A stretch of DNA of 32,613 nucleotides from Acidimicrobiia bacterium (GTDB lineage Bacteria > Actinomycetota > Acidimicrobiia > UBA2766). Under the pieces are notes generated by a model that made no database searches, was not told the origin of the DNA, and saw nothing but the letters and a program-made list of their open reading frames with translations. The DNA lies in NCBI GenBank assembly GCA_020850945.1, contig JADZDR010000054.1, forward strand, positions 1 through 32,613. The letters run 5' to 3'. Below, piece after piece: positions 1 to 32,613 of this stretch. The position numbers and the translations under genes were made by a program. How positions within the stretch are numbered: position 1 is the stretch's first letter; each line of letters begins with the position of its first letter.

Positions 1-96
1 GCAGCAGCCCACCCCGAACGCTTCACCAAACGACCCACCCCACCCAAGGTCCCCACCAAAGCCTGGATCAACCGACCATCCATCCAAACCAGCTAG
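1..96 (+). CDS. IS3-family transposase (OrfB), C-terminal 31 residues
   Basis: The frame is open from the first base and stops at TAG 94-96, giving 31 residues. It contains AHPERF, then a Pro-rich RPTPPKVPT stretch and AWINRP. This pattern (HPERF, P-rich, W-I-N-x-P) is what I know from the extreme C-terminus of actinobacterial IS3-family OrfB transposases, after the DDE integrase core. The catalytic domain lies outside the window. It is on the opposite strand from the orfA remnant near 1400-1525, so they are different insertions or a rearranged copy. Confidence 0.55.
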   Translation, partial: AAAHPERFTKRPTPPKVPTKAWINRPSIQTS

Positions 97-132
97 AACT
101 CCGGCAATCACCTATTGACAGGTTCCGCGCCA
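1..132 (+). mobile_element. 3' end of an IS3-family insertion sequence (partial, cut by the window edge)
   Basis: The first 96 bases encode the C-terminus of an IS3-type transposase. Shortly after its stop comes CACCTATTGACAGGTTCCG (about 109-127), which I read as part of the right terminal repeat. A related sequence (CACCT, then GACAGG, then TCCCGCC) occurs at about 1567-1588 beside an IS3 orfA remnant. The exact outer end is a guess based on the CA at 131-132 and no target duplication could be verified. Confidence 0.45.
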
Positions 133-906
133 ACATCGCCAATTGATGGGCAACGAACATCTCTGATCGAGTCTCGGAATGCGCTTGTAACAGATCCAAC
201 GACCCGCGTTGAGACTTACCCTGATCAAGGTGTGACATTCTACGTGAATGGAGAGGGGAACTGTGAGTCACTGCGCGCAACAGCGGACGTCAAGGCCCTC
301 AGCACCACCTCTGATGTCACGATTGTCGAGTGGGATATCTCCTCTGAATGCCACATAGGGTCGGTCCATGTGGACAAGTTGTCCCAGGAGGCATTTCGCC
401 AGAGCCAGGGTTATGGCGAGGGCGATGAACAACTCACTCGAACAGACCCGGCTGCGAACGCATTCCCCGCGGGTGCCGTGGCCCAGCCGCACCTCACTTA
501 CGGCAACTACATTCATTCGTCCCAGACGGTACAAGATGTGGTGAATATTGACGTCGCCAAGCTTCGCAGCCACACAGACAGAAACTGGAATGGTTCCTGC
601 ACTTGGTGGAAGCACTTACGCGCTGTCTCATCCACAAGTATGTCTTGGAACCACCCGTACAAGCCTGGTATCGTCGGAGCGTGGGAGGGATGTGGGATCT
701 TCTATATATACTCACTCGCTGCATCCAACTATCATTCAGATTGGTTATGGTGCAATTTCGGTAGTGGATGGCAAGAGATGTGGCTGGCCAACTGGCACTA
801 CTCTTGGGCAAGTGGAGACTGGCTGACGTCCTTTTTCCAGAACGTCAGCTGCCCTGGAACACACATGTCAACGGCTTCTTGGACGAATACCAATCCCGAT
901 GGCTAA
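115..906 (+). CDS. Trp- and Cys-containing hypothetical protein, probably 5'-truncated
   Basis: I do not recognise this protein. The frame is open from the transposase stop at 96 to TAA at 904-906. The only early start codon is TTG 115, which lies inside the presumed IS terminus and has no ribosome site, so the original N-terminus has probably been lost to the insertion. The visible 263 residues have no signal peptide or membrane segment. The C-terminal third is rich in aromatic residues, including WLWCNFGSGW and WLANWHYSW, with Cys residues at intervals, which would suit an exported disulfide-containing protein. Base composition is visibly lower in G+C than the rest of the window and the codons are more mixed (TCT, ACA, AAT are common), which suggests recent transfer. 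Function is unknown. Confidence 0.55.
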   Translation: MTGSAPTSPIDGQRTSLIESRNALVTDPTTRVETYPDQGVTFYVNGEGNCESLRATADVKALSTTSDVTIVEWDISSECHIGSVHVDKLSQEAFRQSQGYGEGDEQLTRTDPAANAFPAGAVAQPHLTYGNYIHSSQTVQDVVNIDVAKLRSHTDRNWNGSCTWWKHLRAVSSTSMSWNHPYKPGIVGAWEGCGIFYIYSLAASNYHSDWLWCNFGSGWQEMWLANWHYSWASGDWLTSFFQNVSCPGTHMSTASWTNTNPDG

Positions 907-944
907 CATGACGGCGAGGTCAGGAGGTCGGGAGGCCAAGTAGG

Positions 945-1325
945 ATGCTGAAAGTGCTCCATTGCGTCGAGATCATCGCGGCTCTTGGGACGGTTCTCTC
1001 CGCGGTTGTCGCCTTGGTCGAAGTCTGTTCTGACGACACCCTTGGTTGGCCGAGTCCGGGGAGTGTGATCATCGTCGTTCTCTTTGTAGTCGGAGTGGCA
1101 GCAGTGGCGATGGGTTCTTGGGGAGCCCGATCCTCAAGACATCTTGTTGCAGGTATTGGATTCCTCGTGGGTGCCGTCACGCCGACATTCTTCTTCTACT
1201 TGGGGAACATCCTGCTCATACTGGTCGCCATTGCAGAGCTGGTCCTCTGGGTGCGGCAGAGGTGGACACACAGCCAGGACGGCGACACCGCCCGCTTGAG
1301 TACTGAGCGTCACCCGGAATCGTGA
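945..1325 (+). CDS. Small hypothetical membrane protein (126 aa)
   Basis: ATG 945 follows a purine-rich GGAGG-type stretch (GGAGGTCGGGAGG at about 921-935). The protein has three or four hydrophobic segments: about residues 5-27, 40-58, 66-88 and 85-103, then a charged, polar C-terminal tail from WVRQRW onward. I see no enzymatic motif and cannot assign a family. It lies 38 nt after the Trp-rich ORF, shares its orientation and its less GC-biased codon use, and probably arrived with it. Both genes lie between two IS3 remnants. Confidence 0.6.
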   Translation: MLKVLHCVEIIAALGTVLSAVVALVEVCSDDTLGWPSPGSVIIVVLFVVGVAAVAMGSWGARSSRHLVAGIGFLVGAVTPTFFFYLGNILLILVAIAELVLWVRQRWTHSQDGDTARLSTERHPES

Positions 1326-1399
1326 AGGCTTCGCCGACGCTCATCGGGTCGTCTCCTTCACCCAGAGGACCACGGATCATTTGAGGACATCACGCAAAG

Positions 1400-1525
1400 T
1401 GGGCCTTCGACCTCACCGCGGGCGATCTCGTCCTTGGCCGCCCAGTTTCCCAACGTCTGCGGCTTGATCCCCAGATCCCGAGCCACCTGAGCGATCGACT
1501 TCTCGGTCTCCCTGACTATCCGCAC
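1400..1525 (-). pseudogene. IS3-family orfA (helix-turn-helix) remnant
   Basis: On the minus strand the frame reads VRIVRETEKSIAQVARDLGI, followed by KPQTLGNWAAKDEIARGE. This is the N-terminal helix-turn-helix of IS3 OrfA (HTH_Tnp_1), where the family shows 'AVRLVRE..KSIAQVARDLGI...TLGNWV'. The usual N-terminal start is not recognisable just upstream, and after about residue GEVEGP the similarity ends and the frame runs into unrelated sequence. OrfB is absent. It is therefore a decayed fragment, not an active transposon. Confidence 0.65.
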
Positions 1526-1740
1526 CGCGCCGACGCCTTCACCACCGCCTGGACACGCATCTGCACCCTCACCTGACAGGCGTCTCCCGCCGCCGGCACC
1601 CCGAAATCTTCGCCTCCGCGCAAGCACGACGCGGGCACAGACCCCCCAGGGCCGCACCTCGAAGCCGCCAACTCACGCCACACCACCACAACTGACCCCA
1701 CCACAGCCCGAGGGACTACCTCAAAGTCGCAGGCACACCC
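1526..1740. other. Non-coding IS-associated sequence beside the truncated propeller gene
   Basis: With 1326-1399 this is the longest stretch without an intact gene. It holds the region that would lie upstream of the orfA remnant. CACCTGACAGG at about 1567-1577 resembles the presumed IS terminus at the left edge (CACCTATTGACAGG). A second possible element end, reading TGTGCCTGCGACTTTGAGG on the minus strand at about 1720-1738, sits right before the point where propeller-like sequence begins. I cannot decide which is the true boundary. Confidence 0.35.
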
Positions 1741-1779
1741 GCGACGACAGCCTCGTATCCGTACTGGGCGACGAAGCTC

Positions 1780-2598
1780 GTGGCGGGCGGCACGATCGGT
1801 GGCATCATCGGATCCTCGTCTGCGGACGTAGCCACGCGGCGCGTCTACGTCGGCACGGCGGCGGGGGAGGATCCGCTCCGCCCCCGGCAGCCGACCATGC
1901 ACGCCCTCGACATGGACACGGGCGAGGTCGTGTGGCAGTCGCGGTCTTCCGACTTCCTCACACGCGACTGGACGGCAGGGCCGACGACCGGTGTGAACGA
2001 CGTCGCCTTCTTCGGGAGCGCGACCACCGCCACGCTACGGGGTATGCGCTCTGCAGACGGGACGGAGCTGTTCATGCGGCCGGTAGCCACGGGGATAAGC
2101 GCGATCGCGTCGCCGCCTGTCGTCGTCGACGGGACGCTCGTGGTCGGCACGGGCATCGGGTCCCTCACCGGTGAGGCCGGCAGCCTGTCGGACATGACTG
2201 CGGCTCTGGCCTCGGACATCGTGGCGCTGTGCGTGCCGGGATCCCCGGACTGCCCCGACGACAGGGGTGTGGAACTGGAGTTGCGTGGAGCCCACCGTTC
2301 CCTCCTGGACGACGCCGTCGCAGGTGACCTCGAAGTCGAGCCGGGCCTGCTCGGTCCGCGCGTCCGCGTGGCGGGAACCTTCGTTCACAATGGAGATCCC
2401 GTCGTGATCGACGTCACCTGCCTTCTCAGTTGCGGGGGCAGCCTGCGTGTCGGCAGTACGAGGATCCCGATCCGGCTCGCGGCCCTGCGCGACTGGGGTC
2501 AGATGCCCGACATGGCTCGGTTCTCGGGAACCTGGACGGACACGTCGACTCTCCCGTGGAGCACGACGACGTTCGATGTCACGGTCCGCGAGAGTTGA
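1780..2598 (+). CDS. PQQ-like beta-propeller protein, 5'-truncated
   Basis: The frame contains a PQQ/PVADH-type repeat: after RVYVGTA comes MHALDMDTGEVVWQ, the hallmark 'ALD..TG..vW' strand. It is followed by glycine-rich repeats (PPVVVDGTLVVGTG) and a C-terminal region with Cys pairs (CVPGSPDC, CLLSCGG) that I do not recognise. The frame is open upstream to about 1696 and reads sensible propeller-like residues (ASYPYWATKLVAGG) from about 1750, so GTG 1780 is only the first start codon left. A complete propeller needs several more repeats and normally a signal peptide. The missing 5' part coincides with IS3 remnants, so this is probably an insertion or deletion product. It converges on copZ with a gap of three bases. 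Confidence 0.6.
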   Translation: MAGGTIGGIIGSSSADVATRRVYVGTAAGEDPLRPRQPTMHALDMDTGEVVWQSRSSDFLTRDWTAGPTTGVNDVAFFGSATTATLRGMRSADGTELFMRPVATGISAIASPPVVVDGTLVVGTGIGSLTGEAGSLSDMTAALASDIVALCVPGSPDCPDDRGVELELRGAHRSLLDDAVAGDLEVEPGLLGPRVRVAGTFVHNGDPVVIDVTCLLSCGGSLRVGSTRIPIRLAALRDWGQMPDMARFSGTWTDTSTLPWSTTTFDVTVRES

Positions 2599-2601
2599 AC
2601 C

Positions 2602-2817
2602 TCAGCCTGCGACACCGACGACGGCGTAGCCCGCGGAGTCGATCGCGGTCCTGAATGCGGACTCGTCCACGGGGTCGTCGCCGACGACTGCCACTTCACC
2701 CGTGGCGAGGTCGACGTCGACACCGGTCACACCCGCGACCCCGCCCACGGCGTCCTTCACCTTCTGCACGCAGTGGTTGCAGCTCATGCCTTCCACGCGA
2801 AACGTCACAGTGGCCAT
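2602..2817 (-). CDS. copZ: Copper chaperone CopZ (heavy-metal-associated domain)
   Basis: This is a 71-residue single HMA domain. The metal-binding loop MSCNHC (Cys13, Cys16) follows the first beta strand VTFRVEG, and the ferredoxin-like fold is completed by VTGVDVDLATGEVAVVGD and a C-terminal AIDSAGY. ATG 2817 was chosen because GAAGGAGC stands at the right distance and the HMA fold starts at once; a longer frame exists upstream but is not needed. Known role of the family: it carries Cu(I) in the cytoplasm to a CopA ATPase, which is encoded about 4 kb away at 7011. A palindromic CsoR-type operator lies about 46 bp upstream. Confidence 0.93.
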   Translation of the reverse strand: MATVTFRVEGMSCNHCVQKVKDAVGGVAGVTGVDVDLATGEVAVVGDDPVDESAFRTAIDSAGYAVVGVAG

Positions 2818-2859
2818 GCGAAGCTCCTTCGGCTTGGGATGGAGACCGACGATTGCTTC

Positions 2860-2879
2860 AGCATACCCCCATAGGGTAT
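2860..2879 (-). promoter_or_regulatory. Putative CsoR operator overlapping the copZ -10 element
   Basis: ATACCCCCATAGGGTAT at 2863-2879 is an inverted repeat (ATACCC / GGGTAT, five-base centre) of the kind known for CsoR sites. On the minus strand TATGCT (2865-2860) is a plausible -10 box overlapping it, so bound CsoR would block copZ transcription. The csoR/copA intergenic region has a related site. Confidence 0.6.
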
Positions 2880-2905
2880 TTGGATCGGCATGGGCCAGTC
2901 GGGAA

Positions 2906-4114
2906 TCAGGATCCGGCGATGGCCTCCATCTGCGCGAACATGGCGGCGAGGTCGGGAGGCGCGCTGTCGCCCGGGTCGGGTATGCCGGCTGCGGCGTAGA
3001 TCGCATCCGTGACGGACCGCATCCGTTCGATGTTCTTCTCGAAGCCGGGCAGGCCGTTAGTGATGAAGGAGACGACGAGTCCGTACTCGGGATCGCAGAA
3101 GGCCGTCGAGGACGAGTGGCCGGAATGACCCACGGACCGGAACGAGGCGCGGGGCCCGAAGTCCGCGCCCTGCACGATGAAGCCGAGACCCCAGGGGGGT
3201 TCGTCCCCCCACTTCGGGTGCGGGATGCCGATCGAGGCGAGGTGGTCTACCACGCCGACGCGGTGCACGGAGGTGATCGCCTCCACCGTCTGCTCGGACA
3301 GGATGCGCACTCCGTCCCGTTCGCCCCGGCCGAGGATCATCTCGTAGAAGCGGCCGAGCTCGCGGGCGGGACCGCGTCCGCATCCACCCGGCGAGATCCA
3401 CCGCAAGCCCGCCTCGGTGTTGAGGTGGGGGAGGTCGAAGACGGGCCGGAGCGGATGGCCTTCGGGCAACTTGCAGCCGATGTGGGCCACCCGGTCACGC
3501 AGCTCCTCTAGTCGGTCGGGTGGGATGCCGAGGTGACAGCTCGTCATGCCGAGCGGCCCGAAGATCTCCTCTTCGACGAATCGGTCGATGCGGCGGCCGT
3601 CCACGGCCTCGACGAGCGCACCGAGCGCGACCCAGCCGGCGGTCGCGTGGTACACGGCGGCCGCGCCCGGTTCGTGCAGGGCGGGACTCCCCACGACCTG
3701 CTCGACGAGCTCGTTCCAGGTCGCGGGCATGCCGGCGAGGTCGGCGAAGGGGAACCCGCCGCGGTGCGTCAGGACGTGACGGATCGTCGCCTCCTCCTTG
3801 CCCGACATGAAGTCGGGGATGTAGCGCCGGATCCGATCGTCGAGGGAGACGAGGCCGCGCTCCCAGAGGATCGCGACGGCGGTGGCCGTGATCGGCTTCG
3901 ACGAAGAGAACCAGAGGGTGAGGGTGTCGGGTTGCATCGCCGTCCCTGCACGAGCCTCCCCACCCGCCGCGTCCACGACGGGACGGCTGTCGCGGGAGAT
4001 GTAGAGCTGCCACCCGTCATGGAGATCCGGCTGGCCGGCCTCGATGTCCGCGAGAAGCCCTTCGAGTGCCTGCGCAGAGAACCCCGACGCTCCCGGATCC
4101 GATTCGAACTGCAT
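2906..4114 (-). CDS. Serine hydrolase, beta-lactamase/esterase (class C-like) family
   Basis: 402 residues. The nucleophile motif SSSK (Ser70-x-x-Lys73, within LWFSSSKPIT) is followed by a Tyr-containing second motif YHAT (Tyr154) and a C-terminal GHSGHSS that replaces the KTG/HTG triad. This is the beta-lactamase/D-Ala-D-Ala peptidase/EstB-like fold, in which many members are esterases. No signal peptide is seen, so a cytoplasmic esterase is likely. ATG 4114 is preferred because AGGGGG precedes it by about six bases; an in-frame ATG at 4213 would add 33 unconserved-looking residues and lacks a ribosome site. The gene is divergent from the acyl-CoA dehydrogenase at 4246. Substrate unknown. 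Confidence 0.85.
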   Translation of the reverse strand: MQFESDPGASGFSAQALEGLLADIEAGQPDLHDGWQLYISRDSRPVVDAAGGEARAGTAMQPDTLTLWFSSSKPITATAVAILWERGLVSLDDRIRRYIPDFMSGKEEATIRHVLTHRGGFPFADLAGMPATWNELVEQVVGSPALHEPGAAAVYHATAGWVALGALVEAVDGRRIDRFVEEEIFGPLGMTSCHLGIPPDRLEELRDRVAHIGCKLPEGHPLRPVFDLPHLNTEAGLRWISPGGCGRGPARELGRFYEMILGRGERDGVRILSEQTVEAITSVHRVGVVDHLASIGIPHPKWGDEPPWGLGFIVQGADFGPRASFRSVGHSGHSSSTAFCDPEYGLVVSFITNGLPGFEKNIERMRSVTDAIYAAAGIPDPGDSAPPDLAAMFAQMEAIAGS

Positions 4115-4245
4115 GCGGTCCCCCTGTTCGACGCCGGCTGCAGATCTTGAATGATCGACCGGGGAGCCGTGGTGGCGCCAGTCGGACAGAGCCTTCTCTG
4201 ACACGTCTGTCATAGAAGGCTAGGATCCCGCCGAGGGGGTCGTGG

Positions 4246-5325
4246 ATGGATCTCGAGTACACCGAAGACCAGGCGGCCTTGCGCGACGCCGCGCGGGACG
4301 TGCTCACGCGCGAGTGCCCGATCTCTCTCGTGCGCCAGGTGTTCGAAGGCAGCGCGGACAGCGCCGGCCTGTGGGCGACTCTCGTCGACCTCGGCTGGCC
4401 TGCCCTGCTCGTCCCCGAGGACGACGGCGGACTCGGGCTCTCGTTCGTCGAAGTGGCCATCGTCCTCGAGGAGATGGGCCGGGTTCTCGCGCCCGGGCCC
4501 TACCTCACGACCGAGACGCATCTCATCCCCGGCCTCCTGCACGTCGCAGACGAGACGCACCGCAAGGAGCTTCTCGAGGCGGCAGTCGCCGGATCCCTCA
4601 CGGCGACACTCGCGACCGGGGATGCAGAGGCGAGGCATGAGAACGGCGGGTGGACCCTCGCCGGTTCGGCCACGAACATCCTCTCCGGCGCCGATGTCTC
4701 GCATCACCTCGTCCCGGCACGAACGGAGGGCGGGACGGCGCTCTTCCTCGTTCCCGTCGACGAAGCCGTCGTGACGACCGTGCACGCGGTGGACAGCACA
4801 AGATCGCTCGCGCACGCCCGCTACGAGGATGCCGCCTTGGGGGACGATTCGCTCCTCACAGGGCCGGACCTCGCCCCGCGAGTCCTCGACGAGATCGAGC
4901 TCGCAGCCACGTTGGGGCTCTCCGCAGAGAGCCTCGGGTCGTGCGAGCAGATGTTGGCGATGACGCTGCAGTACGCGAAGGAACGCGAGCAGTTCGAGCG
5001 ACCAATCGGCTCGTTCCAGGCGATCAAGCACAAGCTCGCCGACATGCTCGTCGCCTGTGAGCGTGCCAACGCCCTCGTCTACTTCGCGGCCCTCACACTC
5101 GCCGAAGATGACGAGCGTCGTGAGATAGCGGTCCACATGGCCAAAGCCGGGGTGGGGGAGTGCCAGCGGCTCGTGATGAAGGAGAGCCTGCAGATCCACG
5201 GTGGCATCGGGTACACGTGGGAGCACGACCTGCACCTCTACGTGCGGCGCGTGAAGACGAGCGAGGTGCTCTTCGGTGATTCCCGCGATCACCTTCGCCG
5301 GGTCGCCGACCTCCTCTCGCTCTGA
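4246..5325 (+). CDS. Acyl-CoA dehydrogenase (FadE-type, 359 aa)
   Basis: It has the acyl-CoA dehydrogenase layout: an N-terminal helical domain (MDLEYTEDQ..LRD), a beta middle domain (about residues 120-210) and a C-terminal helical domain with YAKEREQFERPIGSFQAIKH (about 244-263) and IHGGIGYTWEHDLHLY (about 325-340). FAD-linked oxidation of an acyl-CoA to the 2-enoyl-CoA is expected. It is shorter than the usual 380-400 residues and lacks the C-terminal 'GGT.EIQ' segment of the two dehydrogenases at 9811 and 13498, so it resembles the smaller partner in actinobacterial heteromeric FadE pairs. GAGGGGG precedes ATG 4246, and TAGGAT at 4221-4226 is a plausible -10 box. Two palindromes follow the gene. 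Confidence 0.88.
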   Translation: MDLEYTEDQAALRDAARDVLTRECPISLVRQVFEGSADSAGLWATLVDLGWPALLVPEDDGGLGLSFVEVAIVLEEMGRVLAPGPYLTTETHLIPGLLHVADETHRKELLEAAVAGSLTATLATGDAEARHENGGWTLAGSATNILSGADVSHHLVPARTEGGTALFLVPVDEAVVTTVHAVDSTRSLAHARYEDAALGDDSLLTGPDLAPRVLDEIELAATLGLSAESLGSCEQMLAMTLQYAKEREQFERPIGSFQAIKHKLADMLVACERANALVYFAALTLAEDDERREIAVHMAKAGVGECQRLVMKESLQIHGGIGYTWEHDLHLYVRRVKTSEVLFGDSRDHLRRVADLLSL

Positions 5326-5382
5326 CGCCCGGCCCGGCCGCAACGCCGACGGCGCCACGCGAGCCGGGGGCGTGAAGCGCGC

Positions 5383-5430
5383 CCTCTGGGTACCTGAGCG
5401 GCGATATATCGCCGCTCAGGTACCCAGAGG
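5383..5430. repeat. 48-bp perfect palindrome (copy 1, complete)
   Basis: Bases 5383-5406 are exactly reverse-complementary to 5407-5430, with no spacer. The half begins CCTCTGGGTACC and the axis lies in GATATATC. The first half plus two flanking bases (5381-5406) recurs identically at 32588-32613, the last bases of the window. It lies between the acyl-CoA dehydrogenase and the TMEM175-like gene. It has no U-tract, so a plain intrinsic terminator is not obvious, though the transcript would form a very long hairpin. Confidence 0.9.
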
Positions 5431-5434
5431 CGGT

Positions 5435-5462
5435 GTTAGCCCCGATGGATCGGGGCTAACCT
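5435..5462 (+). promoter_or_regulatory. Second palindrome overlapping a -10 element of the TMEM175-like gene
   Basis: GTTAGCCCCGAT (5435-5446) and ATCGGGGCTAAC (5449-5460) form a perfect 12-bp inverted repeat with a two-base centre, four bases after the 48-bp palindrome. TAACCT at 5457-5462 fits an actinobacterial -10 box nine bases before ATG 5472. The repeat could thus be an operator over the promoter of a nearly leaderless mRNA. Function is inferred from position only. Confidence 0.5.
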
Positions 5463-5471
5463 GCCGTCGCT

Positions 5472-6131
5472 ATGGCGAGACGATCCGCGCAGGACACCGA
5501 GCGTGCGATCTACGGGCGCGACGTCACCGAGTTCGACCGAACCGTCGCATTCTCCGACGGTGTGTTCGCCGTCGCGATCACGATCCTCGTGCTCGGCCTC
5601 GAGGTACCCGAGATCACACCGGACACCGATGTCTGGACCGAGCTGGTGGAGCTGGCACCGCAGTTCGCGAGCTACCTCATCAGCTTCGTGGTCATAGGTG
5701 GCTACTGGATCCAGAACCACCGATTCGTGAGCCGCCTCGCGACGATGAGCTACGCCTACATCGTCTGGACACTCGGTTTCCTGCTCGGCATCTCGCTCAT
5801 CTCGTTCGGTACGCGGTTCGTGGGCGCCAACGCGGAGGCGCCGGGTGCGATCACGGTGTATGCGATCCTCATCGCCTACGTGAGCTTCATGGAGGGCATC
5901 GGCCGCCACATCGCATACCGTGACGGGCTCTTTCGTGACATGCCGGGCTTGCGTAAGGAGCGTTTTGACGTCTTGTGCGACTGGATCCCGGGCCTGGTCT
6001 TCCTGCTTTCGATCCCCCTTGCCTTCCTCATCGGTTCGAATGCAACCTTCGTCTGGCTCGCGACGTGGCCGGCCATGGCCGTCGCGGCGCGGTTCGAACC
6101 GGGCAAAGAGACGGAGGAGGAGGCGAATTGA
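5472..6131 (+). CDS. TMEM175 (DUF1211)-like membrane protein
   Basis: 219 residues with about six hydrophobic segments. The signature is FSDGVFAVAITILVLGLEVP at about residues 27-46, matching the 'FSDGVFAIAITLLVL' first helix of TMEM175 channels. Later segments include FASYLISFVVIGGYW (about 75-89), YIVWTLGFLLGISLI, ITVYAILIAYVSF and LVFLLSIPLAFLIG. Bacterial one-repeat TMEM175 proteins form tetrameric cation channels, often K+-conducting, so ion transport in the cytoplasmic membrane is likely. No ribosome site precedes ATG 5472; see the -10 box at 5457. Its TGA overlaps the TTG start of the pyrophosphatase gene, so the two are co-translated. Confidence 0.87.
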   Translation: MARRSAQDTERAIYGRDVTEFDRTVAFSDGVFAVAITILVLGLEVPEITPDTDVWTELVELAPQFASYLISFVVIGGYWIQNHRFVSRLATMSYAYIVWTLGFLLGISLISFGTRFVGANAEAPGAITVYAILIAYVSFMEGIGRHIAYRDGLFRDMPGLRKERFDVLCDWIPGLVFLLSIPLAFLIGSNATFVWLATWPAMAVAARFEPGKETEEEAN

Positions 6132-6610
6132 GGATCGAGGCCGTAATCGAGGTGCCCCAGGGGAGCCGCAACAAGTACGAGATGGACCACGACACGGGGC
6201 GGGTCTGGCTCGACCGCACCCTGTTCACGGCGACGGCATATCCAGCCGACTACGGGTTCGTGCCCGAGACGCTGGCCGAGGACGGCGACCCGCTCGACGT
6301 CCTCGTGCTACTCGACGCACCCACCTTCCCCGGCTGTCACATCTGGGTCCGTCCCGTCGCCGTGTTCTGGATGCGGGACGAGGCCGGTCCGGATGCCAAG
6401 GTCCTGTGTGTGCCCGACGCCGACCCGCGCAAGCAGCACATCCAGGATCTCGCCGACCTACCCGATCACCTCCCGGCGGAGATCGAGCACTTCTTCGAGG
6501 TCTACAAGGACCTCGAACCGCACAAGAGCACGGAGACGCGTGGCTGGCAGGGAAGGGACGCCGCTATCACCGCGATCGAGGACGCGTTGGGGAGATACGA
6601 GTCCTCCTGA
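6128..6610 (+). CDS. ppa: Inorganic pyrophosphatase (family I)
   Basis: 160 residues, the usual length of actinobacterial family I enzymes. It opens RIEAVIEVPQGSRNKYE, has YPADYGFVPETLAEDGDPLD (about 39-58) with the metal-binding Asp cluster, then KVLCVPDADPR and HFFEVYKDLE. It hydrolyses PPi to phosphate in the cytoplasm. The start is TTG 6128: it overlaps the preceding stop (TTGA), has GGAGGAGG a few bases upstream, and gives the N-terminus expected from homologues. Longer frames begin inside the TMEM175-like gene and are not credible. The stop lies inside a hairpin shared with the convergent csoR. Confidence 0.94.
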   Translation: MRIEAVIEVPQGSRNKYEMDHDTGRVWLDRTLFTATAYPADYGFVPETLAEDGDPLDVLVLLDAPTFPGCHIWVRPVAVFWMRDEAGPDAKVLCVPDADPRKQHIQDLADLPDHLPAEIEHFFEVYKDLEPHKSTETRGWQGRDAAITAIEDALGRYESS

Positions 6611-6623
6611 GGTGCCTCAGGAG
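6604..6623. terminator. Hairpin containing both convergent stop codons (ppa / csoR)
   Basis: CTCCTGAGG (6604-6612) and CCTCAGGAG (6615-6623) form a perfect nine-base-pair stem with a two-base centre. The ppa TGA (6608-6610) and the csoR stop (complement of 6617-6619) both lie inside the stem. It could serve as a bidirectional terminator, but no T-run follows on either side. Confidence 0.45.
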
Positions 6624-6898
6624 CGGACGAGCCGTTCCACGGCAGCCATCGCCTCGGCGATCTTCTCGGAACCCGCCGCCTCACCCTGGGCTACGGCGCT
6701 GCGCACACATGTCTCCATGTGATCGTCGAGGAGGCCGATGGCGACCTTCTGCAGGGCACGTGTCACCGACGAGATCTGTGTGAGGATGTCTATGCAGTAG
6801 GTGTCGGCATCGACCATCCGCTGCAGGCCTCGGACCTGCCCCTCGATGCGCCGCAGGCGCACGAGGTAGTCCTCCTTGTCCGTGGTGTAGCCGGGCAT
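6617..6898 (-). CDS. csoR: Copper-sensing transcriptional repressor CsoR
   Basis: 93 residues, all-helical. The Cu(I) ligands of the CsoR fingerprint are present: Cys35 (in DADTYCIDIL), His60 and Cys64 (in DDHMETCV), in a spacing identical to the well-studied mycobacterial protein, with RLRRIEGQVRGL upstream. ATG 6898 has GAGGAGC in front of it; an in-frame start 16 codons earlier would lie nearer the promoter and add no conserved sequence. Known role: the tetramer binds operator DNA without copper and leaves it on Cu(I) binding. It is divergent from the copper ATPase at 7011 and probably controls that gene, itself and copZ. A possible -10 box on the minus strand is TAGGCT (6936-6931). Confidence 0.95.
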   Translation of the reverse strand: MPGYTTDKEDYLVRLRRIEGQVRGLQRMVDADTYCIDILTQISSVTRALQKVAIGLLDDHMETCVRSAVAQGEAAGSEKIAEAMAAVERLVRS

Positions 6899-6940
6899 GG
6901 GTTGCTCCTCGGGTTGGGCGGTCTCGGACCAGCCTAGCAC

Positions 6941-6970
6941 TTGCATCCCGGTAGGGGGTAGGGGTATACT
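6941..6970 (+). promoter_or_regulatory. Copper ATPase promoter with CsoR-like operator in the spacer
   Basis: TTGCAT (6941-6946) and TATACT (6965-6970) are a good -35/-10 pair with an 18-bp spacer. The spacer is a G-rich run that reads on the minus strand as ATACCCC, TACCCCC, TACCGGGAT, similar to the copZ site ATACCCCCATAGGGTAT. Repression by CsoR of both divergent genes is inferred. Confidence 0.65.
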
Positions 6971-7010
6971 CTAGAGATATTCCTGCCGGCAGAGATCAAG
7001 GGGGTTTCCC

Positions 7011-9788
7011 GTGAACGCCACGGATGTCGGAGTGATCCTCGGAGCGCTCGCCGTCGCAGCCTTCCTCGGCTGGTACTTCTTCGGTCCGAAACGCAGCGCC
7101 GGCGCGGCCTTCAGCGACGGTAGGCAGGAAGCCACGATTCGCGTGCGGGGCGGGTACTCGCCCGCGTCGATCCGCCTCCGATCCGGCCTGCCCGTGCGCC
7201 TCGTGTTCGACCGCGAGGAGGACGGGGACTGCACTTCCGTAGTCGTCTTCCCCGATCTGCGCCTCAAGCGCGATCTGCCCGCGTTTCGCGAGACAGCCGT
7301 CGAGTTCGTGGCACCCGCACCCGGTACCTACGAGTTCCACTGCGGCATGAACATGGTCCACGGCGAACTCATCGTGGAAGCGGCGCAGGCGGACAGCGGT
7401 GACATCGCCGACGCAGCGGCGGAGGAGTTCGGTGACGGATCGACGAGCGAGATCCTGGCCGACGAGTTCCGCCTCGCCGGTGAGGGCGCGCACTGCGCGG
7501 CATGCGTCGCGACCATCACGGACGCCGTCGAGGCCGTACCGGGCGTCGAGTCCTGCCACGTGGACCTCGTGAACCAGAAGGTCCGCGTGAAGCACGCGGA
7601 ACATGTCGCTGCTGACGAGATCGGTGACGCCCTTGCCGGCGCCGGCTACCCGGCCGAACGACGTGAGCATCCGGGCTCGGCCGAGGCGATGGTCGAGGAC
7701 GAATCCTCGCGGGCACGGGAGATGAACCGACTGCGCTTCCGCACCGTCGTCGCCGCCGTGCTCACCCTGCCGGTGCTGCTCGGTTCGATGCTCATGGATG
7801 TGTTCCATGCGATGTGGATGCCTGCGATCCTCATGGATCCCTGGTTCCAGCTCGCCCTCACCACCCCTGTCATGTTCTGGGCAGGTTGGCAGATCCACAG
7901 GAGTGGATGGTCGGCACTCCGGCATCGCAGCGCCGACATGAACTCGCTCATCACGGTGGGCACGATCGCGGCCTACGGGTACAGCGTGCTCGTGACCGTC
8001 GCCCCCACCCTGTTGCCCGAGGAGCTGCGGGGCGTGTACTTCGAGGCAGTCGGTGTGATCATCACGCTCATCCTCCTCGGCCGCTGGCTCGAGGCGCGGG
8101 CCAAGGCCGGGACGGGTGAGGCGATCCGGGCGCTCATCGGCCTGCAGGCCCAGACAGCCCGAGTCGTGCGCGGCGGCGAGGAGATCGAGATTCCGATCGA
8201 GGACGTCACGGTCGGAGACGAAGTCGTGGTGCGCCCCGGGGAAAAGGTTCCCGTGGACGGTGTGATCTCGGAGGGGCACAGCGCGGTCGACGAGTCGATG
8301 GTCACAGGGGAGTCGATACCGGTGGAGAAGGCGGCCGGGGACGTTGTGATCGGTGCCACGGTCAACCAGGCGGGCGCGTTCCGCTTCCGGGCCGAGAAGG
8401 TCGGCAGGGACACGATGCTCTCCCAGATAATCCGGCTCGTCGAGGAGGCTCAGGCCTCGAAGGCCCCGATCCAGAAGCTCGCCGACATCGTCGCGTCACG
8501 CTTCGTCCCCGCTGTCATGTTCATCGCGATCGCCACGTTCGTGGTGTGGTACGTCGCCGGCCCCGACCCAGCCCTCACGAACGCGCTCGTGAGCACCGTT
8601 GCGGTGCTCATCATCGCCTGCCCGTGCGCCCTCGGTCTCGCCACCCCCCTCTCGATCATGGTCGGAACGGGCAGGGGCGCACACGCGGGAATCCTCATCC
8701 GCTCGGCCGAGGCACTCGAGACTGCCGAGAAGGTCGACACCGTGGTGCTCGACAAGACCGGGACCGTCACCCGCGGCGAGCCGGCGCTGACAGACGTCAT
8801 ACCGGTGACCCCGCCCCCTGGCATCGACAGGGACGAGCTCCTCCGCCTCACGGCGGCAGCCGAGCACCTCTCCGAGCATCCCCTCGGCACGGCGATCGTC
8901 TCCGCAGCCCGATCGGCCGGCCTCGACCTGCCCGAGACAGGTGAGTTCGAGTCCGTCACGGGCAAAGGCATAGTCGCCACGATCGAGGGCCGTGCGATCG
9001 CGGTCGGGTCGGAACGCCTCCTGGACTCGCTCGGTGTCGACGACGCGTCGCTGCGCGAGGTGTCGGAGGAGCTGGCGGGGCACGGCAAGACGCCGATACT
9101 AGTCGCCGTGGACGGTGTCGCAGCCGGCGTGATCGCCGTCGCGGATACCGTCAAAGCCGAGTCGGCCGGGGCGGTGAAGGCACTGCACTCCCTCGGTCTC
9201 GAGACCGTCATGATGACAGGGGACAACCGGCGTACAGCGGCCGCCATCGCGCGTGAAGTCGGGATCAAGCGCGTCGTGGCCGAGGTCCTGCCGTCGCACA
9301 AGGCGGGGGAGGTGGAGCGGCTCCAGCACGCGGGTCGCCGCGTCGGCATGGTCGGTGACGGCATCAACGACGCACCCGCCCTCGCCCAGGCCGACGTGGG
9401 CATGGCGATCGGTACGGGTACGGACGTGGCGATAGAGGCTTCCGACGTCACCCTCGTCTCGGGGGCGCTGGGCGGCATCGCGAAGGCGATCCACCTGAGC
9501 CGGGCGACGATGCGCAACATCCGCCAGAACCTCATGTGGGCATTCCTCTACAACCTGATCGGCATCCCGGTCGCCGCCGGGGTGGTCTATCCGTTCTTCG
9601 GGATCCGCCTCAGTCCGATGATCGCCGGGGCGGCGATGGCGTTCAGTTCAGTCTCGGTCGTGATGAACGCGAACCGGCTGCGCCGCTGGGAGCCACCGCT
9701 GATCGAGGCCGATGTTCCGGTGGAGGATGCCGCGCCTGACGTCGAGGTGCCGGTGGGAGCAGGCGGCTCTGCGCATGCCCTGACGTGA
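7011..9788 (+). CDS. copA: Cu(I)-exporting P1B-type ATPase with N-terminal cupredoxin and HMA domains
   Basis: 925 residues in this order: one N-terminal membrane segment (about 7-24); a cupredoxin-like domain (about 40-124) ending [12 protein letters not shown] with Cys111, Met113, Met115 and His117; an HMA domain (about 150-215) with CAAC (Cys162, Cys165); then the ATPase core. Core motifs are TGES (432-435), CPC (537-539), DKTGT (Asp581), SEHP (His623) and GDGIND (782-787). Tyr847-Asn848 and Met876 with Ser879-Ser880 in the last helices are the Cu(I)-site residues of the P1B-1 class. It exports Cu(I) across the cytoplasmic membrane. GTG 7011 follows AAGGGGG. The cupredoxin fusion is unusual compared with the standard CopA of about 750 residues; with a membrane anchor before it, the cupredoxin may face the outside. 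Confidence 0.93.
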
Positions 9789-9810
9789 CGAGATCGCCCC
9801 GATCCGTACG

Positions 9811-10986
9811 TCAGCCGCGGGGGAGACCGAGGACACGCTCGGCGATGATGTTCCGCTGGATCTCCGACGTGCCGCCCGCGATCGTGTTCGCGAAGGTACG
9901 GAAATAGCTCATCATCCACGGGAGGCGACGGGCCGACTTCGTCGCCGACACGCGGTCGAGGTCGAGGGCGTCGGTGTGCAGCGCCTCCACGGCGGTGAGC
10001 TGGAGGCGCTGCTCGGCTTCGGACGAGTAGAGCTTGAGGATCGAGCCCTCGACGGCCGGGAGCCCGCGCGCCGCCTTGGAGAACCCGCGATAGCCCATGA
10101 TCCAGAGGGCCTGCAGGTCGACGTAGTGGCGGGCGAGCGTCTCGCGCAGCACCTCGTCCTCGGTGGGAGTCACGGCCCGGCGGAGCGCGTGGAAGGCACG
10201 TTCGAAGGTGGTCGCCTGGTTGATCCAGAGCATCGCCCGTTCGTGCTTGAGCGACCCCGTCGCGATCTTCCAGCCGTCGTTCAGTTCACCCACGAGGTTC
10301 TCGCGGGGCACCTCGACGTCGTCGAGGAACACCTCGTTGAAGTCGGCATGGCCTTCCTCGGTGATCTCGGGCAGGGGACGGCACTCGATCCCGGGGGTCT
10401 TCATGTCGATGACGATGGCCGAGATCCCCCTGTGCTTGGGGGCCTCGGGGTCCGTGCGCACGAAGCACATGCAGAGGTCGGCGTGGTGGGCGCCGGACGT
10501 CCACACCTTCTGGCCGTTCACGACGAAGTGGTCGTCGAGGACGGCAGCACGCGTGGTGAGGGACGCGAGGTCGCTCCCGGCGCCTGGTTCCGACATCCCG
10601 ACGCACCACGTGCAGTCCCCCCGCAAGGTGGGAAGCGCCCACTGCTCGATCTGGGCGGGGGTACCCCGGTCGAGGATGGACGGGGCGCAGATAGAGAGCC
10701 CCTGCGGATTCTGCGCGCGTTGGATGTTGCGCCTCGCGAGCTCCTCGAAGTAGATCATCTGCTCGACAGGCGACGCGTTGCGGCCTCCGCGTTCGGGCGG
10801 CCAGCCGGGGACGAGCCATCCGGCATCGAACATGGCCCGCTGGAAGCGGCGTGCCCAGTCCGGCAGATGCCCTGTAGAGAGGCGAGGCGCCGCCACCATC
10901 TCCTCGTCCGAGGGGGCGTTCTCCTCGAGCCACACGACGAGCTCATCGCGGTAGATCTCAGTCGATTCGTCCCAGTGCAGCTTCAC
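9811..10986 (-). CDS. Acyl-CoA dehydrogenase (391 aa)
   Basis: A full-length acyl-CoA dehydrogenase. It shows the middle-domain FAD/substrate motif CVGMSEPGAGSDLASL (about 128-143), VVNGQKVWTSGAHHAD (about 155-170) and the C-terminal ANTIAGGTSEIQRNIIAE followed by RVLGLPR. It oxidises an acyl-CoA to the enoyl-CoA with FAD. GTG 10986 starts three bases after the stop of the heme-oxygenase-like gene, so the two form an operon. The shape resembles FadE28/FadE17-type large subunits from sterol side-chain clusters. The partner could be the 359-residue dehydrogenase at 4246 or the one at 13498. It converges on copA with only 22 bp between them. Confidence 0.9.
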   Translation of the reverse strand: MKLHWDESTEIYRDELVVWLEENAPSDEEMVAAPRLSTGHLPDWARRFQRAMFDAGWLVPGWPPERGGRNASPVEQMIYFEELARRNIQRAQNPQGLSICAPSILDRGTPAQIEQWALPTLRGDCTWCVGMSEPGAGSDLASLTTRAAVLDDHFVVNGQKVWTSGAHHADLCMCFVRTDPEAPKHRGISAIVIDMKTPGIECRPLPEITEEGHADFNEVFLDDVEVPRENLVGELNDGWKIATGSLKHERAMLWINQATTFERAFHALRRAVTPTEDEVLRETLARHYVDLQALWIMGYRGFSKAARGLPAVEGSILKLYSSEAEQRLQLTAVEALHTDALDLDRVSATKSARRLPWMMSYFRTFANTIAGGTSEIQRNIIAERVLGLPRG

Positions 10987-10989
10987 GTC

Positions 10990-11787
10990 TCAGCGGTCGA
11001 GCGTGGGATTGTCGGGCCGGTCGCGCAGAGCGCCCGGTTCGTCGAGCCAGCGGTTCAGCGCCCGCTTGCGCATCTCGCGCGTCGTGAACGTGTACGTGAC
11101 GGCACGGCGCACGAGGCGTTGCTGGGTCGGTGTCGACACGACCTTGCGCAGGAGGTAGTCGGCCATGTTCCCGTGGTCCACCTCGGCATAGGCGTGCACC
11201 TTGAAGTTGTCCACCTCTATGCCGTAGTGGTCTCGCATGCCCTCGTACATCATCTTCGCGTAGCCGGTACCGGCCGCATGCCGTTCGCCGGCCCAGCCGA
11301 AGGCGGCGAGACCCTCTTCGTACGAACGGCGCATGTAGTAGAGCGACGTGAAGACCGCGCCGATCGTCTCCGGGATCGGCACGTAGGCCATGAGGTCGCC
11401 GTCGGAGATACCGAGCTGTTGTGCCCAGTCGTACTTCATGTCCACGTGGTTGGCATCACCCGTGAAGCCGGTCTCGTCGCAGAGGTTCTGCAGCCAGTGC
11501 TCGAAGTGCTCGCTACGTGAGAGGAGCAGGGCGTCGCCGTCGGGGGCGTTCGACACGATGGAGCTGAACTCCATCGTGAAGAACTTGCCCATCCAGTAGT
11601 ACTCCTTGCAGAGGCGCCTCAGGTACTCGGGGGACAGCGTGCCGTCGGCGACTCGCTCCCAGACGAGGTTCTTCTCGAGGCACAGCTCGGCCTCGATGCT
11701 TCCGAGCTCGGCCATGAAGTCCTCGACGGACTTGGCGTCCTCCGGGCCGGCGTCACTGCGGATGTCCTTGAAGACTCGCTCGTTCAC
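10990..11787 (-). CDS. Heme-oxygenase-like (TenA/PqqC superfamily) protein, possible diiron oxidase
   Basis: 265 residues, mostly helical. Candidate metal ligands are a cluster SEHFEHW (Glu93, His94, Glu96, His97), acidic Glu157/158, and HAYAEVDHG, which gives His198-x3-Glu202-x2-His205. The last pattern matches the H-x3-D/E-x2-H helix of heme-oxygenase-like diiron oxidases/oxygenases (CADD, UndA type). This is a motif-level similarity; cofactor and reaction are unknown. GTG 11787 was chosen because it is preceded by a G-rich site and the longer upstream frame is low-complexity Arg/Ser sequence that reads into the crotonase gene. It lies in the acyl-CoA cluster, 64 bp downstream of the shared operator motif, and is coupled to the next dehydrogenase. 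A role in oxidising or trimming an acyl-CoA is possible but unproven. Confidence 0.75.
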   Translation of the reverse strand: MNERVFKDIRSDAGPEDAKSVEDFMAELGSIEAELCLEKNLVWERVADGTLSPEYLRRLCKEYYWMGKFFTMEFSSIVSNAPDGDALLLSRSEHFEHWLQNLCDETGFTGDANHVDMKYDWAQQLGISDGDLMAYVPIPETIGAVFTSLYYMRRSYEEGLAAFGWAGERHAAGTGYAKMMYEGMRDHYGIEVDNFKVHAYAEVDHGNMADYLLRKVVSTPTQQRLVRRAVTYTFTTREMRKRALNRWLDEPGALRDRPDNPTLDR

Positions 11788-11851
11788 TGCGTCCCCCCGG
11801 GGCGAGGAGCGAGGGCAGCGTGCAGCCCTCACTCCGAAGTCGGTCTCAGGT

Positions 11852-11872
11852 CGTACAAGAGATTCTTGCACG
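11852..11872. promoter_or_regulatory. Shared inverted-repeat operator, site 1
   Basis: CGTACAAG (11852-11859), five bases, then CTTGCACG (11865-11872). It lies 64 bp upstream of the GTG of the heme-oxygenase-like gene and after the crotonase stop. Two almost identical sites occur at 12757 and 19474, each just upstream of a transcription unit of the same pathway. This copy has a five-base centre and the others have four. Confidence 0.65.
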
Positions 11873-11914
11873 TTTGGACGAGCGTCGCCAGCAAGGGGCT
11901 GCGCGCACACGGCA

Positions 11915-12727
11915 CTAGCGCACGTGGTAGTCGACGCGGCCGCCCTCGCTGAAGAACCGCTGGCCCGCCGCGAGATCGTCGGGATTCGTGCCGAGGGCGA
12001 GGTATGCGTTCGCAAGTGACAGGGCCTGGGACCGCGACAGCTCCTGTGCCGCCCACGCGGCACGGACGGTCGCCTGGACCGCCGTGCGGGGGCGGGCCGC
12101 AATCGTCTCGGCGACCCAGCGGGCACGGGCGGTGAGCGCGTCGGGCGCGCACACCTCGCTCACGAGACCGATCTCGTACGCACGCTGGGCAGACATGCGC
12201 TCGTGTGCTCCGAGGAGCTGCATGCGCAGCAACTCGCCGAGCGGGATGCGCTGGGCCATGTGCACGGTCTCGAAGCTCGCCACCATGCCATAGGTCACGT
12301 GGGGATCGAAGAACGTGGCCGTGGAGGATGCGAGCACGATGTCGACCTCACCCAGCATGTAGAACGCCCCACCACAGGCGATACCGTTCACGGCCGCGAC
12401 AACCGGCTTCCAGAGATCCGACGTCTTCGGGCCTATTGCCTCACCCGGATCGTCGAAGTGGATCCGGGACCCCACGCGACCCGCCCGCATGGAGTCTGCA
12501 GACGTGCCGATCGCCTCGGCACGGTCGATGCCCGTACAGAATGCCCGGTCGCCGGCGCCGGTGAGGACGAGGGCCCCGATCGTGTCGTCGACGCGGGCAT
12601 TGCGCCATACGGTGTGCAACTCCTCCTGCATCCGGGTGTTGAAGGCGTTGTGTTTGTCGGGCCGGTTCAGCGTCACCCACGCCACGCCATTCTCGACCTC
12701 GAAGGTGATCGTCTCGAACTCCGGCAT
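11915..12727 (-). CDS. Enoyl-CoA hydratase/isomerase family protein (crotonase fold)
   Basis: 270 residues. The crotonase fold is shown by VAWVTLNRPDKHNAFN (about 15-30), the oxyanion-hole loops FCTGID (about 63-68) and VNGIACGGAFYMLGEVDIVLA (about 113-133), and GLVSEV near 187-192. The two catalytic Glu positions of classical hydratases are not evident: the 'PE' of the family is DPH here (Asp141-Pro-His143) and the second loop reads VASFETV. It may therefore be an isomerase, hydrolase or decarboxylase-type member. ATG 12727 has GAGGGGAC upstream; longer frames cross the operator and are rejected. It is divergent from the Zn-ribbon gene at 12807. Confidence 0.86.
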   Translation of the reverse strand: MPEFETITFEVENGVAWVTLNRPDKHNAFNTRMQEELHTVWRNARVDDTIGALVLTGAGDRAFCTGIDRAEAIGTSADSMRAGRVGSRIHFDDPGEAIGPKTSDLWKPVVAAVNGIACGGAFYMLGEVDIVLASSTATFFDPHVTYGMVASFETVHMAQRIPLGELLRMQLLGAHERMSAQRAYEIGLVSEVCAPDALTARARWVAETIAARPRTAVQATVRAAWAAQELSRSQALSLANAYLALGTNPDDLAAGQRFFSEGGRVDYHVR

Positions 12728-12756
12728 CTGGCTGTCCCCTCTACGAACGCTATGCT

Positions 12757-12776
12757 CGTACAAGATTTCTTGCACG
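12757..12776. promoter_or_regulatory. Shared inverted-repeat operator, site 2 (between divergent genes)
   Basis: CGTACAAG (12757-12764), ATTT, CTTGCACG (12769-12776). It sits almost exactly midway between the divergent starts of the crotonase (12727) and the Zn-ribbon/OB protein (12807), where one bound dimer could control both. Confidence 0.7.
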
Positions 12777-12806
12777 ACCCTACAGCGGGATCGAGGGGGA
12801 ACAGGA

Positions 12807-13274
12807 ATGGCCGACGTCTCCGCAAGCAGTCCTGCAGGGGGAGAGGCACGTGCGAAGCCCAAGATGCGTTTCGACCTGCCCACGCCCGACCAGGACACGG
12901 AACCGTTCTGGGAGGCGGCCCGCGAGCACCGTCTCGTCATCCGCAGGTGCAACGCCTGCCACGAGGCGCACTACTACCCGCGCTCGTTCTGCCCCAAGTG
13001 CTGGAGTGAGGATGTCGTGTGGATCGAGGCGTCGGGCCGGGGCCGTCTCTACACGTACTCCGTGGTCCACAAGAACGACCTGCCGCCGTGGCCCGAGCGC
13101 GTCCCGTACTGCGCCGCGATCGTGGAGCTCGACGAGGGGCCGCGCATGATGTCGAACGTCGTCGAATGCGACTTCGACGACCTGCGGGCGGACATGTCGC
13201 TCGAGCTCACATGGCGGGACGAGGCGTGGGGTGACGAGACGTGGAGCTTCCCCGTGTTCCGCCCCGCACCGTAG
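12807..13274 (+). CDS. Zn-ribbon / OB-fold protein (DUF35 type), thiolase partner
   Basis: 155 residues. A rubredoxin-like zinc ribbon with Cys48-x2-Cys51 and Cys62-x2-Cys65 (CNAC ... CPKC) is followed by an OB-fold (GRGRLYTYSVVH, PYCAAIVEL, MMSNVVEC). Proteins of this family bind acyl-CoA and partner with thiolase-like enzymes. In the mycobacterial igr operon the equivalent domain is the C-terminal half of ChsH2 and activates the aldolase Ltp2; here it is a separate gene. The expected partner is the Cys-less thiolase at 14651. ATG 12807 follows GAGGGGG. It is the only gene of the cluster on the plus strand and shares operator site 2. Confidence 0.9.
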   Translation: MADVSASSPAGGEARAKPKMRFDLPTPDQDTEPFWEAAREHRLVIRRCNACHEAHYYPRSFCPKCWSEDVVWIEASGRGRLYTYSVVHKNDLPPWPERVPYCAAIVELDEGPRMMSNVVECDFDDLRADMSLELTWRDEAWGDETWSFPVFRPAP

Positions 13275-13277
13275 AAG

Positions 13278-13466
13278 TCAGTCGGCGCCCTTCTTGCTCC
13301 GCTTGGCGACTCGCCGCTTCGCCCGCTCGACCTCGGCGGGCGTCGGTGTGTGGTCTGCGGTCACGACCCGGCCTTCGAGGACACACCCCGGGGACGCAGG
13401 CTTGCACTCCGTGCGGATGAGGCGGCAGATCTCCCCGGTGTAGTGGGGACAGCTCCAAGACGTCAC
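13278..13466 (-). CDS. Small Cys-rich protein (62 aa), unknown function
   Basis: GTG 13466 begins 31 bp after the stop of the upstream dehydrogenase, in the same direction. The N-terminal half has a compact Cys pattern: CPHYTGEIC, then TECKPASPGCVLEGR, with four Cys and one His that could bind a metal or form disulfides. The C-terminal half is Lys/Arg-rich (VERAKRRVAKRSKKGAD). I do not recognise a named family. It ends three bases from the stop of the convergent Zn-ribbon gene. The start is uncertain because the ribosome site is weak and the frame is open further upstream into the dehydrogenase, but the Cys motif and tail look like a real product. Confidence 0.55.
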   Translation of the reverse strand: MTSWSCPHYTGEICRLIRTECKPASPGCVLEGRVVTADHTPTPAEVERAKRRVAKRSKKGAD

Positions 13467-13497
13467 GTCTGCGAGTCTAAGTCCGGCCCGGGGCGAG

Positions 13498-14661
13498 TCA
13501 GGCCTTGATTTCGCGCGGGAGGCCGAGATACCGGTCGGCAAGCAGGGTCTTCTGTATCTCCGTCGTCCCCCCCGCGATCGATGCGCTCCGGCCGTGCAGG
13601 GCGTCGTCGGCCCAGGCCCCCTCGAGGGCAACGGGGCCGAGGAGAGCGACAGCACGTTCGAGACGGTGTTCGAGGAGGCTCCAGCGCAGCTTGGCGAGGG
13701 AGGCGAGCACGCCCGGATCGGCTCCTGCAGCCGCGGTCGCGATGATGCGGCGACCGAGCCAGTCGAGGCAGCGCTGCTCGGTGAGACAGAGCACCACCGC
13801 GTCGCGTCGGACGGCAGCCTGTGCTGGTGTCGTCCCGGTGCCGTCGAACGCGGCCAGGAGTGTGTCGATACGGCCCCGCATACGGAGCGTGAGAGTCACG
13901 ACACCCGCCCGTTCGTACGTGAGCGTGGTCATCGCCACACGCCAACCGCCGTTCTCGGGTCCGAGGAGGTTCTCCGTCGGAACGGCTACGTCACTGAAGA
14001 AGATCTCGGAGAACTCGTCCCCACCCGTGAGTGTGCGGAGGGGCCGGACTTCGATCCCGGGCGAGTGCATGTCGACGAGGAGTGCCGAGATGCCCCGATG
14101 CGGCCGGTCTGCCCCGGGATCCGTACGCACGAGCACCTCGCACCAGTCGGCATGGGGTCCCAGCGTCGTCCACACCTTCTGGCCGTTCACGACGAAGGCA
14201 TCCGCCACGCGGTGTGCCGAGGTGCGAAGTGACGCAAGGTCGGAGCCCGCCTCGGGTTCCGAGAAGGCCTGGCACCAGAGGTCGGCGCCGCGCCGCATGC
14301 GCTCGAGATGCCGGGCCTTCTGGTCCTCTGTGCCGAACTGCATGATGGCGGGGGCGATGTTCGAGAGGCCGATCGGATTCACCGGCCCGGGCGCCCCTGC
14401 GCGGTGCATCTCCTCGGCGTAGACGAGCTGTTCGAGTACGGATGCACCGCGCCCGCCGTACTCCTCCGGCCACGCGATCGCCGCCCAACCGGCGTCTGCG
14501 AGCGTACGGTTCCAGGCGCGCAGCTCCTCGATCCGCGCCCGTGTGAGACCATGACGAAGTGAGAAGCCGCGCAGCTTGTCCGGCACATGGGCTTCGAGCC
14601 ATGTGCGCAGACTCGCACGGAACTGCTCGAGGGTCTCTCCGCCGGCCTGCTCAGTCAGCAC
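13498..14661 (-). CDS. Acyl-CoA dehydrogenase (387 aa)
   Basis: A full-length acyl-CoA dehydrogenase with CQAFSEPEAGSDLASL (about 128-143), VVNGQKVWTTLGPHADW (about 155-171), RGISALLVDM and the C-terminal SIAGGTTEIQKTLLAD before RYLGLPR. The reaction is FAD-dependent alpha,beta-dehydrogenation of an acyl-CoA. GTG 14661 overlaps the thiolase stop by 11 bases, which implies translational coupling. With the dehydrogenase at 9811 it could form a heteromeric pair such as FadE28-FadE29. It is the penultimate gene of the operon running from 19432 to 13278. Confidence 0.9.
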   Translation of the reverse strand: MLTEQAGGETLEQFRASLRTWLEAHVPDKLRGFSLRHGLTRARIEELRAWNRTLADAGWAAIAWPEEYGGRGASVLEQLVYAEEMHRAGAPGPVNPIGLSNIAPAIMQFGTEDQKARHLERMRRGADLWCQAFSEPEAGSDLASLRTSAHRVADAFVVNGQKVWTTLGPHADWCEVLVRTDPGADRPHRGISALLVDMHSPGIEVRPLRTLTGGDEFSEIFFSDVAVPTENLLGPENGGWRVAMTTLTYERAGVVTLTLRMRGRIDTLLAAFDGTGTTPAQAAVRRDAVVLCLTEQRCLDWLGRRIIATAAAGADPGVLASLAKLRWSLLEHRLERAVALLGPVALEGAWADDALHGRSASIAGGTTEIQKTLLADRYLGLPREIKA

Positions 14662-15811
14662 CGAGGATCACTGTGGCCGCCGAGCTGAACCAGCCGCCGG
14701 TTCCGTTGCAGACGCAGAGCTTCGCGTCGGGAACCTGACGGTCTCCGCCCTCACCGCGGAGCTGCCTGGTCGCCTCGACGAGGAGGAAGAGTCCCCGCAT
14801 GCCGGGGTGACATGCGGACAGACCGCCGCCGTCGGTGTTGGTGGGGAGGCGGCCCTTCAGGGTGAGGGTGTCCCCCTCGACGAAGCTCCCGCCCCCACCC
14901 TTGTCGCAGAAGCCGAGCGCCTCGAGGGTGAGCAGCACCATCGGTGTGAAGGCGTCATAGAGCTGGGTGATGTCGATGTCCGCAGGCGTTACACCGGCCC
15001 GGTCGAACGCGAGGGGACCGGACCACACAGCCGGAGACTCGGTGAAGTCGTGCCATTCGCTCATGGTCGTGTGCGAGACGGCCTCACCCGTGCCGAGCAC
15101 CCAGATGGGCTCTTTCGCGCAGTCCTTGGCCCGCTCCGCGCTCGCGAGGACGATCGCCCCCCCGCCGTCGGACCGGATGCAGCACTGCAGTTTCGTGAGG
15201 GGATCGGCGATCATCGGCCCCCCGAGCACGTCCTCCATCGTGATCGGCTCGCGGTAGTACGCGTCCGGGTTGTGCGAGGCGTTCTCACGCGTCTGCACGG
15301 CGATGGACGCGAGCTGCTCGACCGTCGTCCCGTACTCGTGCATGTGGCGCCGTGCCGCCATCGCGTACTTGGAGATGAGGGTGTGCCCGAACGGCACGTC
15401 GAACTGGACCGGTCCCTTCGAGCCGAAGCTGAGATCGGCGCGGCGTGTCGCCCGTTTCAGGTTCGCGCGGGCTGTCGAGCCGTAGGCGAGGACCACGACC
15501 TCGGCGAGGCCTGCCCGGATCGCCGCCGCGGCGTGCTCGACGAAGAAGAGCCACGTGCTGCCACCTACCCCCGTCGCGTCGACCCAGGTCGGGCGCAGCC
15601 CGAGGTATTCGGCGAGCTCGACGGGCTGGAGGACACCCGTGCCCGTCGAGCAGAAGCCGTCGACGTCGTCCTTCGTGAGACCGGCGTCCGCGATCGCCCG
15701 CGACGCACCTTGGAAGTGCAGTTCGTATGCGGACTTGTCGTCGACGCGTCCACAGTCGGAGAGCGCGGCTCCGACGATCGCAACCTGCTTCTGGCTCTCG
15801 GGCACCGACAT
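14651..15811 (-). CDS. SCP-x/Ltp-type thiolase-like protein lacking the nucleophilic Cys (probable aldolase)
   Basis: 386 residues with the SCP-x thiolase layout: VAIVGAALSDCGR at the N-terminus, GVGGSTWLFFVEHAAAAI (about 81-98), LYDAFTPM (Tyr284), GGLSACHPGMRGL (His334) and CNGTGG near 367-372. The position normally held by the acylated Cys at the start of the helix is Ser85 (GGST), so Claisen-type thiolysis is unlikely. Cys-less members such as Ltp2 are known to perform retro-aldol cleavage of a 3-hydroxyacyl-CoA with a DUF35 partner; the Zn-ribbon protein at 12807 fits that role. AGGGGAC precedes ATG 15811; the SDR gene stops four bases before. Confidence 0.85.
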   Translation of the reverse strand: MSVPESQKQVAIVGAALSDCGRVDDKSAYELHFQGASRAIADAGLTKDDVDGFCSTGTGVLQPVELAEYLGLRPTWVDATGVGGSTWLFFVEHAAAAIRAGLAEVVVLAYGSTARANLKRATRRADLSFGSKGPVQFDVPFGHTLISKYAMAARRHMHEYGTTVEQLASIAVQTRENASHNPDAYYREPITMEDVLGGPMIADPLTKLQCCIRSDGGGAIVLASAERAKDCAKEPIWVLGTGEAVSHTTMSEWHDFTESPAVWSGPLAFDRAGVTPADIDITQLYDAFTPMVLLTLEALGFCDKGGGGSFVEGDTLTLKGRLPTNTDGGGLSACHPGMRGLFLLVEATRQLRGEGGDRQVPDAKLCVCNGTGGWFSSAATVILGAD

Positions 15812-15815
15812 GCGG

Positions 15816-16757
15816 TCAGCGTCCCCTGGTCATGCGGAGGCCGCCGTTGCGGCTCCCGAAGATGTCGGTGTTCACGGCGTTCGTGATCTTCGCGGGATCC
15901 CAGCGAGCGGGTCCCTCCTTTGTCAGGTTCTCGATCGACGCGCCGAGCCTCCACGGTTCGTAGTGGGCGATCTCGTTGCCGACTGCCTTGAAGACCTGGC
16001 CCGTGACATGCAGGGATTCGTCCGACGCGAGCCACGCGACCATGGGTGCCGAGTTTCCCGGGTCGAGGCGGTGGAAGTCGCCGGCCTCTTCGGCGGCGGC
16101 GAGGGCGGCCTTGACGTCGTCGGCGATGATGCCGCCGGACATGCGGGTCGCGCCCCCGGGCGCGATCGCGTTCGCGCGCACGCCGTACTGCTGCAGTTCG
16201 AGGCTGGTGATGACGGTGAGGGCGGCGATACCGGCCTTCGCCGCGCCGTAGTTGGCCTGGCCCACATTGCCCTGTAGACCGGCACTCGACACGGTGTTCA
16301 CCACCGAGGCACGGGGTTGGTCGCCGGCTTTGGACTGCTCCCGCCAATGGACGGCAGCGTGATGCGTGCAGGCGAAGGTGCCCTTGAGGTGGACAGCGAC
16401 CACGCCGTCGAAGTCGTCCTCGGTCATCTTCACGATCATGCGGTCCCGGAGGATGCCGGCGTTGTTGACGAGGATGTCGAGGCGGCCGAACGCGTCGACG
16501 GCGGCACCGATCAGGTTCTCTGCCCCCGACCAGTCCGCCACGTTGTCTCCGTTCGCGACGGCCTCGCCGCCCCGTTCGGCGATCAGCTCGACGATCTCGT
16601 GGGCGGGACCCTTGTCGGCCCCGGATCCGTCGACGGCAGCCCCGAGGTCGTTGACCACGACCTTGGCACCCTGCCGGGCGAGCTCGAGGGCTTCGCCGCG
16701 TCCTACCCCCCGGCCTGCCCCGGTGACGATGGCGACCTTTCCGTCGAGCAGACCCAT
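15816..16757 (-). CDS. SDR dehydrogenase, MFE-2/17beta-HSD4 type
   Basis: 313 residues. The Rossmann motif is TGAGRGVG (about 12-19), followed by NNAG (about 98-101), the catalytic VSSAG region and YGAAK (Tyr and Lys near 170 and 174). The long insert with an N-D-L-G strand end and the extended C-terminus match the dehydrogenase part of peroxisomal MFE-2, so NAD-dependent oxidation of a 3-hydroxyacyl-CoA is the likely step. ATG 16757 has AGGGGG upstream. Gene order places it between the ligase and the thiolase, which suits a beta-oxidation-type round or a dehydrogenation of a ring or side-chain alcohol. Confidence 0.88.
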   Translation of the reverse strand: MGLLDGKVAIVTGAGRGVGRGEALELARQGAKVVVNDLGAAVDGSGADKGPAHEIVELIAERGGEAVANGDNVADWSGAENLIGAAVDAFGRLDILVNNAGILRDRMIVKMTEDDFDGVVAVHLKGTFACTHHAAVHWREQSKAGDQPRASVVNTVSSAGLQGNVGQANYGAAKAGIAALTVITSLELQQYGVRANAIAPGGATRMSGGIIADDVKAALAAAEEAGDFHRLDPGNSAPMVAWLASDESLHVTGQVFKAVGNEIAHYEPWRLGASIENLTKEGPARWDPAKITNAVNTDIFGSRNGGLRMTRGR

Positions 16758-16779
16758 GATTCCCCCTAGGTGGCACGAG

Positions 16780-16797
16780 CCGTGTTCTGTGACACGG
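16780..16797. repeat. Short inverted repeat upstream of the SDR gene
   Basis: CCGTGT (16780-16785) and ACACGG (16792-16797) pair around a six-base loop in the 95-bp gap between the ligase and the SDR genes. It may be an operator or a weak attenuator. I see no third base for a stronger call. Confidence 0.25.
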
Positions 16798-16852
16798 TCG
16801 TCACACACCCTAGGCGGGGGCGGAACTGTCGTTCAAGAGTCCTCGCGCGACG

Positions 16853-18502
16853 TCAGGTCCCGATGTCGAGGAGGTGCGCGCGTCCCGTTGTGGCGAGTCG
16901 TGCCCGCAGCGCCGCGACGTCCACGGGGGCGAACTCGTCGCCCGAGCGAACGACAACACCGGGGGCGAGCACACCCTCGCGGCGCAGTCTGGCGACGTCC
17001 ACCTTGTGCGTGGCAGCGAGAGGCATGGTGGAAACGAAGCGCACGTAGCGCGGGGGCCACTTCGTCCCGCAGTCGGGCTGGGCTGACATCCACGACACGA
17101 GGCCCGCGGCATCGAGGTCGGAGTCGCGGTCCAGTTCGACCACGGCGAGGAGCTGGTCACCCGCCGCCTCGTCCGGGACCGCGACGACGGCTGCGGTGAC
17201 GACATCGGGATGCGATTCGAGGAGGCGCACGACAGCGGCCGTCGCGAAGTTCTCGCCGTCGACTCGGACCCAGTCGTCCATGCGACCTGCGAAGTGGAGG
17301 AAGCCGGCGCTGTCCACGTAGCCGAGGTCACCGCTGTGATATGCGCCGTCGCGGGTTCGTTCTGCAGTCGCATCCGGGTTCTGCCAGTAACCCTCGAACA
17401 TCTGAGTGCCCGCCGTGTTCACGATCTCCCCGATCGCCACGTCGGCGTTGACGAGCCGCCCGTGCGGGTCGAGCTCGGCCGAAGGGCACTCGGTGCCGGA
17501 AGGGGAGAGGACCTTCACACCCTCGGGTAGGCGCCCGAGGACACCGGGGGGATCGGTCGATGTTCGCACGAGTCCTACACCCCCCTCTGTCGACCCGTAG
17601 AAGTCGATGACCTCGCACCCGAAGCGGGCGGCGAACCGATCGCAGTTGTGAGAGCTCCCCTCGTTCCCGATCACGACCCGCAGGGGGTTGTCAGCGTCGT
17701 CGGGCCGGACGGGCGACGTGAGGAGGTACGCGAGCGGCTTGCCCGTGTATCCCCACCACGTTGCCCGGAGACGGCGCACATCACCGAGGAACTCCGAGAC
17801 GGAGAAGCGCGCGCGCAGGCCGATCGCTGCGCCCGTGAGAAGTGCGGGTACGAAGACGGTCATGATGGCGCCACCGTGGAACAGCGGCATCGAGATGTAA
17901 CCGACGTCTCTTGCGTCGAGGCCGAGGCGCCCCACCATCTTCGCCCCGCTCGCAACGGCCGCGCCGTGGGTGCGGATCACGGCCTTCGGCGACGAGGTCG
18001 AGCCTGACGTGAGGAGGAGGAACGCTACGTCCTCCGGTTGCGTAATCGGCTCGGCGGCGAGTGTGGAGGCGGCGTCGACTGCTGCGGCGCAGGCCGGACC
18101 CAACGACAGGATGGGGACATCGGTGCCGGCGGGGACTTGTGTGGCGTACTGATCCTGCGCGACCACGACAGAGCAGGAGGTGTGCGCGATGTCCCGGGCG
18201 AGCTCCGTGCCGCGCCGTGTCGTGTTGAGCCCGACGACGCCGGCTCCGGCGAGGAAGGCACCGTACACGAGCTCGGGCCATTCCGGCACATTGTCGGCGA
18301 GGATCCCGACATGGAAGGGGAGTCCCTCGACGCGGAAGTGGTTCAGCGCCGCACCCACCGCCAGCGCCCGTTCGACGAGCTCCTGCCAGGTCACGGCCTG
18401 GTCCTCGCCGCGGACGACGGCAGGTCGGTCGGGATGCGTCGTGGCTGTCGCGAGCAGTGCCGCGGTGAGCGTCCGCGGTGTCGTTCCGGCTTGCGTGCTC
18501 AC
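16853..18502 (-). CDS. Acyl-CoA synthetase (AMP-forming, FadD17-like)
   Basis: 549 residues of the ANL superfamily. The phosphate loop is TSGSTSSPK (165-173), then YGSTEG (302-307), the hinge YHSGDLGYVDSAGFLHFAGR (about 388-407) and the C-terminal catalytic Lys500 in ATHKVDVARL. The enzyme activates a carboxylic acid to the acyl-CoA through an acyl-AMP. GTG 18502 shares four bases (GTGA) with the stop of the MaoC gene, so it is translationally coupled. It is presumably the entry step for the acids degraded by this cluster; the substrate cannot be read from sequence. Confidence 0.92.
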   Translation of the reverse strand: MSTQAGTTPRTLTAALLATATTHPDRPAVVRGEDQAVTWQELVERALAVGAALNHFRVEGLPFHVGILADNVPEWPELVYGAFLAGAGVVGLNTTRRGTELARDIAHTSCSVVVAQDQYATQVPAGTDVPILSLGPACAAAVDAASTLAAEPITQPEDVAFLLLTSGSTSSPKAVIRTHGAAVASGAKMVGRLGLDARDVGYISMPLFHGGAIMTVFVPALLTGAAIGLRARFSVSEFLGDVRRLRATWWGYTGKPLAYLLTSPVRPDDADNPLRVVIGNEGSSHNCDRFAARFGCEVIDFYGSTEGGVGLVRTSTDPPGVLGRLPEGVKVLSPSGTECPSAELDPHGRLVNADVAIGEIVNTAGTQMFEGYWQNPDATAERTRDGAYHSGDLGYVDSAGFLHFAGRMDDWVRVDGENFATAAVVRLLESHPDVVTAAVVAVPDEAAGDQLLAVVELDRDSDLDAAGLVSWMSAQPDCGTKWPPRYVRFVSTMPLAATHKVDVARLRREGVLAPGVVVRSGDEFAPVDVAALRARLATTGRAHLLDIGT

Positions 18503-18927
18503 GCCCGTGAGGGAAGGACGACCTGCGACTTGGCGGTCATGACGACCTCACCGTTCTGGTTTGTCACGGCGATGTCGAGGCCGACGAGGTTGCCGGCGTC
18601 GATCTTGTCCTTCTCGGCTACGGTCTGCGTGACGCTCAGGACGTCGTCGGGCCAGACCTGGGCGACGAACCGGCATCCGAAGGAGCGCACGTTCTCGATG
18701 CCTACCCAGCCCGCGACCGCTCTCGAGCACACACCGGCCGTGTACATGCCGTGTCCGAAGACCGTCGGCCGCCCTGCCTTCTGGGCGAAGGTCTCGTCGT
18801 GGTGCATGGGGTTGAAGTCCCCCGACGCGCCCGCGTACCTGACGAAGTCGGTGCGGGTGAGGGGTTTGGTCGTGAACGCGGGACCCGTGTCACCGATCGC
18901 CACGTCCTCGAAGCAGGGTGCGTTCAT
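18499..18927 (-). CDS. MaoC-like dehydratase (hotdog fold, hydratase motif)
   Basis: 142 residues carrying the hydratase-2 motif: YAGASGDFNPMHHDETFA (about 31-48) with the Asp/His catalytic dyad (Asp37, His42), then GRPTVFGHGM. It resembles the MaoC part of ChsH2/HadB-type subunits, which hydrate an enoyl-CoA in a heterodimer with a motif-less partner. The partner is most probably the preceding gene at 18965. AAGGAGG stands before ATG 18927, one of the strongest ribosome sites here. In mycobacterial ChsH2 a DUF35 domain follows in the same chain; here it is absent and the DUF35 is encoded at 12807. Confidence 0.9.
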   Translation of the reverse strand: MNAPCFEDVAIGDTGPAFTTKPLTRTDFVRYAGASGDFNPMHHDETFAQKAGRPTVFGHGMYTAGVCSRAVAGWVGIENVRSFGCRFVAQVWPDDVLSVTQTVAEKDKIDAGNLVGLDIAVTNQNGEVVMTAKSQVVLPSRA

Positions 18928-18964
18928 CGTTGGGGCCTCCTTGCCGGATCAGGTGAGTGCGCTC

Positions 18965-19432
18965 TCACTTGGCGGGTGCGGTCTCGAGGATCGTGGACGA
19001 CGTGGAGACGACCGGGTCGCCACTGTCCTTCTCCCGCCATACGATCTCCGTCGTCACGAAGGTCATCATCCCGCCCCGCTTCCCCTCCTTCTGGCGCACG
19101 TCGACGATCTCGGGGACACCTTCGAGCACCATGCCCGAGACGAGGGGCTTGTGGCACACGAACTCCTGCTCGCCGTGGAGGACGCGCTTGCGGTCGAACT
19201 CGGCCTTGCGCAAGGGGGCAGTGCCCCGCATCCAGAAGGTCGACGCCATCGCGAAGGTGGGTGGGGCGAGAAGGCCGTCGAGGCCGGCCGCCCGCGCTGC
19301 TTCGAGGTCTAGGCAGCGCGGATCGTCGAAACCGAGGGCGACCGCGAACTCACGCACCTTGCCCTCTTCGACCTTCCACGTCTCGCTGTCACCACGTTCA
19401 CCGACCAGATCGGTCACGTTGTCGATCGCCAT
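18965..19432 (-). CDS. MaoC N-terminal-type (FAS1-like) dehydratase subunit
   Basis: 155 residues of the MaoC_dehydrat_N type: an N-terminal segment with VEEGKVREFAVALG, then LLAPPTFAMAS (about 74-84) and LHGEQEFVCHKPLVSGM (about 104-120). This half lacks the Asp/His hydratase dyad and usually pairs with a catalytic MaoC subunit (ChsH1-ChsH2, HadA-HadB). ATG 19432 has GGGGGAGG upstream; a longer in-frame start at 19492 would begin within the operator and is rejected. It is the first gene of an operon of seven (19432 down to 13278) and has operator site 3 at 19474-19493, 41 bp upstream. Confidence 0.88.
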   Translation of the reverse strand: MAIDNVTDLVGERGDSETWKVEEGKVREFAVALGFDDPRCLDLEAARAAGLDGLLAPPTFAMASTFWMRGTAPLRKAEFDRKRVLHGEQEFVCHKPLVSGMVLEGVPEIVDVRQKEGKRGGMMTFVTTEIVWREKDSGDPVVSTSSTILETAPAK

Positions 19433-19473
19433 CGACCTCCCCCTCGTACTGCCCGCTCCGGGCCCGCTCATGT

Positions 19474-19493
19474 CGTACAAGGATTCTTGCACG
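19474..19493. promoter_or_regulatory. Shared inverted-repeat operator, site 3
   Basis: CGTACAAG (19474-19481), GATT, CTTGCACG (19486-19493). Here the symmetry extends outward to 11-base arms (TGT...ACA) with one mismatch. It stands upstream of the seven-gene MaoC-to-Cys-rich operon and just after the stop of the PAP2-kinase gene. Confidence 0.7.
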
Positions 19494-19508
19494 ACATCGG
19501 GGCCGGTT

Positions 19509-21707
19509 TCACGTCCCGCTGTCGAGACGGAACGAGAACGGCTGCAGTCGTGTCTCGGCGTCGAGGGCCGTGCGTGTGACGAAGTCAGGGCCGGCCTCGA
19601 GGAAGGGCGCGGCGTCGATCACGACCGGCTCGCGTTCTGTGTAGTCGACATCCGTGATCACACACGCTCCGTCGACGAGGTCGACGAGCCTCCCGTGAAG
19701 GCGGGCCTCGTCGCCGCTGACTGTCAACGTGAGCTTCCCGTGGCGTCTGTGCGGATACGAGGTCGGGGGCGGGGTGGGGTCGGGGTCGAGTCCGGAGACG
19801 TCACACGTACCGGCCACCTCCGTGCGCGCCACCTGCGTCCCACCGTCCCAGAGCTCCCAGCGGGCAGAGCGGGATTCCGCGAGGAAGGCTTCGATCTGCC
19901 AGCCGGCCGGGAGGGAGTCGAAGCAGGGCAGGGCCCGGGCGTCGGGTAGGCCCTGGGCGACGAGCAGGACACGTGCATTGGCGTCGCAGGACAGGCCGCG
20001 TGCCGACACGGCCAGCGCCGTGTCGTGGAACGTCGTCACCTGGTTGAGGGCGAGGCCGCCCAGGATGACTGCTGCGGCGGCGACTCCCAACGTGAGGAGG
20101 GCACGCTGAAGCGACCAGCGCTGGATGCGGATGCGGCTCCGGTCAGGGGCGAGTCCGCGGAACTCGGCGAGGAGATCACGCCCCTCGTCCTTGTGGATAC
20201 GCTCCAGAGCACGTCGTGACTGCGTCGGGATCGTGACGCCGCGCGTCGCCGCGAAGGACTCGGCGATCTCCTCGGGAGTGAAGAGGAGACACGCCCTCTC
20301 GTACACACGCTGTGGATCCATACGCAGGCCGAGAACGATCATCATGTTCGCGAGATCGACAGCCTGGCGCCACGGTGTGGGCCGAACCTGGGCGAAGGCG
20401 ACATCGATGAGGTGGACCGCGCCGCCACGCACGAGGAGGTTCGACGGTTTCACGTCACGATGGGCGAGGCCGCTGTCCCACATCGTGCGCACGAGGGAGA
20501 GGGCATCGTCGACGGTGTCGTCGTCGATCTCGACCTCTGCATCTCCGATCTCCCTCGCACCGTCGAGGAACTCCGATACGAGCGCATACTCGGCCTCGGG
20601 TACGAGCTCGACGATGCCGTAGGGATCGGCCCCGGCGACACCCGCATCGCGAAAGACCCGCATGAGGTAGTCCTCACGTTCGATGAGCCGCCGCACGGTC
20701 GTGAAGCGTGCCTCGTCCTCCAGACGTCCGTAGAGGATCGTGCGGGCGAGCTTGTACCACCGGTCGGATCGCAGGTGGCTGCGCGTGTTCAGCTTGGCGA
20801 AGAGCCACGTCGTCTCGTCGCCACCGGCGATCTGCGCACGAAACGGTGTCGATCCCGCCGAGCCGGCCTCGCCGAACGGTTCGATCGCGAGGACCTCGAG
20901 CCCGAGCTGCTCGCGAATCACCTCGCGAATCCGTTGACCCCGCTCCCCGCCGATGTCCAGGTGGGCTGCCTGCCCTCGCCGGTAGGTCACGGGGAAGGAC
21001 GATTCCGGGGCGAGCCACCGGAAGACGAGGACGACGGTTGCACAGGCGATCAGCACAGCGGCAAGGTCGTCGGTCGGGTGGTCGACTCCCAGGTACCACC
21101 GGCTCGTCGACGCGAGCGCGATCGCGGCCGCGGACACCACGAACCAAGTCTGGCGAAGCCGGCCGCGGGGAAAGAGCACATACGCCATGAACACGAGTGT
21201 CGCCGCGAGTGCCTGCACGGGTTGGGAGGGGTGCGACCAACTCGCCCAACCCGTGAGGATCTCGATCTCGACGGGGCGGAGGCGCTGTGACTCGAGGACG
21301 AGGATGTCCGTCACCGTCTCCGAGAGGAGGAGCGCGAACACGCCGACGAAGAGGTGGCGCCAGCGCCGGAAGACCACGAGTGTCACCAGTGTTCCCGACG
21401 TGAGCACGCGGATCACCCACACCGATGTGAGCGCTTTCGCGACCGCCTCGGTGGCGGTGTCGAGTGCCGGTGAGCGGACACCGGCGAGGCCGACGAGGAG
21501 GTTCCGTTCGACATCCTCGATCGCGGCCCGGACCGGTGCGGAGAGCGACACGATGACGTAGGTCACGGCGAGTGCAGTGAGCACACCCAGCCACACACGG
21601 GCTACCCGATCGAGATCCCCGCGTATGCGCTTCGCGCTGCCCGTGGGTCGGCGCCGCTTCCCCCTGCGGGTGACCTCGGCGACACTCGTGTGGACTGGCT
21701 GTGTCAC
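19509..21707 (-). CDS. PAP2-like membrane domain fused to a protein-kinase-like domain and an extracytoplasmic domain
   Basis: 732 residues. Residues about 35-232 hold several membrane helices and a degenerate PAP2 phosphatase signature: LRP (143-145), WSHPSQP (157-163, in place of PSGH) and SRWYLGVDHPTDD (202-214). Residues about 270-520 are kinase-like: Lys305 (WLFAKLN), an acidic Glu helix, HRDVKPSN (416-423) and LIDVAF with Asp435 in place of DFG. A membrane segment at about 534-553 is followed by about 180 residues with Cys pairs (574, 595, 635, 682) that I do not recognise and that should lie outside the cell. The catalytic Asp and Lys of the kinase are intact while the PAP2 active site looks weakened. 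GTG 21707 has little ribosome signal. Substrate and role are unknown; envelope lipid or signal functions are possible. Confidence 0.78.
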   Translation of the reverse strand: MTQPVHTSVAEVTRRGKRRRPTGSAKRIRGDLDRVARVWLGVLTALAVTYVIVSLSAPVRAAIEDVERNLLVGLAGVRSPALDTATEAVAKALTSVWVIRVLTSGTLVTLVVFRRWRHLFVGVFALLLSETVTDILVLESQRLRPVEIEILTGWASWSHPSQPVQALAATLVFMAYVLFPRGRLRQTWFVVSAAAIALASTSRWYLGVDHPTDDLAAVLIACATVVLVFRWLAPESSFPVTYRRGQAAHLDIGGERGQRIREVIREQLGLEVLAIEPFGEAGSAGSTPFRAQIAGGDETTWLFAKLNTRSHLRSDRWYKLARTILYGRLEDEARFTTVRRLIEREDYLMRVFRDAGVAGADPYGIVELVPEAEYALVSEFLDGAREIGDAEVEIDDDTVDDALSLVRTMWDSGLAHRDVKPSNLLVRGGAVHLIDVAFAQVRPTPWRQAVDLANMMIVLGLRMDPQRVYERACLLFTPEEIAESFAATRGVTIPTQSRRALERIHKDEGRDLLAEFRGLAPDRSRIRIQRWSLQRALLTLGVAAAAVILGGLALNQVTTFHDTALAVSARGLSCDANARVLLVAQGLPDARALPCFDSLPAGWQIEAFLAESRSARWELWDGGTQVARTEVAGTCDVSGLDPDPTPPPTSYPHRRHGKLTLTVSGDEARLHGRLVDLVDGACVITDVDYTEREPVVIDAAPFLEAGPDFVTRTALDAETRLQPFSFRLDSGT

Positions 21708-21732
21708 GGCGGCGATTCTTGCGCGAACGGCC

Positions 21733-21750
21733 GGCCGCGTGGGGGCGGCC
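21733..21750 (-). terminator. GC hairpin after the CPBP protease gene
   Basis: GGCCGC (21733-21738) and GCGGCC (21745-21750) form a perfect six-pair stem with a six-base loop. It lies 22 bp past the CPBP stop and before the kinase gene start, both on the minus strand. No U-run follows, so termination is only likely. Confidence 0.35.
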
Positions 21751-21771
21751 TGACGTGGGAGCTCCGCACGG

Positions 21772-22470
21772 TCAGGAGACCAGGGTGAGCACGACCCACG
21801 CCCCGACGTAGCTCAGGCTGTTCGTCGCGACGTGCGTCATGATGGGGGGAATGAGGCTGTCAGGGCGGAGGCGCAGCCAGCAGAAGACCATGCCCGCGAT
21901 GAAGGTCGAGACGACTGCGCCGCCCACCGCCGCGATCTCCTCCCAGAGGGTGTCGGCGACGGCACCGACGGCTGCATTCGAGCCGAGGGCCTCCCAGCCG
22001 GGAATGATGTGCCAGAGTCCGAAGAGGACGGATGACCAGAGCGCTGCCTTCCACCGGCCGGCCCGGTCGTACCCGGTGCGCTGGAAGAGGAGGGCGAGGA
22101 GCACGCCGCGAAACGAGATCTCCTCGAGGGCCACGGTGCCGAACGGCACACGTATCAGGGCGTTGTAGAGCATCCCCCACAGGCTTACGGCCGCCCGATC
22201 GTCCTCGAAGAAGGACCGTGTGAAAGGGATGAGCACGCCGAGGGCGATCACGGCCCCGATCGTGACCATGATCGTCGTTCCCCAGAGGAGCCCCCGGGGA
22301 ACTGAGCTCCGGCTGAAGCCGATCGTGCGGTGTGTCGCACCCCCAAGCAGCCCGAGGCCGTAGATCGAGGCCGTCACGGCGAGGTTGACGGGCACGTATG
22401 CCCAGCCCGGCAGCCAGAGGTTCCCCACGACGTTGTAGATCACCAGCACGGCTATGACTGCCCAGATCAT
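21772..22470 (-). CDS. CPBP-family intramembrane metalloprotease (CAAX/Abi type)
   Basis: 232 residues with about seven hydrophobic segments. The three motifs of the family are intact: EEISFR (Glu116, Glu117, Arg121), FGLWH (Phe150, His154) and HVATN (His213, Asn217). These form the intramembrane metal site of Rce1/CPBP proteases. ATG 22470 is chosen because the first helix begins at once; the frame is open far upstream but reads the antisense of the neighbouring gene. The ribosome site is weak. Substrates of bacterial CPBP proteins are mostly unknown; a link to the neighbouring kinase cannot be shown. Confidence 0.88.
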   Translation of the reverse strand: MIWAVIAVLVIYNVVGNLWLPGWAYVPVNLAVTASIYGLGLLGGATHRTIGFSRSSVPRGLLWGTTIMVTIGAVIALGVLIPFTRSFFEDDRAAVSLWGMLYNALIRVPFGTVALEEISFRGVLLALLFQRTGYDRAGRWKAALWSSVLFGLWHIIPGWEALGSNAAVGAVADTLWEEIAAVGGAVVSTFIAGMVFCWLRLRPDSLIPPIMTHVATNSLSYVGAWVVLTLVS

Positions 22471-22530
22471 GCGGCCACCAGTCTGCCCTCTACTCTGAGT
22501 CGGCTGAACGTATACGACGCGAGGGGTTCC

Positions 22531-22818
22531 GTGGCCAGACGCGGCACTTGGGGCGCATGGGGCGACGAGGACGACGCGGCAGACGAGTACGACCTGTCCC
22601 GTCCCACCGAATGGGACACGCTCGACGACGCGATGGCGGCCGCCTCCTCGAGTCCTGCCCTGCGTGACGGTGCCGTCGTCATCACATGGGTTCGCCACGG
22701 CCCGGGCAGGAGTGAGGAACGGCGCTACGCGTGGCGGGGCAGCGATCTCGGCATGGACCTGCCCCAGGGGGCCGAGATCATCGCCCGCCGCGAGAAGGGC
22801 AAGTGGCGGACACCGTGA
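22531..22818 (+). CDS. Hypothetical protein (95 aa)
   Basis: GTG 22531 is preceded by GAGGGG at 22521-22526. The product is soluble and acidic in its first half (WGDEDDAADEYDLSRP) and ends KGKWRTP. Two stretches look like beta strands (DGAVVITWVRHG, ERRYAWRG), but I recognise no family. Codon use is normal for the window. It is divergent from the CPBP gene, with a CGTATACG palindrome at 22509-22516 between them that may be part of the shared promoter. Confidence 0.6.
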   Translation: MARRGTWGAWGDEDDAADEYDLSRPTEWDTLDDAMAAASSSPALRDGAVVITWVRHGPGRSEERRYAWRGSDLGMDLPQGAEIIARREKGKWRTP

Positions 22819-22902
22819 GATGTCCCACGGCGAGCGGGCGGTGGAGGCGGGCACGTACGGGCTTTCCCGCCGGCACCGCTGAGGCATAGTTTCGGCATCG
22901 GC

Positions 22903-23826
22903 ATGAGTGAACGGGACTCACAGACACCACCCACGGACATCGTCGGCGCATTGGCCGATGCCATGCAGGCCGGAATGGCCGACGACAGCGTGGGCCGCGA
23001 CCCGGAGTTCCTCACGCGGCTCGTGCCCAAGATGCAGACCTTCGCCGGCTACTTCGACGCCGAGGTGCGCGGGCTCGAGACCCTGCCCGCGGACGGGCCC
23101 GTCATGCTCGTCGGCAACCACTCGGGCGGCATGTTCGTGCCCGACACTGCCGCCGTGATGGCGAAGTGGTACGAAGTCCGTGGGTACGACGATCCCTTGA
23201 TAGGCCTCGCCTTCTCGATGGCCTACATCGTGCCCCAGATCGGGCGGTTCTTCCGGCGGGTTGGCCAGGTACCGGCGAGCCACGAGAACGCCCGCAAGGC
23301 GCTCGCCGCGGGTGCTTCGCTCCTCATCTACCCGGGTGGCGACTGGGAGGTCTACCGGCCCTGGACCGAGCGGAACCGGATCGAGTTCGAGGGACGCAAG
23401 GGGTTCATCAGGCTCGCCCTCGAGGCCGGCGTACCGGTGTATCCGATCGTGGGACACGGCGGACACGAGACCCTCATCGTCCTGAGCCGCGGTGACCGTC
23501 TCGCCCGGGCCGTGGGTCTGGGGCGCCTCCGCGCCAAGATCCTCCCGATCACCCTCGGCCCGTTCGGCCCGACCCTCGGCTTCCTCCCCCAGATCCCGCT
23601 CCCGGCCAAGATCACCGTGCAGGTCTGTGAGCCGATGGAGTGGGACCGGTTCGGCCCCGAGGACGCAGACGATCCGGCAGTGCTCCAGACCTGCTACGAC
23701 GAGATCACACAGCGCATGCAGGCGATGCTCGACACCCTCGTGTCCGAAAACCCCGTGCCCCTCTTCACGCGGGCGACGGGTGTGGCGGGTGACCTCGTGC
23801 GACGCTTCCGTTCCCGCCCCTCATGA
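22903..23826 (+). CDS. LPLAT-family acyltransferase (PlsC/DGAT-like)
   Basis: 307 residues. The acyltransferase block I reads GNHSGGMFVPD (about 72-82), the form with a longer spacer that replaces NHx4D in the TMEM68/DGAT-like subfamily. It is followed by YPGGDWEVYRPW (about 146-157), the block with PGG, and by a Pro-rich VPVYPIVGHGGHE. It should transfer an acyl chain to a glycerolipid or similar alcohol at the membrane. No ribosome site precedes ATG 22903; CATAGT at 22885-22890 could be a -10 box, giving a very short leader. The stop is followed by an inverted repeat at 23922. Confidence 0.87.
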   Translation: MSERDSQTPPTDIVGALADAMQAGMADDSVGRDPEFLTRLVPKMQTFAGYFDAEVRGLETLPADGPVMLVGNHSGGMFVPDTAAVMAKWYEVRGYDDPLIGLAFSMAYIVPQIGRFFRRVGQVPASHENARKALAAGASLLIYPGGDWEVYRPWTERNRIEFEGRKGFIRLALEAGVPVYPIVGHGGHETLIVLSRGDRLARAVGLGRLRAKILPITLGPFGPTLGFLPQIPLPAKITVQVCEPMEWDRFGPEDADDPAVLQTCYDEITQRMQAMLDTLVSENPVPLFTRATGVAGDLVRRFRSRPS

Positions 23827-23921
23827 CGGCGGGCGACCCGCGTCCCGCCCGCCACCATGTGGGCAGGATCGTCACTCACGTCTGAGGGGAATCCAAGCCC
23901 ACATCGCGGTTTCGGCAACCC

Positions 23922-23963
23922 TGGGCAGCTTCGGCCCTCACTGGTGATAGCCGAAGCTGCCCA
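23922..23963. terminator. 14-bp inverted repeat between the acyltransferase and SDR genes
   Basis: TGGGCAGCTTCGGC (23922-23935) and GCCGAAGCTGCCCA (23950-23963) pair perfectly across a 14-base loop. It is 96 bp after the acyltransferase stop and 40 bp before the SDR start. It may terminate upstream transcription or serve as a binding site; no T-run is present. Confidence 0.4.
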
Positions 23964-23990
23964 CAGGTGCGAGCCGTTGCGGCGGTGCCT

Positions 23991-23996
23991 TAGAGT
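23991..23996 (+). promoter_or_regulatory. -10 element of a leaderless SDR transcript
   Basis: TAGAGT stands six bases before ATG 24003, and no ribosome site is present. Transcription should begin at or next to the start codon. Confidence 0.5.
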
Positions 23997-24002
23997 GATC
24001 CG

Positions 24003-24797
24003 ATGCGCATCGAGGGGGCGAAAATCCTCGTAACAGGGGCTTCGTCGGGGATCGGGGCTGCCCTTGCCCGTGAGCTCGCCGCGAGGGGAGCGACCCTGGG
24101 TCTGGTTGCACGTCGCGAGGACCGTCTGCAGGAGGTTGCGGCGGCATGCCGGTCTGTCGGGGCGAGGGCGGTCTCATGGGCGTGCGACCTGTCCGATCTC
24201 GAGGACGCCGAAGACGTCGTGCGAAAGGCATGGGACCAGCTCGGCCACATCGATGTGCTCGTGAACAACGCCGCCATGTCCAAGCGCAAGCACGTCCTCG
24301 ACACGACCCCGGGCGACTACGCGCAGGTCATGGACCTCAACTTCCATTCCCCGGTCCGCATGGCGCTCGCCGCGCTGGGCCTCATGCAGGCCCGGGGTGG
24401 GGGCGAGATCGTCATGGTCTCCTCCACGGGGGGCCGCATCGGCATCGTCCACGAATCCGCCTACTGCGCGGCGAAGGCTGCCGTGTGTCTCTGGGCGGAG
24501 GCCGCGGCCATCGACCTCGGCCAGATCGGCTCACCTGTCCGCGTAAAGCTGATCTGTCCCGGTCCGATCGACACCGAGATCTGGGACGTGCGTGAGGGTG
24601 ACCTGCCCGCCGTGTTCGAGGGCCCCTTCGTCCCCGCATCGGTATGCGCTGTCGGCGTGGCCGAGGCGATCGAGGCCGATGGCTTCGAGACCTACGTACC
24701 CGATATGACTCCGGTCATCCTGGGTAAGACGCAAGACGTCGATGCCTTCGTGAGGGCCATGGCGGAGATCGCGAGGCAGAGCTCTGTAGTGCGTTAG
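24003..24797 (+). CDS. SDR family oxidoreductase
   Basis: 264 residues of the classical short-chain dehydrogenase type: TGASSGIG (11-18) for cofactor binding, CDLSD (61-65), NNA (88-90), the catalytic Ser140/141, Tyr154 and Lys158 (ESAYCAAK) and CPGPIDTE (about 185-192). The Arg pair ARRED after the second beta strand suggests NADP(H). Substrate is unknown; many relatives act on lipids or acyl chains. It begins as a leaderless message. The gene is followed by a 247-bp intergenic region that holds the possible small RNA. Confidence 0.9.
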   Translation: MRIEGAKILVTGASSGIGAALARELAARGATLGLVARREDRLQEVAAACRSVGARAVSWACDLSDLEDAEDVVRKAWDQLGHIDVLVNNAAMSKRKHVLDTTPGDYAQVMDLNFHSPVRMALAALGLMQARGGGEIVMVSSTGGRIGIVHESAYCAAKAAVCLWAEAAAIDLGQIGSPVRVKLICPGPIDTEIWDVREGDLPAVFEGPFVPASVCAVGVAEAIEADGFETYVPDMTPVILGKTQDVDAFVRAMAEIARQSSVVR

Positions 24798-24920
24798 TGC
24801 AGGTCAAGGAGGTGTGGGCGCGGGCTGAGCGCGGCCGGCGAGCCTGTCGCCCCCCCACCCGAAGGGTGCAAAACGGGTCAAGCCTTCTCGCCTCGAATGT
24901 GCCGTCTGTGTAGAGTGAGG

Positions 24921-24990
24921 CCGTTCGGACGTCCCTCCCCACCCCAAGGCGTCCGAAGCCGGGCCCGCCGTTCACGCGGCGGGCCCACTC
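24921..24990 (+). ncRNA. Possible 6C-like structured small RNA
   Basis: TAGAGT (24911-24916) looks like a -10 box. A transcript starting about seven bases later would begin with hairpin 1: TTCGGACG (24924-24931) pairs with CGTCCGAA (24950-24957) around an 18-base loop with the C-rich run CCCTCCCCACCCC. Hairpin 2, GGGCCCGCCG / CGGCGGGCCC, follows at once. The actinobacterial 6C RNA has two stem-loops with C-rich loops; only hairpin 1 matches here, since hairpin 2 has the loop TTCACG. The order promoter, hairpin, terminator-like hairpin supports an RNA gene, but the family name is uncertain. Confidence 0.45.
24961..24986 (+). terminator. Strong GC hairpin ending the possible small RNA
   Basis: GGGCCCGCCG (24961-24970) and CGGCGGGCCC (24977-24986) form ten perfect G-C pairs with a six-base loop. 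It also lies between convergent genes (SDR and recombinase) and would stop transcription from the left. A T-run is missing, as is common in high-GC actinomycetes. Confidence 0.6.
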
Positions 24991-25044
24991 ATGTCCGGCT
25001 GGGTCATCCGCATCACGCCGGTGGCGATCCGCCTGCGGGATGGT

Positions 25045-26070
25045 TCACAGGACCTGACGCAGCAGGGCCCGCACGGGGGCGGCCTGGGCCGCGTGATGCA
25101 GGTTGGCACCACTCATGCGCAGGTACTGACTCGTCGTGTTGAGATCCGTGTGGCCGAGAAGCAACTGGATCTCAGGGAGAGAGGTGCCCGAATCCACCTG
25201 ACCGAGGGCATACGTGTGGCGGAACGCATGCGCCTTCTCTCCTTCACGGATCGAAACCCCGGCCGCACCCATCCAGAGGTCCACGAGGTAGTCGAGGGCC
25301 TGCGTGTTCAACGGTGTCCCGTTCACGCGCACGAAGAGGAGATCCTGCGTCCGGGCGCCGCCGAGCTGTGGTCCGAGGGCCACTCGCTCCTCGAGATAGA
25401 CGTCGATCGCCTCGAGGACCTCCGGTGCGATCGGGACGACGCGCTCCTTGCGTCCCTTGCCGAGGACCTTGAGTCGCGGTGCCCGGTCACGCTCGACGCA
25501 GGCGAGGGTGATCGTCGTGAGCTCCGACGCGCGCAGGCCTGCACCTGCGAGCACGGCGATGATCGCGACATCCCGCTTCGGCCATGTTGCACGGGACCCC
25601 TCGGGAGGATCTGCGGCCGCATGCAGGATGCGGCCGAGCTCGTCGTCCGTGAAGGCGACAGGGAGAAGTTGGCTCTTCGTCGGCGCCTGGAAGGCGAGCG
25701 TGGGGTCACGGTCGAGGTGACCGGACGCGACGAGCCATGTGAAGAGGCCGCGCCAGGCCGAGAGCATGCGGGCCCGCGAGGCCGGTGCATAGCCTGCCTC
25801 GACGAGGCTCGAAACGCACAGGGCGACGTTCACGTCGGTCAGGTCACGCAGGCCGAGGCGACGCAACTGCCTGTTCGCGGAGCGCTGGTCCGGAGGATCC
25901 GAGTCGAGCGCGTCGGGCAGGGGACGGCCGAGCGCATCTCCCACATGGCGGGCGAGGACCGCGACGTCGTTGCGATACGCACGTTCGCTGTTCGGGGATA
26001 GGCCACGGCGTGAACGGGCTCGCTTGTCCACGACCCATCTGTCGAAGAGGGCTACGAGATCGTCGCTCAC
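25045..26070 (-). CDS. Tyrosine recombinase / phage-integrase family (XerC-like)
   Basis: 341 residues with an N-terminal SAM-like core-binding domain and a C-terminal catalytic domain. All active-site residues are visible: Arg in GAGLRASEL, Lys in GKGRKERVV, HAFRH (His-x2-Arg), His in LLGHTDL and the nucleophile Tyr in TTSQYLR. GTG 26070 is preceded by the -10 box TAGGTT with six bases between, so the message is probably leaderless. There is no adjacent excisionase, phage gene or tRNA, and no att pair was found, so integration of an element is not shown. It may be an orphan Xer-type enzyme. Confidence 0.88.
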   Translation of the reverse strand: MSDDLVALFDRWVVDKRARSRRGLSPNSERAYRNDVAVLARHVGDALGRPLPDALDSDPPDQRSANRQLRRLGLRDLTDVNVALCVSSLVEAGYAPASRARMLSAWRGLFTWLVASGHLDRDPTLAFQAPTKSQLLPVAFTDDELGRILHAAADPPEGSRATWPKRDVAIIAVLAGAGLRASELTTITLACVERDRAPRLKVLGKGRKERVVPIAPEVLEAIDVYLEERVALGPQLGGARTQDLLFVRVNGTPLNTQALDYLVDLWMGAAGVSIREGEKAHAFRHTYALGQVDSGTSLPEIQLLLGHTDLNTTSQYLRMSGANLHHAAQAAPVRALLRQVL

Positions 26071-26076
26071 GAGGCG

Positions 26077-26082
26077 AACCTA
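26077..26082 (-). promoter_or_regulatory. -10 element of the recombinase gene
   Basis: On the minus strand TAGGTT lies six bases before GTG 26070, and no Shine-Dalgarno sequence is present; this is the leaderless arrangement seen at several genes in the window. Confidence 0.45.
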
Positions 26083-26126
26083 GCCCCGGTCAAGGACTGC
26101 GCAGAGGGAGATCCCCCGCCCCGTGG

Positions 26127-27026
26127 TCAGCCCTCCACCGTTTGGAGTAGGTCGAGCGCACGGATTGCGAAGTCCCGGGACACCGCTTCGACATCCTCGA
26201 CGAAACCGCCGAAGTTCACGTTGAAGGAGAATCCCATCGGCGCATCGAGTGGGCGGAAGAAGTTGTCGTGGTGCTGGGGCACGACGACACGCGGCTCCAG
26301 GAGGCGCAGGACCCGCTCGACGTACCGGGGTGTGAACATGCGTCCTGCGATCCCGGCGAGGAAGAAGTCGACACCTCGGTGGCGGATCTCGCTGTCGACC
26401 AGGTTGGCGGACCCCTGGTGGTACATCGTGACGCCTGCGACAGAGACGTGGATCCCCATCACGTCGCCGCAGCAGTAGGCGCCGGGAGTGAGATCGTCCA
26501 CGCTGTCGCAGGTGATCTCGCCGTCGGAGGGGACCTTCAGGCCGAGCAGGAGCTTGGAGTGCAGACTGGGCACGAACGTGACTTCGAAGGGGCCGATCTC
26601 GTACACGCGATGCGGTTCGATCACGACCGCACGCTCGACGATCCCGTAGAGGGACATGAGCCGTTGCAGCGACGTCGAGCCGTAGGCGCGACAGCCCGTC
26701 GCGAGCGAGATCGCGGGCACGTCCAGCGCATGGTCGAAGTGCGTGTGCCCCACGAGGACGGCGTCGGCCGCATCGATGTAGGACTCGATTCGCGCGGTCA
26801 CGGGCCGGGCTGTCCGCCGATGCAGGACGTCGTCCCAGCCGACGCGTGTGACATAGGGATCGATGTAGACCACACAGCCCTCGTACGCGAGGCGGAAGCC
26901 CGCCGTGCCGAGCCACTGCAGGGAGAGGCCACGCGGCAACTCCGCCGCGAAGTTGGCCCAGTTCAAGGCCGCTGCTGTGCTCGGGTCGTTTGCGTGCTGC
27001 GAGAGGGCGGAGGAGTGCCAGGGCAT
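26127..27026 (-). CDS. MBL-fold metallo-hydrolase (UlaG/L-ascorbate lactonase-like)
   Basis: 299 residues. The metallo-beta-lactamase metal motif is HTHFDHA (about 97-103), preceded by WLGTAGFRLAYEG and VVYIDPYV, the opening strands of UlaG-like proteins. Later metal-ligand candidates are in YHQGSAN and PQHHDNFF. It is a predicted cytoplasmic hydrolase of unknown substrate. ATG 27026 has GGAG at the right distance and begins two bases after the phosphoesterase stop, so the two genes form an operon. A much longer frame in the same register exists upstream but only as the antisense of neighbouring genes. Confidence 0.88.
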   Translation of the reverse strand: MPWHSSALSQHANDPSTAAALNWANFAAELPRGLSLQWLGTAGFRLAYEGCVVYIDPYVTRVGWDDVLHRRTARPVTARIESYIDAADAVLVGHTHFDHALDVPAISLATGCRAYGSTSLQRLMSLYGIVERAVVIEPHRVYEIGPFEVTFVPSLHSKLLLGLKVPSDGEITCDSVDDLTPGAYCCGDVMGIHVSVAGVTMYHQGSANLVDSEIRHRGVDFFLAGIAGRMFTPRYVERVLRLLEPRVVVPQHHDNFFRPLDAPMGFSFNVNFGGFVEDVEAVSRDFAIRALDLLQTVEG

Positions 27027-27028
27027 GG

Positions 27029-27520
27029 TCAGCACTCCACGATCCGCATGTGGCGGATCGCCCCGTCGGCGATCTCGATGATCCCGAACGTGTGCGTCGG
27101 TGCACGGCGCCGATGCGTGGGTGATCCGGGGTTGAAGAGGCAGAGCCCGTCGACGCGGGGACCGATCTCGGGAAGATGCGTGTGGCCGTGGATCACGAGG
27201 TCGGTGGCGGGAAAGCGGCGAAGCATGCGCTGCGGTCTGCCCTGGGCGGGACCGGCATCGTGCAGGATCGCGATACGGACCCCACCGACCTCGACTCTCA
27301 GCGTCTCGGGGAGACGGGCCCTGAGCGAGTAGTCGTTGTTCCCGAGAACGCAGTGCAGCGGTGCCTCCGCCTCGAGGGCATCGAGGAGGGGAGCCGTGAT
27401 TACGTCTCCGGCATGAAGCACCAAGTCGGCGCGGGCGACCTCGTCCCAGACACGCCGTGGCAGCCTGGCCGGATCCACGGAGATGTGCGTGTCTGCGAGT
27501 ACCAGCGCCCGAAAGGCCAT
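27029..27520 (-). CDS. Metallophosphoesterase, MJ0936/YfcE family
   Basis: 163 residues with all metal motifs of the family: LADTHIS (Asp, His), HAGDV, GNND, LHDAG and HGHTH, ending with FNPGS. These bind two metal ions (often Mn2+) and hydrolyse phosphodiesters. ATG 27520 is preceded by the -10-like CATACT with a gap of six bases and no ribosome site. It is coupled to the MBL-fold hydrolase downstream; such pairs of small hydrolases are seen, but the common pathway is unknown. Confidence 0.92.
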   Translation of the reverse strand: MAFRALVLADTHISVDPARLPRRVWDEVARADLVLHAGDVITAPLLDALEAEAPLHCVLGNNDYSLRARLPETLRVEVGGVRIAILHDAGPAQGRPQRMLRRFPATDLVIHGHTHLPEIGPRVDGLCLFNPGSPTHRRRAPTHTFGIIEIADGAIRHMRIVEC

Positions 27521-27526
27521 GGCCGC

Positions 27527-27532
27527 AGTATG
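27527..27532 (-). promoter_or_regulatory. -10 element of the phosphoesterase-MBL operon
   Basis: On the minus strand CATACT lies six bases before ATG 27520. It matches the TATAAT-like consensus and implies a leaderless transcript. Confidence 0.4.
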
Positions 27533-27571
27533 GCAGCGCCATCCGCCCTCGGCGGATCTGCGCGAGTCGGC

Positions 27572-28495
27572 TCAACCGCAGTGGATGTCCGCCTGGTTCC
27601 CGCTGTGATCGCTGGCAAAGACGAGGCCGCCGTTGCCCGGCGGGTCGATCGGCAGGTTCGCCCAGTTGCCCGTGCCGGTTCCGTCGCCGTCCAGGTCCAG
27701 CGCTGTGTCGAGGCGCACCGGGCATGCCGCGGTTCCCCGCACCATGATGTAGTCGATGCGCTCCACGTCCAGGGCGGTCGGTTCGTAGAGACCAGCGGGT
27801 GGCTCCCGTCCTCCTCCCGTGCAGCTCTCCCTGTGGGTCGCGTCGCACTCCGGGTTCCCGGCCACGAGGTGGCTGTCGGCGAAGAAGTGGTCGAGGAAGA
27901 GGCCGTATGTGACGGAGTCCGGTTCGGCGTTGAAGTCGCCGGTCACGATATGAACGCTGGTCGGGGGTGCGGCAGTTCCGAGATGACGGAGGACCACACG
28001 CGCGGCGCACTCACGGGCATTGTCGTCGTCCAGGTCGCAGTGGGGTGGGCAGCCGGCGAGGAGGCAGGGGAAGTTCGTGAGGCTGGCGGGGAGGTGTGTC
28101 GTGACGAGGTCGACGCGGCCGAGATCGGAGTCGAGGGCTACGTGGTACGCGATGTAGGGGAAAGACGGCAGGTCGAGGAGATGTGCCTCGAGCACGGGCA
28201 GCCGCGAGAGGACGGCCGTCTGCTCGACTCCCAGCGTGAGGACGTGGTTGCGGGCGATGTGAATCGAGTAGGCACCCCCGCAGTACACGGGGACCTGTTG
28301 GGCGAGGATCCGGGCGACGCGCGTGTCGACCTCCTGGAATGTGACGACGTCCGGGCAGCCGATCGCCTCGACGTGACGCATCGCCACGTCCACCCGTCCC
28401 GGCGCGTCGCAGTTGTCGGTGTCCGGGGTGCAGCCGAAGGCGCCGAGCCAGAAGCCGTGCGGGGTGTCCCGGTTCGCCGGCTGAAAGCTACACAC
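27572..28495 (-). CDS. Endonuclease/exonuclease/phosphatase (EEP) family protein, N-terminus incomplete
   Basis: 307 residues from GTG 28495. EEP motifs present are DVVTFQEVD (metal Glu), TTHLPAS (His), VTGDFNAEPDS (Asp, Asn), ERIDYIMV and ASDHSGN (catalytic Asp-His). The first conserved strand with its metal-binding Asn ('xxTxN') is not seen; the N-terminus reads CSFQPANRDTPHGFW instead. The protein has many Cys (CTPDTDNC, CLLAGCPPHC, CDATHRESC), which suggests an exported protein, yet no signal peptide is visible. Either the true start is lost or the 5' end was removed where the aminotransferase gene begins. The upstream open frame is the antisense of that gene and is rejected. It probably acts on phosphodiesters, nucleic acid or lipid. 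Confidence 0.72.
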   Translation of the reverse strand: MCSFQPANRDTPHGFWLGAFGCTPDTDNCDAPGRVDVAMRHVEAIGCPDVVTFQEVDTRVARILAQQVPVYCGGAYSIHIARNHVLTLGVEQTAVLSRLPVLEAHLLDLPSFPYIAYHVALDSDLGRVDLVTTHLPASLTNFPCLLAGCPPHCDLDDDNARECAARVVLRHLGTAAPPTSVHIVTGDFNAEPDSVTYGLFLDHFFADSHLVAGNPECDATHRESCTGGGREPPAGLYEPTALDVERIDYIMVRGTAACPVRLDTALDLDGDGTGTGNWANLPIDPPGNGGLVFASDHSGNQADIHCG

Positions 28496-28543
28496 GCAGG
28501 GATCGGGTGTCCTCGCCCGCCTTGGTCGGGCGGGCGGGTTCGG

Positions 28544-28549
28544 TAGGCT
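28544..28549 (+). promoter_or_regulatory. -10 element of a leaderless aminotransferase transcript
   Basis: TAGGCT is seven bases before ATG 28557 and there is no ribosome site. A GC-rich hairpin (CGCCCG / CGGGCG, about 28514-28532) precedes it in the short region shared with the divergent EEP gene. Confidence 0.5.
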
Positions 28550-28556
28550 GCGACCG

Positions 28557-29837
28557 ATGCCGGCGCGACTCTTCGACTCCAGAGACGATGCGATCCGTGC
28601 GTTCGCCGAGCACGTGTCACGCGGGAAGGCGGACTTCTTCAGGGGCGTCGGCCTCGACCTCGTCATGGGTCGCCGCGAGGGATGCCACTTCTGGGACGTG
28701 GACGGTCGCCGCTTCCTCAACGCCCACTCGAACGGCGGCGTCTTCAACATGGGGCACCGCCATCCCGATCTCGTCACGACCCTGCGCCACGCGCTCGACG
28801 ACTGGGACATCGGCAACCACCATTTGATCTCCGAGGCGCGGGCGAAGCTCGCGACACGCCTCGGGGACATGCTGCCGGGTGACATCGACAAGGTCGTCTT
28901 CGCCGTCGGCGGGGGAGAGGCCGTCGACACCGCCCTCAAGATGGCTCGCGGCCTCACGGGCCGTCCAGGTGTGATCTCGGCCCGAGGCGGCTACCACGGC
29001 CACACCGGCCTTGCCATGGCGACGGGGGACGCGAAGTACAGAGAGCCGTTCGGTCCGCAACTCCCGGGGTTCTCACAGGTGCCCTTCGGTGACCTCGAGG
29101 CGCTCGACGCCGCAGTCGACGAGACGTGCGCCGCGGTCATCCTCGAGGCGGTTCCGGCGACGCTCGGCATCGTGGTTCCCGACGCGGAATACATGCGCGG
29201 GGTCCGCGATCTCTGCGACGCCCGCGGGGCCCTGTTCGTCCTCGACGAGGTCCAGACCGGCCTCGGGCGCACGGGCCGCATGTTCGCGTGCGAGCACTGG
29301 GGAGTCGTACCCGACTTCGTCGTCCTCGGCAAGGGTCTCTCCGGGGGTCTCGTGCCGATCTCGGCCACGTGCTTCCGGGCGGAGCACGAGCGGATCTTCG
29401 CGCCGGATCCATTCGTGCACATCTCCACATTCGGGGGGGCCGAGCTCGCCTGCCTCGTGTCACTGCGCATGCTCGATCTCGTCTCGGATGCCACCTTCCT
29501 CACGCGCGTGGCAGAGAACGGCGCCGATCTCGCTGCCCGCCTCGCCACGATCAGTGCCGACCACGCCGAACTGGTCGCCGGGCCGCGACATCTGGGCATG
29601 ATGGCAGGCCTCGAATGGAGATCGGAGGGCCTCGGCCTTCTCGCCAGCAAAGCCCTCTTCGACGCCGGGGTGTTCGCCGTCTACTCGAACAACGACAGGC
29701 GCGTCACGCAACTCCTCCTGCCGCTGATCGCGGGCACGGCCGAGCTCGACGAACTCGGCCGTGGAATCGACGCTGCCGCGACGGCTCTGGCGTCTGAGGA
29801 GTCGCGTCAGCTGGCCGCCGCCCTGGACGGCGCCTGA
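28557..29837 (+). CDS. Class III aminotransferase (PLP-dependent; GSA-aminomutase/omega-transaminase-like)
   Basis: 426 residues, full length. Landmarks are FWDVDGRRFLNAHSNGGVFNM for the substrate region, VVFAVGGGEAVDTALKMAR for PLP phosphate binding, GYHGHTG, the Asp in VLDEVQTGLGRTG that holds the pyridine nitrogen, and VVLGKGLSGG with the Schiff-base Lys (near 260). It transfers an amino group or moves it within a substrate; glutamate-1-semialdehyde mutase is unlikely because the context is not tetrapyrrole synthesis. The next gene, a kinase-like protein, begins three bases after its stop, so the two may act on one small molecule. Confidence 0.92.
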   Translation: MPARLFDSRDDAIRAFAEHVSRGKADFFRGVGLDLVMGRREGCHFWDVDGRRFLNAHSNGGVFNMGHRHPDLVTTLRHALDDWDIGNHHLISEARAKLATRLGDMLPGDIDKVVFAVGGGEAVDTALKMARGLTGRPGVISARGGYHGHTGLAMATGDAKYREPFGPQLPGFSQVPFGDLEALDAAVDETCAAVILEAVPATLGIVVPDAEYMRGVRDLCDARGALFVLDEVQTGLGRTGRMFACEHWGVVPDFVVLGKGLSGGLVPISATCFRAEHERIFAPDPFVHISTFGGAELACLVSLRMLDLVSDATFLTRVAENGADLAARLATISADHAELVAGPRHLGMMAGLEWRSEGLGLLASKALFDAGVFAVYSNNDRRVTQLLLPLIAGTAELDELGRGIDAAATALASEESRQLAAALDGA

Positions 29838-29840
29838 CAC

Positions 29841-30797
29841 ATGGGCACGGCCGACCTCGCCCGAGTCGTCGAGGAGTTCGAGGCCGGCCTCGACCCCACC
29901 CACCCCGAGCGCCACTCGCTCCCGTCACGCGTCCTCGGATACGGCGAGATGAGCACGGTCCTCGCCGTCGACGTTCCCCCGCTCGACACATGGGCCTGCA
30001 AGCGGATGGCCGTGTTCGAGTCGGAGGAGGAATGCGGCACGTACGAGCGTCTCCTCGGCAGGTACACGGACGTGCTCGGATCGCGGGGCCTTGTGACTCC
30101 GGACCAGCGCGTGGTCAGGACGACGAGCCCGCGCACGGGCCGGCCCGTCCTCTACCTCCTGCAGCGACGCCTCGACCCCGGCCTGTTCGGGAACAGCGTT
30201 GTCCGTACGCTCACGCCCGAACCAGCCGCCTGTCTCGTCACGCGCGTCCTGCGTGAATCCGCGAAGGTCTGGACCGACCACGCCGAGGACGTCGTCGTAG
30301 GCCTCGACGCGCAGATCTCGAACTGGGTCGTCTCCACCGCGTCGGAGGACACCGACTGGTCCGGTGTCGACCTGCTGTACATCGACACCGGCACTCCCCT
30401 CATGCGAGAAGGGGGGGACGAGCTGCTCGACCCCGAGCTCTTCTTGAGGCTCTGCCCGGCATCCCTCCGATGGGTCGTGCGCCGCCTCTTCCTCCAGGAC
30501 GTGCTCGACCGCTACTACGACTTCCGGGCAGTCGCCGTCGATCTCGTCGCGAACCTCGTCAAGGAGGGGAGGGACGACCTCGTCCCCGCCGCCGCGCACG
30601 CGGCTGCCGAGGTCGTCCGTGACGTCACCGGATCGAGCACAGACCGGATCGCCACGAAGGAGGTGCACGCCTATTACCGTGAGGACAAGATGATCTGGCG
30701 GCTGTTCCTCGGATTGCGCCGCCTCGAGCGCTTCGTAACTGCGACGTGCCTGCGCAGACCCTACGACGTCGTCCTCCCAGGTCGCATCAGGCGCTGA
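29841..30797 (+). CDS. Kinase-fold (phosphotransferase-like) protein of unknown function
   Basis: 318 residues. The arrangement resembles a kinase or aminoglycoside-phosphotransferase fold: a Gly-containing GYGEMS loop (about 33-38), Lys54 in WACKRM, Asp156-x4-Asn161 in GLDAQISN and Asp182 in LLYIDTGTP. The spacing agrees with the ATP-binding and catalytic sites of small-molecule kinases, and I recall similar actinobacterial proteins annotated DUF6206, which I could not check. The C-terminal third is helical and has Arg-rich ends. No membrane segment. ATG 29841 begins three bases after the aminotransferase stop, implying a shared operon and possibly a shared substrate. Distinct from the membrane kinase at 19509. 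Confidence 0.65.
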   Translation: MGTADLARVVEEFEAGLDPTHPERHSLPSRVLGYGEMSTVLAVDVPPLDTWACKRMAVFESEEECGTYERLLGRYTDVLGSRGLVTPDQRVVRTTSPRTGRPVLYLLQRRLDPGLFGNSVVRTLTPEPAACLVTRVLRESAKVWTDHAEDVVVGLDAQISNWVVSTASEDTDWSGVDLLYIDTGTPLMREGGDELLDPELFLRLCPASLRWVVRRLFLQDVLDRYYDFRAVAVDLVANLVKEGRDDLVPAAAHAAAEVVRDVTGSSTDRIATKEVHAYYREDKMIWRLFLGLRRLERFVTATCLRRPYDVVLPGRIRR

Positions 30798-30876
30798 CCT
30801 CGGACCTCGGGTCCCACCGGACGCATTCCTCGCCTCGGTTCTTCACGTGGGTGGGCCGCGGCGCCGATAGACAGGT

Positions 30877-32604
30877 ATGGGTCGTCCACGTAGGTTCCTG
30901 CATGCCCTCACGGTGGGTGCGTCGCTCGCCGTTCTCGCGTGGTGGCTGGGCACGGTCCCGGCTGCAGGGAGCTTCGCCACCGTTGTCATGCTCGTGGCCC
31001 TGGCCCTCTCGATCACGACGTTCGCGGTCGTCGGCGCGCTCGCGTGGCGTCCGTGCCGTCCCTACGAGCGGCCGGCAGGTGACTTCAAGCCCCTCACGAT
31101 CCTCGTCGTCGCAACGGCGGACGACAGTGACGAGAAGCTCCTCACGTCCGTCGCCCTGGCGCAGGGCGCGGGTGAGGTGATCATCGGCGATCTCGCGCCC
31201 AACCCGAGACGGGAGCTCGCAGCAGATCTCGACGTCCTTCTCCTGCACGGAGATGATCCGGCCGACGTGGGGAACGCGGCACTCGCCCAGGCCACGGGTG
31301 AGGCGTTCTGCATCCTCACGGCGCAGGCGTGCGCTGTCGCCCCGGAGCTCCGCGTGGCCACGGCGGCAATGCACGAATCGGCGGCTTGGCTCGTGGCCGA
31401 GACGCGGCCCTACAACGAAGATCGCTTCGCGCCCGCTCCGCACGTGTCGACGGACGATCACATCGACGAGCTCGCCGAGGCGTGGGGTCTTCGTGCCTGG
31501 GCATGCAACGCGACCATCGTGCGCACCCGGGCTGCGCGTGACGTGGGAGGCTTCGAGGCGCACCGCCCGTGGGGCAGCCTCCTGCGGCGCCTGGCCGGAG
31601 CGGGCTGGCGAGGGTGCCGCGTGGCCAACGTGGTCTGCGTCGTCTCTGCCCCATCCGAGCCCACCCGCTTCTGGCGGAACCAGGTCTGGAAGGAGCGCGC
31701 CCGGGTCGCGGAGGCGGCAGATGCGATGCGCCGCCGCGGCGGTGGGTTGGCGGAGAGGTTCGCGGGACTGGCCGTGACCCTGCGGGCTCTGCACGGCATC
31801 CCCAGTGTCCTCTGGGTCCTCGGCTTCGGGACGGTCGCCGTGACAGGGGATGCCTTCACCACGGCTCCTCTCTTGCCCTTCACGCTGGCCCTGTGCGCGA
31901 CGGCCCTTCTGCGCACCCTCAGCCTCAGCCCTGCGGTCGACCCTGTCCGTGTCAACGAGGAGATCGTACGGACCGTGTACAGGGTGCCCGGCTCGCTCTC
32001 CGCTCTGCCCGGCCTGTCAGGCCGGGCTGAGCCGATCGCTTCGTCCAGCGGCACGACCACGGTGCTCCCCGCGCGACCGCTCCTTCTCGTCTGCCTCCTC
32101 CTCGGCCTCGCGATCGGTCAGGGTATCCTCCGCTTGCTCGGAACTGTGCCGGGCGGAGATGCCGGCGTGCACACATGGGGTGCGGTCGCGAGTGGCGCCG
32201 TGCTCCTGATGCTCATCGAGGCCATCGCGTATGCAGGTTCGCTGCGAAGGTCAGGACGGGATTCGTACCGGTTCCCCCTCGACGTCGGTGTACGGCTGAA
32301 TGGGATGGCGGCACGTACCGACGACATCTCCGCCGGGGGCCTACGCTGCCGCACCTCCTCGCGTCTTGCCCCAGATCAGGTCGTAACGCTCACGGTGGAC
32401 TTCGTAGGTCAGGCCCTGCACGTGACAGGAGTCGTGCGCCATGTCGCGCCCGGCGAGGGCGGAACCGAGACCGCAGGCATCCGACTTGCCGAGCCCGTGG
32501 GCGTACGCTGCCGGTGGGTCCGGGCTCTCTTCGCCGAAGCGGGAATTCTCGAGAGGGCACCCGTGCGCGCACGCGTGAGCGTTGCGGGCCCTCTGGGTAC
32601 CTGA
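30877..32604 (+). CDS. Degenerate GT2 (cellulose-synthase-like) membrane protein with C-terminal PilZ domain
   Basis: 575 residues. Two membrane segments (about 8-26, 32-54) are followed by a GT2-like domain and more membrane segments (about 308-345, 400-420, 432-455), then a PilZ domain (about 457-550). PilZ has the c-di-GMP motif: RDSYR (Arg461, Arg465) and DISAGG (Asp483, Ser485, Gly488). The GT2 motifs are damaged: the LDAD-type metal site reads LTAQ (147-150), the 'ED' acid site after GGFE reads HRPWG, and QxxRW reads NQVWKERA. The order BcsA-like helices, GT domain, helices, PilZ is typical of bacterial cellulose synthase, so it is probably a non-catalytic c-di-GMP receptor. The stop codon TGA 32602-32604 lies inside the repeat copy at the window end. 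A true enzyme with unusual motifs cannot be excluded. Confidence 0.8.
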   Translation: MGRPRRFLHALTVGASLAVLAWWLGTVPAAGSFATVVMLVALALSITTFAVVGALAWRPCRPYERPAGDFKPLTILVVATADDSDEKLLTSVALAQGAGEVIIGDLAPNPRRELAADLDVLLLHGDDPADVGNAALAQATGEAFCILTAQACAVAPELRVATAAMHESAAWLVAETRPYNEDRFAPAPHVSTDDHIDELAEAWGLRAWACNATIVRTRAARDVGGFEAHRPWGSLLRRLAGAGWRGCRVANVVCVVSAPSEPTRFWRNQVWKERARVAEAADAMRRRGGGLAERFAGLAVTLRALHGIPSVLWVLGFGTVAVTGDAFTTAPLLPFTLALCATALLRTLSLSPAVDPVRVNEEIVRTVYRVPGSLSALPGLSGRAEPIASSSGTTTVLPARPLLLVCLLLGLAIGQGILRLLGTVPGGDAGVHTWGAVASGAVLLMLIEAIAYAGSLRRSGRDSYRFPLDVGVRLNGMAARTDDISAGGLRCRTSSRLAPDQVVTLTVDFVGQALHVTGVVRHVAPGEGGTETAGIRLAEPVGVRCRWVRALFAEAGILERAPVRARVSVAGPLGT

Positions 32605-32613
32605 GCGGCGATA
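32590..32613. repeat. 48-bp palindrome, copy 2 (left half only; cut at its axis by the window end)
   Basis: The 24 bases equal 5383-5406, and identity extends to 26 bases (32588-32613 = 5381-5406). The sequence stops at the exact symmetry axis of the complete copy. It overlaps the 3' end of the PilZ gene and supplies its TGA stop. A full copy would presumably continue beyond the window. Confidence 0.85.

What the first reader, a model, noticed from the sequence alone, without database searches (positions are those of the whole stretch)
5383..5430. Perfect 48-bp palindrome repeated at the window end
24-bp arms with no spacer and no mismatch are rare in ordinary bacterial DNA. The same half occurs 27 kb away at 32588-32613, so this is a dispersed element, possibly a REP-like or MITE-like palindrome, or a recurrent protein-binding site. 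In one case it lies between genes and in the other it provides a stop codon, which implies insertion at gene 3' ends.
Basis: seen in the sequence. Interest (0 to 1): 0.7.

Follow-up and report, generated by a model that had tools for sequence, protein, structure and literature searches.

The report
Species-private palindromes at gene ends
A 42-bp perfect palindrome sits in about 56 nearly identical copies in this actinobacterial genome, mostly just after genes, and two related bacteria carry their own private palindromes in the same kind of place; they look like tiny self-spreading hairpins that mark the ends of transcripts.

Summary
Window 5383-5430 is a perfect no-spacer palindrome, and the window, a whole contig, ends at the exact centre of a second copy. 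The 3.91-Mb genome (Acidimicrobiia) has 56 copies with at most 3 mismatches in 36 bp; 43 of the 53 copies read are identical over a 42-bp core. Both flanks differ between copies, so this is not a fold-back artefact. Copies cluster at gene 3' ends: 33/48 lie within 40 bp of one, against 25% for random intergenic placement. Ten genes use the palindrome's own TGA as stop codon, and one copy is an in-frame 63-nt insertion absent from the same-genus orthologue. The sequence is absent from 394 other genomes of the class. A sister-genus genome has 50 copies of a different palindrome, mostly 2-11 bp after stop codons or tRNAs, whose arms co-vary. A complete genome of another family has 21 copies of a third. 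No RAYT/Y1 transposase gene, target-site duplication, isolated half-site or U-tract was found. Best reading: a REP-like, non-autonomous mobile hairpin of a new variant, settling at gene 3' ends and probably acting as a bidirectional 3'-end (terminator or stabiliser) hairpin. The mover is unknown.

The parts
5386..5427 (.). Conserved 42-bp palindromic core CTGGGTACCTGAGCGGCGATA|TATCGCCGCTCAGGTACCCAG
   Evidence: 43 of 53 genomic copies read are identical over these 42 bp; 56 copies of the inner 36-mer at <=3 mismatches
5383..5430 (.). Full perfect palindrome of this copy; the outer 3 bp per arm are copy-specific but complementary
32590..32613 (+). Left half of a second copy, cut at the dyad centre by the contig end
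   Evidence: it is the only unpaired half-site in the genome
4246..5325 (+). Acyl-CoA dehydrogenase gene; the core starts 60 bp after its stop codon
5472..6131 (+). TMEM175-family protein gene, 44 bp downstream of the core
30877..32604 (+). PilZ-domain protein gene whose TGA stop (32602-32604) lies inside the palindrome (C-terminus ...LGT*)

Best explanation
The palindrome is one copy of a species-private, non-autonomous mobile hairpin of about 42-63 bp. It has recently multiplied to about 56 copies by insertion into new sites. It survives mainly right after stop codons and tRNA genes, where the transcript (the same on both strands) folds into a 19-21 bp hairpin. There it most likely serves as a bidirectional 3'-end element: a U-tract-less ('I-shaped') terminator or pause, or a barrier to 3' exonucleases. 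Shown: copy number, near-identity, insertion, 3'-end placement, and arm co-variation in the sister-genus family. Inferred: the RNA-level role, and movement by an unidentified enzyme or a hairpin-templated copying process.
For: 56 copies with unrelated flanks. No copy with 2-10 mismatches in about 295 kb around the chosen sites, so expansion is recent or copies are homogenised. A 63-nt in-frame insertion of a copy in an otherwise intact epimerase-family gene, absent from the G001 orthologue. Ten genes end in the palindrome's own TGA; one (L076) reads NLFVQE-LGT* against NLFVVD* in the G002 orthologue. A facing 3' end within 40 bp for 33/48 copies against 25% of random intergenic positions; in G002 35/42 against 29%, mostly 2-11 bp. 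Copies directly follow tRNA genes, not only ORFs. G002 arms identical in 38/43 copies over 19 left-arm sequences, shuffled mean 4.3. One two-sided compensatory change in G000 itself (L310). G005, a complete genome of another family, has 21 copies of its own palindrome; the one read sits 2 bp and 7 bp from two convergent stop codons. Predicted folding -40.3 and -42.8 kcal/mol.
Against: No U-tract follows any copy read, and in vitro work cited in PMC5335608 says mycobacterial RNA polymerase needs one. Eight of 48 G000 copies lie between divergent genes, where a terminator makes little sense. No mobilising enzyme and no target-site duplication were found. Gene calls come from a home-made finder. 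The compared genomes are only about 70-85% identical to this one, so exact insertion boundaries are uncertain.
Confidence: 0.58

Rival explanations
1. A purely selfish REP/MITE-like palindrome moved by some transposase; the 3'-end bias only reflects loss of insertions that damage genes or promoters, or a target preference for hairpins or gene ends.
For: Recent burst of identical copies, absent from relatives; in-frame insertion in a gene; some copies in divergent promoter regions.
Against: The 3'-end bias is measured against random intergenic placement, so gene damage alone does not explain it; in G002 most copies lie 2-11 bp from the stop. No Y1 transposase gene, target-site duplication or parent IS end was found.
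Confidence: 0.25
2. A recurrent binding site for a dedicated dimeric or tetrameric DNA-binding protein (chromosome organisation or regulation); the third half-unit at exactly 30 bp in 24 of the 50 G002 copies would be an extra half-site.
For: Strict conservation of a 42-bp sequence; fixed 30-bp phase of the third half-unit, whose variable bases do not follow those of the palindrome.
Against: In G002 the unconserved positions (10-14 from the centre) are still complementary between arms, which dsDNA recognition does not need; 3'-end placement including tRNAs; sister genome G001 has none.
Confidence: 0.1
3. DNA uptake sequences arranged as inverted pairs that double as terminators, as in Neisseriaceae.
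For: Species-specific 'dialects', inverted pairs, gene ends (compare PMC3630211).
Against: DUS occur in thousands of mostly single 10-12 bp copies (PMC3630211); here essentially every half-site is part of a palindrome and there are only about 56.
Confidence: 0.03
4. Assembly artefact (fold-back or chimeric contig ends).
For: Several contigs end in or near the palindrome.
Against: Most copies are internal with unique sequence on both sides, and an analogous family exists in a single-contig 4.78-Mb genome. Contig ends at repeats are expected from short reads.
Confidence: 0.01

Closest known systems
REP / REPIN (BIME) elements mobilised by RAYT (Y1, IS200-like) transposases
   Same: Short dispersed extragenic inverted pairs forming hairpins, tens to hundreds of copies, non-autonomous, composite arrangements (the G002 third half-unit resembles a BIME).
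   Different: Perfect palindrome with no spacer (REPINs have a diverse spacer, PMC8049555); no PF01797 gene in any of the four genomes of the order that were searched; no GTAG/GGAG at the foot in G000.
Stem-loop repeat families at gene 3' ends (Bor, Ype, Efa and others; PMC1590033, PMC2267715)
   Same: Intergenic stem-loop families concentrated next to stop codons, thought to act at RNA level.
   Different: Here near-invariant, perfectly palindromic, private to single species with a different sequence in each, and with arm co-variation.
U-tract-less (I-shaped) intrinsic terminators of GC-rich actinobacteria (PMC5335608)
   Same: Strong GC-rich hairpin right after the stop codon, no U run.
   Different: Ordinary terminators do not share one sequence at about 56 loci; termination is not shown here.
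DNA uptake sequences (DUS/USS) in inverted pairs
   Same: Species-specific short sequence, inverted pairs at gene ends.
   Different: About 56 long palindromes and no single half-sites, against thousands of 10-12 bp copies.
Rickettsia palindromic elements (RPE)
   Same: Palindromic element inserted in frame in a coding sequence (L051).
   Different: Only one clear case in G000; the family is essentially intergenic. The RPE comparison rests on general knowledge.

Membership tests
REP/REPIN (RAYT-associated) | RAYT (Y1_Tnp, PF01797) gene in the genome or a near relative | tested here: not met
   0 matches in G000-G003; the control search rings in 5 of 14 control genomes
REP/REPIN (RAYT-associated) | Two inverted units forming a hairpin, dispersed and extragenic | tested here: met
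REP/REPIN (RAYT-associated) | GTAG/GGAG tetranucleotide at the hairpin foot (general knowledge) | tested here: not met
   Absent from the G000 core CTGGGTACCTGAGCGGCGATA and its reverse complement; the G002 half-unit does contain GGAG
MITE of a resident insertion sequence | Parent IS with the same terminal inverted repeat | tested here: not met
   Half-site counts (58+55) are accounted for by palindromes plus the cut copy at the window end
MITE of a resident insertion sequence | Target-site duplication | tested here: not met
   Direct flanking repeats not above shuffled pairs for half lengths 19-26
DNA uptake sequence | Hundreds to thousands of single short copies, many in genes | tested here: not met
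   comparison with PMC3630211
Canonical (L-shaped) Rho-independent terminator | U-tract directly after the hairpin | tested here: not met
   0 TTTT within 15 nt on either strand in G000 or G002
I-shaped terminator / 3'-end hairpin | Stable hairpin shortly after the stop codon or RNA gene, no U-tract | tested here: met
I-shaped terminator / 3'-end hairpin | Terminates or protects transcripts in vivo | not testable with these tools
   Needs Term-seq or a reporter assay
Rickettsia palindromic elements | In-frame insertion within ORFs as the usual location | tested here: not met
   One clear in-gene case among 53 copies

The most novel reading that the evidence does not exclude
Acidimicrobiia carry a class of 'mobile terminators': palindromes placed at gene 3' ends by a non-RAYT mechanism, each species renewing its own private sequence, with perfect symmetry kept by copying through a hairpin intermediate.
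Probability: 0.3. Interest if true: 0.82.

Novelty: new variant of a known kind. Interest (0 to 1): 0.6.

Why it matters
Dispersed hairpins at gene ends are usually explained by RAYT transposases or DNA uptake. Here neither signature is present, yet at least three genomes of one class each hold 21-56 copies of a different private palindrome at gene ends. If they move and terminate transcription, they would be portable 3' ends that rewrite transcript boundaries within the life of a species, and the enzyme that places them would be new. The complete-genome case (G005) makes the question testable if that species is in culture.

Tried and rejected
Y1/RAYT transposase: none. Parent IS or isolated half-sites: none. 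Target-site duplication: none. Same sequence in viruses, phages, plasmids, GTDB contigs and 394 other genomes of the class: none (one weak, partial plasmid match at E 0.4). The class-wide pattern demanded GGNNC four bases outside GCGGC and so cannot detect the G002 family; it tests only the G000 type. Palindromes at orthologous positions in G000 and G002: no pair found. Rfam: no hit in the window. A coding reading of the 30-bp G002 repeat looked suggestive by eye but was not tested. A long hairpin in another class genome (G033) proved single-copy, so not every long hairpin here is a repeat family.

Full report
Observation. Positions 5383-5430 form a perfect palindrome, two 24-nt arms with no spacer. 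The longest zero-spacer arm in 100 first-order Markov simulations of the window was 11 nt. The second copy is cut at 32613, the exact dyad centre, because the window is the complete contig C54 of a 97-contig, 3.91-Mb assembly.

Copy number and unit. The own genome has 56 copies of the 36-bp core at up to 3 mismatches. Of 53 copies read with context, 43 are identical over 42 bp, nine have one substitution, and one (L310) has a symmetric two-sided substitution that keeps the palindrome perfect. Flanks are unrelated between copies. The next base out is A or T, complementary across the palindrome in 88% of copies (59% expected), and excess complementarity fades over about 5 bp. Scanning about 295 kb of own sequence around the chosen sites found no copy with 2-10 mismatches in 36, and centre-only matches are no more numerous than full copies. 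So the expansion is very recent or the copies are homogenised. Several contigs end in or near the palindrome, as expected of a short-read repeat.

Placement. With a codon-usage gene finder written here and ARAGORN tRNAs, 33 of 48 G000 copies lie within 40 bp of a facing 3' end, against 25% of random intergenic positions. Divergent regions hold 17% against 27%. Ten genes end in the palindrome's own TGA, giving a C-terminal ...LGT. One of these, in L076, compares as NLFVQE-LGT* here and NLFVVD* in the G002 orthologue, so the element displaced the native stop.

Insertion. The copy in L051 lies inside an epimerase-family gene (Pfam Epimerase plus DUF1731, both matched). The G001 orthologue lacks 21 residues there, and the palindrome is read in frame as part of the extra peptide. 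At the ffh-rpsP junction (gene names from general knowledge of the alignment region) the G001 intergenic stretch also lacks it. These comparisons show insertion (or, less simply, precise loss in the relative).

Relatives. The palindrome is absent from the other three genomes of the order that are held, from the GTDB contig collection as an exact match, and from 394 other genomes of the class, at the sensitivity of the pattern used. De novo palindrome scanning found a different 48-bp perfect palindrome in sister-genus genome G002. There are 50 copies with the invariant centre GCGGCCACATGTGGCCGC. Positions 10-14 from the centre vary between copies, yet the arms stay complementary: 38 of 43 arm pairs are identical over 19 left-arm sequences, against a shuffled mean of 4.3 and maximum of 12. 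Position 20 varies mostly on one side only, so there is no general process making every position symmetric. Aligned from the centre, the two half-units share nTGGnnnnCnGnGCGGCnAnA; whether this is common descent or chance is open. In 24 of the 50 G002 copies a third half-unit lies in direct repeat exactly 30 bp outside, in most cases on the side away from the nearest gene end (18 against 4; one copy has one on both sides). G002 copies are mostly 2-11 bp from a stop codon and several directly follow tRNA-Pro, tRNA-Ser, tRNA-Lys or tRNA-Thr genes. One appears to lie in frame inside a methyltransferase-family gene (L277), but no orthologue was compared.

Generality. A 600-kb sample of other class genomes gave one more family. 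G005, one 4.78-Mb contig, carries 21 copies of TCGGATACGTTTCGTCGG-NN-CCGACGAAACGTATCCGA at <=3 mismatches, two of them with compensatory two-sided changes; the same-genus genome G156 has none. The copy read is 2 bp from one stop codon and 7 bp from the convergent one. A long hairpin in G033 is single-copy.

Mechanism. Shown: dispersed, near-identical, insertional, 3'-end-biased, palindromy kept through paired changes. Inferred: transcripts from either strand fold into the same hairpin (predicted -40 to -43 kcal/mol) right after the coding sequence or tRNA. This suits factor-aided or U-tract-less termination, pausing, or 3' protection. No U run follows. Published opinion on U-tract-less termination in actinobacteria is divided (PMC5335608), so 3' protection or pausing remains as likely as termination proper. 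How copies spread is unknown: no Y1 transposase gene, no target-site duplication, no parent element ends.

Classification. It works like a REP-type 3'-end hairpin but fails the RAYT test, so it is not filed as REP. It is filed as a new variant of dispersed stem-loop repeats at gene ends, described as a kind in PMC1590033 and PMC2267715.

Noticed in passing
L152:3956-4003 and 49 further G002 copies: Sister-genus genome has its own family of 48-bp palindromes with arm co-variation; 24 of 50 carry a third half-unit in direct repeat at exactly 30 bp.
   Followed up: yes
L318:18365-18424 (G005) and 20 more places in that chromosome: Complete genome of another family of the class holds 21 copies of a third private palindrome; absent from the same-genus genome G156.
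   Followed up: partly
L277:1731-2744 (-): In G002 a palindrome appears to lie in frame inside a Methyltransf_28 gene, a second possible in-gene insertion.
   Followed up: partly
window 12756-12777 and 19473-19494: Two exact copies of an operator-like imperfect palindrome TCGTACAAGnnTTCTTGCACGA, with a near match in G001 (L106:4160); looks like a regulator binding site.
   Followed up: partly
window 5435-5460: A second hairpin GTTAGCCCCGATGGATCGGGGCTAAC directly downstream of the palindrome; single copy in the own sequence held.
   Followed up: partly
window 23915-23970: 27-nt inverted repeat, 81% complementary, 2-nt spacer; probably an ordinary terminator-like hairpin.
   Followed up: no
L194:4161-4203 and L200:4160-4208: Two Mycolicibacterium loci share a long near-identical hairpin shortly downstream of the acyl-CoA dehydrogenase homologue, a probable terminator conserved between species.
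   Followed up: no

Follow-up and report, generated by a model that had tools for sequence, protein, structure and literature searches.

At the end of a contig from an Acidimicrobiia bacterium lies a gene whose product resembles a BcsA-type polymer synthase from which the catalytic residues are missing. What does such a protein do when its chemistry has been lost and its c-di-GMP-binding PilZ domain has been kept? The initial annotation of the window (by which we mean the whole stretch of 32,613 nucleotides analysed here) had suggested that the protein descends from a polymer synthase and serves as a scaffold or sensor. The derivation is borne out below by sequence and predicted fold. The role as a c-di-GMP sensor or scaffold is one that we infer from the pattern of lost and retained motifs.

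Fold and motifs of the pseudo-synthase

The gene encodes a membrane protein (Table 1), and its start codon aligns with that of a 57%-identical homologue in G001, a genome of the same genus. The domain order is that of BcsA, as the initial annotation had claimed: two TM helices precede a GT-A domain, which is followed by further TM helices and PilZ. A Pfam scan of the 575-aa protein found PilZ as the only domain (PF07238, residues 457–537, 32.9 bits against a gathering score of 22.5) and returned no glycosyltransferase family at E≤1. A PDB search with the window protein as a single sequence found nothing, and a profile search matched BcsA weakly and in the TM/PilZ part only (E 1.3e-4). The relation of the GT-A domain to BcsA thus rests on hhalign, Foldseek and VIA-align. 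Using hhalign, seven pseudo members were aligned with six active GT2-PilZ proteins at a probability of 99.5% (E 2.4e-23) over 525 columns. The AlphaFold2 model of the window protein reached a pLDDT of 82.7 and a pTM of 0.83, its input being a 13-row alignment that included active relatives, by which the model is partly guided. In Foldseek, BcsA accounted for each of the eight best PDB matches of this model (best E 3.0e-26, query TM 0.69), the match to BcsA with c-di-GMP and UDP (4p00) had a TM of 0.73, and VIA-align with E. coli BcsA gave a Z of 26.1 and an rmsd of 5.1 over 541 aligned residues.

Table 1. Features of the pseudo-synthase gene and its surroundings (window coordinates). Counts refer to eight pseudo members and six active GT2-PilZ relatives.
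Feature	Position	Strand	Evidence
DUF6206-family gene, upstream neighbour	29841..30797	+	PF19709 above cut-off; also adjoins the G001 homologue (same genus)
Pseudo-glycosyltransferase/PilZ membrane protein	30877..32604	+	ORF, 575 aa, no internal stop
TM helices 1–2 (residues 2–25, 33–55)	30880..31041	+	AlphaFold model helices; aligned to BcsA from residue 1
GT-A-fold pseudo-catalytic domain (residues 69–286)	31081..31734	+	AlphaFold model, BcsA matches, hhalign to active GT2-PilZ
DxD-H site, here T148-A-Q-A151 (lost)	31318..31329	+	DADH in 6/6 active, 0/8 pseudo
TED (catalytic base) site, here H229-R-P-W-G233 (lost)	31561..31575	+	[TA]ED in 6/6 active, 0/8 pseudo
QxxRW site, here N268-Q-V-W-K272 (lost)	31678..31692	+	QRxRW in 6/6 active, 0/8 pseudo
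Interface helix and TM helices 3–6 (residues 287–456)	31735..32244	+	Model helices
FxVTxK motif of the gating loop, absent around residue 383	within 31735..32244	+	FxVT[PA]K in 6/6 active, 0/8 pseudo (joint alignment)
PilZ domain (residues 457–556)	32245..32544	+	PF07238 above gathering score
RxxxR (R461–R465), intact	32257..32271	+	8/8 pseudo, 6/6 active
DxSxxG (D483–G488), intact	32323..32340	+	7/8 pseudo; G110 has E for D
One half of a long, perfect palindrome (repeat) in which the stop codon of the gene lies and with which the contig ends	32589..32613	+	About 40 copies in the window's genome

To score the motifs, we used a joint alignment of eight pseudo members (the window protein and seven homologues) with six active GT2-PilZ relatives (L022–L027) from the same class of bacteria. 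The roles of the motifs (DD, DxD, ED, QxxRW, FxVTxK, HxKAG, FFCGS, QTPH, RxxxR and DxSxxG) follow PMC10237404. While the two groups are homologous over the 525 profile columns, the active proteins keep HAKAGN, DADH, [TA]ED, QRxRW and FxVT[PA]K, and the pseudo members do not. At the HxKAG site, HAKAGN occurs in all six active proteins and in none of the eight pseudo members, the window protein reading ..DPADVGN. TED falls on P231-W-G233 in the alignment with the six active relatives. The window protein shares with BcsA its fold and domain order over the full length, and a PilZ domain with R461xxxR465 and D483xSxxG488, whereas all catalytic and gating motifs are gone. The strict form of DxSxxG is even kept in only three of the six active relatives, as against seven of the eight pseudo members.

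These results agree with the initial annotation, which had reported the loss of DxD, the catalytic acid region and QxxRW at the sites where we find them, together with intact PilZ motifs. Since DxD, TED and QxxRW are kept in none of the seven homologues, the loss is a family trait. Judged from the aligned sequences, the pattern of loss and retention is not due to chance, being the same across eight members.

There is little sign of alternative catalytic residues at the same sites: no acid is invariant among the eight pseudo members at the DxD, TED or QxxRW positions of the joint alignment. The only GT-A acids kept in all eight are position 86, D182 and a D/E at 279. The first two are also acidic in at least five of the six active relatives, and the third, in the interface helix, is new and conserved in all eight pseudo members. 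N180 and W208 are kept in every pseudo member and every active relative, and D182 in every pseudo member and five of the six active relatives. P231, G233, L236, R237 and W266 are among the residues that are invariant in, and particular to, the pseudo family.

Distribution, descent and locus

With the window protein as the only query sequence, five of 148 related genomes gave a match, the window's own genome (G000) included. A profile of those five, run against 395 genomes of the class, reached 13 genomes, seven with pseudo members and six with GT2-PilZ proteins whose motifs are intact. The families to which two distant members belong were searched as well, with matches in 2 of 14 and in 3 of 33 genomes, and this added one new member, G399. 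The phylum sample yielded the window's own genome only (1 of 396), and a scan of genome contigs gave five loci, all from genomes already in the set; the named relatives among them were MAGs that carry the labels Acidimicrobiia, Actinobacteria, Actinomycetes and Microthrixaceae. Across the genomes searched, in the class and in the phylum sample, the distribution of the pseudo family is sparse. Three of its eight members belong to the window's family, f1 (G000, G001 and G003), and five to two other families; the fourth f1 genome, G002, has no pseudo member.

In a maximum-likelihood tree the eight pseudo members form one clade apart from the six active proteins, with support of 100/100. A single loss of the catalytic motifs would be the simplest reading of this tree, which was rooted by midpoint, rather than a proof of it. 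Between the window gene and that of G001, dN is 0.37 and dS 1.49, which is near saturation, for a dN/dS of about 0.25; between G189 and G399, dN is 0.37, dS 0.86 and dN/dS 0.43. Additionally, in four pairs of pseudo members the GT-A domain is always more conserved than PilZ (58.7 and 53.5%, 42.7 and 29.3%, 60.0 and 49.0%, 51.2 and 41.8%, respectively). Because the GT-A domain is still conserved, the gene is not decaying, and an inactive domain kept to this degree probably retains some function.

The window covers the whole of its contig (C54), which terminates 9 bases past the stop codon, so the absence of partners downstream means nothing. On the upstream side, Pfam identified a class-III aminotransferase and the DUF6206 protein; by eye, the latter has a motif spacing (a lysine, GLDxQxSNW and IDTG) that is presumably kinase-like. 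Pfam scans of 25 window ORFs revealed no cellulose operon partner; in contrast to BcsA, no BcsB-like gene is among those ORFs. The initial claim that the window holds no cellulose partner therefore stands for these 25 ORFs, and the contig end restricts it to the one side that is visible. In G003, a pilin gene lies approximately 45 bp upstream of the homologue on the same strand, and in both G001 and G003 less than 400 bp separate the homologue from a contig end. G000 contains three PilZ matches, the window protein among them, and 14 GGDEF matches; no second copy of the window protein was found in this genome. Scans of the window for Rfam families and tRNAs gave no match. Elsewhere in the window, positions 7011–9788 encode a P-type metal ATPase that carries a cupredoxin-like domain at its N-terminus alongside HMA; a metal-sensing repressor gene adjoins it.

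The repeat at the contig end is a loop-less, perfect palindrome with a 42-bp core, which extends to 48 bp in the second window copy (5383–5430). The copies are nearly identical and their flanks unrelated: of 28 that were read, 24 match the core without mismatch and four with one. With a crude ORF caller, 15 of the 28 lie between two genes (6 convergent, 9 co-directional and 0 divergent), six have a gene on one side only, and seven were called inside an open frame. The palindrome is predicted to fold as a very stable hairpin. It is absent from 128 kb of the same-genus genome G001 and from viral contigs. Together these features suggest a repeated terminator-like element.

Relatives fused to a signal peptidase

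In the five members outside f1 (L034, L037, L038, L039 and L055), the open reading frame runs past PilZ into one hydrophobic segment and then a signal peptidase domain. TIGR02228 scores above its curated cut-off in all five, and the solved structures closest to the peptidase domain are SEC11C (E 9.7e-15) and SEC11A (E 7.5e-13). The SxSM, THR and GDAN columns are invariant in the five fused relatives, and we take them to hold the Ser, His and Asp of a SEC11/SipW-type peptidase. These proteins resemble signal peptidase I of that type (TIGR02228) in the domain, the Ser-His-Asp residues and a hydrophobic segment on either side. They differ in carrying the domain as an extension of a pseudo-synthase with PilZ; no such domain occurs in the window protein. 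For the fused protein of G189 the AlphaFold model was less confident (pLDDT 69.1, pTM 0.62) and was not used as evidence.

Each fused gene is adjoined by a gene for a Thr-rich surface protein on the same strand (five of five, spacing −4 to 40 bp). These neighbours end in LPFTG, LAFTG or LPRTG followed by a TM tail, and two of the five hold adhesin-type domains, one ice-binding-like/choice-of-anchor A and the other SpaA-like. A Cys-containing N-domain is shared by three of the five adhesins, those with the N-terminus on the same contig. In G020 and G399 the N-terminal part of the adhesin lies at the end of another contig, presumably since the Thr repeats break the assembly. A search for the N-domain in 51 genomes found it in seven: all five fused-member genomes, G412, where the contig ends inside the Thr repeat of the adhesin, and, weakly, G169. 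No pseudo-glycosyltransferase was found in G412 or G169, though the adhesin domain is present. The co-occurrence of adhesin and fused protein is strong but not perfect. In G110 (L038:11558-19253), PilB (MshEN), PilC, pilin and PilT form a type IV pilus set with a GGDEF-EAL gene after it, and this group is oriented divergently to the adhesin/pseudo-synthase pair.

All three f1 members stop after PilZ and have no peptidase domain. TIGR02228 gave no match in G000 at E≤0.1 and is absent from the window ORF, and the adhesin N-domain occurs in none of the four f1 genomes. As the window form has neither the peptidase nor the adhesin N-domain, the output of the relatives is not transferable to it. A peptidase gene hidden just past the contig end is unlikely, given that the next gene in G001 is a convergent HTH-family gene and that G000 has no TIGR02228 match.

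A dead synthase as a probable membrane switch

We judge it fairly probable that a dead BcsA-like synthase has been reused here as a c-di-GMP-responsive membrane switch. In favour of this stand the predicted BcsA fold, the five lost active-site motifs together with the retained c-di-GMP-binding ones, the single clade, the selection still seen on the GT-A domain, the 14 GGDEF matches and lack of a second copy in G000, and, in the relatives, the peptidase fusion and the adjoining adhesin genes. Points against it are the new conserved acid at 279, the E for D in the DxSxxG of one member, the missing peptidase and adhesin N-domain in the window form and the weakness of the link to pili. In BcsA, c-di-GMP on the PilZ domain frees the gating loop of the glycosyltransferase active site. 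On this reading, the catalytic chemistry of a BcsA-like, c-di-GMP-activated polysaccharide synthase would have disappeared, in the simplest case a single time, in the ancestor of a small Acidimicrobiia family. In its descendants c-di-GMP would bind PilZ and shift the GT-A/TM body as in BcsA, and this movement would be passed to a partner rather than opening a sugar-binding pocket. For the five fused relatives, the partner in the same polypeptide would be an extracytoplasmic SEC11/SipW-type signal peptidase, with the wall-anchored adhesin of the neighbouring gene as its likely substrate and the cleavage of that substrate as the step that may be regulated. In these relatives the pseudo-synthase probably gates adhesin maturation. 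For the window lineage, where the peptidase is absent, the partner would act in trans; the DUF6206 protein and a pilus component are candidates.

The protein might instead be a structural or assembly subunit of a pilus or other surface structure in the membrane, with PilZ kept only as a fold that senses nothing. Type IV pilus genes adjoin two of the eight loci, the pilin gene in G003 and the PilB-PilC-pilin-PilT set in G110, and this makes the pilus a weak lead as a general partner. Against such a subunit, the stretches inspected around the remaining six loci, some of them short, showed no recognisable pilus gene, and the family holds RxxxR in all eight members and DxSxxG better than the active relatives do. 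We regard it as unlikely. Continued catalysis is less likely again. While a plain cellulose synthase is rejected on the loss of the five active-site motifs in all eight members, a glycosyltransferase that remains active through another site, one that needs no metal, could be argued from the good conservation of the GT-A domain and from N180, D182, W208 and the new acid at 279, each present in all eight. However, all five BcsA active-site motifs are lost in every member, the TED and DxD positions carry no invariant acid, and N180, D182 and W208 occur in active relatives too and hence do not mark a new site; we consider this explanation very improbable.

The position of the gene raises the further thought of a decaying pseudogene or an assembly artefact, with the contig ending so close to the stop codon and the homologues of G001 and G003 less than 400 bp from contig ends themselves. 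Full-length open frames in eight genomes, the dN/dS values of the two pairs, the confident predicted fold and a contig break inside a repeat seen about 40 times in the genome all speak against it. Pseudogene decay is rejected on the predicted fold, dN/dS and GT-A conservation, and we give next to no credence to this explanation as a whole.

If the membrane switch is the correct reading, the fused arrangement is similar in outline to the Lap system (LapD/LapG/LapA), in which c-di-GMP controls the proteolysis of a large surface adhesin. It differs in the protein families involved: here a signal peptidase would act on a wall-anchored substrate, under putative control by c-di-GMP. A broader proposal would be that these proteins form a new class of c-di-GMP effector, in which a dead synthase is the c-di-GMP-responsive regulator of a membrane signal peptidase and c-di-GMP thereby determines the maturation of a dedicated, wall-anchored adhesin, the window gene being the stand-alone half that acts in trans on a different surface system; taken as a whole this is tentative, and we hold it to be rather doubtful. 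In the portion of the literature covered by our search, neither a PilZ-bearing pseudo-synthase of BcsA type nor a PilZ-signal peptidase fusion is described. The window gene represents a known family in pseudoenzyme form; the fused system, which is the more novel, lies outside the window. To our knowledge, few such c-di-GMP effectors are known in Actinomycetota. Should the switch reading be true, a polymer synthase can become a signalling device, and the fused relatives would place protein export and adhesion in Actinomycetota under the direct control of c-di-GMP.
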